A stretch of 64,000 nt of DNA from Rhizophagus irregularis (lineage: Eukaryota > Glomeromycota > Glomeromycetes > Glomerales > Glomeraceae): NCBI RefSeq assembly GCF_026210795.1, contig NC_089437.1, forward strand, positions 1,550,001 through 1,614,000, in the 5' to 3' direction. The translations under genes were made by a program, and so were the position numbers. Shown here one piece after another: positions 1 through 64,000 of the stretch (position 1 is the first letter of the stretch; the number at the start of each line of letters is the position of its first letter). The notes under the pieces are model-generated. The model made no database searches. It saw nothing but the letters and a program-made list of their open reading frames with translations, and was not told the DNA's origin.

Positions 1-556
1 ATAATTTATCGAGTAAAATGAGTATCAAAAGAATAATAATAAATGAAATGAACAGATTCTAATACATTTAATTGTTCAAATATTTTTCCTAAGGCCACAC
101 AAATTCAATTTTTCGGTTCACGTAACATTGAAATTTAAAATCGACCCGGGGACCCAGGGTTTATTGTTTATTAGTAAAAAAAATTTATATATAAAATCGT
201 GACATTTGATTGGTTGACTTTTAAAAGGGAGGAATTTATTTTCGTTCTCAGCCGCGTGATAAACTTACCCGCCAATAAAATTACGTCCTGATCACGTGAT
301 AAACTTTTTATATATAAACTTTTTTCTATTGAAATTTGAAAAAGTGACCCAGAAAAAAAACTCTTTCCCCTTTCCATTTTTTCACATAGAAATCCGCAGT
401 TAGATACTGTTTTTAATTTACACCCTTTTTACGTTTTTTAACGCTCGAGAAGAAAGAGGACCACTGGGTGGCCTCTTATGGAAAGGTTCTTCTCCTCATC
501 ACCCGACCTCTGAAAGAAGTTTTTATAATATTTTTTCTTTATATTTACAAAACATA

Positions 557-1165
557 TTGAAAAATATGGTTTCTACTCTTTTTAAACCTATTCCCTTGGG
601 AAAATTTTCTTTTGACGTCTCATTCCATAAATTTCACGTGACTAGACCCAATCGGGCTGGATGTAACAAGATTTACGAAATCAGAAGATCAAAAAGTTTC
701 TTTTTTGAGTTAGCTGATCTTTCAGCAAACACCAATGATATTCATCTTAAAATACACACAAATGATTATCACATGAAATCAACCCCTATTAGCTACTCTT
801 CCACCTGTAGCTTTCCTAATCTGAAATATCAGATTAGTAAGATGTTACAACATTTTTTTTCTCATCAAAAAGTCATCCCACGCTCCATTCAAAAGAGATA
901 TTTTAATCTTATTCGTTCTAAATTACTTGATAGATATTTCGTTATCAAATCACGTGCTGACAGTGTCACACAAAGAAATTCCCGCACAAAAACTTTCTTT
1001 AACTTTTCTTATAAACGTTATCGTTTTCATTTTGGTATCTTTACACCATGTAATTTTTCCACACTTACAATTTTGGAACTGAACACACACAGTTGTGTAG
1101 TGTCCCCTCCCCTTTCATTATGTCTCACAATAGACGAGCTTGTGTTTCTCATCAAAAAAATTTAG
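557..1165 (+). CDS. Unrecognised 202-aa ORF inside the TIR element
   Basis: This open frame of 202 codons begins MKNMVSTLF and is basic and Phe/Ser/Asn-rich, with no domain I recognise. It ends inside the start of the next ORF, which lies in another frame, so the two may be separate overlapping genes or exons of one spliced gene. A possible acceptor, CACACAG, lies at 1086-1092 just before the second frame, but I found no donor that keeps phase. It lies wholly inside the transposon and is probably carried by it. Whether it is expressed cannot be told from sequence. Confidence 0.4.
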   Translation: MKNMVSTLFKPIPLGKFSFDVSFHKFHVTRPNRAGCNKIYEIRRSKSFFFELADLSANTNDIHLKIHTNDYHMKSTPISYSSTCSFPNLKYQISKMLQHFFSHQKVIPRSIQKRYFNLIRSKLLDRYFVIKSRADSVTQRNSRTKTFFNFSYKRYRFHFGIFTPCNFSTLTILELNTHSCVVSPPLSLCLTIDELVFLIKKI

Positions 1166-2478
1166 ATATTTTTCATAATATCAAGAAACACACGCCGGTA
1201 TCGAATAATAACATTATCAACAACAAACGGTTTCATGCAAACCGTACTTATTTCCGATGGCACAACAGCGTCACAAAACACATTTACTCAAATCGTCTAG
1301 GCATTTCCTATGATGTCTCATATTTAGCAAATGGATATAAATCTTTTCACATCTACAAGGACTGTCGTATGTACCATAAACGATTGGATAATTTCCGTTC
1401 ACACCACTCCGACAGCAGTAAAAGGAGTAAAAAACAAAAAACCCACTTTCAGCGGGCATGTAGATCTGTTTTCTACAATCGTGGTAATAACAAGAAATCA
1501 CAGAAACGTGTGGATAGTCTTGAAGAAAAACTTCGCTGTGCTAAACAACATCGATTTTTATTTTTACCTTCACAACATATTAACAAACCTATACAACATT
1601 TGAAATATCACAAGAAAGTAGTGCTCAGAGATGAGAAACATTACAATTTCTATATACCTCCAGATCCCATTATTAAGACTCAAGGTGCAGTAGCTACCTT
1701 AACTAATCTTGACCCGCCCCTTCGACTTTGTCCAGGAAATGATTCAATTAGAACATCAAATACTAGCTCGCCTGCCAATAACTCACAACCCGTTCTCGTC
1801 AAAGATGAGAACATTTGGCATGATAAGTTGGGCATTTGGATTCCTAACGACCTCTTTGCTTACGTAAACGACGAACCGGTTTACATTTCTAAAAGACAGG
1901 CAAAACTCAAAGGTCAACAACATGTACCAGGCAGTGTGTACTGGTTAAATGGTATTAGAAAACGTAAAGAAGCTCATGAACTAGCTTTGCGACAACAAAA
2001 AGATCGAGAGGCAAGTGAAATTGCACGTCTTGCTTACGAAAAAGAACTTTCTGCCAGAGCTAAGCTCTGGGGTACCTCCTCCAACCGTATAGAATATCGT
2101 GAAGATATGACGAAAGATCTCACCAACTTTCAAGAACATTATCACAAGAAAATCACGCCTCTGATTGAGCGTTGTGCTGTTCTAGAGAACAGAATCAAAC
2201 AAGGAAAAAACGTTTATAAATCTAACAAACAATTACTCCAATTAGAACAGGAATTAGGTTTTTCCCAAATTGACTATTTTTCAGTCATGGACGACAACGC
2301 ACCTCACTATCGTTACAAAGGACACACGTCAGATGACACAAAACAACTTGAACTCAGACCACATAAACGTCCTCCTATCTTGATCACGGATATAGATAGA
2401 TCTAATACTCACGTCAAGAAATTGAGACTAGATATTTCGCAGTCTCCAGAAGACTTTAAAGTCTTCACTTCACTTTAA
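1120..2478 (+). CDS. Unrecognised basic protein carried by the TIR element
   Basis: This is a long open frame of about 452 codons from the ATG at 1120; the frame is open from just downstream of a stop near 1050. The product is rich in Lys, Arg, His and Asn. It has a middle stretch with bulky residues (around the motif IWIPNDLFAYVNDEPVY) and then a charged, probably helical or coiled segment with repeated K/R/E (around RKRKEAHELALRQQK). There is no DDE triad pattern, Myb motif or zinc finger that I can see, so I do not call it a transposase. Codons are less AT-biased than in the neighbouring genes. It ends shortly before a perfect 8-bp stem (2495-2502 with 2532-2539). The function is unknown. 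Confidence 0.55.
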   Translation: MSHNRRACVSHQKNLDIFHNIKKHTPVSNNNIINNKRFHANRTYFRWHNSVTKHIYSNRLGISYDVSYLANGYKSFHIYKDCRMYHKRLDNFRSHHSDSSKRSKKQKTHFQRACRSVFYNRGNNKKSQKRVDSLEEKLRCAKQHRFLFLPSQHINKPIQHLKYHKKVVLRDEKHYNFYIPPDPIIKTQGAVATLTNLDPPLRLCPGNDSIRTSNTSSPANNSQPVLVKDENIWHDKLGIWIPNDLFAYVNDEPVYISKRQAKLKGQQHVPGSVYWLNGIRKRKEAHELALRQQKDREASEIARLAYEKELSARAKLWGTSSNRIEYREDMTKDLTNFQEHYHKKITPLIERCAVLENRIKQGKNVYKSNKQLLQLEQELGFSQIDYFSVMDDNAPHYRYKGHTSDDTKQLELRPHKRPPILITDIDRSNTHVKKLRLDISQSPEDFKVFTSL

Positions 2479-2494
2479 CTCCTTTTGGATACAC

Positions 2495-2714
2495 CTATCA
2501 GCTTTTTTTTTTTCTTTTTTTTTAGTAGCACGCTGATAGTTATAGACTTACATTATTTTTTGCTACTTTTTATTTTTTTTCGACTTGTATTTTATTACAT
2601 CTTTTTTTTTGGGTAACCCCCACGTACACAATTTTATAACAACGTACAACAATTAGAATAGTGTGAACCACTCCACCTATTACAGTATTGACAGGTGGCG
2701 GTCTTTTATGACCG
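2495..2714. other. Two perfect short hairpins 3' of the element ORF
   Basis: CTATCAGC at 2495-2502 pairs with GCTGATAG at 2532-2539 around a T-rich loop. CGGTC at 2699-2703 pairs with GACCG at 2710-2714. Both lie between the ORF stop and the right TIR. They may be subterminal transposon structures or 3' end signals; which one cannot be decided from sequence. Confidence 0.4.
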
Positions 2715-3282
2715 AAAGAAAAATACGGATCTTTTCTTTTCTCCTTAGTTTAGATTGTCTGTTCTTTGGTTTCTTTGGATTGGTATTGCAATTGGAACCC
2801 ACCCTTGTTTCGTTTTTTGTACCAGAGTGATGCCGTCCTCAGGCGGTTTGATTATAGCATAGTATTAGATAGCGTTTGACTTTTGTTTTATCTTTTGTTC
2901 TTGTTTATCTTTCTGTAATCTAGTTCACGTGGATTTAAAAATAAAAAATAAAATAAAATTGAAAAAGTGACCCGGCCGGGTGAAGTGAACTGAAAATTCG
3001 AATTTGTGTGGCCTAAGTTGGTTATAAGTTTTTTAAGATTGACGTAATATAAAATAATAAGAAATAGTAATTATAAAATTTATAATCTACTATTTAATTA
3101 ATAAAAATACTTGTAGTATTTTCATAATATAAAAGTTTTTTTTGAAAATACTTCTAAAAAATTAATCAATTTTTGTTGATAATTATTTTTTCACTGCAAA
3201 GTAGCCAAACATAATCTTAATGACTTTTAAAAAATTTATATAATATGTATTATGAAAATTTCTCTATTTTGTACATGAGATG

Positions 3283-6200
3283 AGCATAGTTAAATATCGC
3301 GTTTATTGGCTGATGATAGTAGTACAAAATCAATTAAATAGTAAAATTAGTGATCGGCAATTATACACGATATGTACTTTAAAAAAACAAAAAATAACCC
3401 CTTAATAAACTGGCGCAACACTTCATCATAACTTTCTTCAAAACTTTGTCCAAACACTCTTCTATAGTGCTACTTTAAAGATCACGAAATAGTTTTTTGA
3501 GATCATAATATAGGTTAGTCTTCTATAATAGTAATGACGCGTGGAAAAAAGAAGGAAAATATAGGTCCGTGTAAAATTTGTGGTTGTGAGAATACAACAG
3601 AAATATATCGAAAATTAAATACAAATACTTTAGCTGAAGCATATAAAGGACCTGAAGCGCACCTTTTACCAGTTACTATTAAAATTAATGACCAACTTTG
3701 TCAGCAACACTATAATCAATTTGTAGTATACACGTGAAATAAGACAAAGTCCAGTAACAAACGCAAAGAAAGCAGAGATTTAGCATATCACAAGAGTGGA
3801 GGATCACAAAAAAGAGTGTGCTTATCACAAAATACATATGAACAACTTATTAACAAAGAAGTAACCATAGAACAGCTTCAGCAGCAAATAGAACAATTAA
3901 AATCAGAACTAAATGACTATGATATTATGATAAAGGAGGCTCAAATTAGCGGTATTTGTTATATTTTACTCTTAAATTAATTTAATTAATTAACAAGTAT
4001 TAAAGAATTGTCGTGAAAATAGAACCACTTCGATTTTGTCAATTTTTTGATGATCAAATATCACGGATGACAAAGATTCTTTATGACTATCAGCGCGATG
4101 GCAAGCCAGTTATTCTTGACGTTCAAGAGTTTATCAAGTTAATTGAAAGTCGAGATTCAAAACTTAAAAGCTTTTTTAATACAATATTTAAAGCAATGAA
4201 CCCAGCAGGAAAAAGTCATAAAACAATACAGTCTTTAAAGCAAAAGGTAATGCTTCTTTGTTACCAAATGGCAACTTTACGAAATAAACATGTTAGTTCA
4301 GTCAAAAATTCAATAGGAATATTTTTGGCTGGCTCTGGGACGTCAGTTACTGGGATTAATTCAATTGCTGGAATGGGATTAAGTTCAACATATCAAACTG
4401 TTTATAACCAAATTAAGGATATTTTGAACAATCACAATACATCGGTCTGCAATTATATTCAAGAAAATGTAATTATCAATATTTTTTTTTTGTTCTTTTT
4501 TTCATTGAATAATATTTTAATATAATTAATATAATTGTGTAATTTTACTAGTCAAATAATCTTTTTATTTTAAATATCGATGATTATCATAATTTACATC
4601 AATCACGAATACCAAGCACCACTTCAATATCACAAGTATCTCATATGGCAACAATATTAATTAACTATATAAAAACTTCACCTGTTTCTTATAATTTTAA
4701 TTCCGAATTCAATGTGCATAATATTAATGGCGTGGACGCAGGTTTACTTAATCAATGGCTAAATAAAAAATACATGAACATTATAAGTGAAAGTTATTAC
4801 CAAAGAAAAACTAAATGGAATTTTGTAAAAGATTTGACCACAATAGATGAAGATAATCTAATTGACTCTCTTGTTCTTCATTCTTATGATGCTTATTTGA
4901 CGGAAAAACACTCAAAACGCTCATTTAATTCAACTAAATTGATTGAATTCCTTCCCCAAGATCTAAAAAATACTAATGATTATTTAAAATCACTTGGCGA
5001 ATTTTTCAGGTACTATTTAATTAACAATGTTTTAATTTAATAATATTCTGTTTTCTAATAATAAGATCATAATTTAGAATTCCTGAAATTCAGAAATATC
5101 TTGAAACTTATTTAATACCTATTCCTGCTGATTTTCCCGGTCAGCTTTATATCAGAAGAGCAATTGTCCAAAAGCTTAAACTCCAAGAGTGTTCTACAAT
5201 ACCTAACGAAATAACACATCTAGTACCATTTCTTGGACCATTACATGTAGCTTTAAATACTAAAGAAAGTGTTTTTCTTACATTTTGGGCGTTCTTTAAT
5301 GAAATGTTTAAGGCAACCTTTCAAAGTAAAAGAAATTTAGCTGCGAAACCAAAACCATGGCGGATTAATCTATTACTTTATATGGCACATGCAGGATGGA
5401 AAATAGTAAGAAATCATGTATTTCAACGATTTGGACAAAATAAAGATCTGGGTTACTGTACCTTTGTAGACCTATTAGATACATTAGTCCCATCCACTCT
5501 TGATATTTATGCAGTACTATTTTGGGGTAATCATTTTGAAGAATATGTTGAGACTATATTTAGACTTTGGGCTGTAATGTGTCGATTTCAAAGAAAAAAT
5601 TATAATAAAATAATGCTTGCATTTTTATCTGATATTCACTATTGGACTCAGATTAACCATCCTATACTTCAAATACTAAAATCTCACCTTAACTACTTTG
5701 ATGAATATCCAGTTGAGAATTTCCATAGTCTTGTTCGAAGACATACTACTGCTAAAGTTTTGAGTCCAGAATGGTTGCGCCGTGATGGAATTTTTGTTGA
5801 TTACCTTCGCCATGATAATAACTTTGCACAGTCCTTTGCAGAAAAGAAGTCATATCCATATTCTAAGAAAAATATTGATGTTTTGGTGAAACAAACAGCT
5901 ATTTTTCTATTAAAATTTTTTAATAATTTGTGGAATAATCTTGGAACTGTTGAAATTAGATCAGAAGGCAAGAAAATTAAAAAACCTTATTGGTATTTCC
6001 AGGAATTGCAAAAGGATTTATTAAAGGTGCTTTGCCATTAGGATACCATACTAAACAAATTCCTTGCAAAACTGGTTGTGATTATAATGAATGTAAAAAC
6101 TCACAAACAAATATCGATGCTGTATTTCCTTGTGGCCACGGTTATCATATAAATTGTTTAATATCTACTAATTTTCAGTGTAAGCATTGTTATATTTATC

Positions 6201-6797
6201 TAGAAAATTCAATTCAGGATTTAGCTGCATTGTATAATGAACGATTAGAAATGGATGGCAACATTGGTGATGAATTTGACTCACCACAAGACGAAACAAT
6301 TGAAGAGGATGATACAAATATACCAGAAACAATATCACTTGGAGATAAGTTGGACAAATGTCTTCATAAAACTTTAAGAGGTATTTTAATTATTTTATTA
6401 TTTTATAAATCTAAAAAATATTTAAATACTAAATATATATTAAAAGATTTTATCGAGAATAAGCCATTGGATATTTTCCAACCAATTAATAAAAATAAAA
6501 CCTCTACGGTCAAAAAACAAAAAAAATCACAAAAGCCTTTAAAAACTATTACCAATTGTTATCAAGAACAAACATGATACATACCAAATATGCAAATATT
6601 ATAATTCACCTTTCAGCTGGTGAAAATAGATGTAAACGAAAATATTTTAAAGTTAAATGAACAATAAAAAATTGTGTTACGTTTGGTTTTAGAATTTGAT
6701 GTATGTTATCACGTGTAATTTTTTTTTATTTTTTATTGGCTGCTTAATGTTGATCGGCACGTGAAATCGAACCAATAAATGGATTTTTAACTATGCT
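3283..6797. mobile_element. Complete TIR transposon with 9-bp target duplication
   Basis: The direct repeat CATGAGATG occurs at 3274-3282 and 6798-6806. Between the copies, the left end begins AGCATAGTTAAA, and the right end, read inverted, begins with the same 12 bases and continues with an imperfect match including TTTATTGG. The element is 3515 bp. An 8-9 bp duplication is found in hAT, KDZ and Mutator-like elements; 9 bp is most typical of Mutator-like elements. It contains one multi-exon gene on the plus strand. It sits 147 bp upstream of the ATG of the kinase gene at 6954. Confidence 0.85.
3534..6577 (+). pseudogene. Broken multi-exon transposon gene (transposase candidate) with zinc-finger ends
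   Basis: Exons can be followed as 3534-about 3952, about 4006-4469, about 4575-5008 and about 5078-6577, separated by short GT-AG introns. The N-terminus has a Cys-rich motif (CKICGC, then LCQQH), followed by a glutamine-rich coiled coil near 3840-3930. The central part around 5240-5990 (motifs GPLHVALNTKE, HAGWK, FDEYPVENFHS) resembles fungal proteins I associate, from memory only, with the DUF6589 group. The end has a RING-like pattern (C..C, C-H, H-x2-C, C-x2-C) near 6066-6190. Two lesions are visible: an in-frame TGA at 3735 with the frame resuming immediately after it, and a one-base loss near 6000-6004 that shifts frame before PGIAKGF. As the only gene in the element it is the candidate transposase, now dead. 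The family name is uncertain. Confidence 0.6.
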
Positions 6798-6953
6798 CAT
6801 GAGATGATTGACATGCAAAATTTGTTTGTCATACATGTACTTGATCAACATTTGTATACAATGCGTTTTGCATAAATATTATACCGTTTAATATAAATAA
6901 TAAAAAAAAAGATATTTACTTTACTTTCCAATTAGGAAGAATTTGATATAGTA

Positions 6954-9900
6954 ATGGATCAATGTATTGATAAAGGTAATCATACAGCATAAATATATAA
7001 TATAAAATTAGAATTACCCTGTCAAAATTTTAAACAATTTTGCAAATATAAACTAACTATATTGTATAAAAATTATATTAAATAAATTAATGAAATTAAT
7101 TATTATTTTTATTATATTCTATTGTAACCAAATAATTTATTAATGATTAATAATACTAGTTAGTAAGTTATCAGTTATTTAAATTTTTAGTTTTTTTACT
7201 TTATTATTTTATTTATTTTACATAATATTCAAATTACTGAATTCTTTGTTTAAATAACTATTTAATAATTAATTATATTACAGATGGTAAGTTACAATAT
7301 ATATATTAGTATATTTATTTGTTTAATATTTTACATAATTTAACTAATTATATTTTTAATTTAAATAATTAGATTGTAAGTGAATACATTAATTTACTAT
7401 AGTAAATACTTTTCTGTTATATCTAACTAATTAATAATTGATAAACCAACTAAATTTTTATTTAAAAAATTATTTAATAATATAGGGGGTAAGTTATTTC
7501 TTTAATCCTATTATTGCTTATTTATAGTATATTTACATATTATTTAAACTAATTAAATTCTTTATTTAAAATTTATTTTGTAATTTTTTTTAGTTTGTAA
7601 GTTATAAGTTATTTATTTAATTCTATTATTACTTATTTATGTAATATTTACATATAATTTAAACTAACTAAATTCTTTATTTAAAAAATTATTTAATAAT
7701 ATAGGGTGTAAGTTATTTATTTAATCCTATTATTATCTAGTATTAATATAATATATACATATAATTAAACTAACTAATTTCTTTATTTAAAAAATTATTT
7801 AATAATATAGTGCGTAAGTTATTTACTTAATTCTATTATTTATATAATATTTACATATAATTTAAACTAGTAACTAAATTCTTTATTTAAAAAATTATTT
7901 AATAATATAGGGAGTAAGTTATTTATTTAATTCTATTATTTATATAATATTTACATATAATTTAAACTAACTAAATTCTTTATTTAAAAAATTATTTAAT
8001 AATATAGGGTGTAAGTTATTTATTTAATTCTATTATTACTTATTTATATGATATTTACATATAATTTAAACTAACTAAATTCTTTATTTAAAAATTATTT
8101 ACTAATATAGGGTGTGTTATTTATTTAATTCTATTATTACTTATTTATATGATATTTACATATAATTTAAACTAACTAAATTCTTTATTTAAAAAATTAT
8201 TTAATAATATAGGGTGTAAGTTATTTATTTAATTCTATTATTACTTATTTATATGATATTTACATATAATTTAAACTAACTAAATTTCTTATTTAAAAAA
8301 TTATTTTATAATATAGTGTAAGTTATTTATTTAATTCCATTATTACTTATTTATATGATATTTACATATACGAAACTAACTAAATTTTATTTAAAATATT
8401 ATTTTATAATTTTTAGTTGGTAAAGCTTATAAGTTATTTATTTAATTTACGTTTATTTATATAATATTATTATTATAATTTAAACTAACTAAATTCTTTA
8501 TTTAAAATATTATTTAATACTATAGAGGGTAAGTTATTTATTTAATCATTGCTACTATTTATATGATATTTACATATAATTTAAACTAACTTAATTCTTT
8601 ATTTAAAAATTATTTTATAATTTCTTTAGATGGTAAAAAGTTATTTAATATCACGCATTTCTTAATTCTATTATTACTTACTTATATAATATTTACATAT
8701 AATTTAAACTAACTAAATTTTTATTTAAAATATTATTTTTATAATATAGGGTGTAAGTTATTTATTTAATTCCATTATTACTTATTTATAATATATTTAC
8801 ATATAATTTAAACTTAACTAAATTCTTTATTTAAAATATTATTTTATAATATAGGGTGTAAGTTACTTTATTTAATTCCATTATTACTTATTTATATGAT
8901 ATTTAACATATAATTTAAACTAACTAAATTCTTTATTTAAAATATTATTTTATAATTTCTCTTTTAGTTGGTAAGTTATAAGTTATTTATTTAATTTCTA
9001 TTATTTATATAATATTTACATATAATTTAAACTAACTAAATTCTTTATTTAAAATATTATTTTATAATATAGGGTGTAAGTTATTTATTTAATTCCATTA
9101 TTACTTATTTATATGATATTTACATATAATTTAAACTAACTAAATTCTTTATTTAAAATATTATTTTATAATTTCTTTTAGTTGGTAAGTTATAAGTTAT
9201 TTATTTAATTTATTATTTATATAATATTTACATATAATTTAAACTAACCAAATTCTTTATTTAAAATATTATTTAACAATTATAGAGGGTAAGTTATTTA
9301 TTTAATTCCATTATTACTTATTTATATGATATTTACATATAATTCTAACCTAACTTAATTCTTTATTTAAAAATTATTTTATAATTTCTTTTAGATGGTA
9401 AAAGTTATTTAATATTTATTTAATTATTATTACTTACTTATATAATATTTACATATAATTTAAACTAACTAAATTTTTATTTAAAATATTATTTTATAAT
9501 ATAGGGTGTAAGTTATTTATTTAATCTTACTATACTTATTTAAGATATTTACATATAATTTAAACTAATCCAAATTCTTTATTTAAAATATTATTTTATA
9601 ATTTCTTTTAGTTGGTAAGTTATAAGTTATTTATTTAATTCTATTATTTATATAATATTTACATATAATTTAAACTAACTAAATTCTTTATTTAAAATAT
9701 TATTTAATACTATAGAGGGTAAGTTATTTATTTAATTCCATTATTACTTATTTATATGATATTTACATATAATTTAAACTAACTTAATTCTTTATTTAAA
9801 AATTATTTTATAATTTCTTTTAGATGGTAAAAGTTATTTAATATTTATTTAATTCTATTATTACTTACTTATATAATATTTACATATAATTTAAACTAAC

Positions 9901-12900
9901 TAAATTCTTTATTTAAAATATTATTTTATAATATAGGGTGTAAGTTATTTATTTAATTCCATTATTACTTATTTATATGATATTTACATATAATTTAAAC
10001 TAACTAAATTCTTTATTTAAAATATTATTTTATAATTTCTTTTAGTTGAAGTTATAAGTTATTTATTTAATTCTATTATTTATATAATGTTTTATATATA
10101 ATTTAAACTAACTAAATTCTTTATTTAAAATATTATTTAATACTATAGAGGGTAAGTTATTTATTAATTCCATTATTACTTATTTATATGATATTTACAT
10201 ATAATTTAAACTAACTTAATTCTTTATTTAAAAATTATTTTATAATTTCTTTTAGATGGTAAAAGTTATTTAATATTTATTTAATTCTATTATTACTTAC
10301 TTATATAATATTTACATATAATTTAAACTAATCCAAATTATTTAAATAGATCGTAAGTTATAAATTATTTATTTAATTCCATTATTACTTATTTATATGA
10401 TATTTACATATAATTTAAACTAACTAAATTCTTTATTTAAAATATTATTTTATAATTTCTTTTAGTTGGTAAGTTATAAGTTATTTATTTAATTCCATTA
10501 TTACTTATTTATATGATATTTACATATAATTTAAACTAACTTAATTCTTTATTTAAAAATTATTTTATAATTTCTTTTAGATGGTAAAAGTTATTTAATA
10601 TTTATTTAATTCTATTATTACTTATTTATATAATATTTACATATAATTTAAACTAACTAAATTCTTTATTTAAAATATTATTTAATACTATAAGAGGGTA
10701 AGTTATTTATTGTTCTATTATTACTTATTTATATAATATTTACATATAATTTAAACTAACTAAATTCTTTATTTAAAAAATTATTTAATAATATAGGGCG
10801 TAAGTTATTTTTTTAATTCTATTATTTATATAATATTTACATATAATTTAAACTAACTAAATTATTTAAATAGATCGTAAGTTATAAGTTATTTATTTAA
10901 TTCTATTATTACTTATTTATATGATATCTTCATATAATTTAAACTAACTAAATTCTTTATTTAAAAAATTATTTAATAATATAGGGTGTAAGTTATTTAT
11001 TTAATTCTATTATTACTTATTTATATGATATTTACATATAATTTAAACTAACTAAATTCTTTATTTAAAAAATTATTTTATAATTTCTTTTAGTTGGTAA
11101 GTTATAAGTTATTTATTTAATTCTATTATTACTTATTTATATGATATTTACATAATTTAAACTAACTAAATTCTTTATTTAAAAAATTATTTTATAATTT
11201 CTTTTAGTTGGTAAGTTATAAGTTATTTATTTAATTCTATTGTTACTTATTTATATAATATTTACATATAATTTAAACTAACTAAATTCTTTATTTAAAA
11301 TATTATTTAATACTATAAGAGTGTAAGTTATTTATTTAGTTCTATTATTACTTATTTATATGATATTTACATATAATTTAAACTAACTAAATTCTTTATT
11401 TAAAAAATTATTTAATAATATAGGGCGTAAGTTATTTATTTAATTCTATTGTTTTTTATTTATATGATATTTACATATAATTTAAACTAACTAAATTCTT
11501 TATTTAAAAAATTATTTAATAATATAGGGCGTAAGTTATTTATTTAATTCTATTATTTATATAATATTTACATATAATTTAAACTAACTAAATTCTTTAT
11601 TTAAAAAATTATTTTATAATTTCTTTTAGTTGGTAAGTTATAAGTTATTTATTTAATTCTATTATTACTTATTTATATGATATTTACATATAATTTAAAC
11701 TAACTAAATTCTTTATTTAAAAAATTATTTAATAATATAGGGAGTAAGTTAATTATTTAATTCTATTGTTACTTATTTATATAATATCTTCATATAATTT
11801 AAACTAACTAAATTCGTTATTTAAAAAATTATTTAATAATATAGGGTGTAAGTTATTTATTTAATTCTATTATTTATATAATATTTACATATAATTTAAA
11901 CTAACTAAATTATTTAAATAGATCGTAAGTTATAAGTTATTTATTTAATTCTATTATTACTTATTTATATGATATTTACATATAATTTAAACTAACTAAA
12001 TTCTTTATTTAAAAAATTATTTAATAATATAGGGTGTAAGTTATTTATTTAATTCTATTATTACTTATTTATATAATATCTTCATATAATTTAAACTAAC
12101 TAAATTCTTTATTTAAAAAATTATTTTATAATTTCTTTTAGTTGGTAAGTTATAAGTTATTTATTTAATTCTATTATTACTTATTTATATGATATTTACA
12201 TATAATTTAAACTAACTAAATTCTTTATTTAAAAAATTATTTAATAATATAGGGAGTAAGTTAATTATTTAATTCTATTGTTACTTATTTATATAATATC
12301 TTCATATAATTTAAACTAACTAAATTCTTTATTTAAAAAATTATTTTATAATTTCTTTTAGTTGGTAAGTTATAAGTTATTTATTTAATTCTATTATTAC
12401 TTATTTATATGATATTTACATATAATTTAAACTAACTAAATTCTTTATTTAAAAAATTATTTAATAATATAGGGAGTAAGTTAATTATTTAATTCTATTG
12501 TTACTTATTTATATAATATCTTCATATAATTTAAACTAACTAAATTCGTTATTTAAAAAATTATTTAATAATATAGAGCGTAAGTTATTTATTTAATTCT
12601 ATTATTTATATAATATTTACATATAATTTAAACTAACTAAATTCTTTATTTAAAAAATTATTTTATAATTTCTTTTAGTTGGTAAGTTATAAGTTATTTA
12701 TTTAATTCTATTATTACTTATTTATATGATATTTACATATAATTTTACTAACTTAATTCTTTATTTAAAAATTATTTAATAATATAGGGTGTAAGTTATT
12801 TATTTAATTCTATTATTACTTATTTATATGATATTTGCATATAATTTAAACTAATTAAACTCTTTATTTAAAAAATTATTTAATAATATAGGGTGTAAGT

Positions 12901-14531
12901 TATTTATTTAATTCTATTATTTATATAATATTTACATATAATAAATTCTTTATTTAAAAAATTAATTTTATAATTTCTTTTAGTTGGTAAGTTATAAGTT
13001 ATTTATTTAATTCTATTATTACTTATTTATATAATATTTACATATAATTTAAACTAACTAAATTCTTTATTTATAAAAATTATCTAATAATATAGCTTGT
13101 AAGTTATTTGTTATTTCTATTGTCAAATATTTATTTGTTAATTGAATTTTTTCATATGAAATTTCTGTTATTTTAGTTGGTAAGTTGTGAAATATAGATT
13201 ATTATTATGTATGTTTGTACAAAAACTACGAAACTAAGACATATGTTATATTAAATTTCTATTAAATTTAGAGTAAGTGTTGATTTTAATCTTAAATTTT
13301 AGTGTAATTTTTGATATAAACTTCCATAATAATTTTAATTATTTAAATTTATAGGTTTGGAAAAAGTGGAAATGCAATTATAGATGATTTTATTTTGGAA
13401 AAAAAATTAAAATGGATACCTTATGATAAACTTAGAAATGTTGAATATTTTGATAAAGGAGGATTTGGTACTATATACAAAGCTATTTGGTTTTATGATG
13501 GTAAAGATAATGAAATAATTCTTAAATGTTATGATAATTTAAGTGAAAATTTAAATGAATTTTTAAACGAAGTATGATAATATATTATTTTCTTTTTAAT
13601 TTAAATTATAATTTATTTATACTAAAATATTATTATTATTTTATAGTGGAAATATCATGAAAGTTGTTTAAATTCAGATGATATTATTTATTTTTATGGG
13701 TTTACAAAAGATCCAGATACTTTGAAATATATGGCGGTAATGGATTATGCAAACAAAGGTAATTTAAGAGGAAACTTAACAAGAATAATTAAAAGTGATT
13801 GGAATCAAAAATTATATATGTTATATAAAATTATTTCTGGACTTAATTTTATACATAGCCAAGATCTTGTTCATTGTGATTTTCATGATGGTAATATTTT
13901 AAATCATAATGAGAGTAAAATTTATATTAGTGATTTAGGATTATGTAAACCTGTAAAATCATTTTTGAAAGAATATGATATTTGTGGTGTTATACCATTT
14001 ATGGCACCTGAAGTTTTAAGAGGCAAATCCTATACTCCAGCTAGTGATATGTATAGTTTTTCTATAATTATGTGGGAATTTACATCTGGGATACCACCAT
14101 TTAGTAATAGAGCACATGATTTTCAACTTAGTATAAGTATTTGCAAAGGTGAACGTCCTGAAATTATTGAAAATACTCCACAATGTTATGCAGACTTAAT
14201 GAAAAAATGTTGGAATGAAGATCCATTAAAAAGACCATCTACATCAGAAGTGAATGGTATTATTGAAGATTGGATTTTCCGTCCTTATAATGATGAAGTT
14301 AGTGAAGAAATAAAAAGCAACATTATGGAATTTATAAATGCACCAATTGAGCATAAAAATCTTGTTACTACTAAATCTCACCCTAAAGCATGTTATACAA
14401 GTCGCTTACTTGATTTTACTAGTAAACAATTGAATGAAATTCTTGAAAGTGAAGATTCACAAGCTAGTGTAAAAGTGAATGAAATGTCAGTAAGTAAAGA
14501 TTTAGATGATTGTATAGTTAATTTGAAGTAA
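6954..14531 (+). CDS. Protein kinase (TKL-like) with first exon split off by the micro-exon array
   Basis: First exon 6954-6975 (MDQCIDK, then one extra base), followed by the repeat array, then exons 13355-13571 and 13647-14531 (intron 13572-13646, phase 0). The kinase part shows the glycine loop (KGGFGTIYKA, near 13455), the lysine in ILKCYD, the catalytic loop HCDFHDGNIL (13872-13900; HCD instead of HRD), DLG for DFG, MAPEVL, and a C-terminal tail ACYTSRLLDFTSKQLNEI. Catalytic Asp, Asn and Lys are present, so activity is plausible. The first exon resembles the usual N-terminal CID/Cys motif of this fungal kinase family, and 13355 onward resembles the SGN...WIPY segment. No in-frame ATG exists between 13355 and the middle of the kinase domain, so a start must come from upstream, across the array. 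Joining 6975 directly to 13355 reads into TAG, so the array has to add 3n+1 bases. Exact mRNA is unknown. Confidence 0.7.
8968..10349 (+). repeat. Higher-order repeat of about 430 bp within the array
   Basis: The unit order GGT-TTG-AGG-ATG recurs: TTG at 9182, 9612 and 10046; AGG at 9286, 9716 and 10149; ATG at 9395, 9824 and 10256; GGT at 9073, 9505 and 9937. Spacing is 429-434 bp. Each micro-exon type keeps its own acceptor tail (GGT after AATATAG, TTG and ATG after TTTCTTTTAG, AGG after ATACTATAG), and in this block the ATG units use a GTAAAA donor. This shows amplification in blocks of four cassettes. Confidence 0.8.
12142..12578 (+). repeat. Second higher-order block, TTG-GGA pairs of about 220 bp
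   Basis: TTG at 12142 and 12362 and GGA at 12253 and 12473 repeat with a 220-bp period and nearly identical sequence, including the variant ATCTTCATA in every second unit. This is a more recent duplication than the four-unit block further left. Confidence 0.7.
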
Positions 14532-14713
14532 TTAGGTATGTAATATAGTATATAAAAAGAATTACTATTTTGCAAATTATTAATTATATTTATTTAATTA
14601 TTTAGATATTAAAACAGATAAAAATAACTAATTATTTGTGGTTTTATAAGAATTTATAGTTTTTTTTAAGTGATATCTGATGCCATGCATTTAACAGAAA
14701 TTGTTGCTTAGAT

Positions 14714-14904
14714 TTATTTAAACACTAAGGCTAGAGTAGTAAAATATTTTACAAGATTCTTAGTTTGCAATTTAAATAATTCCTTTTTTTATAGCATATC
14801 CAAGTTTAAATATTTATATTCTCTTTTGTTTTACTTAGAATTATTTAAACACTAAGACTAGAGTGGTAAATATTTTACAAGTTTCTTAGTTTGTAATTTA
14901 AATA
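14714..14904. repeat. Pair of imperfect palindromes downstream of the kinase
   Basis: Two copies of a segment of about 65 bp, at 14714-14779 and 14841-14904. Each begins TTATTTAAACACTAAG and ends in the inverted CTTAGTTTG...AATTTAAATAA. They could be small fold-back MITEs or a duplicated 3' processing region. No coding potential is seen in 14532-15340. Confidence 0.6.
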
Positions 14905-16460
14905 AAACTTTTTTTTTTTAACTTTTCCAATTATTAACTATAAATTATCAAAATAATAATATAAGTATATAAACTATTTCCAATGAATAAAATAAAAATA
15001 AATAATGTAAAATTTTTTATATTCATTTCAATAGCTAATTGAATAATATATATTGTTGACTTTTATTTTTAGTATCATTTTAACGCTCACCAGAGGTGAA
15101 ATTCACCTGAATTTTACTGTATCACATAATTTATAATTATTATATTAAAATTTAAATTTTTTCATTTTTGAAAATTCTCTTTCTAATGAATATGTCACGT
15201 TTACATTAATGTTAGATTAGTTTTGAGTGATTTGCTAATTATATTATTACAAATTTATTAAGTAAAAAATGATCAAATTTCATTAGAAGTGAATATACTA
15301 TTAAATTACAAACAAAAAATAACTGCGTGGGGTTTTTTTATCTATGTATGAACTGCACGTGAGTTTCACATGGATTTTGCATGGGCTGGGATTTTTTACT
15401 GCGCATCAGTTATTAACTTTAACAATCTTAAAAAATATACTAAATGTGTTAAACGTAATTTTCTGGGTAGCTCAAAGGATAGTACAAGAGTTTGATAAGC
15501 ATTGTAATGGTTTTCGGTTAACATGTCCTCACTTCAAATTTTAAAATTATTAGCAAATTGGTACATTATTGAAGGAAGCAAAGACCAAAAGGAAATGCAG
15601 TTGGTTTGTATATTTATTTTTAAACACTTTTTATATTTATTGTATTAACCGAAGTTTAATATTGATATTCATTCGTTAACATACTGTTGTCCAATCAATT
15701 TATTGAACAAACTGAATATATGAACAAAGGTTCCTACAAAAAATACCATTGATCCCTAAAAGACTATTTATAAATTAATGTAAAATCTAATATGTTTAGT
15801 TTTTCATTCATATATAAATAAAGATGGTCTTGCGATCCCGTCAGTCCCACTTCGTACTGCTGGGCCAGTCTTTGGAATATTTGGAAAAATAACAGTGATT
15901 GCGCCTTAAAACTTGTGGCATCATAATCCAGTCTTTTACCAGTAGTGAACTTAGGAAAGTAACAAATTTTGACACTTTGTTTATTTTCAAGTTTATAAAA
16001 AATAAATTTTGTCATTATTTAACAAATTATTTATAGGAAGTAAGTTAATTATTTAATTCTATTATTTACAAATTTATATAATAATTACGTACATTTATAC
16101 TAGTTAAATTTTTTATACTTAATTTGGTGTGAAATGTTAGTTTAAAATATATACATTATTAAAAAAAATTTAACTAAATAATCGAAAGAAAATTAATTGG
16201 TTCCCTGTTTGGTACAGTTTAGTTAGTTTAGTTCAAAACAGGTGCATAAACTTTATTCGAAAGGTTAGATTGTATTAATCGTCCACACTGTAAAGCTGAA
16301 TATTCAAATTAAAATTTTTACAATTATTGTAGTGAATATAATAAATATCAGATATCATATAAATAGTAAAGATAGTGAATATATTTAATAATGCTATTTA
16401 TTCAAGATTTTAACAAAATATATATTATAAATGAAAACAATCATAAAGAACAATTTATAA
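14905..16460. other. Intergenic, no gene I can support
   Basis: The short open frames at 15344-15544 (+) and 15764-16015 (-) have no recognisable motif and no paralogue in the window. The segment 15330-16010 is less AT-rich than its flanks and may be an eroded coding or transposon relic. One stray array unit lies at 16031-16095. Confidence 0.4.
16031..16095 (+). repeat. Isolated relic of a micro-exon array unit
   Basis: The sequence TTATAG, then GAA, then GTAAGTTAATTATTTAATTC followed by TATTATTT matches the acceptor / 3 nt / donor core of the array near 11736-11770. It lies 2.7 kb downstream of the array end, so at least one cassette has moved or the array was once longer. Confidence 0.6.
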
Positions 16461-17930
16461 TTAAATATTTTCTTGAATCCATTCAAAATCTTCAAAAATA
16501 TTATCATTCGGAACACTATGATTATACATTTTAACAATTCCTTGTGTTTTATATTCTTCTATTAAATCAAAGTATTTGGCTCCAATTATTTTAGACACCC
16601 AATAAATATCTTGAATAGTTTGTAATAGCATAGAATGTTTGCCTATCCAATTATCAAGGAATAATTTTAAAGATTTTAATTTAGGTGTCTCATAAAAATA
16701 GAATTTAAATTTAAACAAATTAATTGGTGATGACCTAGTCAAAACTTCAAATAACAAATCCCAATTAAATTCATAGTCATTATTACTATCCCAAATATCA
16801 TTATCAACCAAAATGTATAATCCATTTAAATATTGACAATTATTTAATAAATTTTCTAATTCTAAAATATTCCGATTTCTAAACATTAGTTTAAGGTATG
16901 TAAGATTTGGACAACTTTGATAAATAACTTGAATAATTTTTTCATTATCAATCTCATTACGGAATATGTGATCAATACTTATTTCAATAAGATGTCCATT
17001 TGTATTATTAATTAGACTCGTTAATACCTTGATTAAGACATTTTTAGCTTTCAAAATTTGTAGGAATGGTAAAGATATATTCTTCAACTCTGACATTCTT
17101 TCAACATATTCACCACTTAATTCTAATCTATTTAAATTTACAAAAGATGAAAGGATATTTGTGGTAGGTTGTATATTTGTCTTAAAATGTAGTAGAGTAT
17201 TCGCATGTTTAACTAACGAATTTTCAAGAACCTTACAAAATATATCATTTTTAAAAAATTCCTTGGTTATCAAACAAACATTAAATAATTTTTTGGGACT
17301 TTCAATTAATTTATTAATTCCATAATTGTTATTATGCTTCTCAATAAGAAGTTCTAATTTTTTAACTGAATTGCATATTTCTGTTAATCCAATTAAAACA
17401 TTATCATTGATGCAAGTATTACAGCTGAGAAATTCAAGCTCTGAAAAACAGCGCTTGGCTCCAGGAAAAAGGTTTATTTGATAATCAAATTTTTTGGGTA
17501 TATATAGGTGTGTTAATCTTGTATTTTCATTAATAAAAAGACTAATTATTTCTTTTCTAAAATTTAAAAATACGTCAATATCATAAGGATCAATAATAAT
17601 AACGTTGATCATTTTATCCAAATCATTTATATTTAAATATCTACAAAAACTAATGTAATTAAATAAAGGTTTTTGATAAACAGTTGTCAAAAATTGAACC
17701 CCTTTATTCTTCAAATTACTTCTTGACTCATCTGACAAATGTGAAATGACAACATTTAATAGTATTAATAATAACTCTTCAATCAAATATTTCCAAGGAT
17801 TTTTCCATAAAATCGGAATGGTTATTTCACACCAAGTTTTATTAACTGGAAGGCATGAAAGAAAGGTTTTTTTATCATTTTGTAATTCTTTGAAAATAAG
17901 ATAAAGAATATCTCCATTTAATTTGAACAT
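16461..17930 (-). CDS. F-box-like protein with LRR-type C-terminal part
   Basis: 489 aa from the ATG at 17930. This start is chosen because the paralogue at 21076-22530 begins the same way (MFKLNGDILYL and MCKLNRDILYL); the longer open frame to 18005 only adds a low-complexity leader. Residues about 1-45 form the F-box-like helix pattern DILYLIFKEL...SCLPVNKTWCE...ILWKNPW. The rest carries irregular Leu/Ile/Asn-rich segments typical of degenerate leucine-rich repeats in these fungal F-box proteins. Family knowledge suggests an SCF ubiquitin-ligase adaptor that binds Skp1 through the N-terminus; the substrate is unknown. No introns are evident. It is one of a diverged duplicate pair on this strand. 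Confidence 0.75.
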   Translation of the reverse strand: MFKLNGDILYLIFKELQNDKKTFLSCLPVNKTWCEITIPILWKNPWKYLIEELLLILLNVVISHLSDESRSNLKNKGVQFLTTVYQKPLFNYISFCRYLNINDLDKMINVIIIDPYDIDVFLNFRKEIISLFINENTRLTHLYIPKKFDYQINLFPGAKRCFSELEFLSCNTCINDNVLIGLTEICNSVKKLELLIEKHNNNYGINKLIESPKKLFNVCLITKEFFKNDIFCKVLENSLVKHANTLLHFKTNIQPTTNILSSFVNLNRLELSGEYVERMSELKNISLPFLQILKAKNVLIKVLTSLINNTNGHLIEISIDHIFRNEIDNEKIIQVIYQSCPNLTYLKLMFRNRNILELENLLNNCQYLNGLYILVDNDIWDSNNDYEFNWDLLFEVLTRSSPINLFKFKFYFYETPKLKSLKLFLDNWIGKHSMLLQTIQDIYWVSKIIGAKYFDLIEEYKTQGIVKMYNHSVPNDNIFEDFEWIQENI

Positions 17931-18005
17931 TATTATTATTTTTTTTTTTAGGAAAAAAAAATGTACGTATAAAAAGTTTTTTGGGCTTTTGGCGCAAATG
18001 AGCAA

Positions 18006-18834
18006 ATAGTGACTATATTTATTTGTTTCATGTTGTACAGAAAGATCATAAAGACAAATGATCGACCATATTACGTGTCCAAAAAGATCTAAGTTTATTC
18101 AAAGTTATTTTGGAAGGAAATTTGGACATTTATAATTTAAATTTTAGAATGGTATTTTGGAAATTCAGTAATGCACGACTGAATCTGATAAACCAATTAC
18201 GATACAGTTGATCAAATTTCCAAAAATTCCGCAGGTGCCGGACCAATCCCTCCTCACCTCCCCCTCAAAAATTTTGGTTTCTTATAAAAAAATTTTTTTA
18301 TATAAATATTCCCCCTCATGGAAATCTATTTTTTTTTCCTTCCCCTCCCTCATAATTTCAAAATTTTAATAAAAAATTTTGTAAATTTATCTCTTTAAAA
18401 AATTTTAAACTTTATTAATATTGTATTAATATTGTAATTTTATGCTATATAATTTATTACAATGTAGACGTTTCTAGAACATCCGTCAAATAAAGTATCT
18501 ATCTAGTAAAACAAAAAACAAACAACTTACCCTTCCAGATATGTATAAAATTAATTAACCCAAAAATCAACAGCGAATCCCTAAAGAGCTTAATCTCTAT
18601 GCAGTGTTAAAGGTACCCAAATCGGATGTAAATAATATATTTAGCTATGAAACTAAACTCGATCCCTGCTTTATCATTCTAGTTCTAATTAAAACAATCT
18701 TGTCTATCTAAAACTAAAATTTTACTATGATTTGTTGAAACTTTATTGAACGTATTGAACGTCTATTCGCTATCGCGATTAATTTTAATTTATTTATTTT
18801 AATTTTATTTTTATAATTTGTACATAATAAGTTT
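18006..18834. other. Intergenic, low complexity
   Basis: Runs of C-rich and A/T homopolymer (18235-18360) and plain AT-rich sequence. It contains the upstream region of the F-box gene at 16461-17930. No supported gene. Confidence 0.5.
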
Positions 18835-19133
18835 TTATTTAGAGTCTTCTCTTTGTCCCTGAACTGTCACTATTCGTTTCTTGGTTTCGTTCAATAGTGC
18901 AGTTGCTGAATCTACGTCTTTTCTTTGCATTTAATTTATTAAATTTTCGACTATCTCTTTACTCGGCACCTTAGATATCGTAGGACGCGTTAACGCGTCT
19001 ACAAATTGTTCGTCCTCCAAAAGAGTAAGTGCGTTATTTGTGGACGTCTGTCGATATCTCGGTTTCGTAAAACTTCCATCTTTTCCTATTATTTCGTTTT
19101 GTTCTTTTATCTGGAGTTCATTGCCTAAATCTT

Positions 19134-19172
<39 letters not shown>

Positions 19173-20328
19173 ACTGAATCATATGTGGCCTTGAATAAAT
19201 CTTGTTCATTATTAAATTACATTAAAATATACTTCACTCTGTTAATGATTTTAGCATATGTCTTTAATAATCCTTAATAATATTGTATTTATTTTTCTCG
19301 ATTTCTTGATCGCTTAATTTTTTAACCGCTTGATAACTATATCTTTTCTTAATATCACTGGATGAAATCATAGCGTCAAATATTCTCAAAAATATAAACG
19401 TCCGTTTTTCGTTATTGTTATGTTAGATCCACCCTTTAGAAAAATTCGGTCCATATCGTTTGTTAAGCGAATTTTGGTTTGGACGGGTTTTATATTTGTA
19501 ATTTCGTTTGACCGTTAATCTTTCTAAGTAGCCTGCTTGTTTCATCACTTCATCTTCCAATACGCCGGGAGATCATTAAATCTTAAGTCACGTGACACTT
19601 CGGCAAAAATGTTTATCCAAATAATTGCTATCGGAAATTGTTTTAACCGGAACCTCAGCGATCTTTTCCAATCTGATTTTTTCCGGTTGTGTGACGTCGA
19701 TTTTTCCGATTAGTGTTACGTTTCTTATCTGTTATGGGCTGATTTTTTCTTTGTTGAGTAAAACTAAATTTATTCGCACAACTCGTTTGCGGTTGCTGTT
19801 CTAACTTCAGTGCGTTGATGTCCTCATATTTCTTTATTATTATTCGTTCCTTTGCGGTTACATCAGATTCTAAATCCTTTATCTTTTCTTGTAGACTAAT
19901 AATTGTTTCCTCTTGTAGTTCGATATCTAATTTGAGTATTTTTTTCTTCCAACTCGCGTATTCGTTCCTTAGATGTTACCTCAGTTTCTACCAATTTGGT
20001 TATCTTCTCTTCCAGCCACGTGATATTGAACTGTTGCTGCGCTTGCTAGACGAATAAAAATTTTTTTCGAGAAACTGTAGCAACCTTCGCTTCAATATTT
20101 ACCACTCCATCTTATTATAAACATTTCAGTGAAAAACGCTGGTGGACGACAGTGACGAAAGTCTGCTTGAAATATTCTTTCCGGTAACGTATCGTACACG
20201 CTATCTAGAACCCAAAATTCATTATTCATCTGAACATCATAAAAGTGTTGCTCCTCTATCCCTTCGAACTCCTGATAGAACTCTTTTAAAAAGTTGTTTG
20301 CCGGCGCTATAAACATGTTTGTTGTCAT
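18835..20328 (-). pseudogene. Decayed coiled-coil protein gene, family not recognised
   Basis: It starts MTTNMFIAPANNFLKEF at 20328 and stays open for 78 codons (motif LPERIFQADFRHCRPP). Coding character continues on the same strand: a heptad-like coiled coil at about 19790-20030 (EEKITKLVE, ERIRELEEK, SLQEKIKDLE) that changes frame once near 19940; then a basic stretch; then ISSSDIKKRYSYQAVKKLSDQEIEK near 19290-19370; and a last part reading LLEDEQFVDALTRP near 19000. Several frame changes and stops lie between, more than simple introns would explain, so I call it a pseudogene. A multi-exon gene with unusual introns is the alternative. GC content is higher than in the neighbouring F-box genes, which may mean a different origin such as a mobile element. 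Confidence 0.5.
19137..19167. repeat. (AT)n microsatellite
   Basis: A pure AT dinucleotide run of about 30 bases interrupts the decayed coiled-coil gene. Confidence 0.9.
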
Positions 20329-21075
20329 ATTTGTATATAGTTTATAGTAAAATTATTTTTTAGGATTGGATTAGCTATTTTGTATTTCGTATATATTTTG
20401 TGAAATATTTCTTCCGTTATAATTTTGGTACGAAAGATCGTCGGAAAGAGTTCCCCGCTTGTCTATCGTAAATTATTTTTGTCTCGTTCCTCCCTCTCTT
20501 TTTTCAATAAAAACTCTTGTTAAATAAAAAATCCTGTTAATTGACTGGCCTGCGCCTAAGTACTGGAATCAATTCGATCAATTGATTTGCAAATTCTTGC
20601 ATATTTTCCTAACTAAAATTACATTGAAATTTTGATGCATGTTTTCCTCATACGGACGCACTGTGTAGTGTAACTAATAGTTTTTTTTGGAAGATTTAAC
20701 CGAATAATTGAAAGCAAATTTATTTGGTCCAGGTTTTTAAATAGTAGATTTATTGAAACAGAGAAATATTATTTAATAGCCCAAAATCAAAAGTCTTTTT
20801 AGTTTCACTGACGGTCCTTATAGGACCCCAGATAATTATATATAATTTGGTATATATTACTTGTTTATTACCTGGGTTCACCGAATATTATTGACTTTGT
20901 TAATTTGAATATTGTACAATTAATTAATTTATATTTATATTGTATTTTATGAGCCCGCCTAAATATTTTATGAATTCATTAAATCAAGTTATTTATTATG
21001 GTAAATGTATAAAAATATTAATAAAGATAATGTAATTATAAATTGTTTTTATTGATATAAAGAATAATTCGTAAA
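20329..21075. other. Intergenic
   Basis: AT-rich sequence between the decayed gene and the 3' end of the second F-box gene. Nothing beyond the presumed upstream region of the former. Confidence 0.5.
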
Positions 21076-22530
21076 TTAAATGTTTTCTTGAAGCCATTCA
21101 AAATCTTCAAAAGTACTTTCATTTAGAACATGATTATACTTTTTAACAATTCCTTGCATTTTGTATTCTTCCATTAACTCAAAATATTTCATTCCAATTT
21201 CAAGACCAAGTCCCCAACTATTATCTTGAATTGTTTGTAATAATATAGAACGTCTACCTTTCCAATTATCAAGAAATAATTTTAAAGATTCTAATTTTGG
21301 TGCTTCATAAAAATAGAATTTGAACTTAAACAAATTAGGTGAAGATGAACTAACCAAAATTTCAAATAGGTAGTCCCAATTAAATACCATGTCACCATCA
21401 ACCCAATAAGTTGTATTATCAATAATAATATATAAACCATTTAAATTTTTACAATTAATCAATAATTTTTTTAATTCTAAAATATTTTTGTTTTTAAACA
21501 TTAGTTTAAGATATTTGAGATTTGAACATTTTCTATAAATAATTTGAATAATTTTTTCATTATCAATATCATTATGAAGTACACAATCAATTTTTATCTC
21601 AGTAAGACCCCCATTTGTATTTTCAATTAAATTTGTTAAAGCTTTGATTGGGATTCCTTTAGCTTTTAAGATTTGTAAGAAAGGTAGAGAAACATTTTTT
21701 AAACAATTCCATGACATTCTTTCAACAGGATTGCCACCCAATTCTAATCTATTTAAATTTACTAATGATGAGAGAATGCTTGTAGCAGGTTGCTTAATTA
21801 TCTTAAAATTTTGTATAGTATCTGCATGTTTGATCAACGAATTTTCAAGACTTCTACAAAATGATTCATCACTATTTAAAGATCTCTTGGTTAACAAACG
21901 TACATTATATAATTTTTTAAGACTCTCAACAAGTTTAATAATTCCATAATTGTTATTATCCTTTTCAATAAATAGTTCTAATTCTTTAATTGATTTACAT
22001 ATTTCTGTTAATTCGGACAAGACGCTATCATTAATACAAGCATTACAGCTTAGAAATTCAAGATCTGAAAAGCAGTGTTTTGCCCCAGAAATAAGGTTTA
22101 TTTGATAATCAAATTGATAAGGTATATAAAGATGTGTTAATCTTGTATTTTCGTTGATAAAAAGACCAAATATTTCTTTTCTAATAGTTGAATAATCATC
22201 AACATCATCAAGTTCAATAGTATCGATTATTTCATTTAAATTATTTATATTTAAATGTCTACAAAATCTAATATAATTAAAAAAAGGTTTTTGATAATTT
22301 ATCAAATAATTAATTGATAAACTATTTCTTGACTCATCTGATAAATGTGAAATGATGACGTTTAATAGTAATTTTTTCCCTTTTAAGAATTTCCAAGGAT
22401 TCTTCCATAAAATTGGAACGGTTGTTTCACACCAAATTTTATTAACTGTAAGGCATGAAATAAGAGTTTTCTTATCATCTTGTAATTCTTTGAAAATTAA
22501 GTAAAGAATATCCCTGTTTAATTTGCACAT
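21076..22530 (-). CDS. F-box-like protein, paralogue of 16461-17930
   Basis: 484 aa from the ATG at 22530 (MCKLNRDILYLIFKEL), chosen by alignment with the neighbouring paralogue; the in-frame ATG at 22569 would add 13 residues not shared with it. The F-box-like segment covers about residues 1-45, with the same SCL.VNK.WCE..VPILWKNPW pattern, followed by LRR-like sequence that aligns along the whole length with the other copy, including matching C-termini (FEDFEWIQENI and FEDFEWLQENI). The role inferred from the family is SCF substrate adaptor, target unknown. No frameshifts were seen, so both copies look functional and have diverged for some time. Confidence 0.75.
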   Translation of the reverse strand: MCKLNRDILYLIFKELQDDKKTLISCLTVNKIWCETTVPILWKNPWKFLKGKKLLLNVIISHLSDESRNSLSINYLINYQKPFFNYIRFCRHLNINNLNEIIDTIELDDVDDYSTIRKEIFGLFINENTRLTHLYIPYQFDYQINLISGAKHCFSDLEFLSCNACINDSVLSELTEICKSIKELELFIEKDNNNYGIIKLVESLKKLYNVRLLTKRSLNSDESFCRSLENSLIKHADTIQNFKIIKQPATSILSSLVNLNRLELGGNPVERMSWNCLKNVSLPFLQILKAKGIPIKALTNLIENTNGGLTEIKIDCVLHNDIDNEKIIQIIYRKCSNLKYLKLMFKNKNILELKKLLINCKNLNGLYIIIDNTTYWVDGDMVFNWDYLFEILVSSSSPNLFKFKFYFYEAPKLESLKLFLDNWKGRRSILLQTIQDNSWGLGLEIGMKYFELMEEYKMQGIVKKYNHVLNESTFEDFEWLQENI

Positions 22531-22569
22531 GGTTAAGATTGTTGGCGTAAAATCGTTCAAATGACTCAA

Positions 22570-23059
22570 TATTTATAATATTTATATCATGCATGTCGCA
22601 GATTGTCACACGACCCCTGACAACACGCTATTGTACCACATATCGTACTTTTGTGATCGTGATATCACGTGACAGTAATAGAAGATAAAATAATTTTTAA
22701 ATTATTTTTCAATTTAAAATGCTTAAAAATAAAAAAAAAATTTAAAATCTAAATTAAAAAATTAAGTAGTTGGAATAAGTGGATTTACTACTCATTAAAA
22801 AACTCTCATTTTTTATTTTTGAGCGTGTCTCGATACGTAAACCACGCATTTTGTTAAACGTTCGAGAAATATTCTAGTATCTTTTTGAAAGTGTCTCGAT
22901 TATTTTGTCCTGTTACTATTGATGAACAGTAATAATGAGTAAATAAGTCTGTTCCAGGATACGAGAGGAATTAGATACTACTATTCTAGTTTATCTATTG
23001 TTACGCAGTAAAATGTTGCGCAGCAATCATGTGATATAACTGGACCCGTGATGCCGATC
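22570..23059. other. Intergenic upstream region of the F-box gene
   Basis: AT-rich with scattered CACGTGA/TCACGTG-like and CTCGA words. No gene supported. Confidence 0.4.
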
Positions 23060-23240
23060 AATGTCGAATATGTTTGACATGTTCGATATGTTGCATATGT
23101 CCGATATATAGAATATATAGAATATATAGAACATGTAGCATATATGGGATATATAGAACATGTAGTATATATGGAACATATAGTATATATAGAATATATA
23201 GGATATATAGGATATATAGTATATGTAGCATATGTTAAAC
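23060..23240. repeat. Degenerate minisatellite, period about 9-10 bp
   Basis: Variants of ATATAGAAT, ACATGTAGT and ATATAGGAT are repeated in tandem. The minus-strand open frame across it (alternating Tyr, Ile, Phe and Met) is produced by the repeat and is not a gene. Confidence 0.8.
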
Positions 23241-25160
23241 ATTTTTAGTTTGGAAATTTATGTATATATAGACCTGTAATTAGACCTGAATTTTAATATA
23301 GGAACATGTGTGAAGAATTTAATTAATAAAATGTTTACCCTTTAATATACACCTTAATTTTAAGTTTGGTTTTATATGGTTAATCTGCCTTCCCTTATTT
23401 GTGTCTGATTGTATGCGCCAGTGTGAAGCGATACTCTATTCGCATCTGATTGGATTGATTTTAACATATACGTTGATCCTTAAAATTACCTTCTGCTTTA
23501 TTAAATATAAACATTTTTTAATGTATAGCTTATTTTTAAGCTTATAAGAACTGACTTCTAACACTATTATAAATTCATTAAATATTGTATGCACCGTTCA
23601 ATCCTTCTTTGCGTTAATAAAGCTAATCAAAAAAGTCGAATAAAACAGTAGAATTTTTAAAGATAGAAATAATGGATCGTAAGTCGTGATGGTATTATCA
23701 CCGTAAATTAAAAAAAAATCATATGAGGTCGACCTCGCCACCTCACCTTGGTTAAAATTAAATATATTAAATATAGCTAGCAACTATTTGTGCAATAAAG
23801 TTGTAAGTAATTGTAAGAATTTAGAACCTTAGAAAAAAACTTGGTCACTTTTTGTATATATCATAATTTATTAAAGTAAATTAAATAATAATTAAAATTT
23901 TATCATTGATTTTAAAAAAGTTTATTATTAAAATCCGAGAGTTGAGAAACATTTTGTGACTTTCTTAATTTCTTATTTATAAATATTCTTGTATTAGTAC
24001 CATTTAAATCACCCGAAGTTAAACCCTAATTTTAAACATTAGTTACAAAATATTTTTCTTTTTTTTTTAAAAAAAAATAAATAAATAAATACTAACTTTA
24101 CTATGAAAATAAATAATTATTTTAAAGTAAAATACTATCATTAGATTATATTCAAATAGGGCTTTGGTTGAGTATAACTACGCCGCTTGATTTAAATAAT
24201 AGGATATTAAAATACAAGTATTCATAGAGAAACGAGGTCGCTATGATAATACAAAAGTGTGGAAGGCTAAAATTGAAAACACTAAAAATAAAAAATTATA
24301 CGTTTCTTTTTCCTAAAAAACATGTAAAATTGTATTAATCATAAAGTTTTTTCTTCATGTTAACGAAGTATTAATAGGAAAACAGAAACCGTAAAAAATT
24401 ATCGTGTTTAAAAATTTATTACAATCAAAACGGAAAGAAAGCAGGGGTAAGGATCATCCAAAAAGAAATTTGAGATGTCGTAAGGAAGAAAAATGAATGG
24501 GTTAGAAATTTGTCCCAGATAATTAATTATATGTAAAATAAAAATTTGTTCATGTAAATATCTCAAAATTCGTTATGCTATCTAAAAAGAAAATGATTGG
24601 TCAATATTTGTAAGAGATATATTATGTGTTAAATATTAAAGCTAGAGTAATAATTGTAAAGTTAAAAGTTATTATTTATCTGCGGCATAGAATTTTTTTT
24701 TTTTTTTTGTTAGTAACACGCATTTTTTTACTAATTTTAATACATTTTTTTTTTTTTGATTTCCCCTTTTATTAGTATTGCAAAAAATTACAACGTAATC
24801 ACTAATCAATTACAATTTTGACGCAGTAGCATCACATCAATAAAGGTATCTAAATTAAAATAAAACAAAAATAAATACAAATACAAAACAAAAAGAAAAA
24901 CTTTATTTTTTATTTTTATTTTTTTAAAAAAAAAGAAAAACACTAAACTATAAACTATATCTATTAACCTATAATGAGTATCACGTGACTTCAACTATGA
25001 GTAATAGATAATTTATTTGTCCTCTACTCGCCACCTATTTATAAAATTCCACTCCAAACTCTTAGTCGCTCTTTTCTCGTTAATGTTCTCTTCCTTAATA
25101 CGTTTTGTGAAGTCACTATTCAGCGTCGTATATCTTTGTCGCATCATGTGATTCTGCCGC
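23241..25160. other. Intergenic, no gene supported
   Basis: AT-rich sequence with poly-T and poly-A runs (24050-24090, 24690-24760, 24900-24935). Short frames inside have no coding character. Confidence 0.5.
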
Positions 25161-25164
25161 TTCA

Positions 25165-25368
25165 ATGACTCTTGTTTTGAAGAGGTTGGAAATCAATAAA
25201 CTCCTCAAGTCCTTGCACCGCAACATCCACATTCCACATCTTTCTCTATTGCGCCCCACTCCATATCTTCTCCACATTTCTCAATTCGTAAGGAAGCCGT
25301 TCCACTTCTTCTTGTTGCATCTTTCTATGGTCGTTAACAATTTTCACGACCGTAATTTTAATACATAG
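25165..25368 (+). CDS. Small unrecognised ORF, doubtful
   Basis: 67 codons, Leu/His/Pro-rich (begins MTLVLKRLEINKLLK), in a patch of about 330 bp (25040-25370) whose GC is clearly above the surroundings. No domain recognised. It could be a gene fragment or part of an old mobile element. Low confidence. Confidence 0.2.
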   Translation: MTLVLKRLEINKLLKSLHRNIHIPHLSLLRPTPYLLHISQFVRKPFHFFLLHLSMVVNNFHDRNFNT

Positions 25369-25578
25369 AAAAATGTAGAAATAAGTTGTTAAATTTAAAT
25401 CGTTTAAACGATATTACGGATATTGATTTAAAAAATGTTTATGCTTCATTGGTTCTGGCAAAATCAACAAATAAATTTAAGTCTAAAAAATTAAGCTTAA
25501 TAACTCACACAAGTTAATTTTAGCTACTAATTTCCACTCTAACTAAATTAAACTTTAAGCATAAAATTAGAATATGTA

Positions 25579-26027
25579 CGGTCACGTCGGAAAGCAATGT
25601 CCGATTGCTTATGTTACAATGCCTCATTTATTTCTATTCTTTCATTTTTTTTGTGTATGTTTATGGAAACATTTATTCTTAATTGTTCTTTTAAGATTTC
25701 ATACAATAATTTAGTTATGTACTGAAACAAATCTCCAAAATAAGAGAAGAATATGATTAACATATTTAATAAAAGAAGGGATATTCAATAAATTACCCAG
25801 AAGTGTATTGCCCTCCTAAGGGCTGTAGGCGAACTTGAAACTGCACTAAAGGAAAGAATAATTCCGCTTTTGAGAAGGCTGCTGCTGCATCGGCGTTATT
25901 AAAATTTAATATAAAGAAGCAAGCAAGTTAGATATAAATTTTTTATCAATATACAAACTAGCGAAAAAATATATATATTTTTACTTTTGTTCAATTTCAA
26001 ATCGGGCGTTACTTTCCGACGTGACTG
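25579..26027. mobile_element. MITE with TA target duplication (Tc1/mariner-like ends)
   Basis: The left end CGGTCACGTCGGAAAG (25579) and the right end, read inverted, CAGTCACGTCGGAAAG (26027) form TIRs of about 28 bp with few mismatches. TA flanks both sides (25577-25578, 26028-26029). Length is 449 bp and no transposase is seen. A TA duplication fits Tc1/mariner; assignment is by the duplication and end type only. Confidence 0.75.
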
Positions 26028-26029
26028 TA

Positions 26030-27123
26030 TGAATTGTATAGTTGCAAATTCCTTTAAAAGCAAATAATAGAGCGTCAGCCGTTTCAGATAATTAATTCTA
26101 GCTAGTCCCTTAAACATTATGAGGCTGGCGTTCACCATCTGGCGTATTTAAACTAGATTAGTATGATAAAAGATTTATGCAGGATTAGAATTAAAGTTTG
26201 AGAATTTATCAAAAAAATAGATTTGCGAGAACGCAAGTACAAGAATTATAATTCAAAATATTGCGGATTTATGGTAATAAATTTTTTTTTATTATTTTAT
26301 ATACATGGTATAATCATTCGAATAAAAAATCTGCATAATGTACTATTTTTGGGATAATTACACCAAATTGATAATTTTCTGGAATTTACTACAATTAAGA
26401 TATTATAATATTTGTAGATCACTCGATTGAAACAAAACATTACGTTTAGTGTGTTTATTACGTAAGGTTCCAAAAGAACAATTCGAACGTTTTATTTTTA
26501 ACAAGGAGTTTCTTTGAAACCTATGGGTACACAAACTATGATGATCAGGAGATGAATGTTTCATTAATTATAGAAATTCATCAAAAACAAATTTCCTCAA
26601 ATAATTTAAATGGCAATGATCATTGGTGTAACTAAGCATTTAACTTGAATAAGATTAGATGATGCACTGAATTTTAAATTTGTGTAAGTTGTTTAAAATT
26701 ACAAGGAACCCTATAAACGAAAATCTTATGGTCCTTGTATGCCCAAATAAAGATTAATTGGCTACGCGGAAAAATGCTCCGGTGTGCAAATATGCAAGAA
26801 TCAATTTTATTGGAGTTAAGTAAATTCCGGTTAAATTGTCAGCCTATTATTTCCAATCATTTTATTTCGTATATTCCGTAAATTCCGTGATAAATTTGTA
26901 TTACATAATTAATTATTGAATATCCGAAACTCTACCATATGGTCCATACCTCAAACCTGGTCTTTCGAATGTCTAACCGAATCTGGTTTGGTTTATAGTC
27001 GCTTCTTGGGATATGGTCGAGTTTGAGTTACCAATTGATTTTACATATATATACTGTACGTATTTTTTTTTCCCTAATATTTTTTCTTCGTCTTATCTTA
27101 ATTCACCTTGAAAAATTATAAAA
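26030..27123. other. Intergenic, contains promoter region of the helicase gene
   Basis: No gene supported. The last 100 bp before 27124 include TATATATA near 27045-27052, a possible TATA region for the nuclease-helicase gene. Confidence 0.4.
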
Positions 27124-30100
27124 ATGTCTCAGGTAAATAAAAACAAACGTGTCATTAACTCTTAATATATAGAATTGTTCTTTTTTTCTCTTTTTCCGAT
27201 ACACGTAAAATCAATTTCTAATAATTACTATTATTAGAAAATAATTATTAACATTTTATCTTATTTTATTTCTTCTTTTATTTTAATCTCCGAAACCTAT
27301 TATTACTTGATAAAAGGGTGTACCTTCAATTTCGATATCCGATTTATCGAAATATTACCAATTCAATTGTGAAAAATTAGTACAAAAAATTGTTTCCAAA
27401 AAACCAAAATCAACAAACGAAAACGAAAACAAGAAGAATAAAACAGATAATTTAATTGAAGCGTCAAAAAAACGTGGAAATGAATTTGAATTAGAAATTA
27501 AAAATAAATTAAATAATGTAGTAGATTGTCAATATAAATCATACAAAGATTTATTAAGAAATGTTCATGTCGGTCAAACTTTTTATCAAATGAAATTCGA
27601 TGTACCTGAAAATGTTTATAATGCGAATATAAAAGATATCATTAAATTAAAAAGTTTTATACCAGACTTTATTGAAGTCATAAGAGAAGATGGTGAGACA
27701 AAATTGATGGTTTGGGATGTAAAATCTTCAAAAAGTACTCGAATCTCACATCAGGTATATAAATAATATAATATAAAAATATTTATTTGAAATATAGCTT
27801 GTGGCGAATGAACTCTAATATTTTTCTTCTCTTTTTTTTAGTTCCAAGCAGCTTCTTATGTTTATCTTCTTAAATATATAATTCAAGATTTTCCAGCACT
27901 ATCGATTTCGCATACTATCGGAATTCGTTTACCTCATTTGCCTTTACAAACTTTTAATATCGATTTGTTGCTTCAAAGGATAGATAAATTCTTTCGTAAA
28001 GATTTACCAAAAATTATAAGAACAAAAGAACCTTTTTGGTACTATAATACAAGATGTAGAACTTGTGATTTTGTACATACTTGTAGAGAAGATGCTAAAG
28101 GCTCTATTTCAATGATTCCTCATTTATCACCTGAGAATGCTGAGTCTTTGAGAACTTTTGTGTCATCACGAAATGATGTAGTTGATATCGAAGACTTAAC
28201 AAAGATTGTTGTTAACGAAGATAATGATGTTAAAAAAAGCGACAAATTAATGATTAAACAAATTATCAAATATGATAAGAAATCAAAAAGATCACCGTAT
28301 TTGAGAGCCAAAAAGACCAAACGAGCACAGGTATTTTCCGTATTTTTTTTTTTTTTTTTTTTTTTTGATCGGCATATATAATATATTAACGTCAACGTCA
28401 CGAAAAGTTTGTAGGATTACCAGTTGCAAATTTTCCCCAAAAAACGGATCATAATTTGTTAATAACAATGTCTTTAGATCCTTTCTTGTCACATCCTTTC
28501 GGATGGGGAATATGTCTTTTTACTGGTGATGGAGAAATTTTGCAGAAATATAGACGCGCTGAATCATTTTCGAAGGAATCTCAAAAAAAATTTGTCCCTT
28601 TGATGGATGAATTTGTAACTATGCTAACGAAGTGCTTTGAATATTTATCACAAGTTAAATCTCGTGCTTGTATCTTTGTTTACTCTGAACGAGAAAAAAC
28701 AACTATTCAGGATGCTTTGTTGGAAATTATTACCACGGATGATAATACCGTTTCATGTACACTACAACATGCAGCTACAAGATGTTTGTTTAATTTATTT
28801 GAAGATTCGTCATTAATAACAGCTTCTGGAAGTAAGGATGATAATATTATGGAAATTCCTGATAGTCGGAATGAATGGCGAGAATTTCCAAGATTGATTA
28901 TTTTAGAACACGCGATAAAAGAAAATATTGCAATTTATGTACCAGGATTTTACCGTTTCATTGATATTTGGCAGCAGTTGGTAAAGCCAACGCTATCAAA
29001 TGATCAAGAATTATTAAATTCATTAGAGCAACACATTACGAAAATTGATTTAGAAAATATTTATACTTCATGGGTTTCTGAACAAAGTTCTGCGCAACAA
29101 AAAATTCAAGAAGCCCATTTATTAAGAATTAAATTTGTGAATGCCGTAATGAAAGCTTATTACAAGCTTCTAAAAGAATCGACAGATAATGATATTGCTT
29201 CTATATTGATATTTACACCACCAATTTTTACTTTTACAGAAATTAAGTCATTTAATAATCATTATTTAGGAAAATTATATTTTTTTAAACAATATGAAGC
29301 TATAACTGAGTGCATGAGAATTAGATCTAAGAGAATAAAAGATTTTACACAAGATGAATCAATACGCGGAGTTCAATTACGATATGAACGTTTTATTAAT
29401 AAAGTAAATAATGAATGGATAGTGAAATTCACTATTATAAATAACGAAAAAGATGCTAGTCTATTAGAACCTAGTTCATTTAAAACATTTATTCTGGTTG
29501 AAGATAGTCCGAAGGTATGTAAATAATTTATGCGTATTCTATTCCTATTTAAATTATCACGAAATTCAGGAATTTTAATAATTTTTCTTTATTTACAATA
29601 ATAATAATGATGAAAAGGGTCTTCGGGAAGCAATTAAATTTTCAGATATGGAATATCGCAATAAAAACCCTTCTGTACTTTCTTTGGCTATTGTATGTTT
29701 AGAAAAAGTTGAGAATAGGACAATTTATTTGAAAGGAACTTTTAAAATGGACTTGACAAAAATTACAAATTGTCGCCTTTACAAACGTTATTTTGATTTT
29801 AATCTTAATAAAGTATTAACGACCTTTGCTGAAATAGATGAACGAAATGATGATAACAAGTCAGTGTCTATGGTTAGTGTCTTTCTTTACGAAGTAATTT
29901 GTAAAGATTTTCTTCAAATCTTGGGTGCCTTGGACGTTCATCTTTTGTCCTAAAATAAAAAAATTTTTTACTAATAAATTTGAATCTTTGCGTCTTAATT
30001 TAATATTTATTTAGGATCTTCTGAAAGATCCCAATGCATGGGGTTCTGGTTCTTCAATCGAAGAACGACAGTTTAAAAAAATCAAAAGTACAACTTCAAC

Positions 30101-31930
30101 TTCGAGTCTAGAAACTTTTTGTATGTCTCCATCGCAAAAAGAAATATCAGAAGATTTATTAAAAAAAAGACTTCAAATCGTTTGGGGGCCACCTGTAAGT
30201 ATAATTCATACCTACTATGTTTTAATATATAATTTAGCGAAGTTTTATAAAATAATATTTATTTCTATTTAACAGGGTTCCGGTAAAACACAATTTCTTG
30301 CATTATTTATTACATGGTACTTAAGTATGTTACCAAAGTTAACAGATACTAATAGGAAATATGTGATCGGAGTAACAGCTTTCACTAAGGAAGCTATTGC
30401 AAATTTATTGGAAAGGATTTCCTGCACGAGAAAATATTATAATAGATTCACTATTTTTAGTATGATCGAAAATATGAAAGGAGACGATATAAAAGTATGT
30501 AAAGGAGAAGATTTATCTAAAAAGATTGCAAGATATAAAGGTCCTGTTGTAATTGGTGGTACTGTTTGGGATTGGTATAAATTGAGAAAAACTGTTAAAT
30601 GCGATATTATGATGATAGATGAGGGTTCCCAAGTAAGTAAAAAAAAATAAAAAATTAAAATTTATAATTAACATCTTATTTTATTAAATTGCTAAGATAT
30701 ATAATTTTTATTTCTTAATAGTTATTGGTCTCAGATGCCATACTTGCAATTGAATGTTTAAATCCAAGAACCGGAAAACTAATTGTTGCTGGTGATCATA
30801 TGGTATGATAAACGAAGTTAAGAATTTTGATAATTTTAAAATACTATGAAATTATTTATTAAGAATTTTTTTTTATCATTAGCAATTAGGACCAATTATT
30901 AAAAATTCTTATCCTAAATTTCCATATGATCATCCTCTCATATTTGGATCAATACAACAATGCTTAATGCGCAGAAAAGACGGTTCTATTATGCACGAAG
31001 AAGACTTAAAAGAACAGAAATATGATTTTGGACATCTTACTACGCAACTTAAAGAAAATTGGAGAATGGTACGTTCTTTATTTTCCTACATAATAATTAA
31101 TCTTATATAACTGAAGTTAACGAGCTTATTTTTTTTTTTCTTTAACTTCTATATTACAGAATGAAGAATTAAATAAATTTTTTCAAAAGATTTATGGCAA
31201 AAACTATATTTCCAAAAATCCAAATCTAAAACTTGCTTTAAACGATAATAAATTATCACAAGTGAATCCTCTAATTCGAAAAATTTTGTCTCCAGATTCA
31301 GCAATTACTTTAGTGATAATTAAAAACAGTGAATTGGTCAATTCTGATACTATATTGTCAGATCAAACTAAGACTGAAGCAGAAGTTGTAAAACAAATTA
31401 CGTCATCTTATTTTAAACTAACAAAAGTAAAAGAAAAACAAAAATTACTTATAGTAACACCATTTCGTCGACAACGACTTGAAATTAAATCACGACTAGA
31501 ACATTATATAAAGAATGAAAATTTACAAATCAATACAGTAGATAAAATACAAGGACAAGAAGCAGATATCGTGATAGCATGTTTTGGATTTTTTAATATA
31601 AATAAAACATCTAAAGAATCAAAATTTTTATTTGAAATGAATAGATGGAATGTAGCATTAAGTAGAGCAAAATCTAAATTAATAGTCATTACGACCGATG
31701 AAATGCTTGATCCTGATGACATAGAAATATTTGCAAATAAAAAAATAAGTGAAGGATTAGAATTTCTTCATATGGTGAAAAAACATGTACAAGATGTACA
31801 TGATTTACAAGAAAAAGATCCCGTTGTCGACAATAGTAAAAGAAAAAGGCGGAGGGTAGATGATAATGGTGTTATTGAATGGATTGTTAATGGGAGAGAA
31901 AAACGTCAAAAAGAAATGAATCAGAAATAG
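27124..31930 (+). CDS. Cas4/Dna2-type Fe-S nuclease fused to SF1 DNA2/NAM7-like helicase
   Basis: Ten exons: 27124-27132, 27317-27754, 27842-28330, 28408-29514, 29618-29893, 30015-30194, 30276-30632, 30722-30802, 30883-31068, 31160-31930. Predicted product is 1297 aa, with every intron in phase 0. The N-terminal nuclease has the PD-(D/E)XK core PDF (about 119-121) and WDVKSSK (D137, K139), plus HQFQAASYVYLL. C21 with C221, C224 and C230 form the C...CxxCx5C set that binds an Fe-S cluster in Cas4, AddB and Dna2. The helicase has Walker A GPPGSGKT (831-838, split by an intron), DEGSQ (948-952), GDHMQLGPI (976-984), VDKIQGQEAD (1168) and ALSRAKS (1207), and ends in a basic KRKRRRV, a possible nuclear signal. 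Inferred role: DNA or RNA end processing, most like TM0106/RecB-type nuclease-helicases. The substrate is unknown. Confidence 0.85.
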
Positions 31931-33000
31931 TAGAAATAGCAATAAATATTAAAACATAATTATTTAACGTATACTTTTGTCATAAAACATACTGTATATA
32001 AATTTGCATCATATCTTAAAAAATAAAAACTATAACAGATCATCGTTGAAAGACTTTGAATTTCAATGTATTAATGTTATGATTATTATGTATTATGATG
32101 CGTTATATTTACTATTAAAATGACTAAATACGGTTACCAAAAAAAAAAAAAAAAAACTATAACAGATAACGTTTACGGTTTTTTAATTTTAAACAAAATT
32201 TCATCTAAGTATTATTATCATAATATTTTCAACTTTGAAATAAGATTTTCAGAATTATGGTATCTGACTACTTATCAATATTTTTTCGTATTATGACAAT
32301 TTATTACAATATTTAAAGGAATACTTAAATAAAGAAAGGGCCTAAGAAGACCTAATAAAGAGAAGACCTAGACAGAGAGAAGATAGATCTAAAAAAGAAA
32401 AGAATATTATAAGGTTTAGTAGCGTACAACTATATATTAAAGCTTAAATTGTTGATAATTGTCAATATGAACCTATGCATTTATTAGTTACACCTATTTT
32501 AAAGAACTTTACAAATTCTTCTAATAAAGAATATTTTATTTCGTAATTATTCCTTTGTCCAGTGATGTTTCCCCTTTCGTTATCTCTTATTTTTTTTAAA
32601 TGTTTTAGCACGCCTTTTCATACGTATGTCCTGCATTGTAAAAAATCTTACGCAAATTCGCATATCATCTTTGGTGAACATTATTTTATAATAAAAGCTA
32701 GGCGCAACCCGTCGCATTGCGCCGGGGATGACACTTAATAACACACTTGTATTTCATTTGCCATGCAGTATAAATAGGTCTAGTTTTTTACTATTATTAT
32801 GATGGCATTAGTAGGAAATAAATGTAATAAATTACACAATACAAATAACAATGAATTGTATGCAAGTGTTACAATACAGTATATGAAATATTATTATTAA
32901 GTGGAAATTTCTTTATTTATCACACGAAACAAATTTTGCAGTACATTGAAATTTACAAATTCATTACAAAAACGATTTTGTATAAGTAGTTTATTGTCAC
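31931..33000. other. Intergenic with possible Helitron 3' end
   Basis: AT-rich; poly-A at 32139-32156. No gene supported. A GC-rich hairpin with adjacent CTAG lies at 32698-32723. Confidence 0.5.
32698..32723 (-). mobile_element. Possible Helitron 3' terminus
   Basis: On the minus strand the sequence reads GGCGCAA, loop, TTGCGCC, ending in CTAG, a hairpin followed by CTRR as at Helitron 3' ends. The 7-bp stem is perfect and the GC content stands out. No Rep/helicase ORF and no 5' TC end were identified, and the hairpin abuts the CTAG more closely than usual, so this is tentative. Confidence 0.3.
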
Positions 33001-33665
33001 ATTGTTACAAAAAAAATCATTTTTTTTTTTATTTTAAAAGTTAGTCTATTATTGAGTTTGATACAAAAAAAATAATAATATTATTAATAATAAGAATTGG
33101 GAAAAAAGGAAATTGGCGTGAAGCCGCAACATCGAGATCCAAACCTAAAGGGTGAAAGAATGTATTCGGGAAAAAAAAATTCGGTTTGAAAGAAAAAAAG
33201 CCAAACCGGGAAAGGATTAAAGGAAAAGGGGAAAAAATTTTCGGATTGGAAAAAAAGCCAATCGGAAAAAAAAACGAAAAAAAAATTCGTGAGGAGGAAT
33301 AAAGAGAAAAATCGGGTTGAAAAAAGAAATTGAAAAGGAAAAAGAAAGAAAAATAAAAAAAAATCGAAAGAAAAAGGATAAAAAAATAAATCGGTTTAAA
33401 AAAAAATAAGTACTGAAAAAAATTCTGAAAAAAAGGACAATAATTTGGTCCAAAAAGACCGTTAGTAATATGGTCTAAAAAAAAGACCGAATTAAAATTT
33501 TTAAAAAAAGAAAAAAAAGGGAAAGAAAAAGGTGTTTCGAAAGAGAAAAGGGGAAATTTGAAAAAAAAAAGAACGAACCATTTGGTTAAAAAAAATAAAT
33601 ATTTGAAAATTTCATTAACCGGAATTGAACTAGATGTACAACATGACTTGCCGATCAAGCGGACA
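33001..33665 (+). repeat. Dispersed purine-rich repeat, copy 1
   Basis: Begins ATTGTTACAAAAAA, then AGTCTATTATTGAG, followed by GCCGCAACATCGAG...CCAAACCTAAAGGGTGAAAG, then about 450 bp of GA-rich sequence with internal mirror and hairpin pairs (TTCGG...CCGAA, GGTC...GACC), ending ACTTGCCGATCAAGCGG. Copies lie at 42063-43045 (inverted) and 56723-57235. Open frames across it are Phe/Ser-rich artefacts. The family is unknown to me. Confidence 0.75.
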
Positions 33666-34040
33666 CAAACACCATTTTTTTTAATAGATAGATTAATTAA
33701 GAAAAAAATTTATACATTGATACAAAAATTTTCATAAATATATTTTAATACGAATGATTCTAAACAAAGCCTTATCAAAAATTTAGGTAAATAAAAGCAG
33801 AGATTGCAGAGTCAATGGAATTGTACTATTATGAATAACCTTTAAGCAAATAAAACATGCAAATACTTACTAGCACGTGTCTATAACTAATTAGAAGGTA
33901 CTAGATACTGTCCGAAATTTAAAAATTTTGCTTCAGTAGTCTTTGTATTTATTTCATAATTGACCTATAAAACTGAAATAGAGAAAATTGTTAACCTATG
34001 TACACTCGGTTAAGCAAGTATAGAGCATTAACATCTAACG

Positions 34041-34456
34041 ACCAGAAGCCAACAATTAAGGATTAAAGGATAATATCCTCAGCATAGGGGTGTTCGGCGA
34101 AATTAATGGTAAAAGGCGTTCGAAAATAATGGTAAAAAACCCTATTTAATGCTGTAGGCCTCACCAGACATTATCATGTTTGTGTATTGACCTCAAAGTA
34201 CTACCCGTGTATCCTATAATTGAAGACAACCAGGTATAAACACAACCAGAAGCCAACAATTATTAGGATTAAAGCACGTGGAGATAATATCCTCAGCATA
34301 GGGGTGTTCGGCGAAATTAATGGTAAAAGGCGTTTCGAAAATAATGGTAAACCCTATTTCTCCTCACTAAACGCTGTAGGCCTCACCGGATACTATCATG
34401 TTTGTGTATTGACCTCAGAGATACTACCCATGTATCCTATAATTGAAGACAACCAG
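34041..34456 (+). repeat. Tandem duplication of a former coding fragment, about 200 bp per unit
   Basis: Units 34041-34233 and 34245-34456 share GCATAGGGGTGTTCGGCG and the rest of their length. Unit 2 reads as an open peptide (motifs DNILSIGVFGEINGK, AVGLTGYYHVCVL); unit 1 has indels that break it. The fragment looks like part of a repeated protein that I do not recognise. Confidence 0.7.
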
Positions 34457-35190
34457 ACATGAACAGATAAAAATAACACACTCACTTGTGAATTTAAGAC
34501 CTCATTTTCTTGTTCCACTTGATTTTCTATTCGGGTGAAAGATCTAATGAAATTTCATTATTTCTTTTTTTCACCAACTAATGACTACTAATGTTGGCTT
34601 GATCAGAAATGCTTAAGTACAAAAATGTACAAAAAGATTAGTGCACTCGTTAAGCAGGTAACCCTTACAGTCATCCAAAGTCTGATGATAGTGAAATTAC
34701 CTACCCTCTCTACCTGGAGATGATTTCGTAAGTTACTGTTACTGCGCCACACAAGAAAGCAAAGTAGTTGTTTATTCTTGACCGAGTTTTGTTGTTCGTA
34801 TGGGCCGTCCCGTCATCTTTTTTTTGTTAGAAGAGTTTAGAACTCGGAAACAACATTATTATTAGCCTTTTATTCATATTGGAGACATAGTGATAGTGGG
34901 TTTTAAGTTCGTGTCTAAGTATAAACATATCATCATGTAAAAAACTTTAAAGCGTATTGTTAGGTATGTAACGCTTAAAAAATTTTTGATTTCGCAAAAA
35001 TTTCTATTATATTTTCTTTGATGGTTTGTGTATTTATTGGTAAGAAAAAAAATTTTTGTATGGTTTGTGTATTTAAAAAATTTTTGTAAGAAAAAAAAAG
35101 GAAATAAGGTCATTTTATATGTTTTATTGTTGTACAATTTTTTTATAAATTATGTAATAGCAATAGTATATTTTGTTTACAATGACTCAT
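34457..35190. other. Intergenic, small local repeats
   Basis: A short direct repeat, ATGGTTTGTGTATTTA, at about 35022 and 35059. No supported gene. Confidence 0.4.
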
Positions 35191-35620
35191 TACAGCACTA
35201 CAGCACTGCGCCTTTGCGCCTTTGATGTGATCACTGATATCACTGATGTGATCAATCTATCTATATTTGTCAATAATTAATCATCGCGTCGACGCGTCGC
35301 GTAACATTTTAAGAGTTTCATGTGCGCTCTCATTAATTGTGTATTATTATATTAAACATATACAATTTATTTAAATTTAAATAGTTATCTTTTATACAGG
35401 ACGTGTAGACATAACTAAAAAAAAAAAAATTTTATTTTACGGTCGCTTCTGTTGAACAAGTTAATTGTACTAATTACCGAAAATTTCTTCATTAAAAATC
35501 AACATCACGAAATGATCCAATTAGAATTCATCAAATTGTCGATTCTTCAAAGGTATTATAACGATATTATACGAATCATCTGTTTTAAAACTGTAAATTT
35601 TATTTAGCTTTTCTAAGTCT
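35191..35620 (+). repeat. Dispersed repeat of about 400 bp, copy A
   Basis: Starts TACAGCACTACAGCAC, passes GCGCCTTTGATGT and AGGACGTGTAGACATAACT, and ends with TCTTCAAAGGTATT...CATCTGTTTT. The same order in inverted orientation is found at 61935-62254. The palindromic GCGTCGACGC (35286-35295) lies inside. It carries no ORF; it could be a MITE, a SINE or a solo terminal repeat. Confidence 0.65.
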
Positions 35621-37484
35621 AGTTCTATTTTCCATCTGGTGACACAACTAGTGTCGGTAAGAAATTTCTCTGTCTGCCACTCTCTGCCCTGATGTCTCGC
35701 AGTATCTGAAGGGCGTCTACTCCTAAAAAATACAGATGAAACTTGAAAGGGAAAAGCAGTTCGATACTCATTTCCAGAAAGTGGCTAAAAATGGCTCAGG
35801 AATTATCGTACTGCGCATTTCAGATGACGGTCCACATGATCCTTGAGTATTTCTTAAGCATATACCTCGGGCTCGTGGGTGAAACTTTTCTTTCGTATCT
35901 TCCATCACGATAATAATCCCCAGAATACTTAAAGTAGAGGGTGTGGCAATGCGCGATAAATATTTTTTACTAATATCACGTGAAAATACGCCAGGATAGA
36001 AATTGATAAAATTCACGAGTAAAAGTATTTTGCAAGTCTCTGTTGCAGAAAACTAGTGATAATGTAGTATTTAAGCGATTACTTATTTGAATACTTCAAA
36101 TTGTCAAAGTTATGGACGGCTAATTACTAGAAATCAAGGTATAAACTACATCGTAACATATTTATTTAGACAAAATTATTCAACAAGTTTGTATTTAAAT
36201 TTTCAAAAAAAAAAAAAAAAAATCTCTTTAGTAATTATTGATTTTTAATTTTATATTGCTTAAATAATTTCGTCAAAAATATTGATTGTTAATACAAGAG
36301 TTTTTTTTGTCATAATGTCGTAATATAATACTTTGATCTAACGATAATTATCTTTTATAGTTTGTACTCTCCAATCTCCATATTTTGGCATTTTTTGGTA
36401 TTATTTGGGTATTTGCGTTATTTTATGACATTTTTACGCTAGAAATTCTTACTGTGGCATTATATAATATTCCAGAGTTGAAAGTTCCACCAAAGTAAAA
36501 TGAATATTTCATTCGGCAGAATCCTTACTTATATCAGTATAATGCCAGTAATTTTTTTTTTCAAAAAAAAATGTCCTTTTATACTATTTAAGGTCGTTGG
36601 AGAATATTTTAAATTTTAAACACCGAATTATGGTGTACGAAAATTTATTACGTAAACTAATTAAAAAATATCAAAAAAAATGACTACTTAAATAATTTAA
36701 TATGATAGATTACAATTATTAATATTTCTTTTTTAGTACGAAATTAATATAGGAATATTACTTTCTCGCGAACTAGAAACCTTACGAAAAAGAAAACTAA
36801 TTTAGATTACAATCGAATTTGTCTTTGGTATTTAGTGCGTATTGTGACGTAAAAATAATGTTATTTTACAAAAGTCAATAAATTATGAATATACCAATTT
36901 TTTTCAGTTTCTTATTTCAATATGTTAATCCAGTATTCCAGTTAAAGCAGTGTCAAATTATATTAAAGGTAACATTTATGGTAAAAGAACAAATGAATAA
37001 ATGAATAAATGAACATTTATGATATTTTAAATAAAACACATATATTATCTAGCACATAATTAACGAAACCTTCGGTTTTTCGCTTTGTTATGATTATAAC
37101 GAAGAATATGGAGAGCTGATTTATCGTATTTGATTGGTTAAATATCACGTTATGCAGAGTATTGAAATTCATTTAAAGAAAAGTTCGTCACGACTTACGT
37201 TAGGATTACAATGAAGTTCTATTTTAAGTAATGAATAAATATTGTAACACTATCTGGGAAGTTACACATATATCAGCCGTGGTGTGGGCTGTATGACAAA
37301 ATATTTGTAGATAAACAAAATAAATTCTAAATGCAAAAACCGCTGACTTCATTTTTAGTTATAAAATACTAATTAAGTAAACTCATTTTGGAACCTATTA
37401 AATTACATTTATTTATTATTTATTTATTCTTTTTTTTCATTTTTTAATATAAGTTTTTTTTTCCCATAATTTATAAAATTAAAA
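35621..37484. other. Intergenic, one unrecognised eroded frame
   Basis: The minus-strand frame 35768-36016 (82 codons, motif HPRARGICLRNTQGSCGP) lies in a patch of higher GC and could be a gene fragment, but nothing confirms it. The remainder to 37484 is AT-rich with a small GAATAAAT repeat near 36990. It includes the upstream region of the BTB gene. Confidence 0.35.
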
Positions 37485-38988
37485 ATGTCTACTCAATTTT
37501 TTTTGAAATTAAGTCAAAATTTTATTGAATTATTGGAGGATGATGAATATTATGATATTACGATTGAAGTTGGTGAAGATCCTTATGTGAAAATATTCCG
37601 TGCTCATATGAGCATTTTGTGTTACCGTTCTTCTTATTTTAGAGAAATAATAGCTTCGAAAAATAAAAAGAATAGAAATTATAATGACTTGTTTCATATT
37701 AAATTACAAAGTATATCACCAGAAATCTTTCAAATAATTTTAAAGTAAGTAATTTATTAATACTGTAATATAATAATTTAATAAATTAAAAAAAAAATAT
37801 CGGTTTAATCAATAATATAGGTATATTTATGGTGGAATTTTTTCATTGAACGAAAATATTACTTTGCAACCAACAAAGATATCGGAAGTTGCTGAATTAT
37901 TTCAACTTCAAGAATTAGTTGATCATTTACAAAAACATATTATCGAAAATAAACCTGAATGGACGAAAGAACATTTTGAACTTACTAATCAAACAAGTAT
38001 TCAATCTAATAATTTATTGGATAACGTTAATTCTCCTGAGAATATATTTAATTCACCTGAATTCGTCTCACTTCCAGAAGAATCTTTAGTTTCTATTATT
38101 AAGAGAGATGATCTGCAAATGAAAGAATCTGAAGTTTGGAAATGTGTATTAAAATGGGGTCTTGAACAAAATCCTACTCTAAATCCAGATCCTGATACTT
38201 GGTCAGATAACGATTTCAATGTAATGAAAAATACTTTACAAAATTGTTTACCTTTAATTAGATTTTTTAGTTTATCATCTAAAGAATTCTTTCGTGATGT
38301 TGATCCATACAAAAAGCTTTTAAGTCATCAACTTTATAAAGATTTATTAAATTCTTATATTGATTCTGAAAGTGAACCAAATGATGATAATATATCACTT
38401 CCTAAAAGTATTAAAATTGATGGAATTATTGATTCAAAAATCGTTAATTTGAATATTATTTCCATGATTTCAAGATGGGTTGATAAAGTGGATGTTAATA
38501 ATAATTTTTCATATTTAAGAGAAATGTATTTTCCATACAAATTTAAATTGTTATTAAGAGGAAGTCAAGATGGTTTTACTCCTATAAAATTTCATGAATT
38601 ATGTGATGATAAACCTAATACTATAATTTTTATTAAAGTCAAAGGATCTGAAGAAATTTTAGGTGGATATAATCCTTCAATATGGAAATATTATGGTGAT
38701 TGGACTCAATCTTTAGATAGTTTTATATTTTCTTTTAAAGATAATATTAAAAATTCAACATTAAGTTATGTAAAAAATACGGATAAAGCATTATATTTTT
38801 CTGATTTATGTGGTCCTTCATTTGGTTCCTCTGATCTTAAATTATCTGTTACTATTCGATATGGTGTAAAATCATCAAATCCTTACGATCTTAATATATG
38901 TAAACAAGAATATTATGAGAAAAAGATTAGAGATGATAATAAATTTTATATAGAAGATTATGAAGTGTTTCAATTAATAAGAAGGTAG
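37485..38988 (+). CDS. BTB-BACK-TLDc protein (copy 1)
   Basis: Exons 37485-37744 and 37821-38988 (intron 76 nt, phase 2), 475 aa. The BTB/POZ domain is at about residues 15-110 (EYYDITIEVGEDPYVKIFRAH), the BACK helices at about 130-225 (SLVSIIKRDDLQMKESEVWKCVLKWG), and the TLDc domain at about 280-470 (LLLRGSQDGFTPIKFHELC, IIFIKVKGSEEILGGYNP). The family suggests dimerisation or Cullin-3 adaptor function through BTB, with TLDc linked to oxidation resistance or V-ATPase regulation; these roles are inferred. It is the most diverged of the local copies. It lacks the stretch corresponding to ELQQFC.DF found in the others and has an Asn-rich insert after the BTB core. Confidence 0.85.
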
Positions 38989-39411
38989 TAAATTTTACTT
39001 AATATACTGTATGTCACATAATTATATAATTTCTATAAATAAATTGATAGGTTCTTTATTTTTTAATAATTTTCAATGTAATTTAATAAAATAAAATAAA
39101 ATACTAATAATTTCAGTATGTCTGAAAGTTGTATCGGTGCATTTTTTAATTAAAATACTCCACAAACATTATTCATTTCTCATTCTTGATTCGGAATTTC
39201 CAATTGATTTAAAATTGGCTGATAAGTCGGATGGTTAACACATAAAATTAGTAATATTCTTCAAGTTCAATCGTTAGAAGACGGAATTGGGATAATTGTT
39301 ATAAATACTGCGCCATAATGACATTTTTATGTAGACAGTCGATCATGTAAACGTAACGTTGAACAAACTTTTTTTTTCTTTCTTCTTTTTTTCTTTTTAT
39401 AAATTTATAAA
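38989..39411. other. Intergenic; upstream region of BTB copy 2
   Basis: Contains TACTGCGCCATAATGACATTTT at about 39307-39329 and GTCGATCATG at 39338-39347, both conserved before copy 4 (50735). Confidence 0.5.
39338..39347 (+). promoter_or_regulatory. Conserved GTCGATCATG upstream motif
   Basis: This 10-mer lies 65 bp before the ATG of BTB copy 2. It recurs before copy 4 (50633-50642) and, inverted, before copy 3 (49558-49567). It may be a shared promoter element or only duplicated flank. Confidence 0.4.
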
Positions 39412-40949
39412 ATGTCTATTCAATTTTTTCCGAAATTAAGTCAAAATTTTATTGAATTATTGGAAGATGATGAATATTATGATATTACAATTGAAGTTGG
39501 TGAAGACCCTAACGTAAAAATATTTCGTGCACATACTGGTATTTTATGTTACCGTTCCCCATATTTAAGAAGATATTTAGCTTCAAATAAGAAGAATAAT
39601 GATAATGTCTTGGCTCATATTAAGTTGCCAAATATCTCATCGGATGCTTTTCAAATTATTTTAAAGTAAGTAGTATATATGTAATAAATTTATTATTAGA
39701 TATTAATATACGATAATCTTATTTTAATGTTAATTTTGTGATAGATATATTTATGGTGGCATTTTATCTTTAAATGAGAATGATACTTCAGATATTTTTA
39801 AAATTTTGGTTGCTGCGGATATGCTTCATCTTAATGAAATGGTTGATTATTTACAAAAGTATTTAATTGAAAACAAAACTGAATGGATGGAACAACATTT
39901 TGAACTTATTCATCGAATTAGTTTTCAATCTAATAATATTTCAGAACTTCAACAATTTTGTATAGATTTCATGGCTAAATCACCTGAAAAAATATTTAAA
40001 TCACTTGATTTTACTTCGTTACCCGAAAAATCTGACTTCACTTATTAAAAGAGATGATTTACAAATGAAAGAAATTGAAGTATGGGATCATGTGTTAAAA
40101 TGGGGACTTGCACAAAATCAAACTCTAATTTCAGATCCTGATACTTGGACAGATGATGATTTCAAAATGATGGAAAATACTTTACAAAATTGTTTACCTT
40201 TAATTAGATTTTTTAGTTTATCATCTAAAGAATTTTTACATAAAGTGAGTCCATATAAAAAACTTTTAGGAAATCAAATCTATAAAGATTTATTGAATTC
40301 TTATATGGATCCTGATTTTAAACCAGATAACAGTAATATTCCACTTCCTAGAAATTTAAAAATTGACGGGATTATTGATTCAAATATTGTTAATTTAAAT
40401 ATTGCTTCAATTGTTTCAAGGTGGATTGATAAAGTGGATATTAACAATAAATTAGCACATCTTAGAGAATTGTATTTGCCGTATAAATTCAATTTATTGC
40501 TAAGAGGGAGCCGAGATGGATTTTCTCCTAAAAAATTTCATGAATTATGTGATAATAAACCTAATACTGTAACTTTTATTAAAGTTAGAGAAACTGAGGA
40601 AATTTTAGGTGGATATAATCCTTCGATATGGAAATCTTCTGGTGATTACGATCAATCTTGTAGTTTTATATTCTCATTTAAGAACAAAAATAGACCAGAC
40701 GATTCAATTTTGAGTCATGTAAACAATATGAATAATGCATTATATTACTCTGATTGGCGTGGACCCTCATTTGGATACTCTGATCTCAAATTAGCTGTTG
40801 CTATTCGGATTGGTTCAAAATCATCAAATCATTTTAATTATAATGTATGTAAACAAGAATATTATGAGAAAAAGATAAGAGATATTGAAAATATGTTTTA
40901 CATAGAAGAGTACGAAGTGTTTCAAATTATAAGAAATCTATTAGAATAA
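39412..40949 (+). pseudogene. BTB-BACK-TLDc copy 2, broken by a 2-nt deletion
   Basis: Exons 39412-39665 and 39745-40949. The sequence is close to copy 4 along its whole length. Near 40033 the copy-4 codons for SLPEKSLVPLIKRDD are replaced by a version two bases shorter (TCTGACT for an expected TCTTTGACT). The frame then hits a stop at 40046-40048, while the rest (BACK and TLDc, motifs LLLRGSRDGFSPKKFHELC, EILGGYNPSIWK) stays open in the shifted frame to 40949. Everything else, including splice sites and promoter motif, is intact, so the break is recent. A sequencing error is the other explanation. Confidence 0.8.
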
Positions 40950-42062
40950 CTTATTACTTTTAGGATTACGGATTACGGTTACATAAATTACTACAAATAT
41001 CAAATCAAAAAATTAATTTATATTTTATGTTATATAAAATTTACTGAATTCTTTATTTTTTTCTTTCATTTCTTGTTTTTTTTTAAAACTGATATAATAG
41101 GCGATAAAATCAAATAAAGTATGTGTTGTTAATATCATATTGACAAATAAACTAGTGATACAGAATGATATTTGCATAATAAAATAATAGTATATTTCAG
41201 CGGTTATATAAATAAAGTTTAAATAATTAAATTCGTTATTTCAATTAAAAACAACATAATAAAAAAATTTACCCTCCCAGTTAATAATTAAAGAGAATGT
41301 AAAATCTTAATTTATAAATATACTTAAACAATTTTACATCTATTATATCTAACAGATTACCTCATTGAAATTATTCAAAAGTCTACAATATTAGAATCGG
41401 GATTAATACTGCTGAGAAATGAGATAAATGTATGATTATTTTGATCACACAATAGGCCCGGAGAAATAGGTAGGAGAACAAATGCGTAGAATATCATGTG
41501 AATCTTTCCTTTTTTAGACAATTTTTTATAATGTTGGCCAGAATCTGTTTTAGTAACTGACTGACAATATTATAATTCCGGCCCTGAAAAAAAATTTTTT
41601 TTGGCTGGATCTTTACTAATTTTAATATTTTTCGGATCTCACACAATATGTCCACTTTACAAGATATTAAATTCATTATATGATTAATTAATAATGAATT
41701 TTAAAAATTTAATACAATTAAAATATAGTGATAAATAAATATTCAAGTGGTTATTATTAATAATCAAAAAGGCAAAAATAATTTTTTTTAATAGTACGTT
41801 TTATAATACAATGCAAATTGTCAAAATTAAAAAATAATAATAATCTATTGAATGTTCACTTTTTTTTTCTTAATCGCAATTACCAAATTTCGTATGATTT
41901 TATTTACAATAAATAAAAATCATTAAAAATCACTAAATTTTTTAAATAATAAGTTTAAGCCTTTTTTTTGCATTTCTTTGCAAGATATCTATATAACTAA
42001 AAAAATACAATGTGTAACCGTAACGTTTAGATTAGCTGACCCGTATTCTTTATAGCTAAGAC
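40950..42062. other. Intergenic, no gene supported
   Basis: AT-rich. The short minus-strand frame 41494-41676 has no recognisable feature. Confidence 0.5.
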
Positions 42063-43045
42063 CCGCTTGATCAGCAAAGTCATGTATATATAATCATCCA
42101 ATTCCGGTTAATGAAATTTTAATCAGAATATTTTTTTTTTTATTAGATTACCGATTTATTTTTTTTTTCAAATATTTATTTTTTTCATTTTTTTTTTAAA
42201 CCTATTTTTAAATTTTTCCTTTTCTTTCGATCCGATTTGAATTCTTTCAGTTCCCTTTTTTTTAATTTTCTCTTTTTTTTCTTAAACCGATCTTTTACTT
42301 TCGGTTCTTTCCTCTTTCTCTTTCGAACCACCTTTTTCCTTTTCTTTTCCATTTTTTTTTCCTTTTTTTAAAAAATTTTCGTTTTTTTTTTCCTCTTTCT
42401 TTTTCGGGTTGGTTTTTTTTCCACGAGAATTTTTTTGGTTTTTTTAGGTTTGGTTTTTTTCCCAAACTGAAAATTTTTTTTTTTTATAAATTATCCTATT
42501 GTTTTGGTCTTTGATTTTTTTATATTATTATTTTTTTCGGTCTTTTTTTAAGACCATATTATTAATTTTTTTTTCAGTCTTTTTGGGGTCCTTTTTTCAG
42601 AATTTTTTTCGGTACTTATTTTTTTTACGGATTCCTTTTTTTTCGAATATTTCCCTTTTTTAAACCGATTTCTTTCTTTATCCTTTTTCTTTTCTCCAAA
42701 TTTATTTTTCTTTTTTTTCAATTTTCTTTATTGTCATTTTTTTTCGAATTCTTTAAACCTTTTTCTTTTTCGAGTTGGTTTTTTTTCCAATCCGAAAATT
42801 CTTTTTCACTTTTCTTTATTCGGTCTGGCTTTTTTTTTTTCAAATCAAATTTTTTTTTCCCGAACCACATTCTTAAACCATTTAGATTTGGATCGGTTAT
42901 CGGATTGGCGCTGCGGCACCACGGTAATTGCCTTTTTTCCCGATTATTATTATTATTATTATTATTATTAATATTTTCCCTAATTATTTTTTAGACTCAA
43001 TAATAGACTGACATATAATTCACTTATTTATTTTTTGTAACAATA
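42063..43045 (-). repeat. Dispersed purine-rich repeat, copy 2 (longest)
   Basis: The inverted match of 33001-33665, here as pyrimidine-rich plus-strand sequence from CCCGCTTGATCAGCAAAGTC to AGACTCAATAATAGACTG and TTTTTTGTAACAAT. It includes an ATT trinucleotide run at 42944-42969. About 300 bp longer than copy 1 through expansion of the homopurine part. Confidence 0.7.
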
Positions 43046-43180
43046 GATCGGTATAGTAAATTTTATGGGAAATTGTTTTTTCATGACAATAAATCGTTAT
43101 AATTAATTTTTCTGGTGAATATTTTTTTTTTTCGTAACAATAGATTGTTATAATTGATTTTTGGGGGATTTTTTTTTCAT
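43030..43180. repeat. Short tandem repeat beside the dispersed element
   Basis: Three or four imperfect units of AACAATAGATCGTTATAATT followed by a T-rich spacer, roughly 50 bp each. Confidence 0.55.
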
Positions 43181-43278
43181 ATTAGTAATTAGAGAGATAT
43201 TTTTTTTTATAATAATAGATATATGGTAAATATATGTGTATTTTTTTTCAACAGAGGATGTAATTTTTTTTAATGTTA

Positions 43279-43580
43279 GGCCACACAAATTCGATTTTTC
43301 GGTTCACTTCACCCGGCCGGGTCACTTTTTCAAATTTCAAAAAAGTTTATATATATAGTTTATCACGTGATCGGGACGTAATTTTATTGGCGGGTAAGTT
43401 TATCACGTGGCTGAGAACTTTCTGGAGCGAAAATAGATTCTTTAATGACCCTCCCCTTTAAAAGTCAACCACAATTTTTATATATAAAATTTTTTTTAAT
43501 AATAAACAATAAACCCCGGGTTTCCTTGTCGATTTTAAATTTCAATGTTACGTGAACCGAAAAATTGAATTTGTGTTGCC
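43279..43580. mobile_element. 302-bp MITE derived from the element at 93-3013
   Basis: Flanked by TTA (43276-43278 and 43581-43583), with the same GGCCACAC ends. Its body is the inverted left end (about 93-360) of the larger element joined to a short piece of the right end, including CACCCGGCCGGGTCACTTTT and two TTTATCACGTG motifs. A textbook internal-deletion derivative; no coding content. Confidence 0.85.
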
Positions 43581-43644
43581 TTATTGAAGTATTCTAATAA
43601 ATAAATAAAAAATTTAATTTATTGTTATTTTTAATTTTTTTATT

Positions 43645-44713
43645 TTAAATCTCGAATACCTTTTTAAGCGCAAGTTCATAAGTAAATGCTGGATCCTTGC
43701 TATAAACTTCTCCAAACCAATTCCGATCATGAATAGCACCATCAAAATATAATCCAATTGCCATAGCCCCGCATGATTTAATTCTCTCATAATTAAATTG
43801 TTATCATGCATGTTAATTTCTACTTTTTCCGTTTTGCCTGATGGATTAACTTCAATTACAATTGGTGGTATTCCAGGAACACAAGCCTTCAAGATAATGT
43901 CAGACAACGTGAACACCCAACTTAGATACCTTCTAATGTAGAGCTGATAGGAACCTATAAATGTAAGAGCATAAATAGTAATATATGTTGCTTTTTTAAG
44001 ACGGCTAATTTTATTATGAAGTTCTTCTATTGTCATTGTTGTTGGAATTATAGTATCAGTACACATTCAATCATTTTTACCGCTGTCTACAAACTTCAAT
44101 TAATTCTGTAGCCTTCGTTTGATCCTTTGCACATATTGTAGGACCATCATATATGCTTTGCGCCACATTGCAATGATATCTGAAAGACTTGATGGATTTA
44201 TTCCATAAATATTGTAAAAAGTATCCGATTCATTTCTTTTATGCCGTAAAAATATGTCTTTCTTGCATGGTTTAAAGCTAATGTACCCACTATAAGAAAG
44301 TTCCTGAGAGTTTAGATTTTGTTAACATATACAGAAGCTGCATCATACAAATATTAAATCAAAACAACAAAGAAAACAAATATAATTATCTTTGAAACCG
44401 ACCACAAAGGTTAGTCCGATAGTTATATAATCAATGTAGATGATCAAGAAATGAATAATCTTATTCCAAAACTCATATATAAGGATAGTTGTTCAAAGTA
44501 AATCTTGATTCACGTGACAATCTGATGTCTGACATACTGGATCGGATGTCGGGTTCAAAATTTTACTTTGTCCTGAATAATATGAAAACAGCTGCCGGGA
44601 TGCTCAGGTTGTTCAACTGCTACTATTTTCGGAGTAGAAATTGTTGAGGGTTTTGAAGACGCCTCTTGTGATGTTGGTGGTGAGCTCGGTTCACTTAATC
44701 TTCTAACACTCAT
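43645..44713 (-). pseudogene. Unrecognised multi-exon gene, probably frameshifted
   Basis: The ATG at 44713 opens a Ser/Pro-rich N-terminus (MSVRRLSEPSSPPTSQEASS). Coding segments follow on the same strand: one with YHCNVAQSIYDGPTICAKD near 44100-44200, one with EELHNKISRLKKATYITIYAL near 43960-44040, and one with IPPIVIEVNPSGKTEKVEIN near 43815-43880. After RELNHAG the protein-like reading (MAIGLYFDGAIHDRNWFG) continues in another frame to the stop at 43645-43647, consistent with a one-base loss near 43770. Some changes of frame could be introns. I do not recognise the family. Confidence 0.4.
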
Positions 44714-45233
44714 TGTGTGCCTGTTCGAATGACAACTCTAGAAATATTAAATTATTTTTAATCAATATGCTTAATTGTTATCATAGTTTACAATTTGGAT
44801 CTGCAAGATGATTTAACTATTGGTAAGAATAGCTGATATTTTGAGTATTTCAATTTACATAATAAATTAATAATGTTAATTTATATTTTCAATTTTTAAA
44901 GTACTAGAAGAAAAGTCTAATAAAAGAATTTATTCTAATGGTAACAAATCATTTATCAAAGCTTCTTAATATCAGCTATAGGTATTTTTAGGATTCTCCC
45001 TGTTTTAACTCTTTTCTTTTGTAATAAATTGTGAGTATTCACTTTTTTAGGATGTATTGTAACGTTTTTTTTTAACACCTGAACACTTTCTCTTTATCAA
45101 AATATCAAAAGATAATTATTGTTTTTAATTTTTTTTTATTTAAAAAAGAAAGGGAAAAAAAAACTAAACATAAAAGTAAATGTCCAATATATATAACTTT
45201 ACAAAGAATAATAATACTACATAAACTAATTTT

Positions 45234-46850
45234 TTAATACACTTCATTTATATAATCATAAAAACTAGTAAATAATTGTTTATAATCTTTAATTATAATA
45301 CCATACAATTTACATTTCTCTTCCAAATAAAACATATCATGATCTTTTAATGCCAAATATCTAACTCTTCTCTTTTTCACAATATATTCATCTAATAAAT
45401 TAGTTAAATTATTATCATCATCTTTAGTTTGAGTATGATTAATAATTAAAAATTTTTCAATAAATGTATTCTGAGAATTTTTTAAAAATATTTCAAAATC
45501 ACTTGTTGTAATTGTATAAAGATATAAATATAAATATTCTAATCTTAAAGGAAGAATTTGACCTAAATCTTTTAATATAGTTGAACTAAATTCAATTAAT
45601 TCTTCATCATCATAATAATCATTATAAGAATCATGAAAACAAATATTAAGATAATTAAGATTTTGACCAATATTTTCAATTAAATCAAATGCTAAATAAA
45701 TATTATCAAATTCAGGAAATTCCAAAAATTTAATTTTTTTACAATGATTTTTAACCAAATCAATTAATATACGATTTTCAAGTCCAAAACCAAAATTTTC
45801 TAAATAATCATTTGATTTTTTTAATAATAATTCCATAGAATCAATATGATAAGTTCCATCTTGAATATATAAAGATCTTAATTTAAATGGTTTATTAAGA
45901 TTATTAATTTGTTGAATAAATTCAGAATTAAAAAATTGACAATAAATCATATGAATAGAATCTAAAACATTTAATTGTTCAAAAAATTCTTTAAAAATGA
46001 AAATATTATTAAAATCAATTTGATAAAATATAATAGTTTTTAAAGTATTTGAACAATTAGAATTTTTTAATGATAATAATGAATCATATAAAGGATAATC
46101 ATTTGAACGAAATATAATTTTTTTAAGATTTTTTTGTAAAGAAATCATAAGTGATGTATGTTTAATAATATTATTCAATTTACCATATTGAAAATAAAGG
46201 GTTGAAAATGAATTATTATTTAATGATAATAATGATAAAAATGTTTCAATATTTTTTAAATTATTAATACTTCTATAAGAAATACAAATCATAAAATTTT
46301 TAATATTATAAATGAAATTTGGATTTTGTAATATTAATTCAATAATACTATTAAAAAATCCTCCTGTAATAATTTTAATTTTAAAAGTATGTAATTTTAC
46401 TTGATTTTCAATTAATATTTTAAATAATGATTTATATATTAATCTTATTGAATTTAAAAAATTTGAACGTAAAATTAAATTTTGTTTATCATTTTTTAGG
46501 GTACTAGATGTTGCCACCCATTTTTTAATACAATAAATCATATCCTTAGTATTTAACTTTTTAATAAAACTTGGATAATTAAATAATGTATTTAATGGTA
46601 ATATTTTACTATTAATTTCATATTCTTTTAATTTTATTTTATCTTCTTCACTTAAATTATTTAAGAGATAATCAATAATACTATAATCATGAAATGAAAA
46701 TGGATCTTCCCATAATAATGGAATTGCCATACGACACCATATTCTATTAACTAAAACACATGAATGTAAAGTTGAAATATCATTCAAATATTTCATAATT
46801 TCATTTAATAATTCGGGTAAATCTCCTGAAAATAATTTTGAACATGACAT
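45234..46850 (-). CDS. F-box-like/LRR-type protein of the MSCSKLFSGDLPELL family
   Basis: 538 aa from the ATG at 46850. This start is chosen because MSCSKLFSGDLPELLNEIMKYL is the conserved beginning of a large F-box-like family in these fungi (from memory); the frame is open to 46991 but that part is a Phe-rich leader. The F-box-like segment covers residues about 8-60 (LPELLNEIMKYLND...CVLVNRIWCRMAIPLLWEDPF), followed by about 470 residues of Asn/Leu/Ile-rich LRR-like repeats. Intronless. The inferred role is SCF adaptor with unknown target. It is a different subfamily from the pair at 16-22 kb. Confidence 0.75.
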   Translation of the reverse strand: MSCSKLFSGDLPELLNEIMKYLNDISTLHSCVLVNRIWCRMAIPLLWEDPFSFHDYSIIDYLLNNLSEEDKIKLKEYEINSKILPLNTLFNYPSFIKKLNTKDMIYCIKKWVATSSTLKNDKQNLILRSNFLNSIRLIYKSLFKILIENQVKLHTFKIKIITGGFFNSIIELILQNPNFIYNIKNFMICISYRSINNLKNIETFLSLLSLNNNSFSTLYFQYGKLNNIIKHTSLMISLQKNLKKIIFRSNDYPLYDSLLSLKNSNCSNTLKTIIFYQIDFNNIFIFKEFFEQLNVLDSIHMIYCQFFNSEFIQQINNLNKPFKLRSLYIQDGTYHIDSMELLLKKSNDYLENFGFGLENRILIDLVKNHCKKIKFLEFPEFDNIYLAFDLIENIGQNLNYLNICFHDSYNDYYDDEELIEFSSTILKDLGQILPLRLEYLYLYLYTITTSDFEIFLKNSQNTFIEKFLIINHTQTKDDDNNLTNLLDEYIVKKRRVRYLALKDHDMFYLEEKCKLYGIIIKDYKQLFTSFYDYINEVY

Positions 46851-47980
46851 ATTGACGAGAAGGAAAAAAAAGGGGAAGAATTTTATAAGTTTCATATTAT
46901 GTCGGTTGGTAATTAAATGGTTCCGATAGTTGTACAAAAATATGTAGAAAAATTTGGCTAATTTTTGCAGCCACAACTTGCCGATCCACAAATACTGCGC
47001 TTACGGTTAGATATAATAAGATTTGCAAATTTATGATTTTATCACATGACCCTGATTTTATCCAAACGTACTAGATTTCCATATACTTATTACGAATTTT
47101 CGAAAGCTTTACATACTCGACATAATTCTTTTTGAGAACTTTTTATTTTTAACCAAGAGAATAAAAATAAGTTAGCTTGGCCAATTACATTAAATCTATG
47201 TTGACACATCTTCGAGTTGAAATTTTTCTAAACCAAAAATTGTTGTAAATCGAAATTGCGAAACTAGTTTCTAGAGATGATCAATTACGTAAGTTTCACT
47301 ATTCTAATTACGGAAAACGGAATTGTATTTAATTTTTTAATTTATTATATGATATAAACTCATAATTGAGTATTTGAAATATGATAACTATGTATAAATT
47401 TACGTTTTGTGGCTTTATTGTAACTTTTATGTTTAATTGCTTTAACGTTAATATATAAAAACTCAAATCTTTTAAGGGCAAAAATTATAGGCAAAAAATA
47501 ACCTGACGCGCGTTACCTGTATTGCACAATAATCTCTAATGCTAATAGCGAAATCATATCCAAATTTGAAGTATCTCAATATAACCGCTTTGTGCAATAT
47601 ATTTCCAAAAAATGATATAGTTCGCAAATTCATGCCATAAATTAGAATGAACGTATCACAATAAATTATACATATGAAATTATACTTAACTTTATAATTT
47701 CTCGATGGTAAAGGAAATTGAACGATAAATATTATTTAAATTTAAAAAATTACAAATTTAATAAATTACCAAATTTCTTTTTTCTGTTGAATTTTAAAAA
47801 TTCATTCTTTTTATTTTCATTTTAGGCACTAAAAACGAGCAGTCGTGGCAACGATATCAAAATTTTAAGAATTGTCATCTATTTATTTATTTATTTTTTT
47901 TTTGAAAAACAAAACAAAATCTATATTGTGAAAACAAAAATATGAATGATCTTTAAGGATATTTACAATATTCTATTCTC
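46851..47980. other. Intergenic
   Basis: AT-rich, no supported gene. Includes the F-box promoter side (GCGCAGTATTTGTGG inverted near 46987) and the 3' flank of BTB copy 3. Confidence 0.5.
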
Positions 47981-49499
47981 TTATTTTTTCGTGATTTGAA
48001 ATACTTCATAATCTTCTATATAAAATTTATCTTCGGTATCCCTTATTCTTTTCTCATAGTTAGTTTGCTTACATATATTAAGGTCAAATAGATCTTCGTT
48101 TCCAAAACCATTATTACATGATAATATAAGATCAGAACCACCAAATGAGGGACCACTATTTTTAAAATAACATAACGCCTTATCTATATTTCTAATGCGA
48201 CTTAAAATTGAATCTTTAATCCCATCTTTGTTCTTAAAAGAAAATATAAAACTACAATAAGATTGACCCCAATTACCATTACAAGATTTCCATATCGTAG
48301 GATTATGTCCACCTAAGATTTCACCAGTTTCCTTTACTTTAATAAATGTAACAGTATTAGGTTTATCATCGCATAATTCATGAAATTTTTTAAGACTAAA
48401 TCCATCACGACTACCTCTTAATAATAATTTGAATTTGTATGGTAAATATAATTCCCTCACATATGAAAATTTACCATTACAATCCACTTTATCAATCCAT
48501 CTTGAAATAGTTGAAGTTATATTCAAATTAACGATATTTGATTCAATAACATCATTTAATTTTAAGTTTCTGGGAAGTGATATATTTCTATCATTTGGCT
48601 CAACATCAGGATCCATATAAGAATCCAATAAATTTTTATAAAGCTGATGGTTTAAAAGTTTTTTGTATGGACTCACTTTGTGCAAAAATTCTTTAGATGA
48701 TAAACTAAAAAATCTAATTAAAGGTATACAATTTTGTAAAGTATTTCCCATCATTTTAAAGATTTCATCTGTCCAAGTATCAGGATCTGAAATTAGAGTT
48801 TGATTTTGGACAAGTCCCCATTTTAACACATGTTCCCATACTTCAATTTCTTTCATTTGCAAATCATCCCTTTTAATAAGCGAAATTAATGATTTTTCGG
48901 GTAACGATGTAAAATCAAGTGATTTAAATATTTTGTCGGGTGATTTAGTTATAAAATCTGTACAAAATTGTTGAAGTTCTGATAAATTATTAGATTGAAA
49001 ACTTGTTCGATATATAAGTTCAAAATGTTGTTCCATCCACTCAGTTTTGTTTTCAATTAAATACTTTTGTAAATAGTCAACTAATTCATGAAGTAGAAGT
49101 TCATCAGCAGCAATCAAAACTTTAAAAATATCTAAAGTGTCTTGTCCATTTAGCGAAAAAATGCCACCATAAAGATATCTATATATTAAGATTATATAAA
49201 GTATTAAAATTTGATATTTTAAATTAATTATGATATGTATTACTTTACCTCAAAATAATTTGAAAGGTTTCCGGCGAAATATTTGATAATTTAATATGAG
49301 CTAAGTCATCATTATTCTTTTTGTTTGAAGTTAAAGTTCTCCGTAAAAATGAAGAACGGTGACATAGGATAATCACATGTGCACGAAATATTTTTATGTT
49401 AGGATCCTTACCAACTTCAATAGTAATATCATAATATTCATTATCCTCTAAAATTTCAATATAGTTATGACTTAATTTTGAAAAAAATTGAATAGACAT
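47981..49499 (-). CDS. BTB-BACK-TLDc protein (copy 3, inverted)
   Basis: Exon 1 is 49499-49249 and exon 2 is 49178-47981 on the minus strand (intron 70 nt, phase 2, donor GTAAAG), 482 aa. Begins MSIQFFSKLSHNYIEILEDNEYYDITIEVG in BTB; BACK has SLIKRDDLQMKEIEVWEHVLKWG; TLDc has LLLRGSRDGFSLKKFHELC and VKETGEILGGHNP, ending FYIEDYEVFQITKK. Intact, with no frame break. It is opposite in orientation to the other copies and between copies 2 and 4, so the cluster has undergone an inversion or inverted duplication. Function inferred as for copy 1. Confidence 0.85.
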
Positions 49500-49557
49500 T
49501 TTTTTTTTAAGTATAATTCAACTTTAACGTTAAAAAGAAAAATAATTTTTTTAACCG

Positions 49558-49567
49558 CATGATCGAC
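49558..49567 (-). promoter_or_regulatory. Conserved GTCGATCATG upstream motif (inverted)
   Basis: The same 10-mer as at 39338, here 59 bp before the ATG of copy 3 and followed on the minus strand by an AACGTTAAAGTTGAA-like segment also seen before copies 2 and 4. Confidence 0.4.
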
Positions 49568-49638
49568 TTTTAAATTTGCAGATGTGTCACAAATAGTACC
49601 TGCATATGGATTTACGGCATGATCTGATTTGCAGTTTT

Positions 49639-49910
49639 TAGGGTCTGTCATTTCACCGGCAATTATCTCGCCGACAGATGTTTCACCGACAGGATCATTT
49701 CACCGACAGTTATTTCACCGATAGTCTAATCCACTTACCCTAACCTAATATAACCTAGTCCTAACCCTAATTTTTTACCTAACCCTAACTTTAATCGTAA
49801 ATTTCTTTGTCGGTGAGATGATTGTCGGCGAAACATTTGTCTCCGAAATGACCCTGTCGGTGAAACGTCTGTCGGTGAAATAATTATCGGTGAAATGAAT
49901 GCAACCCTAA
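49639..49910. mobile_element. Fold-back MITE with TTTCACCGACA repeats
   Basis: Two arms of about 95 bp in inverted orientation (49639-49730 and 49815-49910), each made of four or five copies of TTTCACCGACA-type units, flank a centre rich in CCTAACCCTAA. Ends are TAGGGT and ACCCTA. A non-coding inverted-repeat element; the superfamily is not clear. Confidence 0.75.
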
Positions 49911-50734
49911 TTCACTGTGTACATGGCTTACCTGCATTATCATATTTTATCGGGTAAACGCGAGACTTTATTAAAACTTATATTGCAACAATAGGTAAGA
50001 CCCACATAGACCAGTGAATATATGGCGAATAAATAATTTTCTGGGATATCGACGAAGCTTTTCAATAATAAAATGATCCAAAATAACATATTTCAATATT
50101 TCATGATGTTTGAACTTTGTTAAATACTAATAAAATATGACACAATTATTTTTGCCAGTACTATAAATATCAATTTAAAATTCGTCATATACAAAAAAGT
50201 TTTCAATAAATTAGAATTGAAAAATGTTTCATAGATTATAACAATTAAATATTACATTAAAATAAAAAATACTATAAAAATATGACTATTAAAATATATT
50301 CAAATCAAACATTGAATATTTTAAAGTACTTAACACGACTGACAAGTGTTACAAACCATGATAAAATTCAAAATAAATTAACTCTTTAATTTGATTTAAT
50401 TTGATTCCGTGCGTAAAAAAAAATTATAAATAGGTCAAATAAATTATCATTATTAATATGAATTCTTTTAATTATCCAAGCAATTTCAATTGATTTCATA
50501 TAAGAATTAAGAATTTATAAAACATTTAAATTATTATATTCGTTATTCAAGTATAAAGAGGAAGTAAGATTTAATTACTTCCGAGTTATGTTTTCCTTTA
50601 ATGTGAACTACTGCGCCATGATGACATTTTAAGTCGATCATGCAACGTTTGCAACGTTATAACGTTGAACAACGTTGAACAAAATTTTTAGCCATTTTTT
50701 TATTTTTTTTTTATTTTTCATTGATTACAAAAAA
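49911..50734. other. Intergenic; upstream region of BTB copy 4
   Basis: AT-rich. ACTGCGCCATGATGACATTTT lies at about 50610-50630 and GTCGATCATG at 50633-50642, with three AACGTTGAAC/AACGTTATAAC repeats immediately after. Confidence 0.5.
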
Positions 50735-52269
50735 ATGTCTATTCAATTTTTTCCGAAATTAAGTCAAAATTTTGTTGAATTATTGGATGATGATGAATAT
50801 TATGATATTACAATTGAAGTTGGCGAAGACCCTAACGTAAAAATATTTCGTGCACATACTGGTATTTTATGTTACCGTTCCCCATATTTAAGAAGATATT
50901 TAGCTTCAAATAAGAAGAATAATGATAATGTCTTGGCTCATATTAAGTTGCCAAATATTTCACCGGATACTTTTCAAATTATTTTAAAGTAAGTAGTACA
51001 TGTAATAAATTTTATAAACTATATATTAATACACGCACCATAATCTTATTTTAACGTTTATTTTGTAACAGATATATTTATGGCGGTATTGTTTCTTTGA
51101 ATGAGAATGATACTTCAGATATTTTTAAAATTTTGGTTGCTGCGGATGTGCTTCATCTTAATGAGATGGTTGATTATTTACAAAAGTATTTAATTGAAAA
51201 CAAAACTGAATGGATAGAACAACATTTTGAACTGACTCATCGAATTGGTTTTCAATCTAATAATTTTTCAGAACTTCAAGAATTTTGCGTGGATTTCATG
51301 GCTAAATCACCTGAAAAAATATTTAAATCACTTGATTTTACTTCGTTACCTGAAAAATCTTTGGTTCCACTTATTAAAAGAGATGATTTACAAATGAAAG
51401 AAATTGAAATATGGGAACATGTGTTAAAATGGGGACTTGCACAAAATCAAACTCTCATTTCAGATCCTGATACTTGGACAGATGATGATTTCAAAATGAT
51501 GGAAAATACTTTACAGAATTGTTTACCTTTAATTAGATTTTTTAGTTTATCATCTAAAGAATTTTTACATAAAGTGAGTCCATATAAAAAACTATTAAAT
51601 CATCAAACCTACAAAGATTTATTGAATTCTTATATGGATCCTGATTTTGAACCAGATAACATTAATATTCCACTTCCTAGAAATTTAAAAATTAACGGAA
51701 TTATTGATTCAAATATTGTTAATTTAAATATTGTTTCAATTGTTTCGAGGTGGATTGATAAAGTGGATATTAACAATAAATTAGCACATCTTAGAGAATT
51801 GTATTTGCCGTATAAATTCAATTTATTGCTAAGAGGGAGCCGAGATGGATTTTCTCCTTATAAATTTCATGAATTATGTGATGATAAACCTAATACTGTA
51901 ACTTTTATTAAAGTTAAAGGAACTGAGGAAATTTTAGGTGGATATAATCCTTCGATATGGAAATCTTCTAGTGGTTTGAGTCAATCTTGTAGTTTTATAT
52001 TCTCATTTAAGAACAAAGATAAATTAGACGATTCAATTTTGAGTCATGTAAACAATATGAATAATGTATATTATCACTATGATAGGTTTGGACCCTTATT
52101 TGGATCTTCTGATCTCAAATTATCTGTTACTGTTAAACATAGTGTATCATCAAGTTATAATTCTAATATATGTAAACAAGAATATTACGAGAAAAAGATA
52201 AGAGATACTGAAGATAAATTTATTATAGAAGAGTACGAAGTTTTTCAAATTAATAAGAAATTAATTTGA
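50735..52269 (+). CDS. BTB-BACK-TLDc protein (copy 4)
   Basis: Exons 50735-50988 and 51072-52269 (intron 83 nt, phase 2), 483 aa. The start at MSIQFFPKLSQNF matches copies 2 and 3; the upstream open frame is a Phe-rich leader without an ATG. BTB about residues 15-105, BACK about 125-235 (SLVPLIKRDDLQMKEIEIWEHVLKWG), TLDc about 290-475 (LLLRGSRDGFSPYKFHELC, EEILGGYNPSIWK). Nearly identical to the broken copy 2 over most of its length, so these are recent duplicates about 11 kb apart. The most variable part between them is the last 60 residues of TLDc. Function inferred as for copy 1. Confidence 0.87.
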
Positions 52270-53035
52270 ATAATTTTTATTTTATAATAAAAGTACGATT
52301 ACATCAATTTCTACAAATATTGAACTTTCAATGTTAATTTTGTATACAATTAGTTTTATTTTTCCTTTTTCCTTTTATTTATAAGTACAAATGATAAAAT
52401 CAAGTATTGTAATTTTGATACAAGTCAGGATTATATTTGAATAAAATAACAGCAGCCCGCTGTGTAGATATCGTTTGTCATTTCTATTTGTAACGGCATA
52501 AATGCATAATAAAAAAAAATATTTTTCCCCAGTTAGGATTTAATGAGAATGTAAGATCTTGATGCAAAAATTATATTACACATATTCTCATGAATTAATA
52601 TGTATCATAACGAATTACTTACTTAATTGGAATTACTCAAAAGTTTACAATACTATCATATCATCTGTACGATTATTTTAATCACATGATGTGTTCACTT
52701 TAGAAGATATTAAATTCATGAAAAAAAATGTAGGGAATACCAGTATCTCCTGGCATATCACATAAATCGTATTCAATAATCCTACGTACAATAAACTTTT
52801 TTTATACATACTTTTTACGTGGACGACAAAATTGGATTTTTTTATTTAAACACTGAACTTTCTAGAAAAATAACTTATTTAAACAAATATTTTCATTTAA
52901 AAGTACATTTACACAAACAATTTTTTCCTTAACGCGGAAATTTAGCAATTTTTATACATAGTGTTGGAATTTTGGTTTGGCGATCAGGGTGTGCTGGCTA
53001 TGGGATTGTTTAATTGTTATTGATTTTTTTTTTAG
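52270..53035. other. Intergenic
   Basis: 3' flank of BTB copy 4, with similarity to the 3' flank of copy 2 (TAATTACGG/TACGATTAC region). No gene supported. Confidence 0.4.
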
Positions 53036-53805
53036 ATGGTTGCCTGAAGGTGCTTGTTGTGAAGATGAAGATAGTCCTTTAAAAGAATTATATAATGGAC
53101 AAACTTATTACTTCATTTGAAAGTACTTGAGTAATGATATGCAACTCAAATAGGATTTGAAACAAAAATAATCCGTATTGAAAAAGAAGATGGCGTATAT
53201 GCTCAAAAAAACTTACAAATGTTGTCATGTAGCTTGATCCTCGAGATCGAGTGTCGGCTTGTGTAGAATGGTAATGTAAAAGATAAAACGATATGAAGAT
53301 CACAGATATGGGAATGATAATATGCTTGTTCTAGGGCTTCACTGGGAAGACTTTCGGAAAAATTAACAATTGTGTCTTGCAAAGGCGCTAAAAGTAAAAA
53401 AACCGATGAATTCTCATCACTTAATTAGCCATACATCACAGTTGACAAGTTATTTTGAATAACTTACTTTGCAATAATCACATTGCCGAGAAGTAGTGTG
53501 TTCATGACACCATTCGCTTCGCGGACGCGGAACTTTCGTCAGTAATATTTCTTGCAATTATAGCATCTTTCCACATTACCATTTCCGTGCAATTCGGATA
53601 TCGTGGTAATGGGAATACCACTTCGTATTCTCGATTACAATTTAAACGAATGCGCAGTCAGGGTCACAATATTTTTGCTTGTATGACATATTTTCTCTCT
53701 TTTGGAGAAATGGCGAGTTGCATCAATATTTGTAATTTCTGGTGAGTGCCAGGTCGCAAACAATGATGTAATTGTAATTAACAAATGGTGTAGAGGAAAA
53801 GTCTA
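53036..53805. pseudogene. Mixed decayed coding fragments
   Basis: On the plus strand, 53036-53120 reads RWLPEGACCEDEDSPLKELY after a T-rich AG acceptor. On the minus strand, about 53480-53700 gives Cys-rich pieces spread over frames (YCDPDCAF, NVERCYNCKKYY, EWCHEHTTSRQCDYCK), like zinc-binding motifs of an unrecognised repeated protein. Stops and frame changes are frequent. These are relics only. Confidence 0.3.
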
Positions 53806-53807
53806 TA

Positions 53808-54416
53808 TTAAGAGTTTAATCCAAGGTAAGTTATGGAGGAAGTTTGACTGTTCGAACTTGTGAGGTATATCCATAAAATAGAGTCGTCAAGATTACGACG
53901 CGTATTAGTGAAAGGGTTGGTATATCCATGAATATGATCTAGCGTTAATCGCGACATGTTGGGTGAAGAGTTGTTGTTATCATTTCTTCTTTTCTTTTGG
54001 TCGTTAGTAAAAGTTTTTTTTTGTAACATTGTTTTGTTTTTCCATTCTTTCCATGCTACTGATCTAGTTTTCCACAGTAGTTCGAATATCTTATGATGTA
54101 GGTCGAAAAGAAATTTGAGTAATAAAGATTTAATGCGTTTCTTGTTAATTTTAGCATTTTTGAAGGGTTCCACGATGGACGAAGGAACGAGATTGAGTAA
54201 TAAACAAAATAAACAATGTAAATCTGGGGTATCTTGTAAAATCGTTGGGGATTGTTGGTCCAAATAAATAAAGGTTAAATTGGACAACATTGTAACCAAT
54301 TCATTAGTAACATTGTCGGAGTGTGATAAAATTAAGGATTTGTATAAACGTTCGTATCTTTCAAAAAGAGTAGTCAGAATTTCTATTGTTTTAGGACAGG
54401 TCCATAAGTGTTCGTT
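53808..54416 (-). pseudogene. C-terminal remnant resembling a fungal LINE-type reverse transcriptase
   Basis: Open on the minus strand from NEHLWTCPKTIEILTTLFER (54416) to a stop at 53808. The EHLWTCP motif, followed by Leu-rich helices and then FELLWKTRSVAWKEWKNK, is the kind of tail found behind the reverse transcriptase/RNase H part of repeated retroelement proteins in these genomes (from memory). The catalytic part is absent: the sequence upstream of 54420 is plain AT-rich. So this is a 5'-truncated remnant. Assignment is tentative. Confidence 0.35.
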
Positions 54417-54575
54417 ATTAATAAATTAATTATGTATATAATACATGTAAAAATTGACATACTTTTAGGATCATATGATCAATATGATCAGTATAATCAT
54501 GAGTGAGGAATATAATAAATATTTATATATATAAAATTCAGTAAACTTATAATTCAATCAAACAACATTCTACTT

Positions 54576-55004
54576 TTATTTTATCGCAATTTTTTTTAAT
54601 TTAAGTCTTACAATGTATAAACGAATATCATTATAACAATAAACAGTTTTGATTTTACTACCATCTTTTAATATATCAATCCTTACTAGCGAAAGCTGAA
54701 TCCAACAGGAGATAATAAAATCTAAAATATATAATATATAATAAAATAGGTTAGAAGACTCGAGTACTCTAAGTAAGCTTTGCAGAAATGACAGATTCAA
54801 GCCCCCATGCCTACTATCAACTGACATTAACGAATATCGTGAGTGATCAAACTCGTGCAGAGGTACTGTCACATTGATAATAAGACATGAGACCCACCAC
54901 CAAAAGGACGGGCCCCACATACAGAAGTCTGCGACATAGCTTGAGATATTTTTATTCTCATTAAAGGTAACCAAACTTCTAGAAGAGGAGGATAACCAAA
55001 ACAC
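54576..55004 (-). CDS. Unrecognised 142-aa ORF, doubtful
   Basis: An open frame in a patch with higher GC (54740-55080). The N-terminal half has several Trp and Ser residues and the C-terminal half is hydrophobic. The opposite strand also carries protein-like pieces (AEMTDSSPHAYYQLTLTN), so the patch may be an old coding fragment read on the wrong strand. No family recognised. Confidence 0.2.
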   Translation of the reverse strand: MFWLSSSSRSLVTFNENKNISSYVADFCMWGPSFWWWVSCLIINVTVPLHEFDHSRYSLMSVDSRHGGLNLSFLQSLLRVLESSNLFYYILYILDFIISCWIQLSLVRIDILKDGSKIKTVYCYNDIRLYIVRLKLKKIAIK

Positions 55005-56722
55005 TCTAGGTGCACTTGTCCCTTATACATCCCAGCTTAGCCATTTCCACTTACCAGGATAATACTATTCAGGCTTGGCGTTTTTTTCGGTTTTTAGAAA
55101 AAAAAAAATATGCTGAATAACCGTCCGTAGCTATCCACTTTAACTAGAAGTTGCTTAGGATATGTTATTTTAATAATTTTTATCTCTAAATATAAACTAA
55201 TAGGCAAAAAAATAGCTTGACTAGGAGTAGGAGTAGCCGAAAGCATAAGATATTTATGTTTCTAAATGGAGAGTTAATAAAAAAAGGCTACAAGTTATTA
55301 ATAAATGTTAGAGACTAAGATAAAAAACTATAAGTATTGAAAAAAAAAAATACGTGTAAAAGAAATTTTGTGTAGGAAAAAATGATTTTTTATACTTTTA
55401 TAGAAAATATTTCATGGGAAAATTTATTGTTATGGTCACGGCGCGCACAAAGTATTAAACACAAGCCTATCTATTGATCATAATCACAATTTGAGATTCC
55501 GATGTATGATTTTTATCATTTGATCATTTGATTATTGTTGTACATACAATAGACATCTGGTCGGATAAGGATAAACAAATTTTATATTTATTTCCGATTA
55601 TAATAAACTTTTTGATACAGTAATCATTATTTTTTAACCTATCGTAATAATACCCAGAGATTGCACGATTTAGAACCCGTATAATATTAGATACCCTATA
55701 AAAAAAAGTTGAAATTATTTCTTTATTAATAATATTCTCGTTTAATTTTATTAATTATTTAATAATAGATCTTATTGAGAAGGAATGACGAGTCTTAAAT
55801 TAGTTGATAAGGGATTACGTTATGTACCTTATATTTATAGTGAGTACGTAAATAAGAATTATTTAACAGGAAGTACTAAATACTGAAGATATTATTTATA
55901 TTAGATGCGTTTACTAATAAAGTCATGACAGTATATTTATATTCATTATTTTATTATCAATTGCTTATGATGTAATCATAATTTAGATTACTTTTTTCTA
56001 GGAAAGTGATTTACTTTGAAAAAAATATTAAAATATTTTAATTAAATTTCCTCTTAAAACCTTATCCCTGATTTGTATTCACGTTAAAAAAATATAATAT
56101 TTTTTTTTTGCAATATATAAAAAATTATCACATTATTACATGATCTTTCTGCGGCAGAGATATATAAAAACCTTAAATAAGTGTTATATATCAACGCGCT
56201 ATTTCCGATGTGGAGTACACCTGGAAAAAGTATTAAAGTACAAAATGAAAATTATTTATTATATAAACCAATATTTTAATTGTAAAATAAAAAAAATTTT
56301 TTAACGCATAGTCACTATATTATTTATGTATACTTATTTATATGTACATAATTCATTCTGGAAGCAACAGACGACTGCTAGTTTATAAACAAAATGAATT
56401 TTGTGTTTAATTCCAAAATATGAATCTTTTGTTCAGTACTGTACGTTCGATACTTAGCATGACGACCCACCCTATCGGCCTATCCATATTCCATATACTG
56501 TAGCTTTGCAAAAATCGTGGGATAGCGACTCTAAACTAACTAGCTTATGAAAATTTAAAAGAATTATTTATATCATAGCAATTTTTTTATTAATAAATAA
56601 TTATTCAAGATTTTATTTATCAGAAGGTATAATCATATCTTTCTTTTTAATCAAACTAGTGTTGCGAAGTCGCAGTGACTTGTTGCACTAATATTAATTA
56701 TTAATATTAATTATAAACGATC
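55005..56722. other. Intergenic, no gene supported
   Basis: AT-rich with homopolymer runs. Nothing recognised on either strand. Confidence 0.5.
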
Positions 56723-57235
56723 GATTGTTACAAAAAATAAATAAATAAGTAATTATATTAGTCTATTATTGAGCTTGATACAGCCTAAAAAATATTAAAA
56801 CTTATAAAAAAAAGGTAATAACCGTGACGCCGCAGCATTGATCCAAACCTAAATGGTGAAAGAATGTATTCAAGAAAAAATAACAAAAAAATTCGAAAGA
56901 AAAAGAAAAAAAAGAAAAAAAATTGGGGAAAAAAAAGGATAAAGAAAGAAATTGGTTTAAAGGGAAATTTTCAAAAAAAAGGGAATCCGAAAAAAAATAA
57001 GTACCAAAAAAAAAGAAATAATATAAAAAAAAATCTTTCTTAAAAGACCGAAACAATAAGGTTATTTAAAAAAAAATAATAATAGTTTTTCGGTTTGGGG
57101 AAAAAAACCAAATCTAAACGGGGAAAAATAGAAAAAACAAAAAAAAAATTTCAGTTTGAAAAAAAAAACTGAAAAAGAAAAAAAAAATGAAAATTTTAAA
57201 AAAAAGAAATGAAAAAAGAAATGAAAAAGATGTTC
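56723..57235 (+). repeat. Dispersed purine-rich repeat, copy 3
   Basis: Starts ATTGTTACAAAAAATAAAT and AGTCTATTATTGAG, then GCCGCAGCATTGATCCAAACC...GGTGAAAGAATGTATTC, and continues as GA-rich sequence. The order matches copy 1 at 33001; the right end is truncated or diverged. Confidence 0.7.
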
Positions 57236-59724
57236 TTCTATATAATCTATTTATTATACAGGGACGAATCTCAAAATCAAACATTTCAGCGAGTTGGAAT
57301 CTAGACTAAATAAGGTTCAAGATTGAAACTTAGTGCGAAATTATAATTTTGGTTCGAATGAATATATGAATGAAATATCAACTTGTAAATTACTGTAATT
57401 ATATGTGTGTCACTATCCTCCATATTAAGGTCGTACTTTCACAACAAAGAATCCCCAATTTACAGTATTTTTTTAACAAATCAAATCAAATTATTAATTA
57501 GTAAGATTATAATTATTCCTGTAAACCTACAATATGAAGGAATAAAGCCCGTGAAAGATTGAAAGATGCATATCTTTCTAATTTCTTTATTCTAATTAAA
57601 AATGAAAAGAAATAATAATAAAAGTAAATGGTAATCATTACGCACTTTACTAAATTCTTTATATTTCATATTAATTTCATTTTAATTATGATTATCAATT
57701 ATATCATTTATTTTGTTATTTATTTTACATATCATTTTTCATAGTCAATATATATTAACTGTATATTCTCAAATAAGCTTAAGATTAAAATCGAGTTATA
57801 AGTTAGGTTTTTATTAGAAAAAAATCTGTTACCAGTTTTTATTAACAAAAAAATCTGAATATGATCTCATCAATTATCATAGTTTTTCTCAGAAATTTAA
57901 TGAAAAATTTAATTTTATTACAAACTTAACATGTTTAGGAATGAAAATGTCAAAAAATTACCACGCCAGCATTAGCAAATAACCTTCAATACTTTTAAGG
58001 TGGTGTATCATTTTCAGAATTTTTTTATTTTTTTTTTGTTTGGGGGAAGAATCATGTTGACTATTGGCAAGTGTGTTATTCTCATTTTTTTCTTAGAACT
58101 ACTAAAAAAATATCACGTTTTTTCTTTAATCAACTTGTGAAATTGTAAAATTCATAAATGAACCAATCATAAAGTAAAAATTATTTTAATGGTATTTTTT
58201 AAAAAACTTTATTATTTATATATTAAATATTTTCACATTTTTTCTGGATTTATATCAAAGAGTCAGTATTGTTGAATAACGTAAAGTATTGTTACCGGTA
58301 ATAACGGTAATTAAGAGTTGGATAACTAGCGATATTATATTGTATAAACACTCGATTATCAACAGGATTCTTACTCAATACTACCTATCCTGGTATTCCG
58401 GTATTGTTCGTTAAGAATCGTCAAGATAAACAACTACAAAATACGATAAATAATAATACGCAATGGTTACAATAACAAATGTTATGTGACTGTTAGAAAC
58501 AACGGGTAATATTGACCAACATATAACGATTTTATTAAATAAGTGTAAATTCGGGTTTTTACAACAAAGTGATAAAAAGTGATAGAAAGGAATAGGAAAT
58601 ATATCTTAAAGATATTTTACTATAAGACAATTACGGAAAATAACTATGAGATATTTTCTTTATCAAAGAGTTGGCAGAAGGTATATTTATAGCTAACTAT
58701 CATCTCTTTTTCTGTCATCAAGGTGAAATCTAATCTATAGATATCTATTAATGGGTTATTGATTTCCTATTGTTAAGTTTCATCGTGAGATATCATAATA
58801 TATCAATATGATTATAAGCCACTTTAATAAAGTACAAATGATAATTTTGGACGGTTAATTACTATTGCTAATTTCCCCACAATAACTTCTAATAAAATCT
58901 TATACATATAAACAATACAAATAAAGAAAATAAATAATATAAACAATAATAATATGAATAATATAATAATACTACTTATGTAAATATAATAAAATAAAAT
59001 AAATAAAATCAATATCTTCTATTAGGTTAATCTGGTGTACACAAATCACCGGTTGTATATCGATATAAATCGGCACATAATATCAGAAATCGACATGTAC
59101 ACAAATGTACTGTATTCATATCGGATCGTCATATATCGTCGGAAATCATGTGAGCAAGATTTCGCGTAACAGTATACTAATTCTGATCCAGTGATTATCT
59201 TCTTTATCTTTACTATTAATTAAAAAATTTAGGTTTTTTTGGATTTTCTTAAAACAAAATACATTGTAAGTTTTTTATAACATTACAGAAATCGCAGTTT
59301 TGGAACAATATTAAGCTTCTGAACATTATTAATATTTCTCTGTATTTTCCTAGAGTCGACTTAAAGACAACTTGAGAAACGGAATGCTGGATAGTGAGCA
59401 TTAATAAAAAGTGGACTTCCGTTTAGAGAATATTATTAATATTTTTTTTTATTTGTAGGAAACGGTCTTGTAAACTTTAAGGAATAAAGATTGGGTCTCA
59501 TATTCTTTATCCTGTCAAAAAGGTTAGTAGTTGTTTTAAAATTTGATTTTATCTTTATTTCACTTTCATTTCAGTTTATTAACTTTGTTAGGTTTTTTCA
59601 ATTAGTTTTCTCACAATGTGATTGATCGCGCTAACGGAAAAAAATAAACTTGAAACGAATGTGTGACATAAAGATTTGGATGTTCCAAATCACCCAATTT
59701 CCTGATTACTGTATATAGTAAAAT
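57236..59724. other. Intergenic, no gene supported
   Basis: AT-rich. A TATCG-rich patch (59035-59150, with repeated ATATCGATATA and TCGTC words) is the only local structure noted. Confidence 0.4.
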
Positions 59725-60268
59725 TTGTGTCGCCAATCTATTTCTATTATCATTATTTTCACCATCTCCATTCATATGAGAGAAATAGCAATGGAATATT
59801 TAGTATTCCAAATTACTATTAATCATATTTTTCATTCATTTTTTCAAGTATGTACAAATAAACAAAGTAGTAATAAAGGTTTACTTTTTAAATGGATATA
59901 TAAACAGTAATTTTAATTTTATTTTGCAGTTCAAAAAATAATTGATCAACGAAGGTTAACTTTGTTGAGTAGATTAATTTTGTCAGATTCATCATGGTCG
60001 GCAGATTCATCATGGCCACCAGATACATCATGGCCACTGGATTCATCTTGAATTGAGAAATGAAAGAAAAAAACTTATAAACAAAATAACACTATTTATG
60101 ACACTGACACTATCATTATTAGTTCTGACCATCATTAGTTCATCAGCCTTAATGGGTGTCTGTTTCCTTAATTTTGGACAAGGCATAATACATTCTTCTC
60201 GTTCTTTACTCTTTAATATTCCTCTTTCACCTTGGAATGGATACAGATTGTGGGAATCTTGGTGTTGA
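59725..60268 (+). CDS. Possible small membrane-protein gene, unrecognised
   Basis: Three pieces can be seen. 59725-59910 is open. A clear acceptor TTTTGCAG precedes 59931, after which the frame reads Q.IIDQRRLTLLSRLIL followed by three to four repeats of (D/A)SSWP to a TGA near 60050. Immediately after, in another frame, comes RNERKKLINKITLFMTLTLSLLVLTIISS, a strong transmembrane segment at about 60085-60150, ending at 60268. Whether these belong to one spliced gene is unclear and no start is certain. Confidence 0.25.
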
Positions 60269-60756
60269 ATATTAGTTATATATTGTTGGCCCTATTAATT
60301 ATTTACGCGATATACATAGTAAAGGGAAACGTTTTCTTCTGAAATTCTTGGATTATTTCTGCATGAACAATGGTGTTAATTTTATGGTCACGTTAATCCC
60401 TTATTCAATGACAATATTGTCGTTTACGACATAGTTAATTATTGATGTGACAAAAAAACGATATCCTTACTGCGGTAGTAGATCAAGCTGTTAAAATTTA
60501 TCACATGTTGTAAAACATTCGATGTAACGTTGATCAATGATGATCATGTTCACCTATTTATATCTTTTTTTTTTTTCTTTTTTTTTTAATTGATTAACGA
60601 TAACTTTGAAAAAATGCAATCCATATTATATTAATTTATTAAAGTATTTTCTGTCATCACTCTCGTTTACATTTTTTTTTTCCTGGATTTTACATAATTT
60701 CATTACAAGAAACTACCGACTATTTACGAAAAAAAATTTTTTTTTTTTCAAAATTA
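60269..60756. other. Intergenic
   Basis: AT-rich; includes GATCAATGATGATCATG (about 60532-60548), weakly like the BTB upstream motif. No gene. Confidence 0.3.
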
Positions 60757-61520
60757 AAGTATATTGAAAATTTTGGAAAATAATGAAAATTATTATATTA
60801 CTATTGAAGTTGGTGAGAATCCGAACGTAAAAATTTTTCGAGCACATATGATTATTTTATATTACTATTCTTTTTTATGTCGAGTTTTGATTTCCAATAA
60901 AAAGTGTATAAGAATATTTTGGTTCATATTATTATCAAATAAATATTTTCAAGTCATCTCGAGTAAGTAATTTATAACGTTCAAATTTTCAAATAATAAT
61001 TATTCATAATTTTAATATAAAATTGTAATTTAGGTATATTTTATAGTGACTTTCTTATCATCGAGCGGACAAGATCTGGTCGAGCTTCTTCAGGAATATT
61101 TTATCGAAATCAATACTGAATGGCTGGAACAACACTTTGAATCTGACCATCAAAAGTTTTCAGTTGTATATAGTTAAATTTCCCAAGAAAGTATTAAATT
61201 ACTTGGTAGTTCAGTTTTGGCGTGTGGTCACCGAGGGTTCGTTACTTGAGGATCTTTGTTTTCATATCAAAAGGGATGATGTATTAAAGCGAGGTCTCAA
61301 ATTATCATTTCTGATCCTTATGCCTGGACGGTTAATGATTCAAAGTGGTTGAAGTTGTATATACCTCTGATTAGATTTTTTTGTGTCGTCCATATAAAAA
61401 AATTCATGAAAGGACTAATTATTAATCTAAAGATCCAATTTTAAGGGTATAGGAGATACTGAGGATACTATTTATGCTGAAGATTATGAGGAAAGGGAAA
61501 ATTTTATTATAAGGTGTGAA
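60757..61520 (+). pseudogene. Decayed BTB-BACK-TLDc relative (fragment)
   Basis: Recognisable pieces in order: ILENNENYYITIEVGENPNVKIFRAH (about 60765-60850, BTB start), a decayed BTB end and donor GTAAGTAAT near 60963, then LLQEYFIEINTEWLEQHFES (about 61083-61145), then FHIKRDDVLKRGLKLS and the DPDTWT-like region (about 61260-61350). Many stops and frame changes lie between, and the TLDc part is essentially lost. An old duplicate of the copies at 37-52 kb. Confidence 0.75.
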
Positions 61521-61574
61521 TATTATTTCATGTATCGACAAAATTCTTTATAAATAAGAACATCAATATAAAAT

Positions 61575-61665
61575 GACCATATGAGCACGAAATATTTTTA
61601 CATAAGGGTCATCACCAACTTTAATAGTAATATTATAATATTCTTTATCGTTTAAAATTTAAATT
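61575..61665 (-). pseudogene. Short inverted BTB fragment
   Basis: The minus strand reads ILNDKEYYNITIKVGDDPYVKIF then RAHMVIL, the first strand and helix of the BTB domain as in the nearby genes. Only about 30 codons remain, facing the decayed copy at 60757-61520. Confidence 0.75.
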
Positions 61666-61934
61666 TATTTAATTTATTTTAGTTAATCAAACTTTACTAA
61701 AAGTTTTTTATTATTTTAAATAAATTAATGATTGCGTATTAACTCACTATTCTGGTTTGCAATTTTATAGTTTTATAAGTTTTAACATAAAAAATTTCTA
61801 TAATAATAAAGATATAATGTAATCTTTGAAATGTCATTCTAATTATACATGATTATTGTCTGATTCAGCGAATGAATTTTAAAATCATGTGATGGACGTG
61901 GTCTAAGTGAAATAAATATTTTATTAAATGGGAA

Positions 61935-62254
61935 TTAAATAAAATTTCGGATTTAAAAACAGATGACTCGTAATAATACCGTAAAATACCTTTGAAGATA
62001 CCGTGATGATGAACTCAACAGAAACGACGTAATATAAAAAAATTTTTTTTAGTTATGTCTACACGTCCTGTCGTCCTCTATAAAAATTGTATATGTTGAA
62101 TTAATAATAATAATAATAATTTTCACTATTAATCAGAATAATAAGAACTATAATATAATTAGTGCACATTGAAATTCCTTCGCGATGCGATGACAGTTAT
62201 GGATAGAATCAGTAACTATGTTGACATTAAAGGCGCCGTGCTGTAGTGCTGTAT
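61935..62254 (-). repeat. Dispersed repeat of about 400 bp, copy B
   Basis: The inverted counterpart of 35191-35620. On the minus strand: ACAGCACTACAGCAC, GCGCCTTTAATGTC, AGGACGTGTAGACATAACT, TCTTCAAAGGTATT. The middle differs by substitutions and a short AAT trinucleotide run. Confidence 0.65.
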
Positions 62255-63185
62255 ACTTTCCTTTTTTTTCTTAATTATTTTACAAAATGTTACAACGAAA
62301 TTCTTGCGTAAATCAGATATCAAATGTCACATACCCTGATACCCAACAATACGTACAATGATAATCTTACATAATATGTATGGAAGACCTAGACATATTG
62401 TGCGCCATAGACTATTCAATACTTTAGATAATAACAAGTTTTACTGTAAGAAGTTACTCCAAAAACTTGCTTCAAAGCTCACACAGTCTTGTGTGGCGCA
62501 GCAGCAGGCACAATCTCCACAGGTTATGAGGTAAAGGTGGGTAATTTCACGTTTATCGTCAAGATTTTGATTGTAAGGATATCGGGTGATAGGAGATGGT
62601 CGTCCGAAAGGACGTTTCCCAGTGATATTGCCGGTTACATTTGGCAAAAACATTTAACTCGAACTTATGTATTTAATGTAACTTTGAAAATAAAATTTCA
62701 ATTTAATTGTTTAGTCGATCTTTATAAATAATTTCCCATCTTGTTACTAATTTTTTTAAATAATATCTCCGATCCGAATAACGTATTATTTAAGGAAGTG
62801 TATAATTAGTAATACAACACGATTGAAAATATCTTATTTTCTTTTTGAATTTATAGATTCGTTAACAGTAAAGTGAGAAAAAAGAAACTCTATGTAAATA
62901 TAATACTCTATTACATTAAAGTTATTTAAAAATTTGTTGTTAAACGATGTCACAATTGTTCTATTACAGCTGGTTTTGAACGGGATATTTCAAGTTTATT
63001 GTAATTTTTTGATCCGCTGATCCGTGATTTTTAAATGATTTTAATTGGCTAATAAATTTTGTGAAAATCGGAAGTGAACAAGGCTGTAATGGCTTTGCAA
63101 CTTTTTTCCTGTTTCCAACGATCAAGAATAGAATAACCTTCGATACTTATTATATGAATTATTTAAATTGTCACGAGATTATTGC
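62255..63185. other. Intergenic with an unrecognised coding-like patch
   Basis: 62440-62660 has higher GC and an open minus-strand frame (MFLPNVTGNITGKRPFGRP, later CGDCACCCATQDC). Both strands are open, so no call can be made. It is probably a fragment of a repeated protein. The remainder is plain AT-rich. Confidence 0.3.
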
Positions 63186-64000
63186 TAGGGATTGGAACCG
63201 TCAAAAAAAAGCTTAACCGGTTAATAACCGGTTAATTAAAGCGTCTAACCGGTTAATAGTCGGTTAATTAATCGGTTAATTAACCGGTTAATTTGTAATG
63301 AGGCTAACCGGTTAATAACCGGTTAATATATAAATTTTATATTTTAACGTGTGTTTAGAGGCCTATTTTTTGTATTTTAACGCGCGTTTAAAGATAAATT
63401 TTTGTGTTTTTAACTAAATAGTATTATAATATTTATATTAAAATGTATACATTAGTAAAAAATTACATACAGTATATTGTAATTACTTACTACCCAGTCA
63501 TGCAGTGGTCACCGGTATCAGCACTAAGTTGAAAAGTTTTTTAATTATATTTTTAGTTCTATCCGAAATTCCATTCCAATTCTGATGGCCACTGTAGTAT
63601 TCAAATTTTTGCATTTTTTCTTATTTAAAATACTATACCCGATCATATGCTGATTTCTGCATAAATCAAGGTTATAACTTTAGAATATTTTAACATAAAT
63701 AATGTTAAATTATAAATATCATATGCAATATATTATATTAAAATATAAGATTGCAGGTTTATCATCGAATCTATTAGGGTGGGCAAAATTAAAGTTAATG
63801 CTAGTAAAGTTAAAGTTAGAAGTTGGCTAGGAATTACTAATTTAGGATGATCTGTATTTTAACCGGTTAAGTTAGCCGGTTAATTAGTCGGTTAATTTAA
63901 CCGGTTAAATTAACCGGTTAACCGTTTTTTGAGAGGTCTTAACCGGTTAACCGCCTTAACCGGTTAATTAACCGGTTAACCTTAACCGGTTCCAATCCCT
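63186..64000. mobile_element. hAT-like MITE with CCGGTTAA subterminal repeats (reaches window end)
   Basis: The left end TAGGGATTGGAACCG (63186) is matched at the right end, read inverted, by AGGGATTGGAACCGG (to 64000). Such ends resemble hAT termini. Dense TTAACCGGTTAA-type palindromes occupy 63210-63330 and 63859-63990, leaving an AT-rich centre with no ORF. The right target duplication lies outside the window, so the 8-bp duplication cannot be checked. Confidence 0.7.

Follow-up and report, generated by a model that had tools for sequence, protein, structure and literature searches.

Several described systems share features with the locus analysed here. The Schistosoma MEGs are assembled from exons that are mostly 15 bp long, their range being given as 6-81 bp in the text and 3-81 in the abstract of the same paper, with 10-20 exons per gene separated by introns of 0.1-5 kb; their products are secreted, and variants arise by alternative splicing (PMC10526429). 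For the Arabidopsis APC11 micro-exon, splicing has been shown in plants (PMC4674806). The WD repeats of the Podospora HNWD genes are highly conserved, polymorphic in length and subject to concerted evolution, with diversifying selection at few codons (PMC4986451), and introner-like elements are introns that have multiplied in fungal genomes (PMC4457414). Isolated micro-exons of 1 and 3 nt are found in Arabidopsis APC11 and Drosophila homothorax. Among the entries listed by the literature searches, which did not include bioRxiv, none described the gene architecture reported below.

The window, a stretch of 64,000 nucleotides of the Rhizophagus irregularis genome, had been predicted to contain an array of 57 three-nucleotide exons within a kinase gene. 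A direct check of its sequence confirms the array, with all 57 triplets present where they had been placed. The array occupies positions 7160..13179 of the + strand, on which all window features described here lie, and runs from a first triplet at 7160-7162 to a last at 13177-13179, with short introns in between; it is evident both in the sequence and as tandem repeat rows. A strict unit rule (T/C-AG, 3 nt, GTAA[G/A]) recovers 53 of the triplets as well as spacings of 1 nt at two places (T 8317 and A 13272). The four triplets that depart from this rule are GGT at 8111..8113, which has the weak donor gtgtta, TTG at 10046..10048, whose donor has been lost (aagtta follows), and the triplets at 10695 and 11320, which have an AAG acceptor. 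The single nucleotide between acceptor and donor at 8317..8317 looks like a decayed unit, and is absent from our open model because its inclusion would shift the frame. Three units of the copy in the window are damaged (8111, 8317 and 10046), and a model without 8111 and 10046 meets a stop at the GGT/AGG junction, so that this copy may be impaired, or the assembly wrong, at these points. A higher-order repeat of exons together with their introns, GGT TTG AGG ATG, is also present in the window.

Spacing counts rule out chance as the source of the array. TAG-N3-GTAAGT occurs at 6,435 sites in the R. irregularis genome, compared with 1,025 sites for N1, 1,055 for N2, 881 for N4, 972 for N5 and 878 for N6. 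Counts of the backwards pattern (N3 1,477; N1 2,164, N2 1,974, N4 2,229, N5 1,867, N6 1,480) are a poor yardstick, exceeding the observed count at every spacing but N3. Across 43 sampled arrays, which hold 1,230 triplets, the nearest YAG precedes 1,151 of the 1,178 GTAAGT donors by exactly 3 nt; for six of the others the distance is 0, 1, 6 or 7 nt and for the remaining 21 it is 20 nt or more. Only the biggest unit cluster was used at each locus. Not among the 43 arrays are L003, which has two strict 3-nt units but no kinase visible by eye, and L006, where a lone triplet sits close to other genes.

The array architecture occurs genome-wide, across the kinase family. At least five units are found in 38 of 40 paralogues picked by kinase similarity; two of the 20 replication loci fall below this number (L042 with 3 units and L046 with 2) and enter as misses in the replication figure of 18/20. 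The four arrays checked from outside the paralogue list each lie upstream of a kinase exon. The number of detected units varies between paralogues of the single strain analysed, ranging from 9 to 79 per array, and the array of L023 contains a repeated block. The variation observed lies between genes, at the DNA level. The order of units is conserved towards both ends: 28 of 43 arrays have ATT-GGT among their first six units, and 28 of 43 have CTT-TTG/TTA at the end.

The introns of the arrays are 63 to 129 nt long, with a median of 95 (1,062 introns, from neighbours no more than 135 bases apart and after removal of one overlapping pair in L035), and are 88% A+T; 282 of the 1,062 are without CTAA[C/T]. 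Their lengths are spread over all three classes modulo 3 (341/343/378), implying that the length constraint applies to the triplet alone. Unit pairs from different arrays can have identical or near-identical introns, and near-identical introns are found beside unrelated triplets; no array introns were seen in unrelated genes among the sampled loci. The triplets themselves differ at 14-40% of sites even where 60 flanking intron bases are identical. All hypervariability counts given here disregard the initial five triplets and the final two in every array. Between units with identical flanks, the difference per exon site is 0.398 for different arrays and 0.138 within the same array, while nine of twelve intron control values are below 0.03 and the highest is 0.16. 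The resulting exon/intron-window ratio is 6.3 (bootstrap 3.2-10.3), to be read in the light of pairs that are non-independent and of recombination, which can mimic selection. By this measure the triplets appear to diversify much faster than the introns. Changes fall mainly at first and second codon positions, the last exon base is evenly used (A235 C234 G233 T227), and in 13% of 225 pairs with identical flanks the first two triplet bases have changed together, a pattern not easily accounted for by single mutations.

Upstream of the array lies a putative exon 1 of 22 nt (6954..6975, + strand), which starts with ATG, encodes MDQCIDK plus one further nucleotide (G), ends in phase 1 and is followed by the donor GTAATC. 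Ungapped matching to a 26-base template identifies exon 1 upstream of the first unit in 22 of 43 loci including the window, and in these 22 loci it ends in phase 1. It was not found in the other 21, of which 13 had fewer than 400 bases and 8 at least 880 bases of upstream sequence searched. The template matches in L021 and L038 are spurious. N-myristoylation was considered and rejected as a general trait, the 22 exon-1 peptides including three beginning MGQC and one MGQS but four MDQC, six MALS and three MAHS.

Downstream, the A at 13272..13272 (+), originally taken for an exception to the 3-nt rule, turns out to be a candidate 1-nt exon that is found in most paralogues and would move the reading from phase 1 into phase 2 ahead of the kinase exon. 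It is present near the array end in 18 of 20 replication loci, as A in all of them, and a joined codon containing it could be parsed in 31 of 43 loci, with T in place of A in one. The 12 uncounted loci comprise L002, set aside by a distance filter, eight in which the search pattern missed the kinase start (L004, L005, L027, L038, L040, L041, L043 and L045), and three that showed no 1-nt exon (L011, L014 and L024). The terminal signature including the 1-nt exon occurs 113 times genome-wide and not once in the control. The first kinase exon (13355..13571, +) is an open frame running from FGKSGN up to where the kinase domain begins and has 151 genome matches at E<=1e-6, with no Pfam match when searched alone. 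The second (13647..14531, +) ends with the stop codon and is defined by its ORF and by matches to PF00069 (Pkinase, E 7.5e-35) and PF07714 (PK_Tyr_Ser-Thr, E 1.3e-34). The joined model for the window is open over 431 codons and matches PF07714 at residues 97-339 (E 5.2e-41). Models are likewise open from the ATG into the kinase in six of seven other hand-picked loci; that of L010 is not open with exon 2 as called. Pfam searches with the variable segment of two models gave nothing at E <0.05, the best value being 0.079 for L027. A search for the joined 3' end as an uninterrupted retrocopy recognised none: there were 0 matches that were exact or had one mismatch, and the 92 with two or three mismatches (control 33) include many of the family's native acceptor sites.

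If the triplets were joined in order, a codon read in phase 1 would consist of the final base of one triplet and the first two of the next (Z/XY). No stop codon arises in this phase at any of 1,063 pooled junctions between adjacent triplets, where 2,000 shuffles give a mean of 30.3 and a minimum of 17. The first 25 arrays contribute 0/622 stops (shuffle mean 14.1; 13/622 with the order reversed), the 18 replication arrays 0/441 (shuffle mean 16.1), and counting only distinct junctions per array in the first 25 leaves 0/510, a value as low as which is reached in none of 5,000 shuffles. Phase 2 has stops at 143 of the 1,063 junctions, and in phase 0 seven of the 1,230 triplets are stop codons. 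An additional array with 79 detected units has 0/64 phase-1 stops and just 2/64 in phase 2, so that the phases are poorly separated there. Taken together, the stop-free phase, exon 1 and the 1-nt exon, the open model of 431 codons and the paralogues indicate that the triplets act as real 3-nt exons of a kinase gene, every one contributing sequence to the amount of one codon, and the genomic sequence makes them look like exons translated in phase 1. The original prediction of one codon per cassette in a kinase gene is therefore upheld as regards the 3-nt exons and revised as regards the codons, each of which spans two triplets.

An array of this kind, being a tandem repeat whose duplication would copy any spacing, might instead be a non-coding intronic minisatellite that is spliced out whole or lies outside the transcript. 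We consider this highly improbable, given that phase-1 stops are missing solely in the forward adjacent order, that the last triplet base is used evenly within introns of 88% A+T and changes are concentrated in the triplet, and that the phase agrees with exon 1 and the 1-nt exon while the start and end triplets are conserved across many loci. Ratchet points in recursive splicing are sites at which acceptor and donor nearly adjoin, and the acceptors and donors of the array do nearly adjoin, as they would if they were stepping points in the removal of one long intron. However, a donor directly follows YAG in just 2 of the 1,178 GTAAGT sites of the 43 arrays, two tandem TAG/GTAAGT runs read on C1 belong to a different repeat, and the triplets that are kept act like codons; we regard recursive splicing as having almost no chance of being correct.

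The prediction that a choice among cassettes generates variants, with cells using differing subsets of triplets to make many proteins from one gene, fares worse than the array itself. Near-universal 3-nt units would keep the frame on skipping, and skipping a single unit of the window array leaves the first 70 residues free of stops in 52 of 57 cases. Selected skip forms should, however, deplete stops between triplets one unit apart as well as between neighbours, and such depletion is seen neither at lag 2 (37/920 against a shuffle mean of 26.7, if anything an enrichment) nor at lag 3 (28/799 against 23.7). Stops purged at immediate junctions only imply that the maintained product would hold every unit in order, and cassette choice is accordingly unlikely as the main mechanism, although individual units may be skipped. 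Invasion of a normal exon by introner-like copies at every codon, with ancestral diversity and young introns, is likewise doubtful, though rather less so. The unrelated triplets between near-identical introns and the frequent joint change of the first two triplet bases would fit it, but the range of 9 to 79 units per array and the higher-order exon/intron repeats of the window and L023 point to tandem duplication. Intron invasion concerns the origin of the arrays and is compatible with the joining of all triplets in order.

We therefore favour, with high confidence, a codon-per-exon variable segment ahead of the kinase domain in which all triplets are joined in order, perhaps serving as a recognition or docking surface. 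Each unit would comprise an intron of ~95 nt and a 3-nt exon, the introns being removed singly, probably via intron definition, before the 1-nt exon sets the frame for the kinase exons. The predicted kinase would consist of a short leader, some 10 to 80 variable residues and the kinase domain. Duplication and recombination, both taking place within the near-identical introns, would let the variable segment grow, shrink and reorder; since each exon has the length of a single codon, neither process could disrupt the frame. A more tentative proposal, to which we give somewhat less than an even chance, is that the kinase set, with its 113 exact terminal signatures, carries a recognition strip encoded one codon per exon and diversified by codon shuffling. 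The near-identical introns would then serve as recombination tracts in which units are gained, lost and reordered without risk to the frame, and diversifying selection would alter the first and second codon positions, giving a multinucleate arbuscular mycorrhizal fungus a repertoire with which to tell self from non-self or to recognise partners.

If all triplets are indeed joined in order, the genome contains several thousand 3-nt exons, offers a test of how a spliceosome copes with dozens of them in succession plus a 1-nt exon within one transcript, and shows introns providing the homologous backbone for codon-by-codon diversification of a protein. Annotations of this large kinase family, in a fungus that is a key symbiont of plants, would then probably be wrong in the N-terminal part, since 3-nt exons are likely to escape standard aligners.

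The arrays resemble the Schistosoma MEGs in their mostly tiny exons, largely multiples of three, and in their variable product. They differ in consisting of 3-nt exons almost throughout, 9 to 79 of them detected per array, in having near-identical introns of ~95 nt where MEG introns are long (up to several kb), and in belonging to kinase genes for which the sequence favours sequential inclusion. In having exons of 1 nt and 3 nt the arrays recall APC11 and homothorax, but there the exons are single, whereas here dozens stand in tandem with a 1-nt frame adapter. Near-identical introns at many places are shared with introner-like elements, but here form tandem arrays ahead of one kinase family. 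With the HNWD repeats the arrays have in common a conserved backbone bearing hypervariable codons; there the conserved part is protein and the receptor an NLR, whereas here the conserved part is intron, the variable codon alone is coding, and the receptor would be a kinase.

The row of 57 three-nucleotide candidate exons that the original prediction placed between exon 1 (window 6954-6975) and the downstream kinase exons (window 13355-13571 and 13647-14531) is present. AG precedes every triplet and GT follows every triplet except that at 10046, with 53 of the 57 passing a strict signal rule. Joining the 57 triplets and the 1-nt exon A at 13272 yields a model whose reading frame runs uninterrupted from the ATG to the stop codon, encoding 431 residues and starting MDQCIDKVNDWVWLRRWWFEDGWFGFEDGFEDGFEDDLDEG. 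Three units of this copy are damaged: 8111 has a weak donor, 8317 retains a single nucleotide, and 10046 has lost its donor. Since a stop codon arises once 8111 and 10046 are omitted from the model, the window copy may be decaying. Elsewhere in the window, which spans C9:1550001-1614000 of the genome, two mutually similar long open frames on the minus strand (16461-18098 and 21076-22572) share the start LNxDILYLIFKELQxDKKT and look like what we take to be F-box/leucine-rich paralogues, and palindromic TTAACCGGTTAA repeats lie in tandem at the window end (63213-63991).

The 3-nt spacing stands alone genome-wide. We counted TAG-N-GTAAGT patterns (nine fixed bases) across the 146,748,485-base genome of 32 contigs, finding 6,435 matches for three intervening bases, against 1,025, 1,055, 881, 972 and 878 for one, two, four, five and six. 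The pattern read backwards, used as a control, gave 1,477 matches at three bases and exceeded the observed count at each of the other five spacings, and we therefore took the neighboring spacings as background. By simple arithmetic, the excess amounts to roughly 5,500 triplets. Direct abutment of TAG and GTAAGT yielded 1,620 matches (control 4,667), and two such runs that we inspected are part of another repeat.

The arrays accompany a kinase family. The first kinase exon has at least 151 genome matches at E<=1e-6, with 150 of 3,452 first-look candidates scored. Among 40 loci chosen by kinase similarity, five or more units were present in 20 of 20 in a first set and 18 of 20 in a replication set; these 38 loci, the window and four loci located by pattern make up our sample of 43 arrays and 1,230 triplets. 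Four checked arrays remote from any listed kinase match all likewise finish in a 1-nt exon and a kinase exon, and the terminal signature, in which a TTR triplet and an intron precede the 1-nt A, occurs in 113 exact copies (control 0). ATT-GGT falls among the first six units in 28 of the 43 arrays, CTT-TTG or CTT-TTA forms the end in 28, and 780 of 1,062 array introns carry the branch motif CTAA[C/T]. In the paralogue L004 (C1:2289500-2296000) an insertion of several hundred bases, with ACAAGTGGA on both sides, splits the kinase exon, so this copy is probably non-functional. L003 (C1:1936000-1940500) holds an array fragment in which two 3-nt units are strict and others degraded, no kinase exon that we could see by eye and, farther along, a minisatellite with GCGCATGTTAC motifs. 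A second intron-like tandem repeat of ~95 bp, at L053 1-760 (C1:2916600-2917600) and L054 (C1:2810700-2811300), places a segment of 25-26 nt, GGAATCGGTATAACGAATCCCATAG, between TATAG and GTAAGT. Either 25/26-nt exons in an array or a satellite that merely looks like one could account for it.

A gapless 26-base template located exon 1 in 22 of the 43 loci, ending in phase 1 in all 22; the 21 loci in which this template found none have <400 upstream bases in 13 cases and at least 880 in 8. The kinase exon needs phase 2, and the conversion is made by the 1-nt exon, which precedes the kinase exon by 66-86 nt. The single base is mostly A (T in locus L012), and the joined codon, parsed in 31 of the 43 loci, is GAA in 27, AAA in 2, GAG in 1 and TTA in 1. 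Of seven hand-picked non-window loci, six (L007, L009, L026, L027, L032, L036) have a frame that stays open from ATG into the initial portion of the kinase exon, with L032 and L036 joined without exon 2 and possible missed units in L009, L026 and L032 (largest spacing 183, 455 and 197); the seventh, L010, is not open with exon 2 as called.

In phase 1, each codon consists of the last base of one triplet and the first two of the next. Read this way, adjacent triplets produce no stop at 622 junctions of the first set or at 441 of the replication set under the same rule (pooled 0/1,063, where 2,000 shuffles average 30.3 and never fall below 17). In the first set, counting distinct junctions once per array leaves 0/510, a value equaled by 0 of 5,000 shuffles, and reversing the triplet order gives 13/622. 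The longest array examined, 79 detected units across 10.5 kb, has 0/64 stops in phase 1 and only 2/64 in phase 2. Overall, phase 2 yields 143/1,063 stops (shuffle mean 120.1), while 7 of the 1,230 triplets spell a stop codon on their own; phases other than 1 therefore appear to be unread. Stops are purged at immediate neighbors with no depletion for units one apart (37/920; shuffle mean 26.7; 1,987 of 2,000 shuffles at or below the observed count) or two apart (28/799; shuffle mean 23.7). This pattern fits what would be predicted of ordered, complete inclusion of all units. It does not support the suggestion that choice among cassettes generates protein variants, as selected skipping does not predict undepleted stops one or two units apart. 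In 1,005 of 1,230 triplets (82%), across all 43 arrays, the first two bases are AT, TT, GG or CT, doublets that cannot form a stop whatever base precedes them; this bias is possibly a safeguard during shuffling, or possibly reflects the ancestry of the founding units.

The triplets vary between near-identical introns. For inner triplets with 60 identical flanking intron bases (30 per side, splice-signal bases excluded), 114 between-array pairs differ at 0.398 per site and 111 within-array pairs at 0.138; the corresponding values for six intron control windows are 0-0.16 (highest near the branch region, the others 0.002-0.064) and 0.003-0.046. Allowing two flank differences, the exon value is 0.420 vs 0.020-0.104 in eleven control windows, a ratio of 6.3 (bootstrap over arrays 3.2-10.3). 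Across the 225 identical-flank pairs, the last base alone is changed in 20%, the first alone in 11%, the middle alone, which phase 1 reads as the third codon position, in no pair, and first and middle jointly in 13%. Last-base usage is even in 929 inner triplets (A235 C234 G233 T227), in contrast to the 88% A+T of array introns. The variability resembles diversifying selection, with the proviso that the pairs are not independent and recombination can mimic selection; because two bases often change jointly, the sequences suggest that blocks are exchanged as well. Residues R, F, D, W, N, L, Y and H are frequent in the variable segment, for which neither of the two models tried gave a Pfam match at E<0.05.

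Manley et al. 2023 (PMC10234402) give a maximum intron of 3,000 for long-read mapping in R. irregularis DAOM197198, so reads spanning longer arrays would be cut if the triplets stay unaligned. Among the matches listed in our literature search, whose scope excluded bioRxiv and most subscription journals, there is no description of such 3-nt exon arrays in Rhizophagus or elsewhere. The nearest parallels there are the MEGs of schistosomes, 1-nt and 3-nt exons that occur singly, introner-like elements, and fungal NLR repeats, which are concerted and diversifying.
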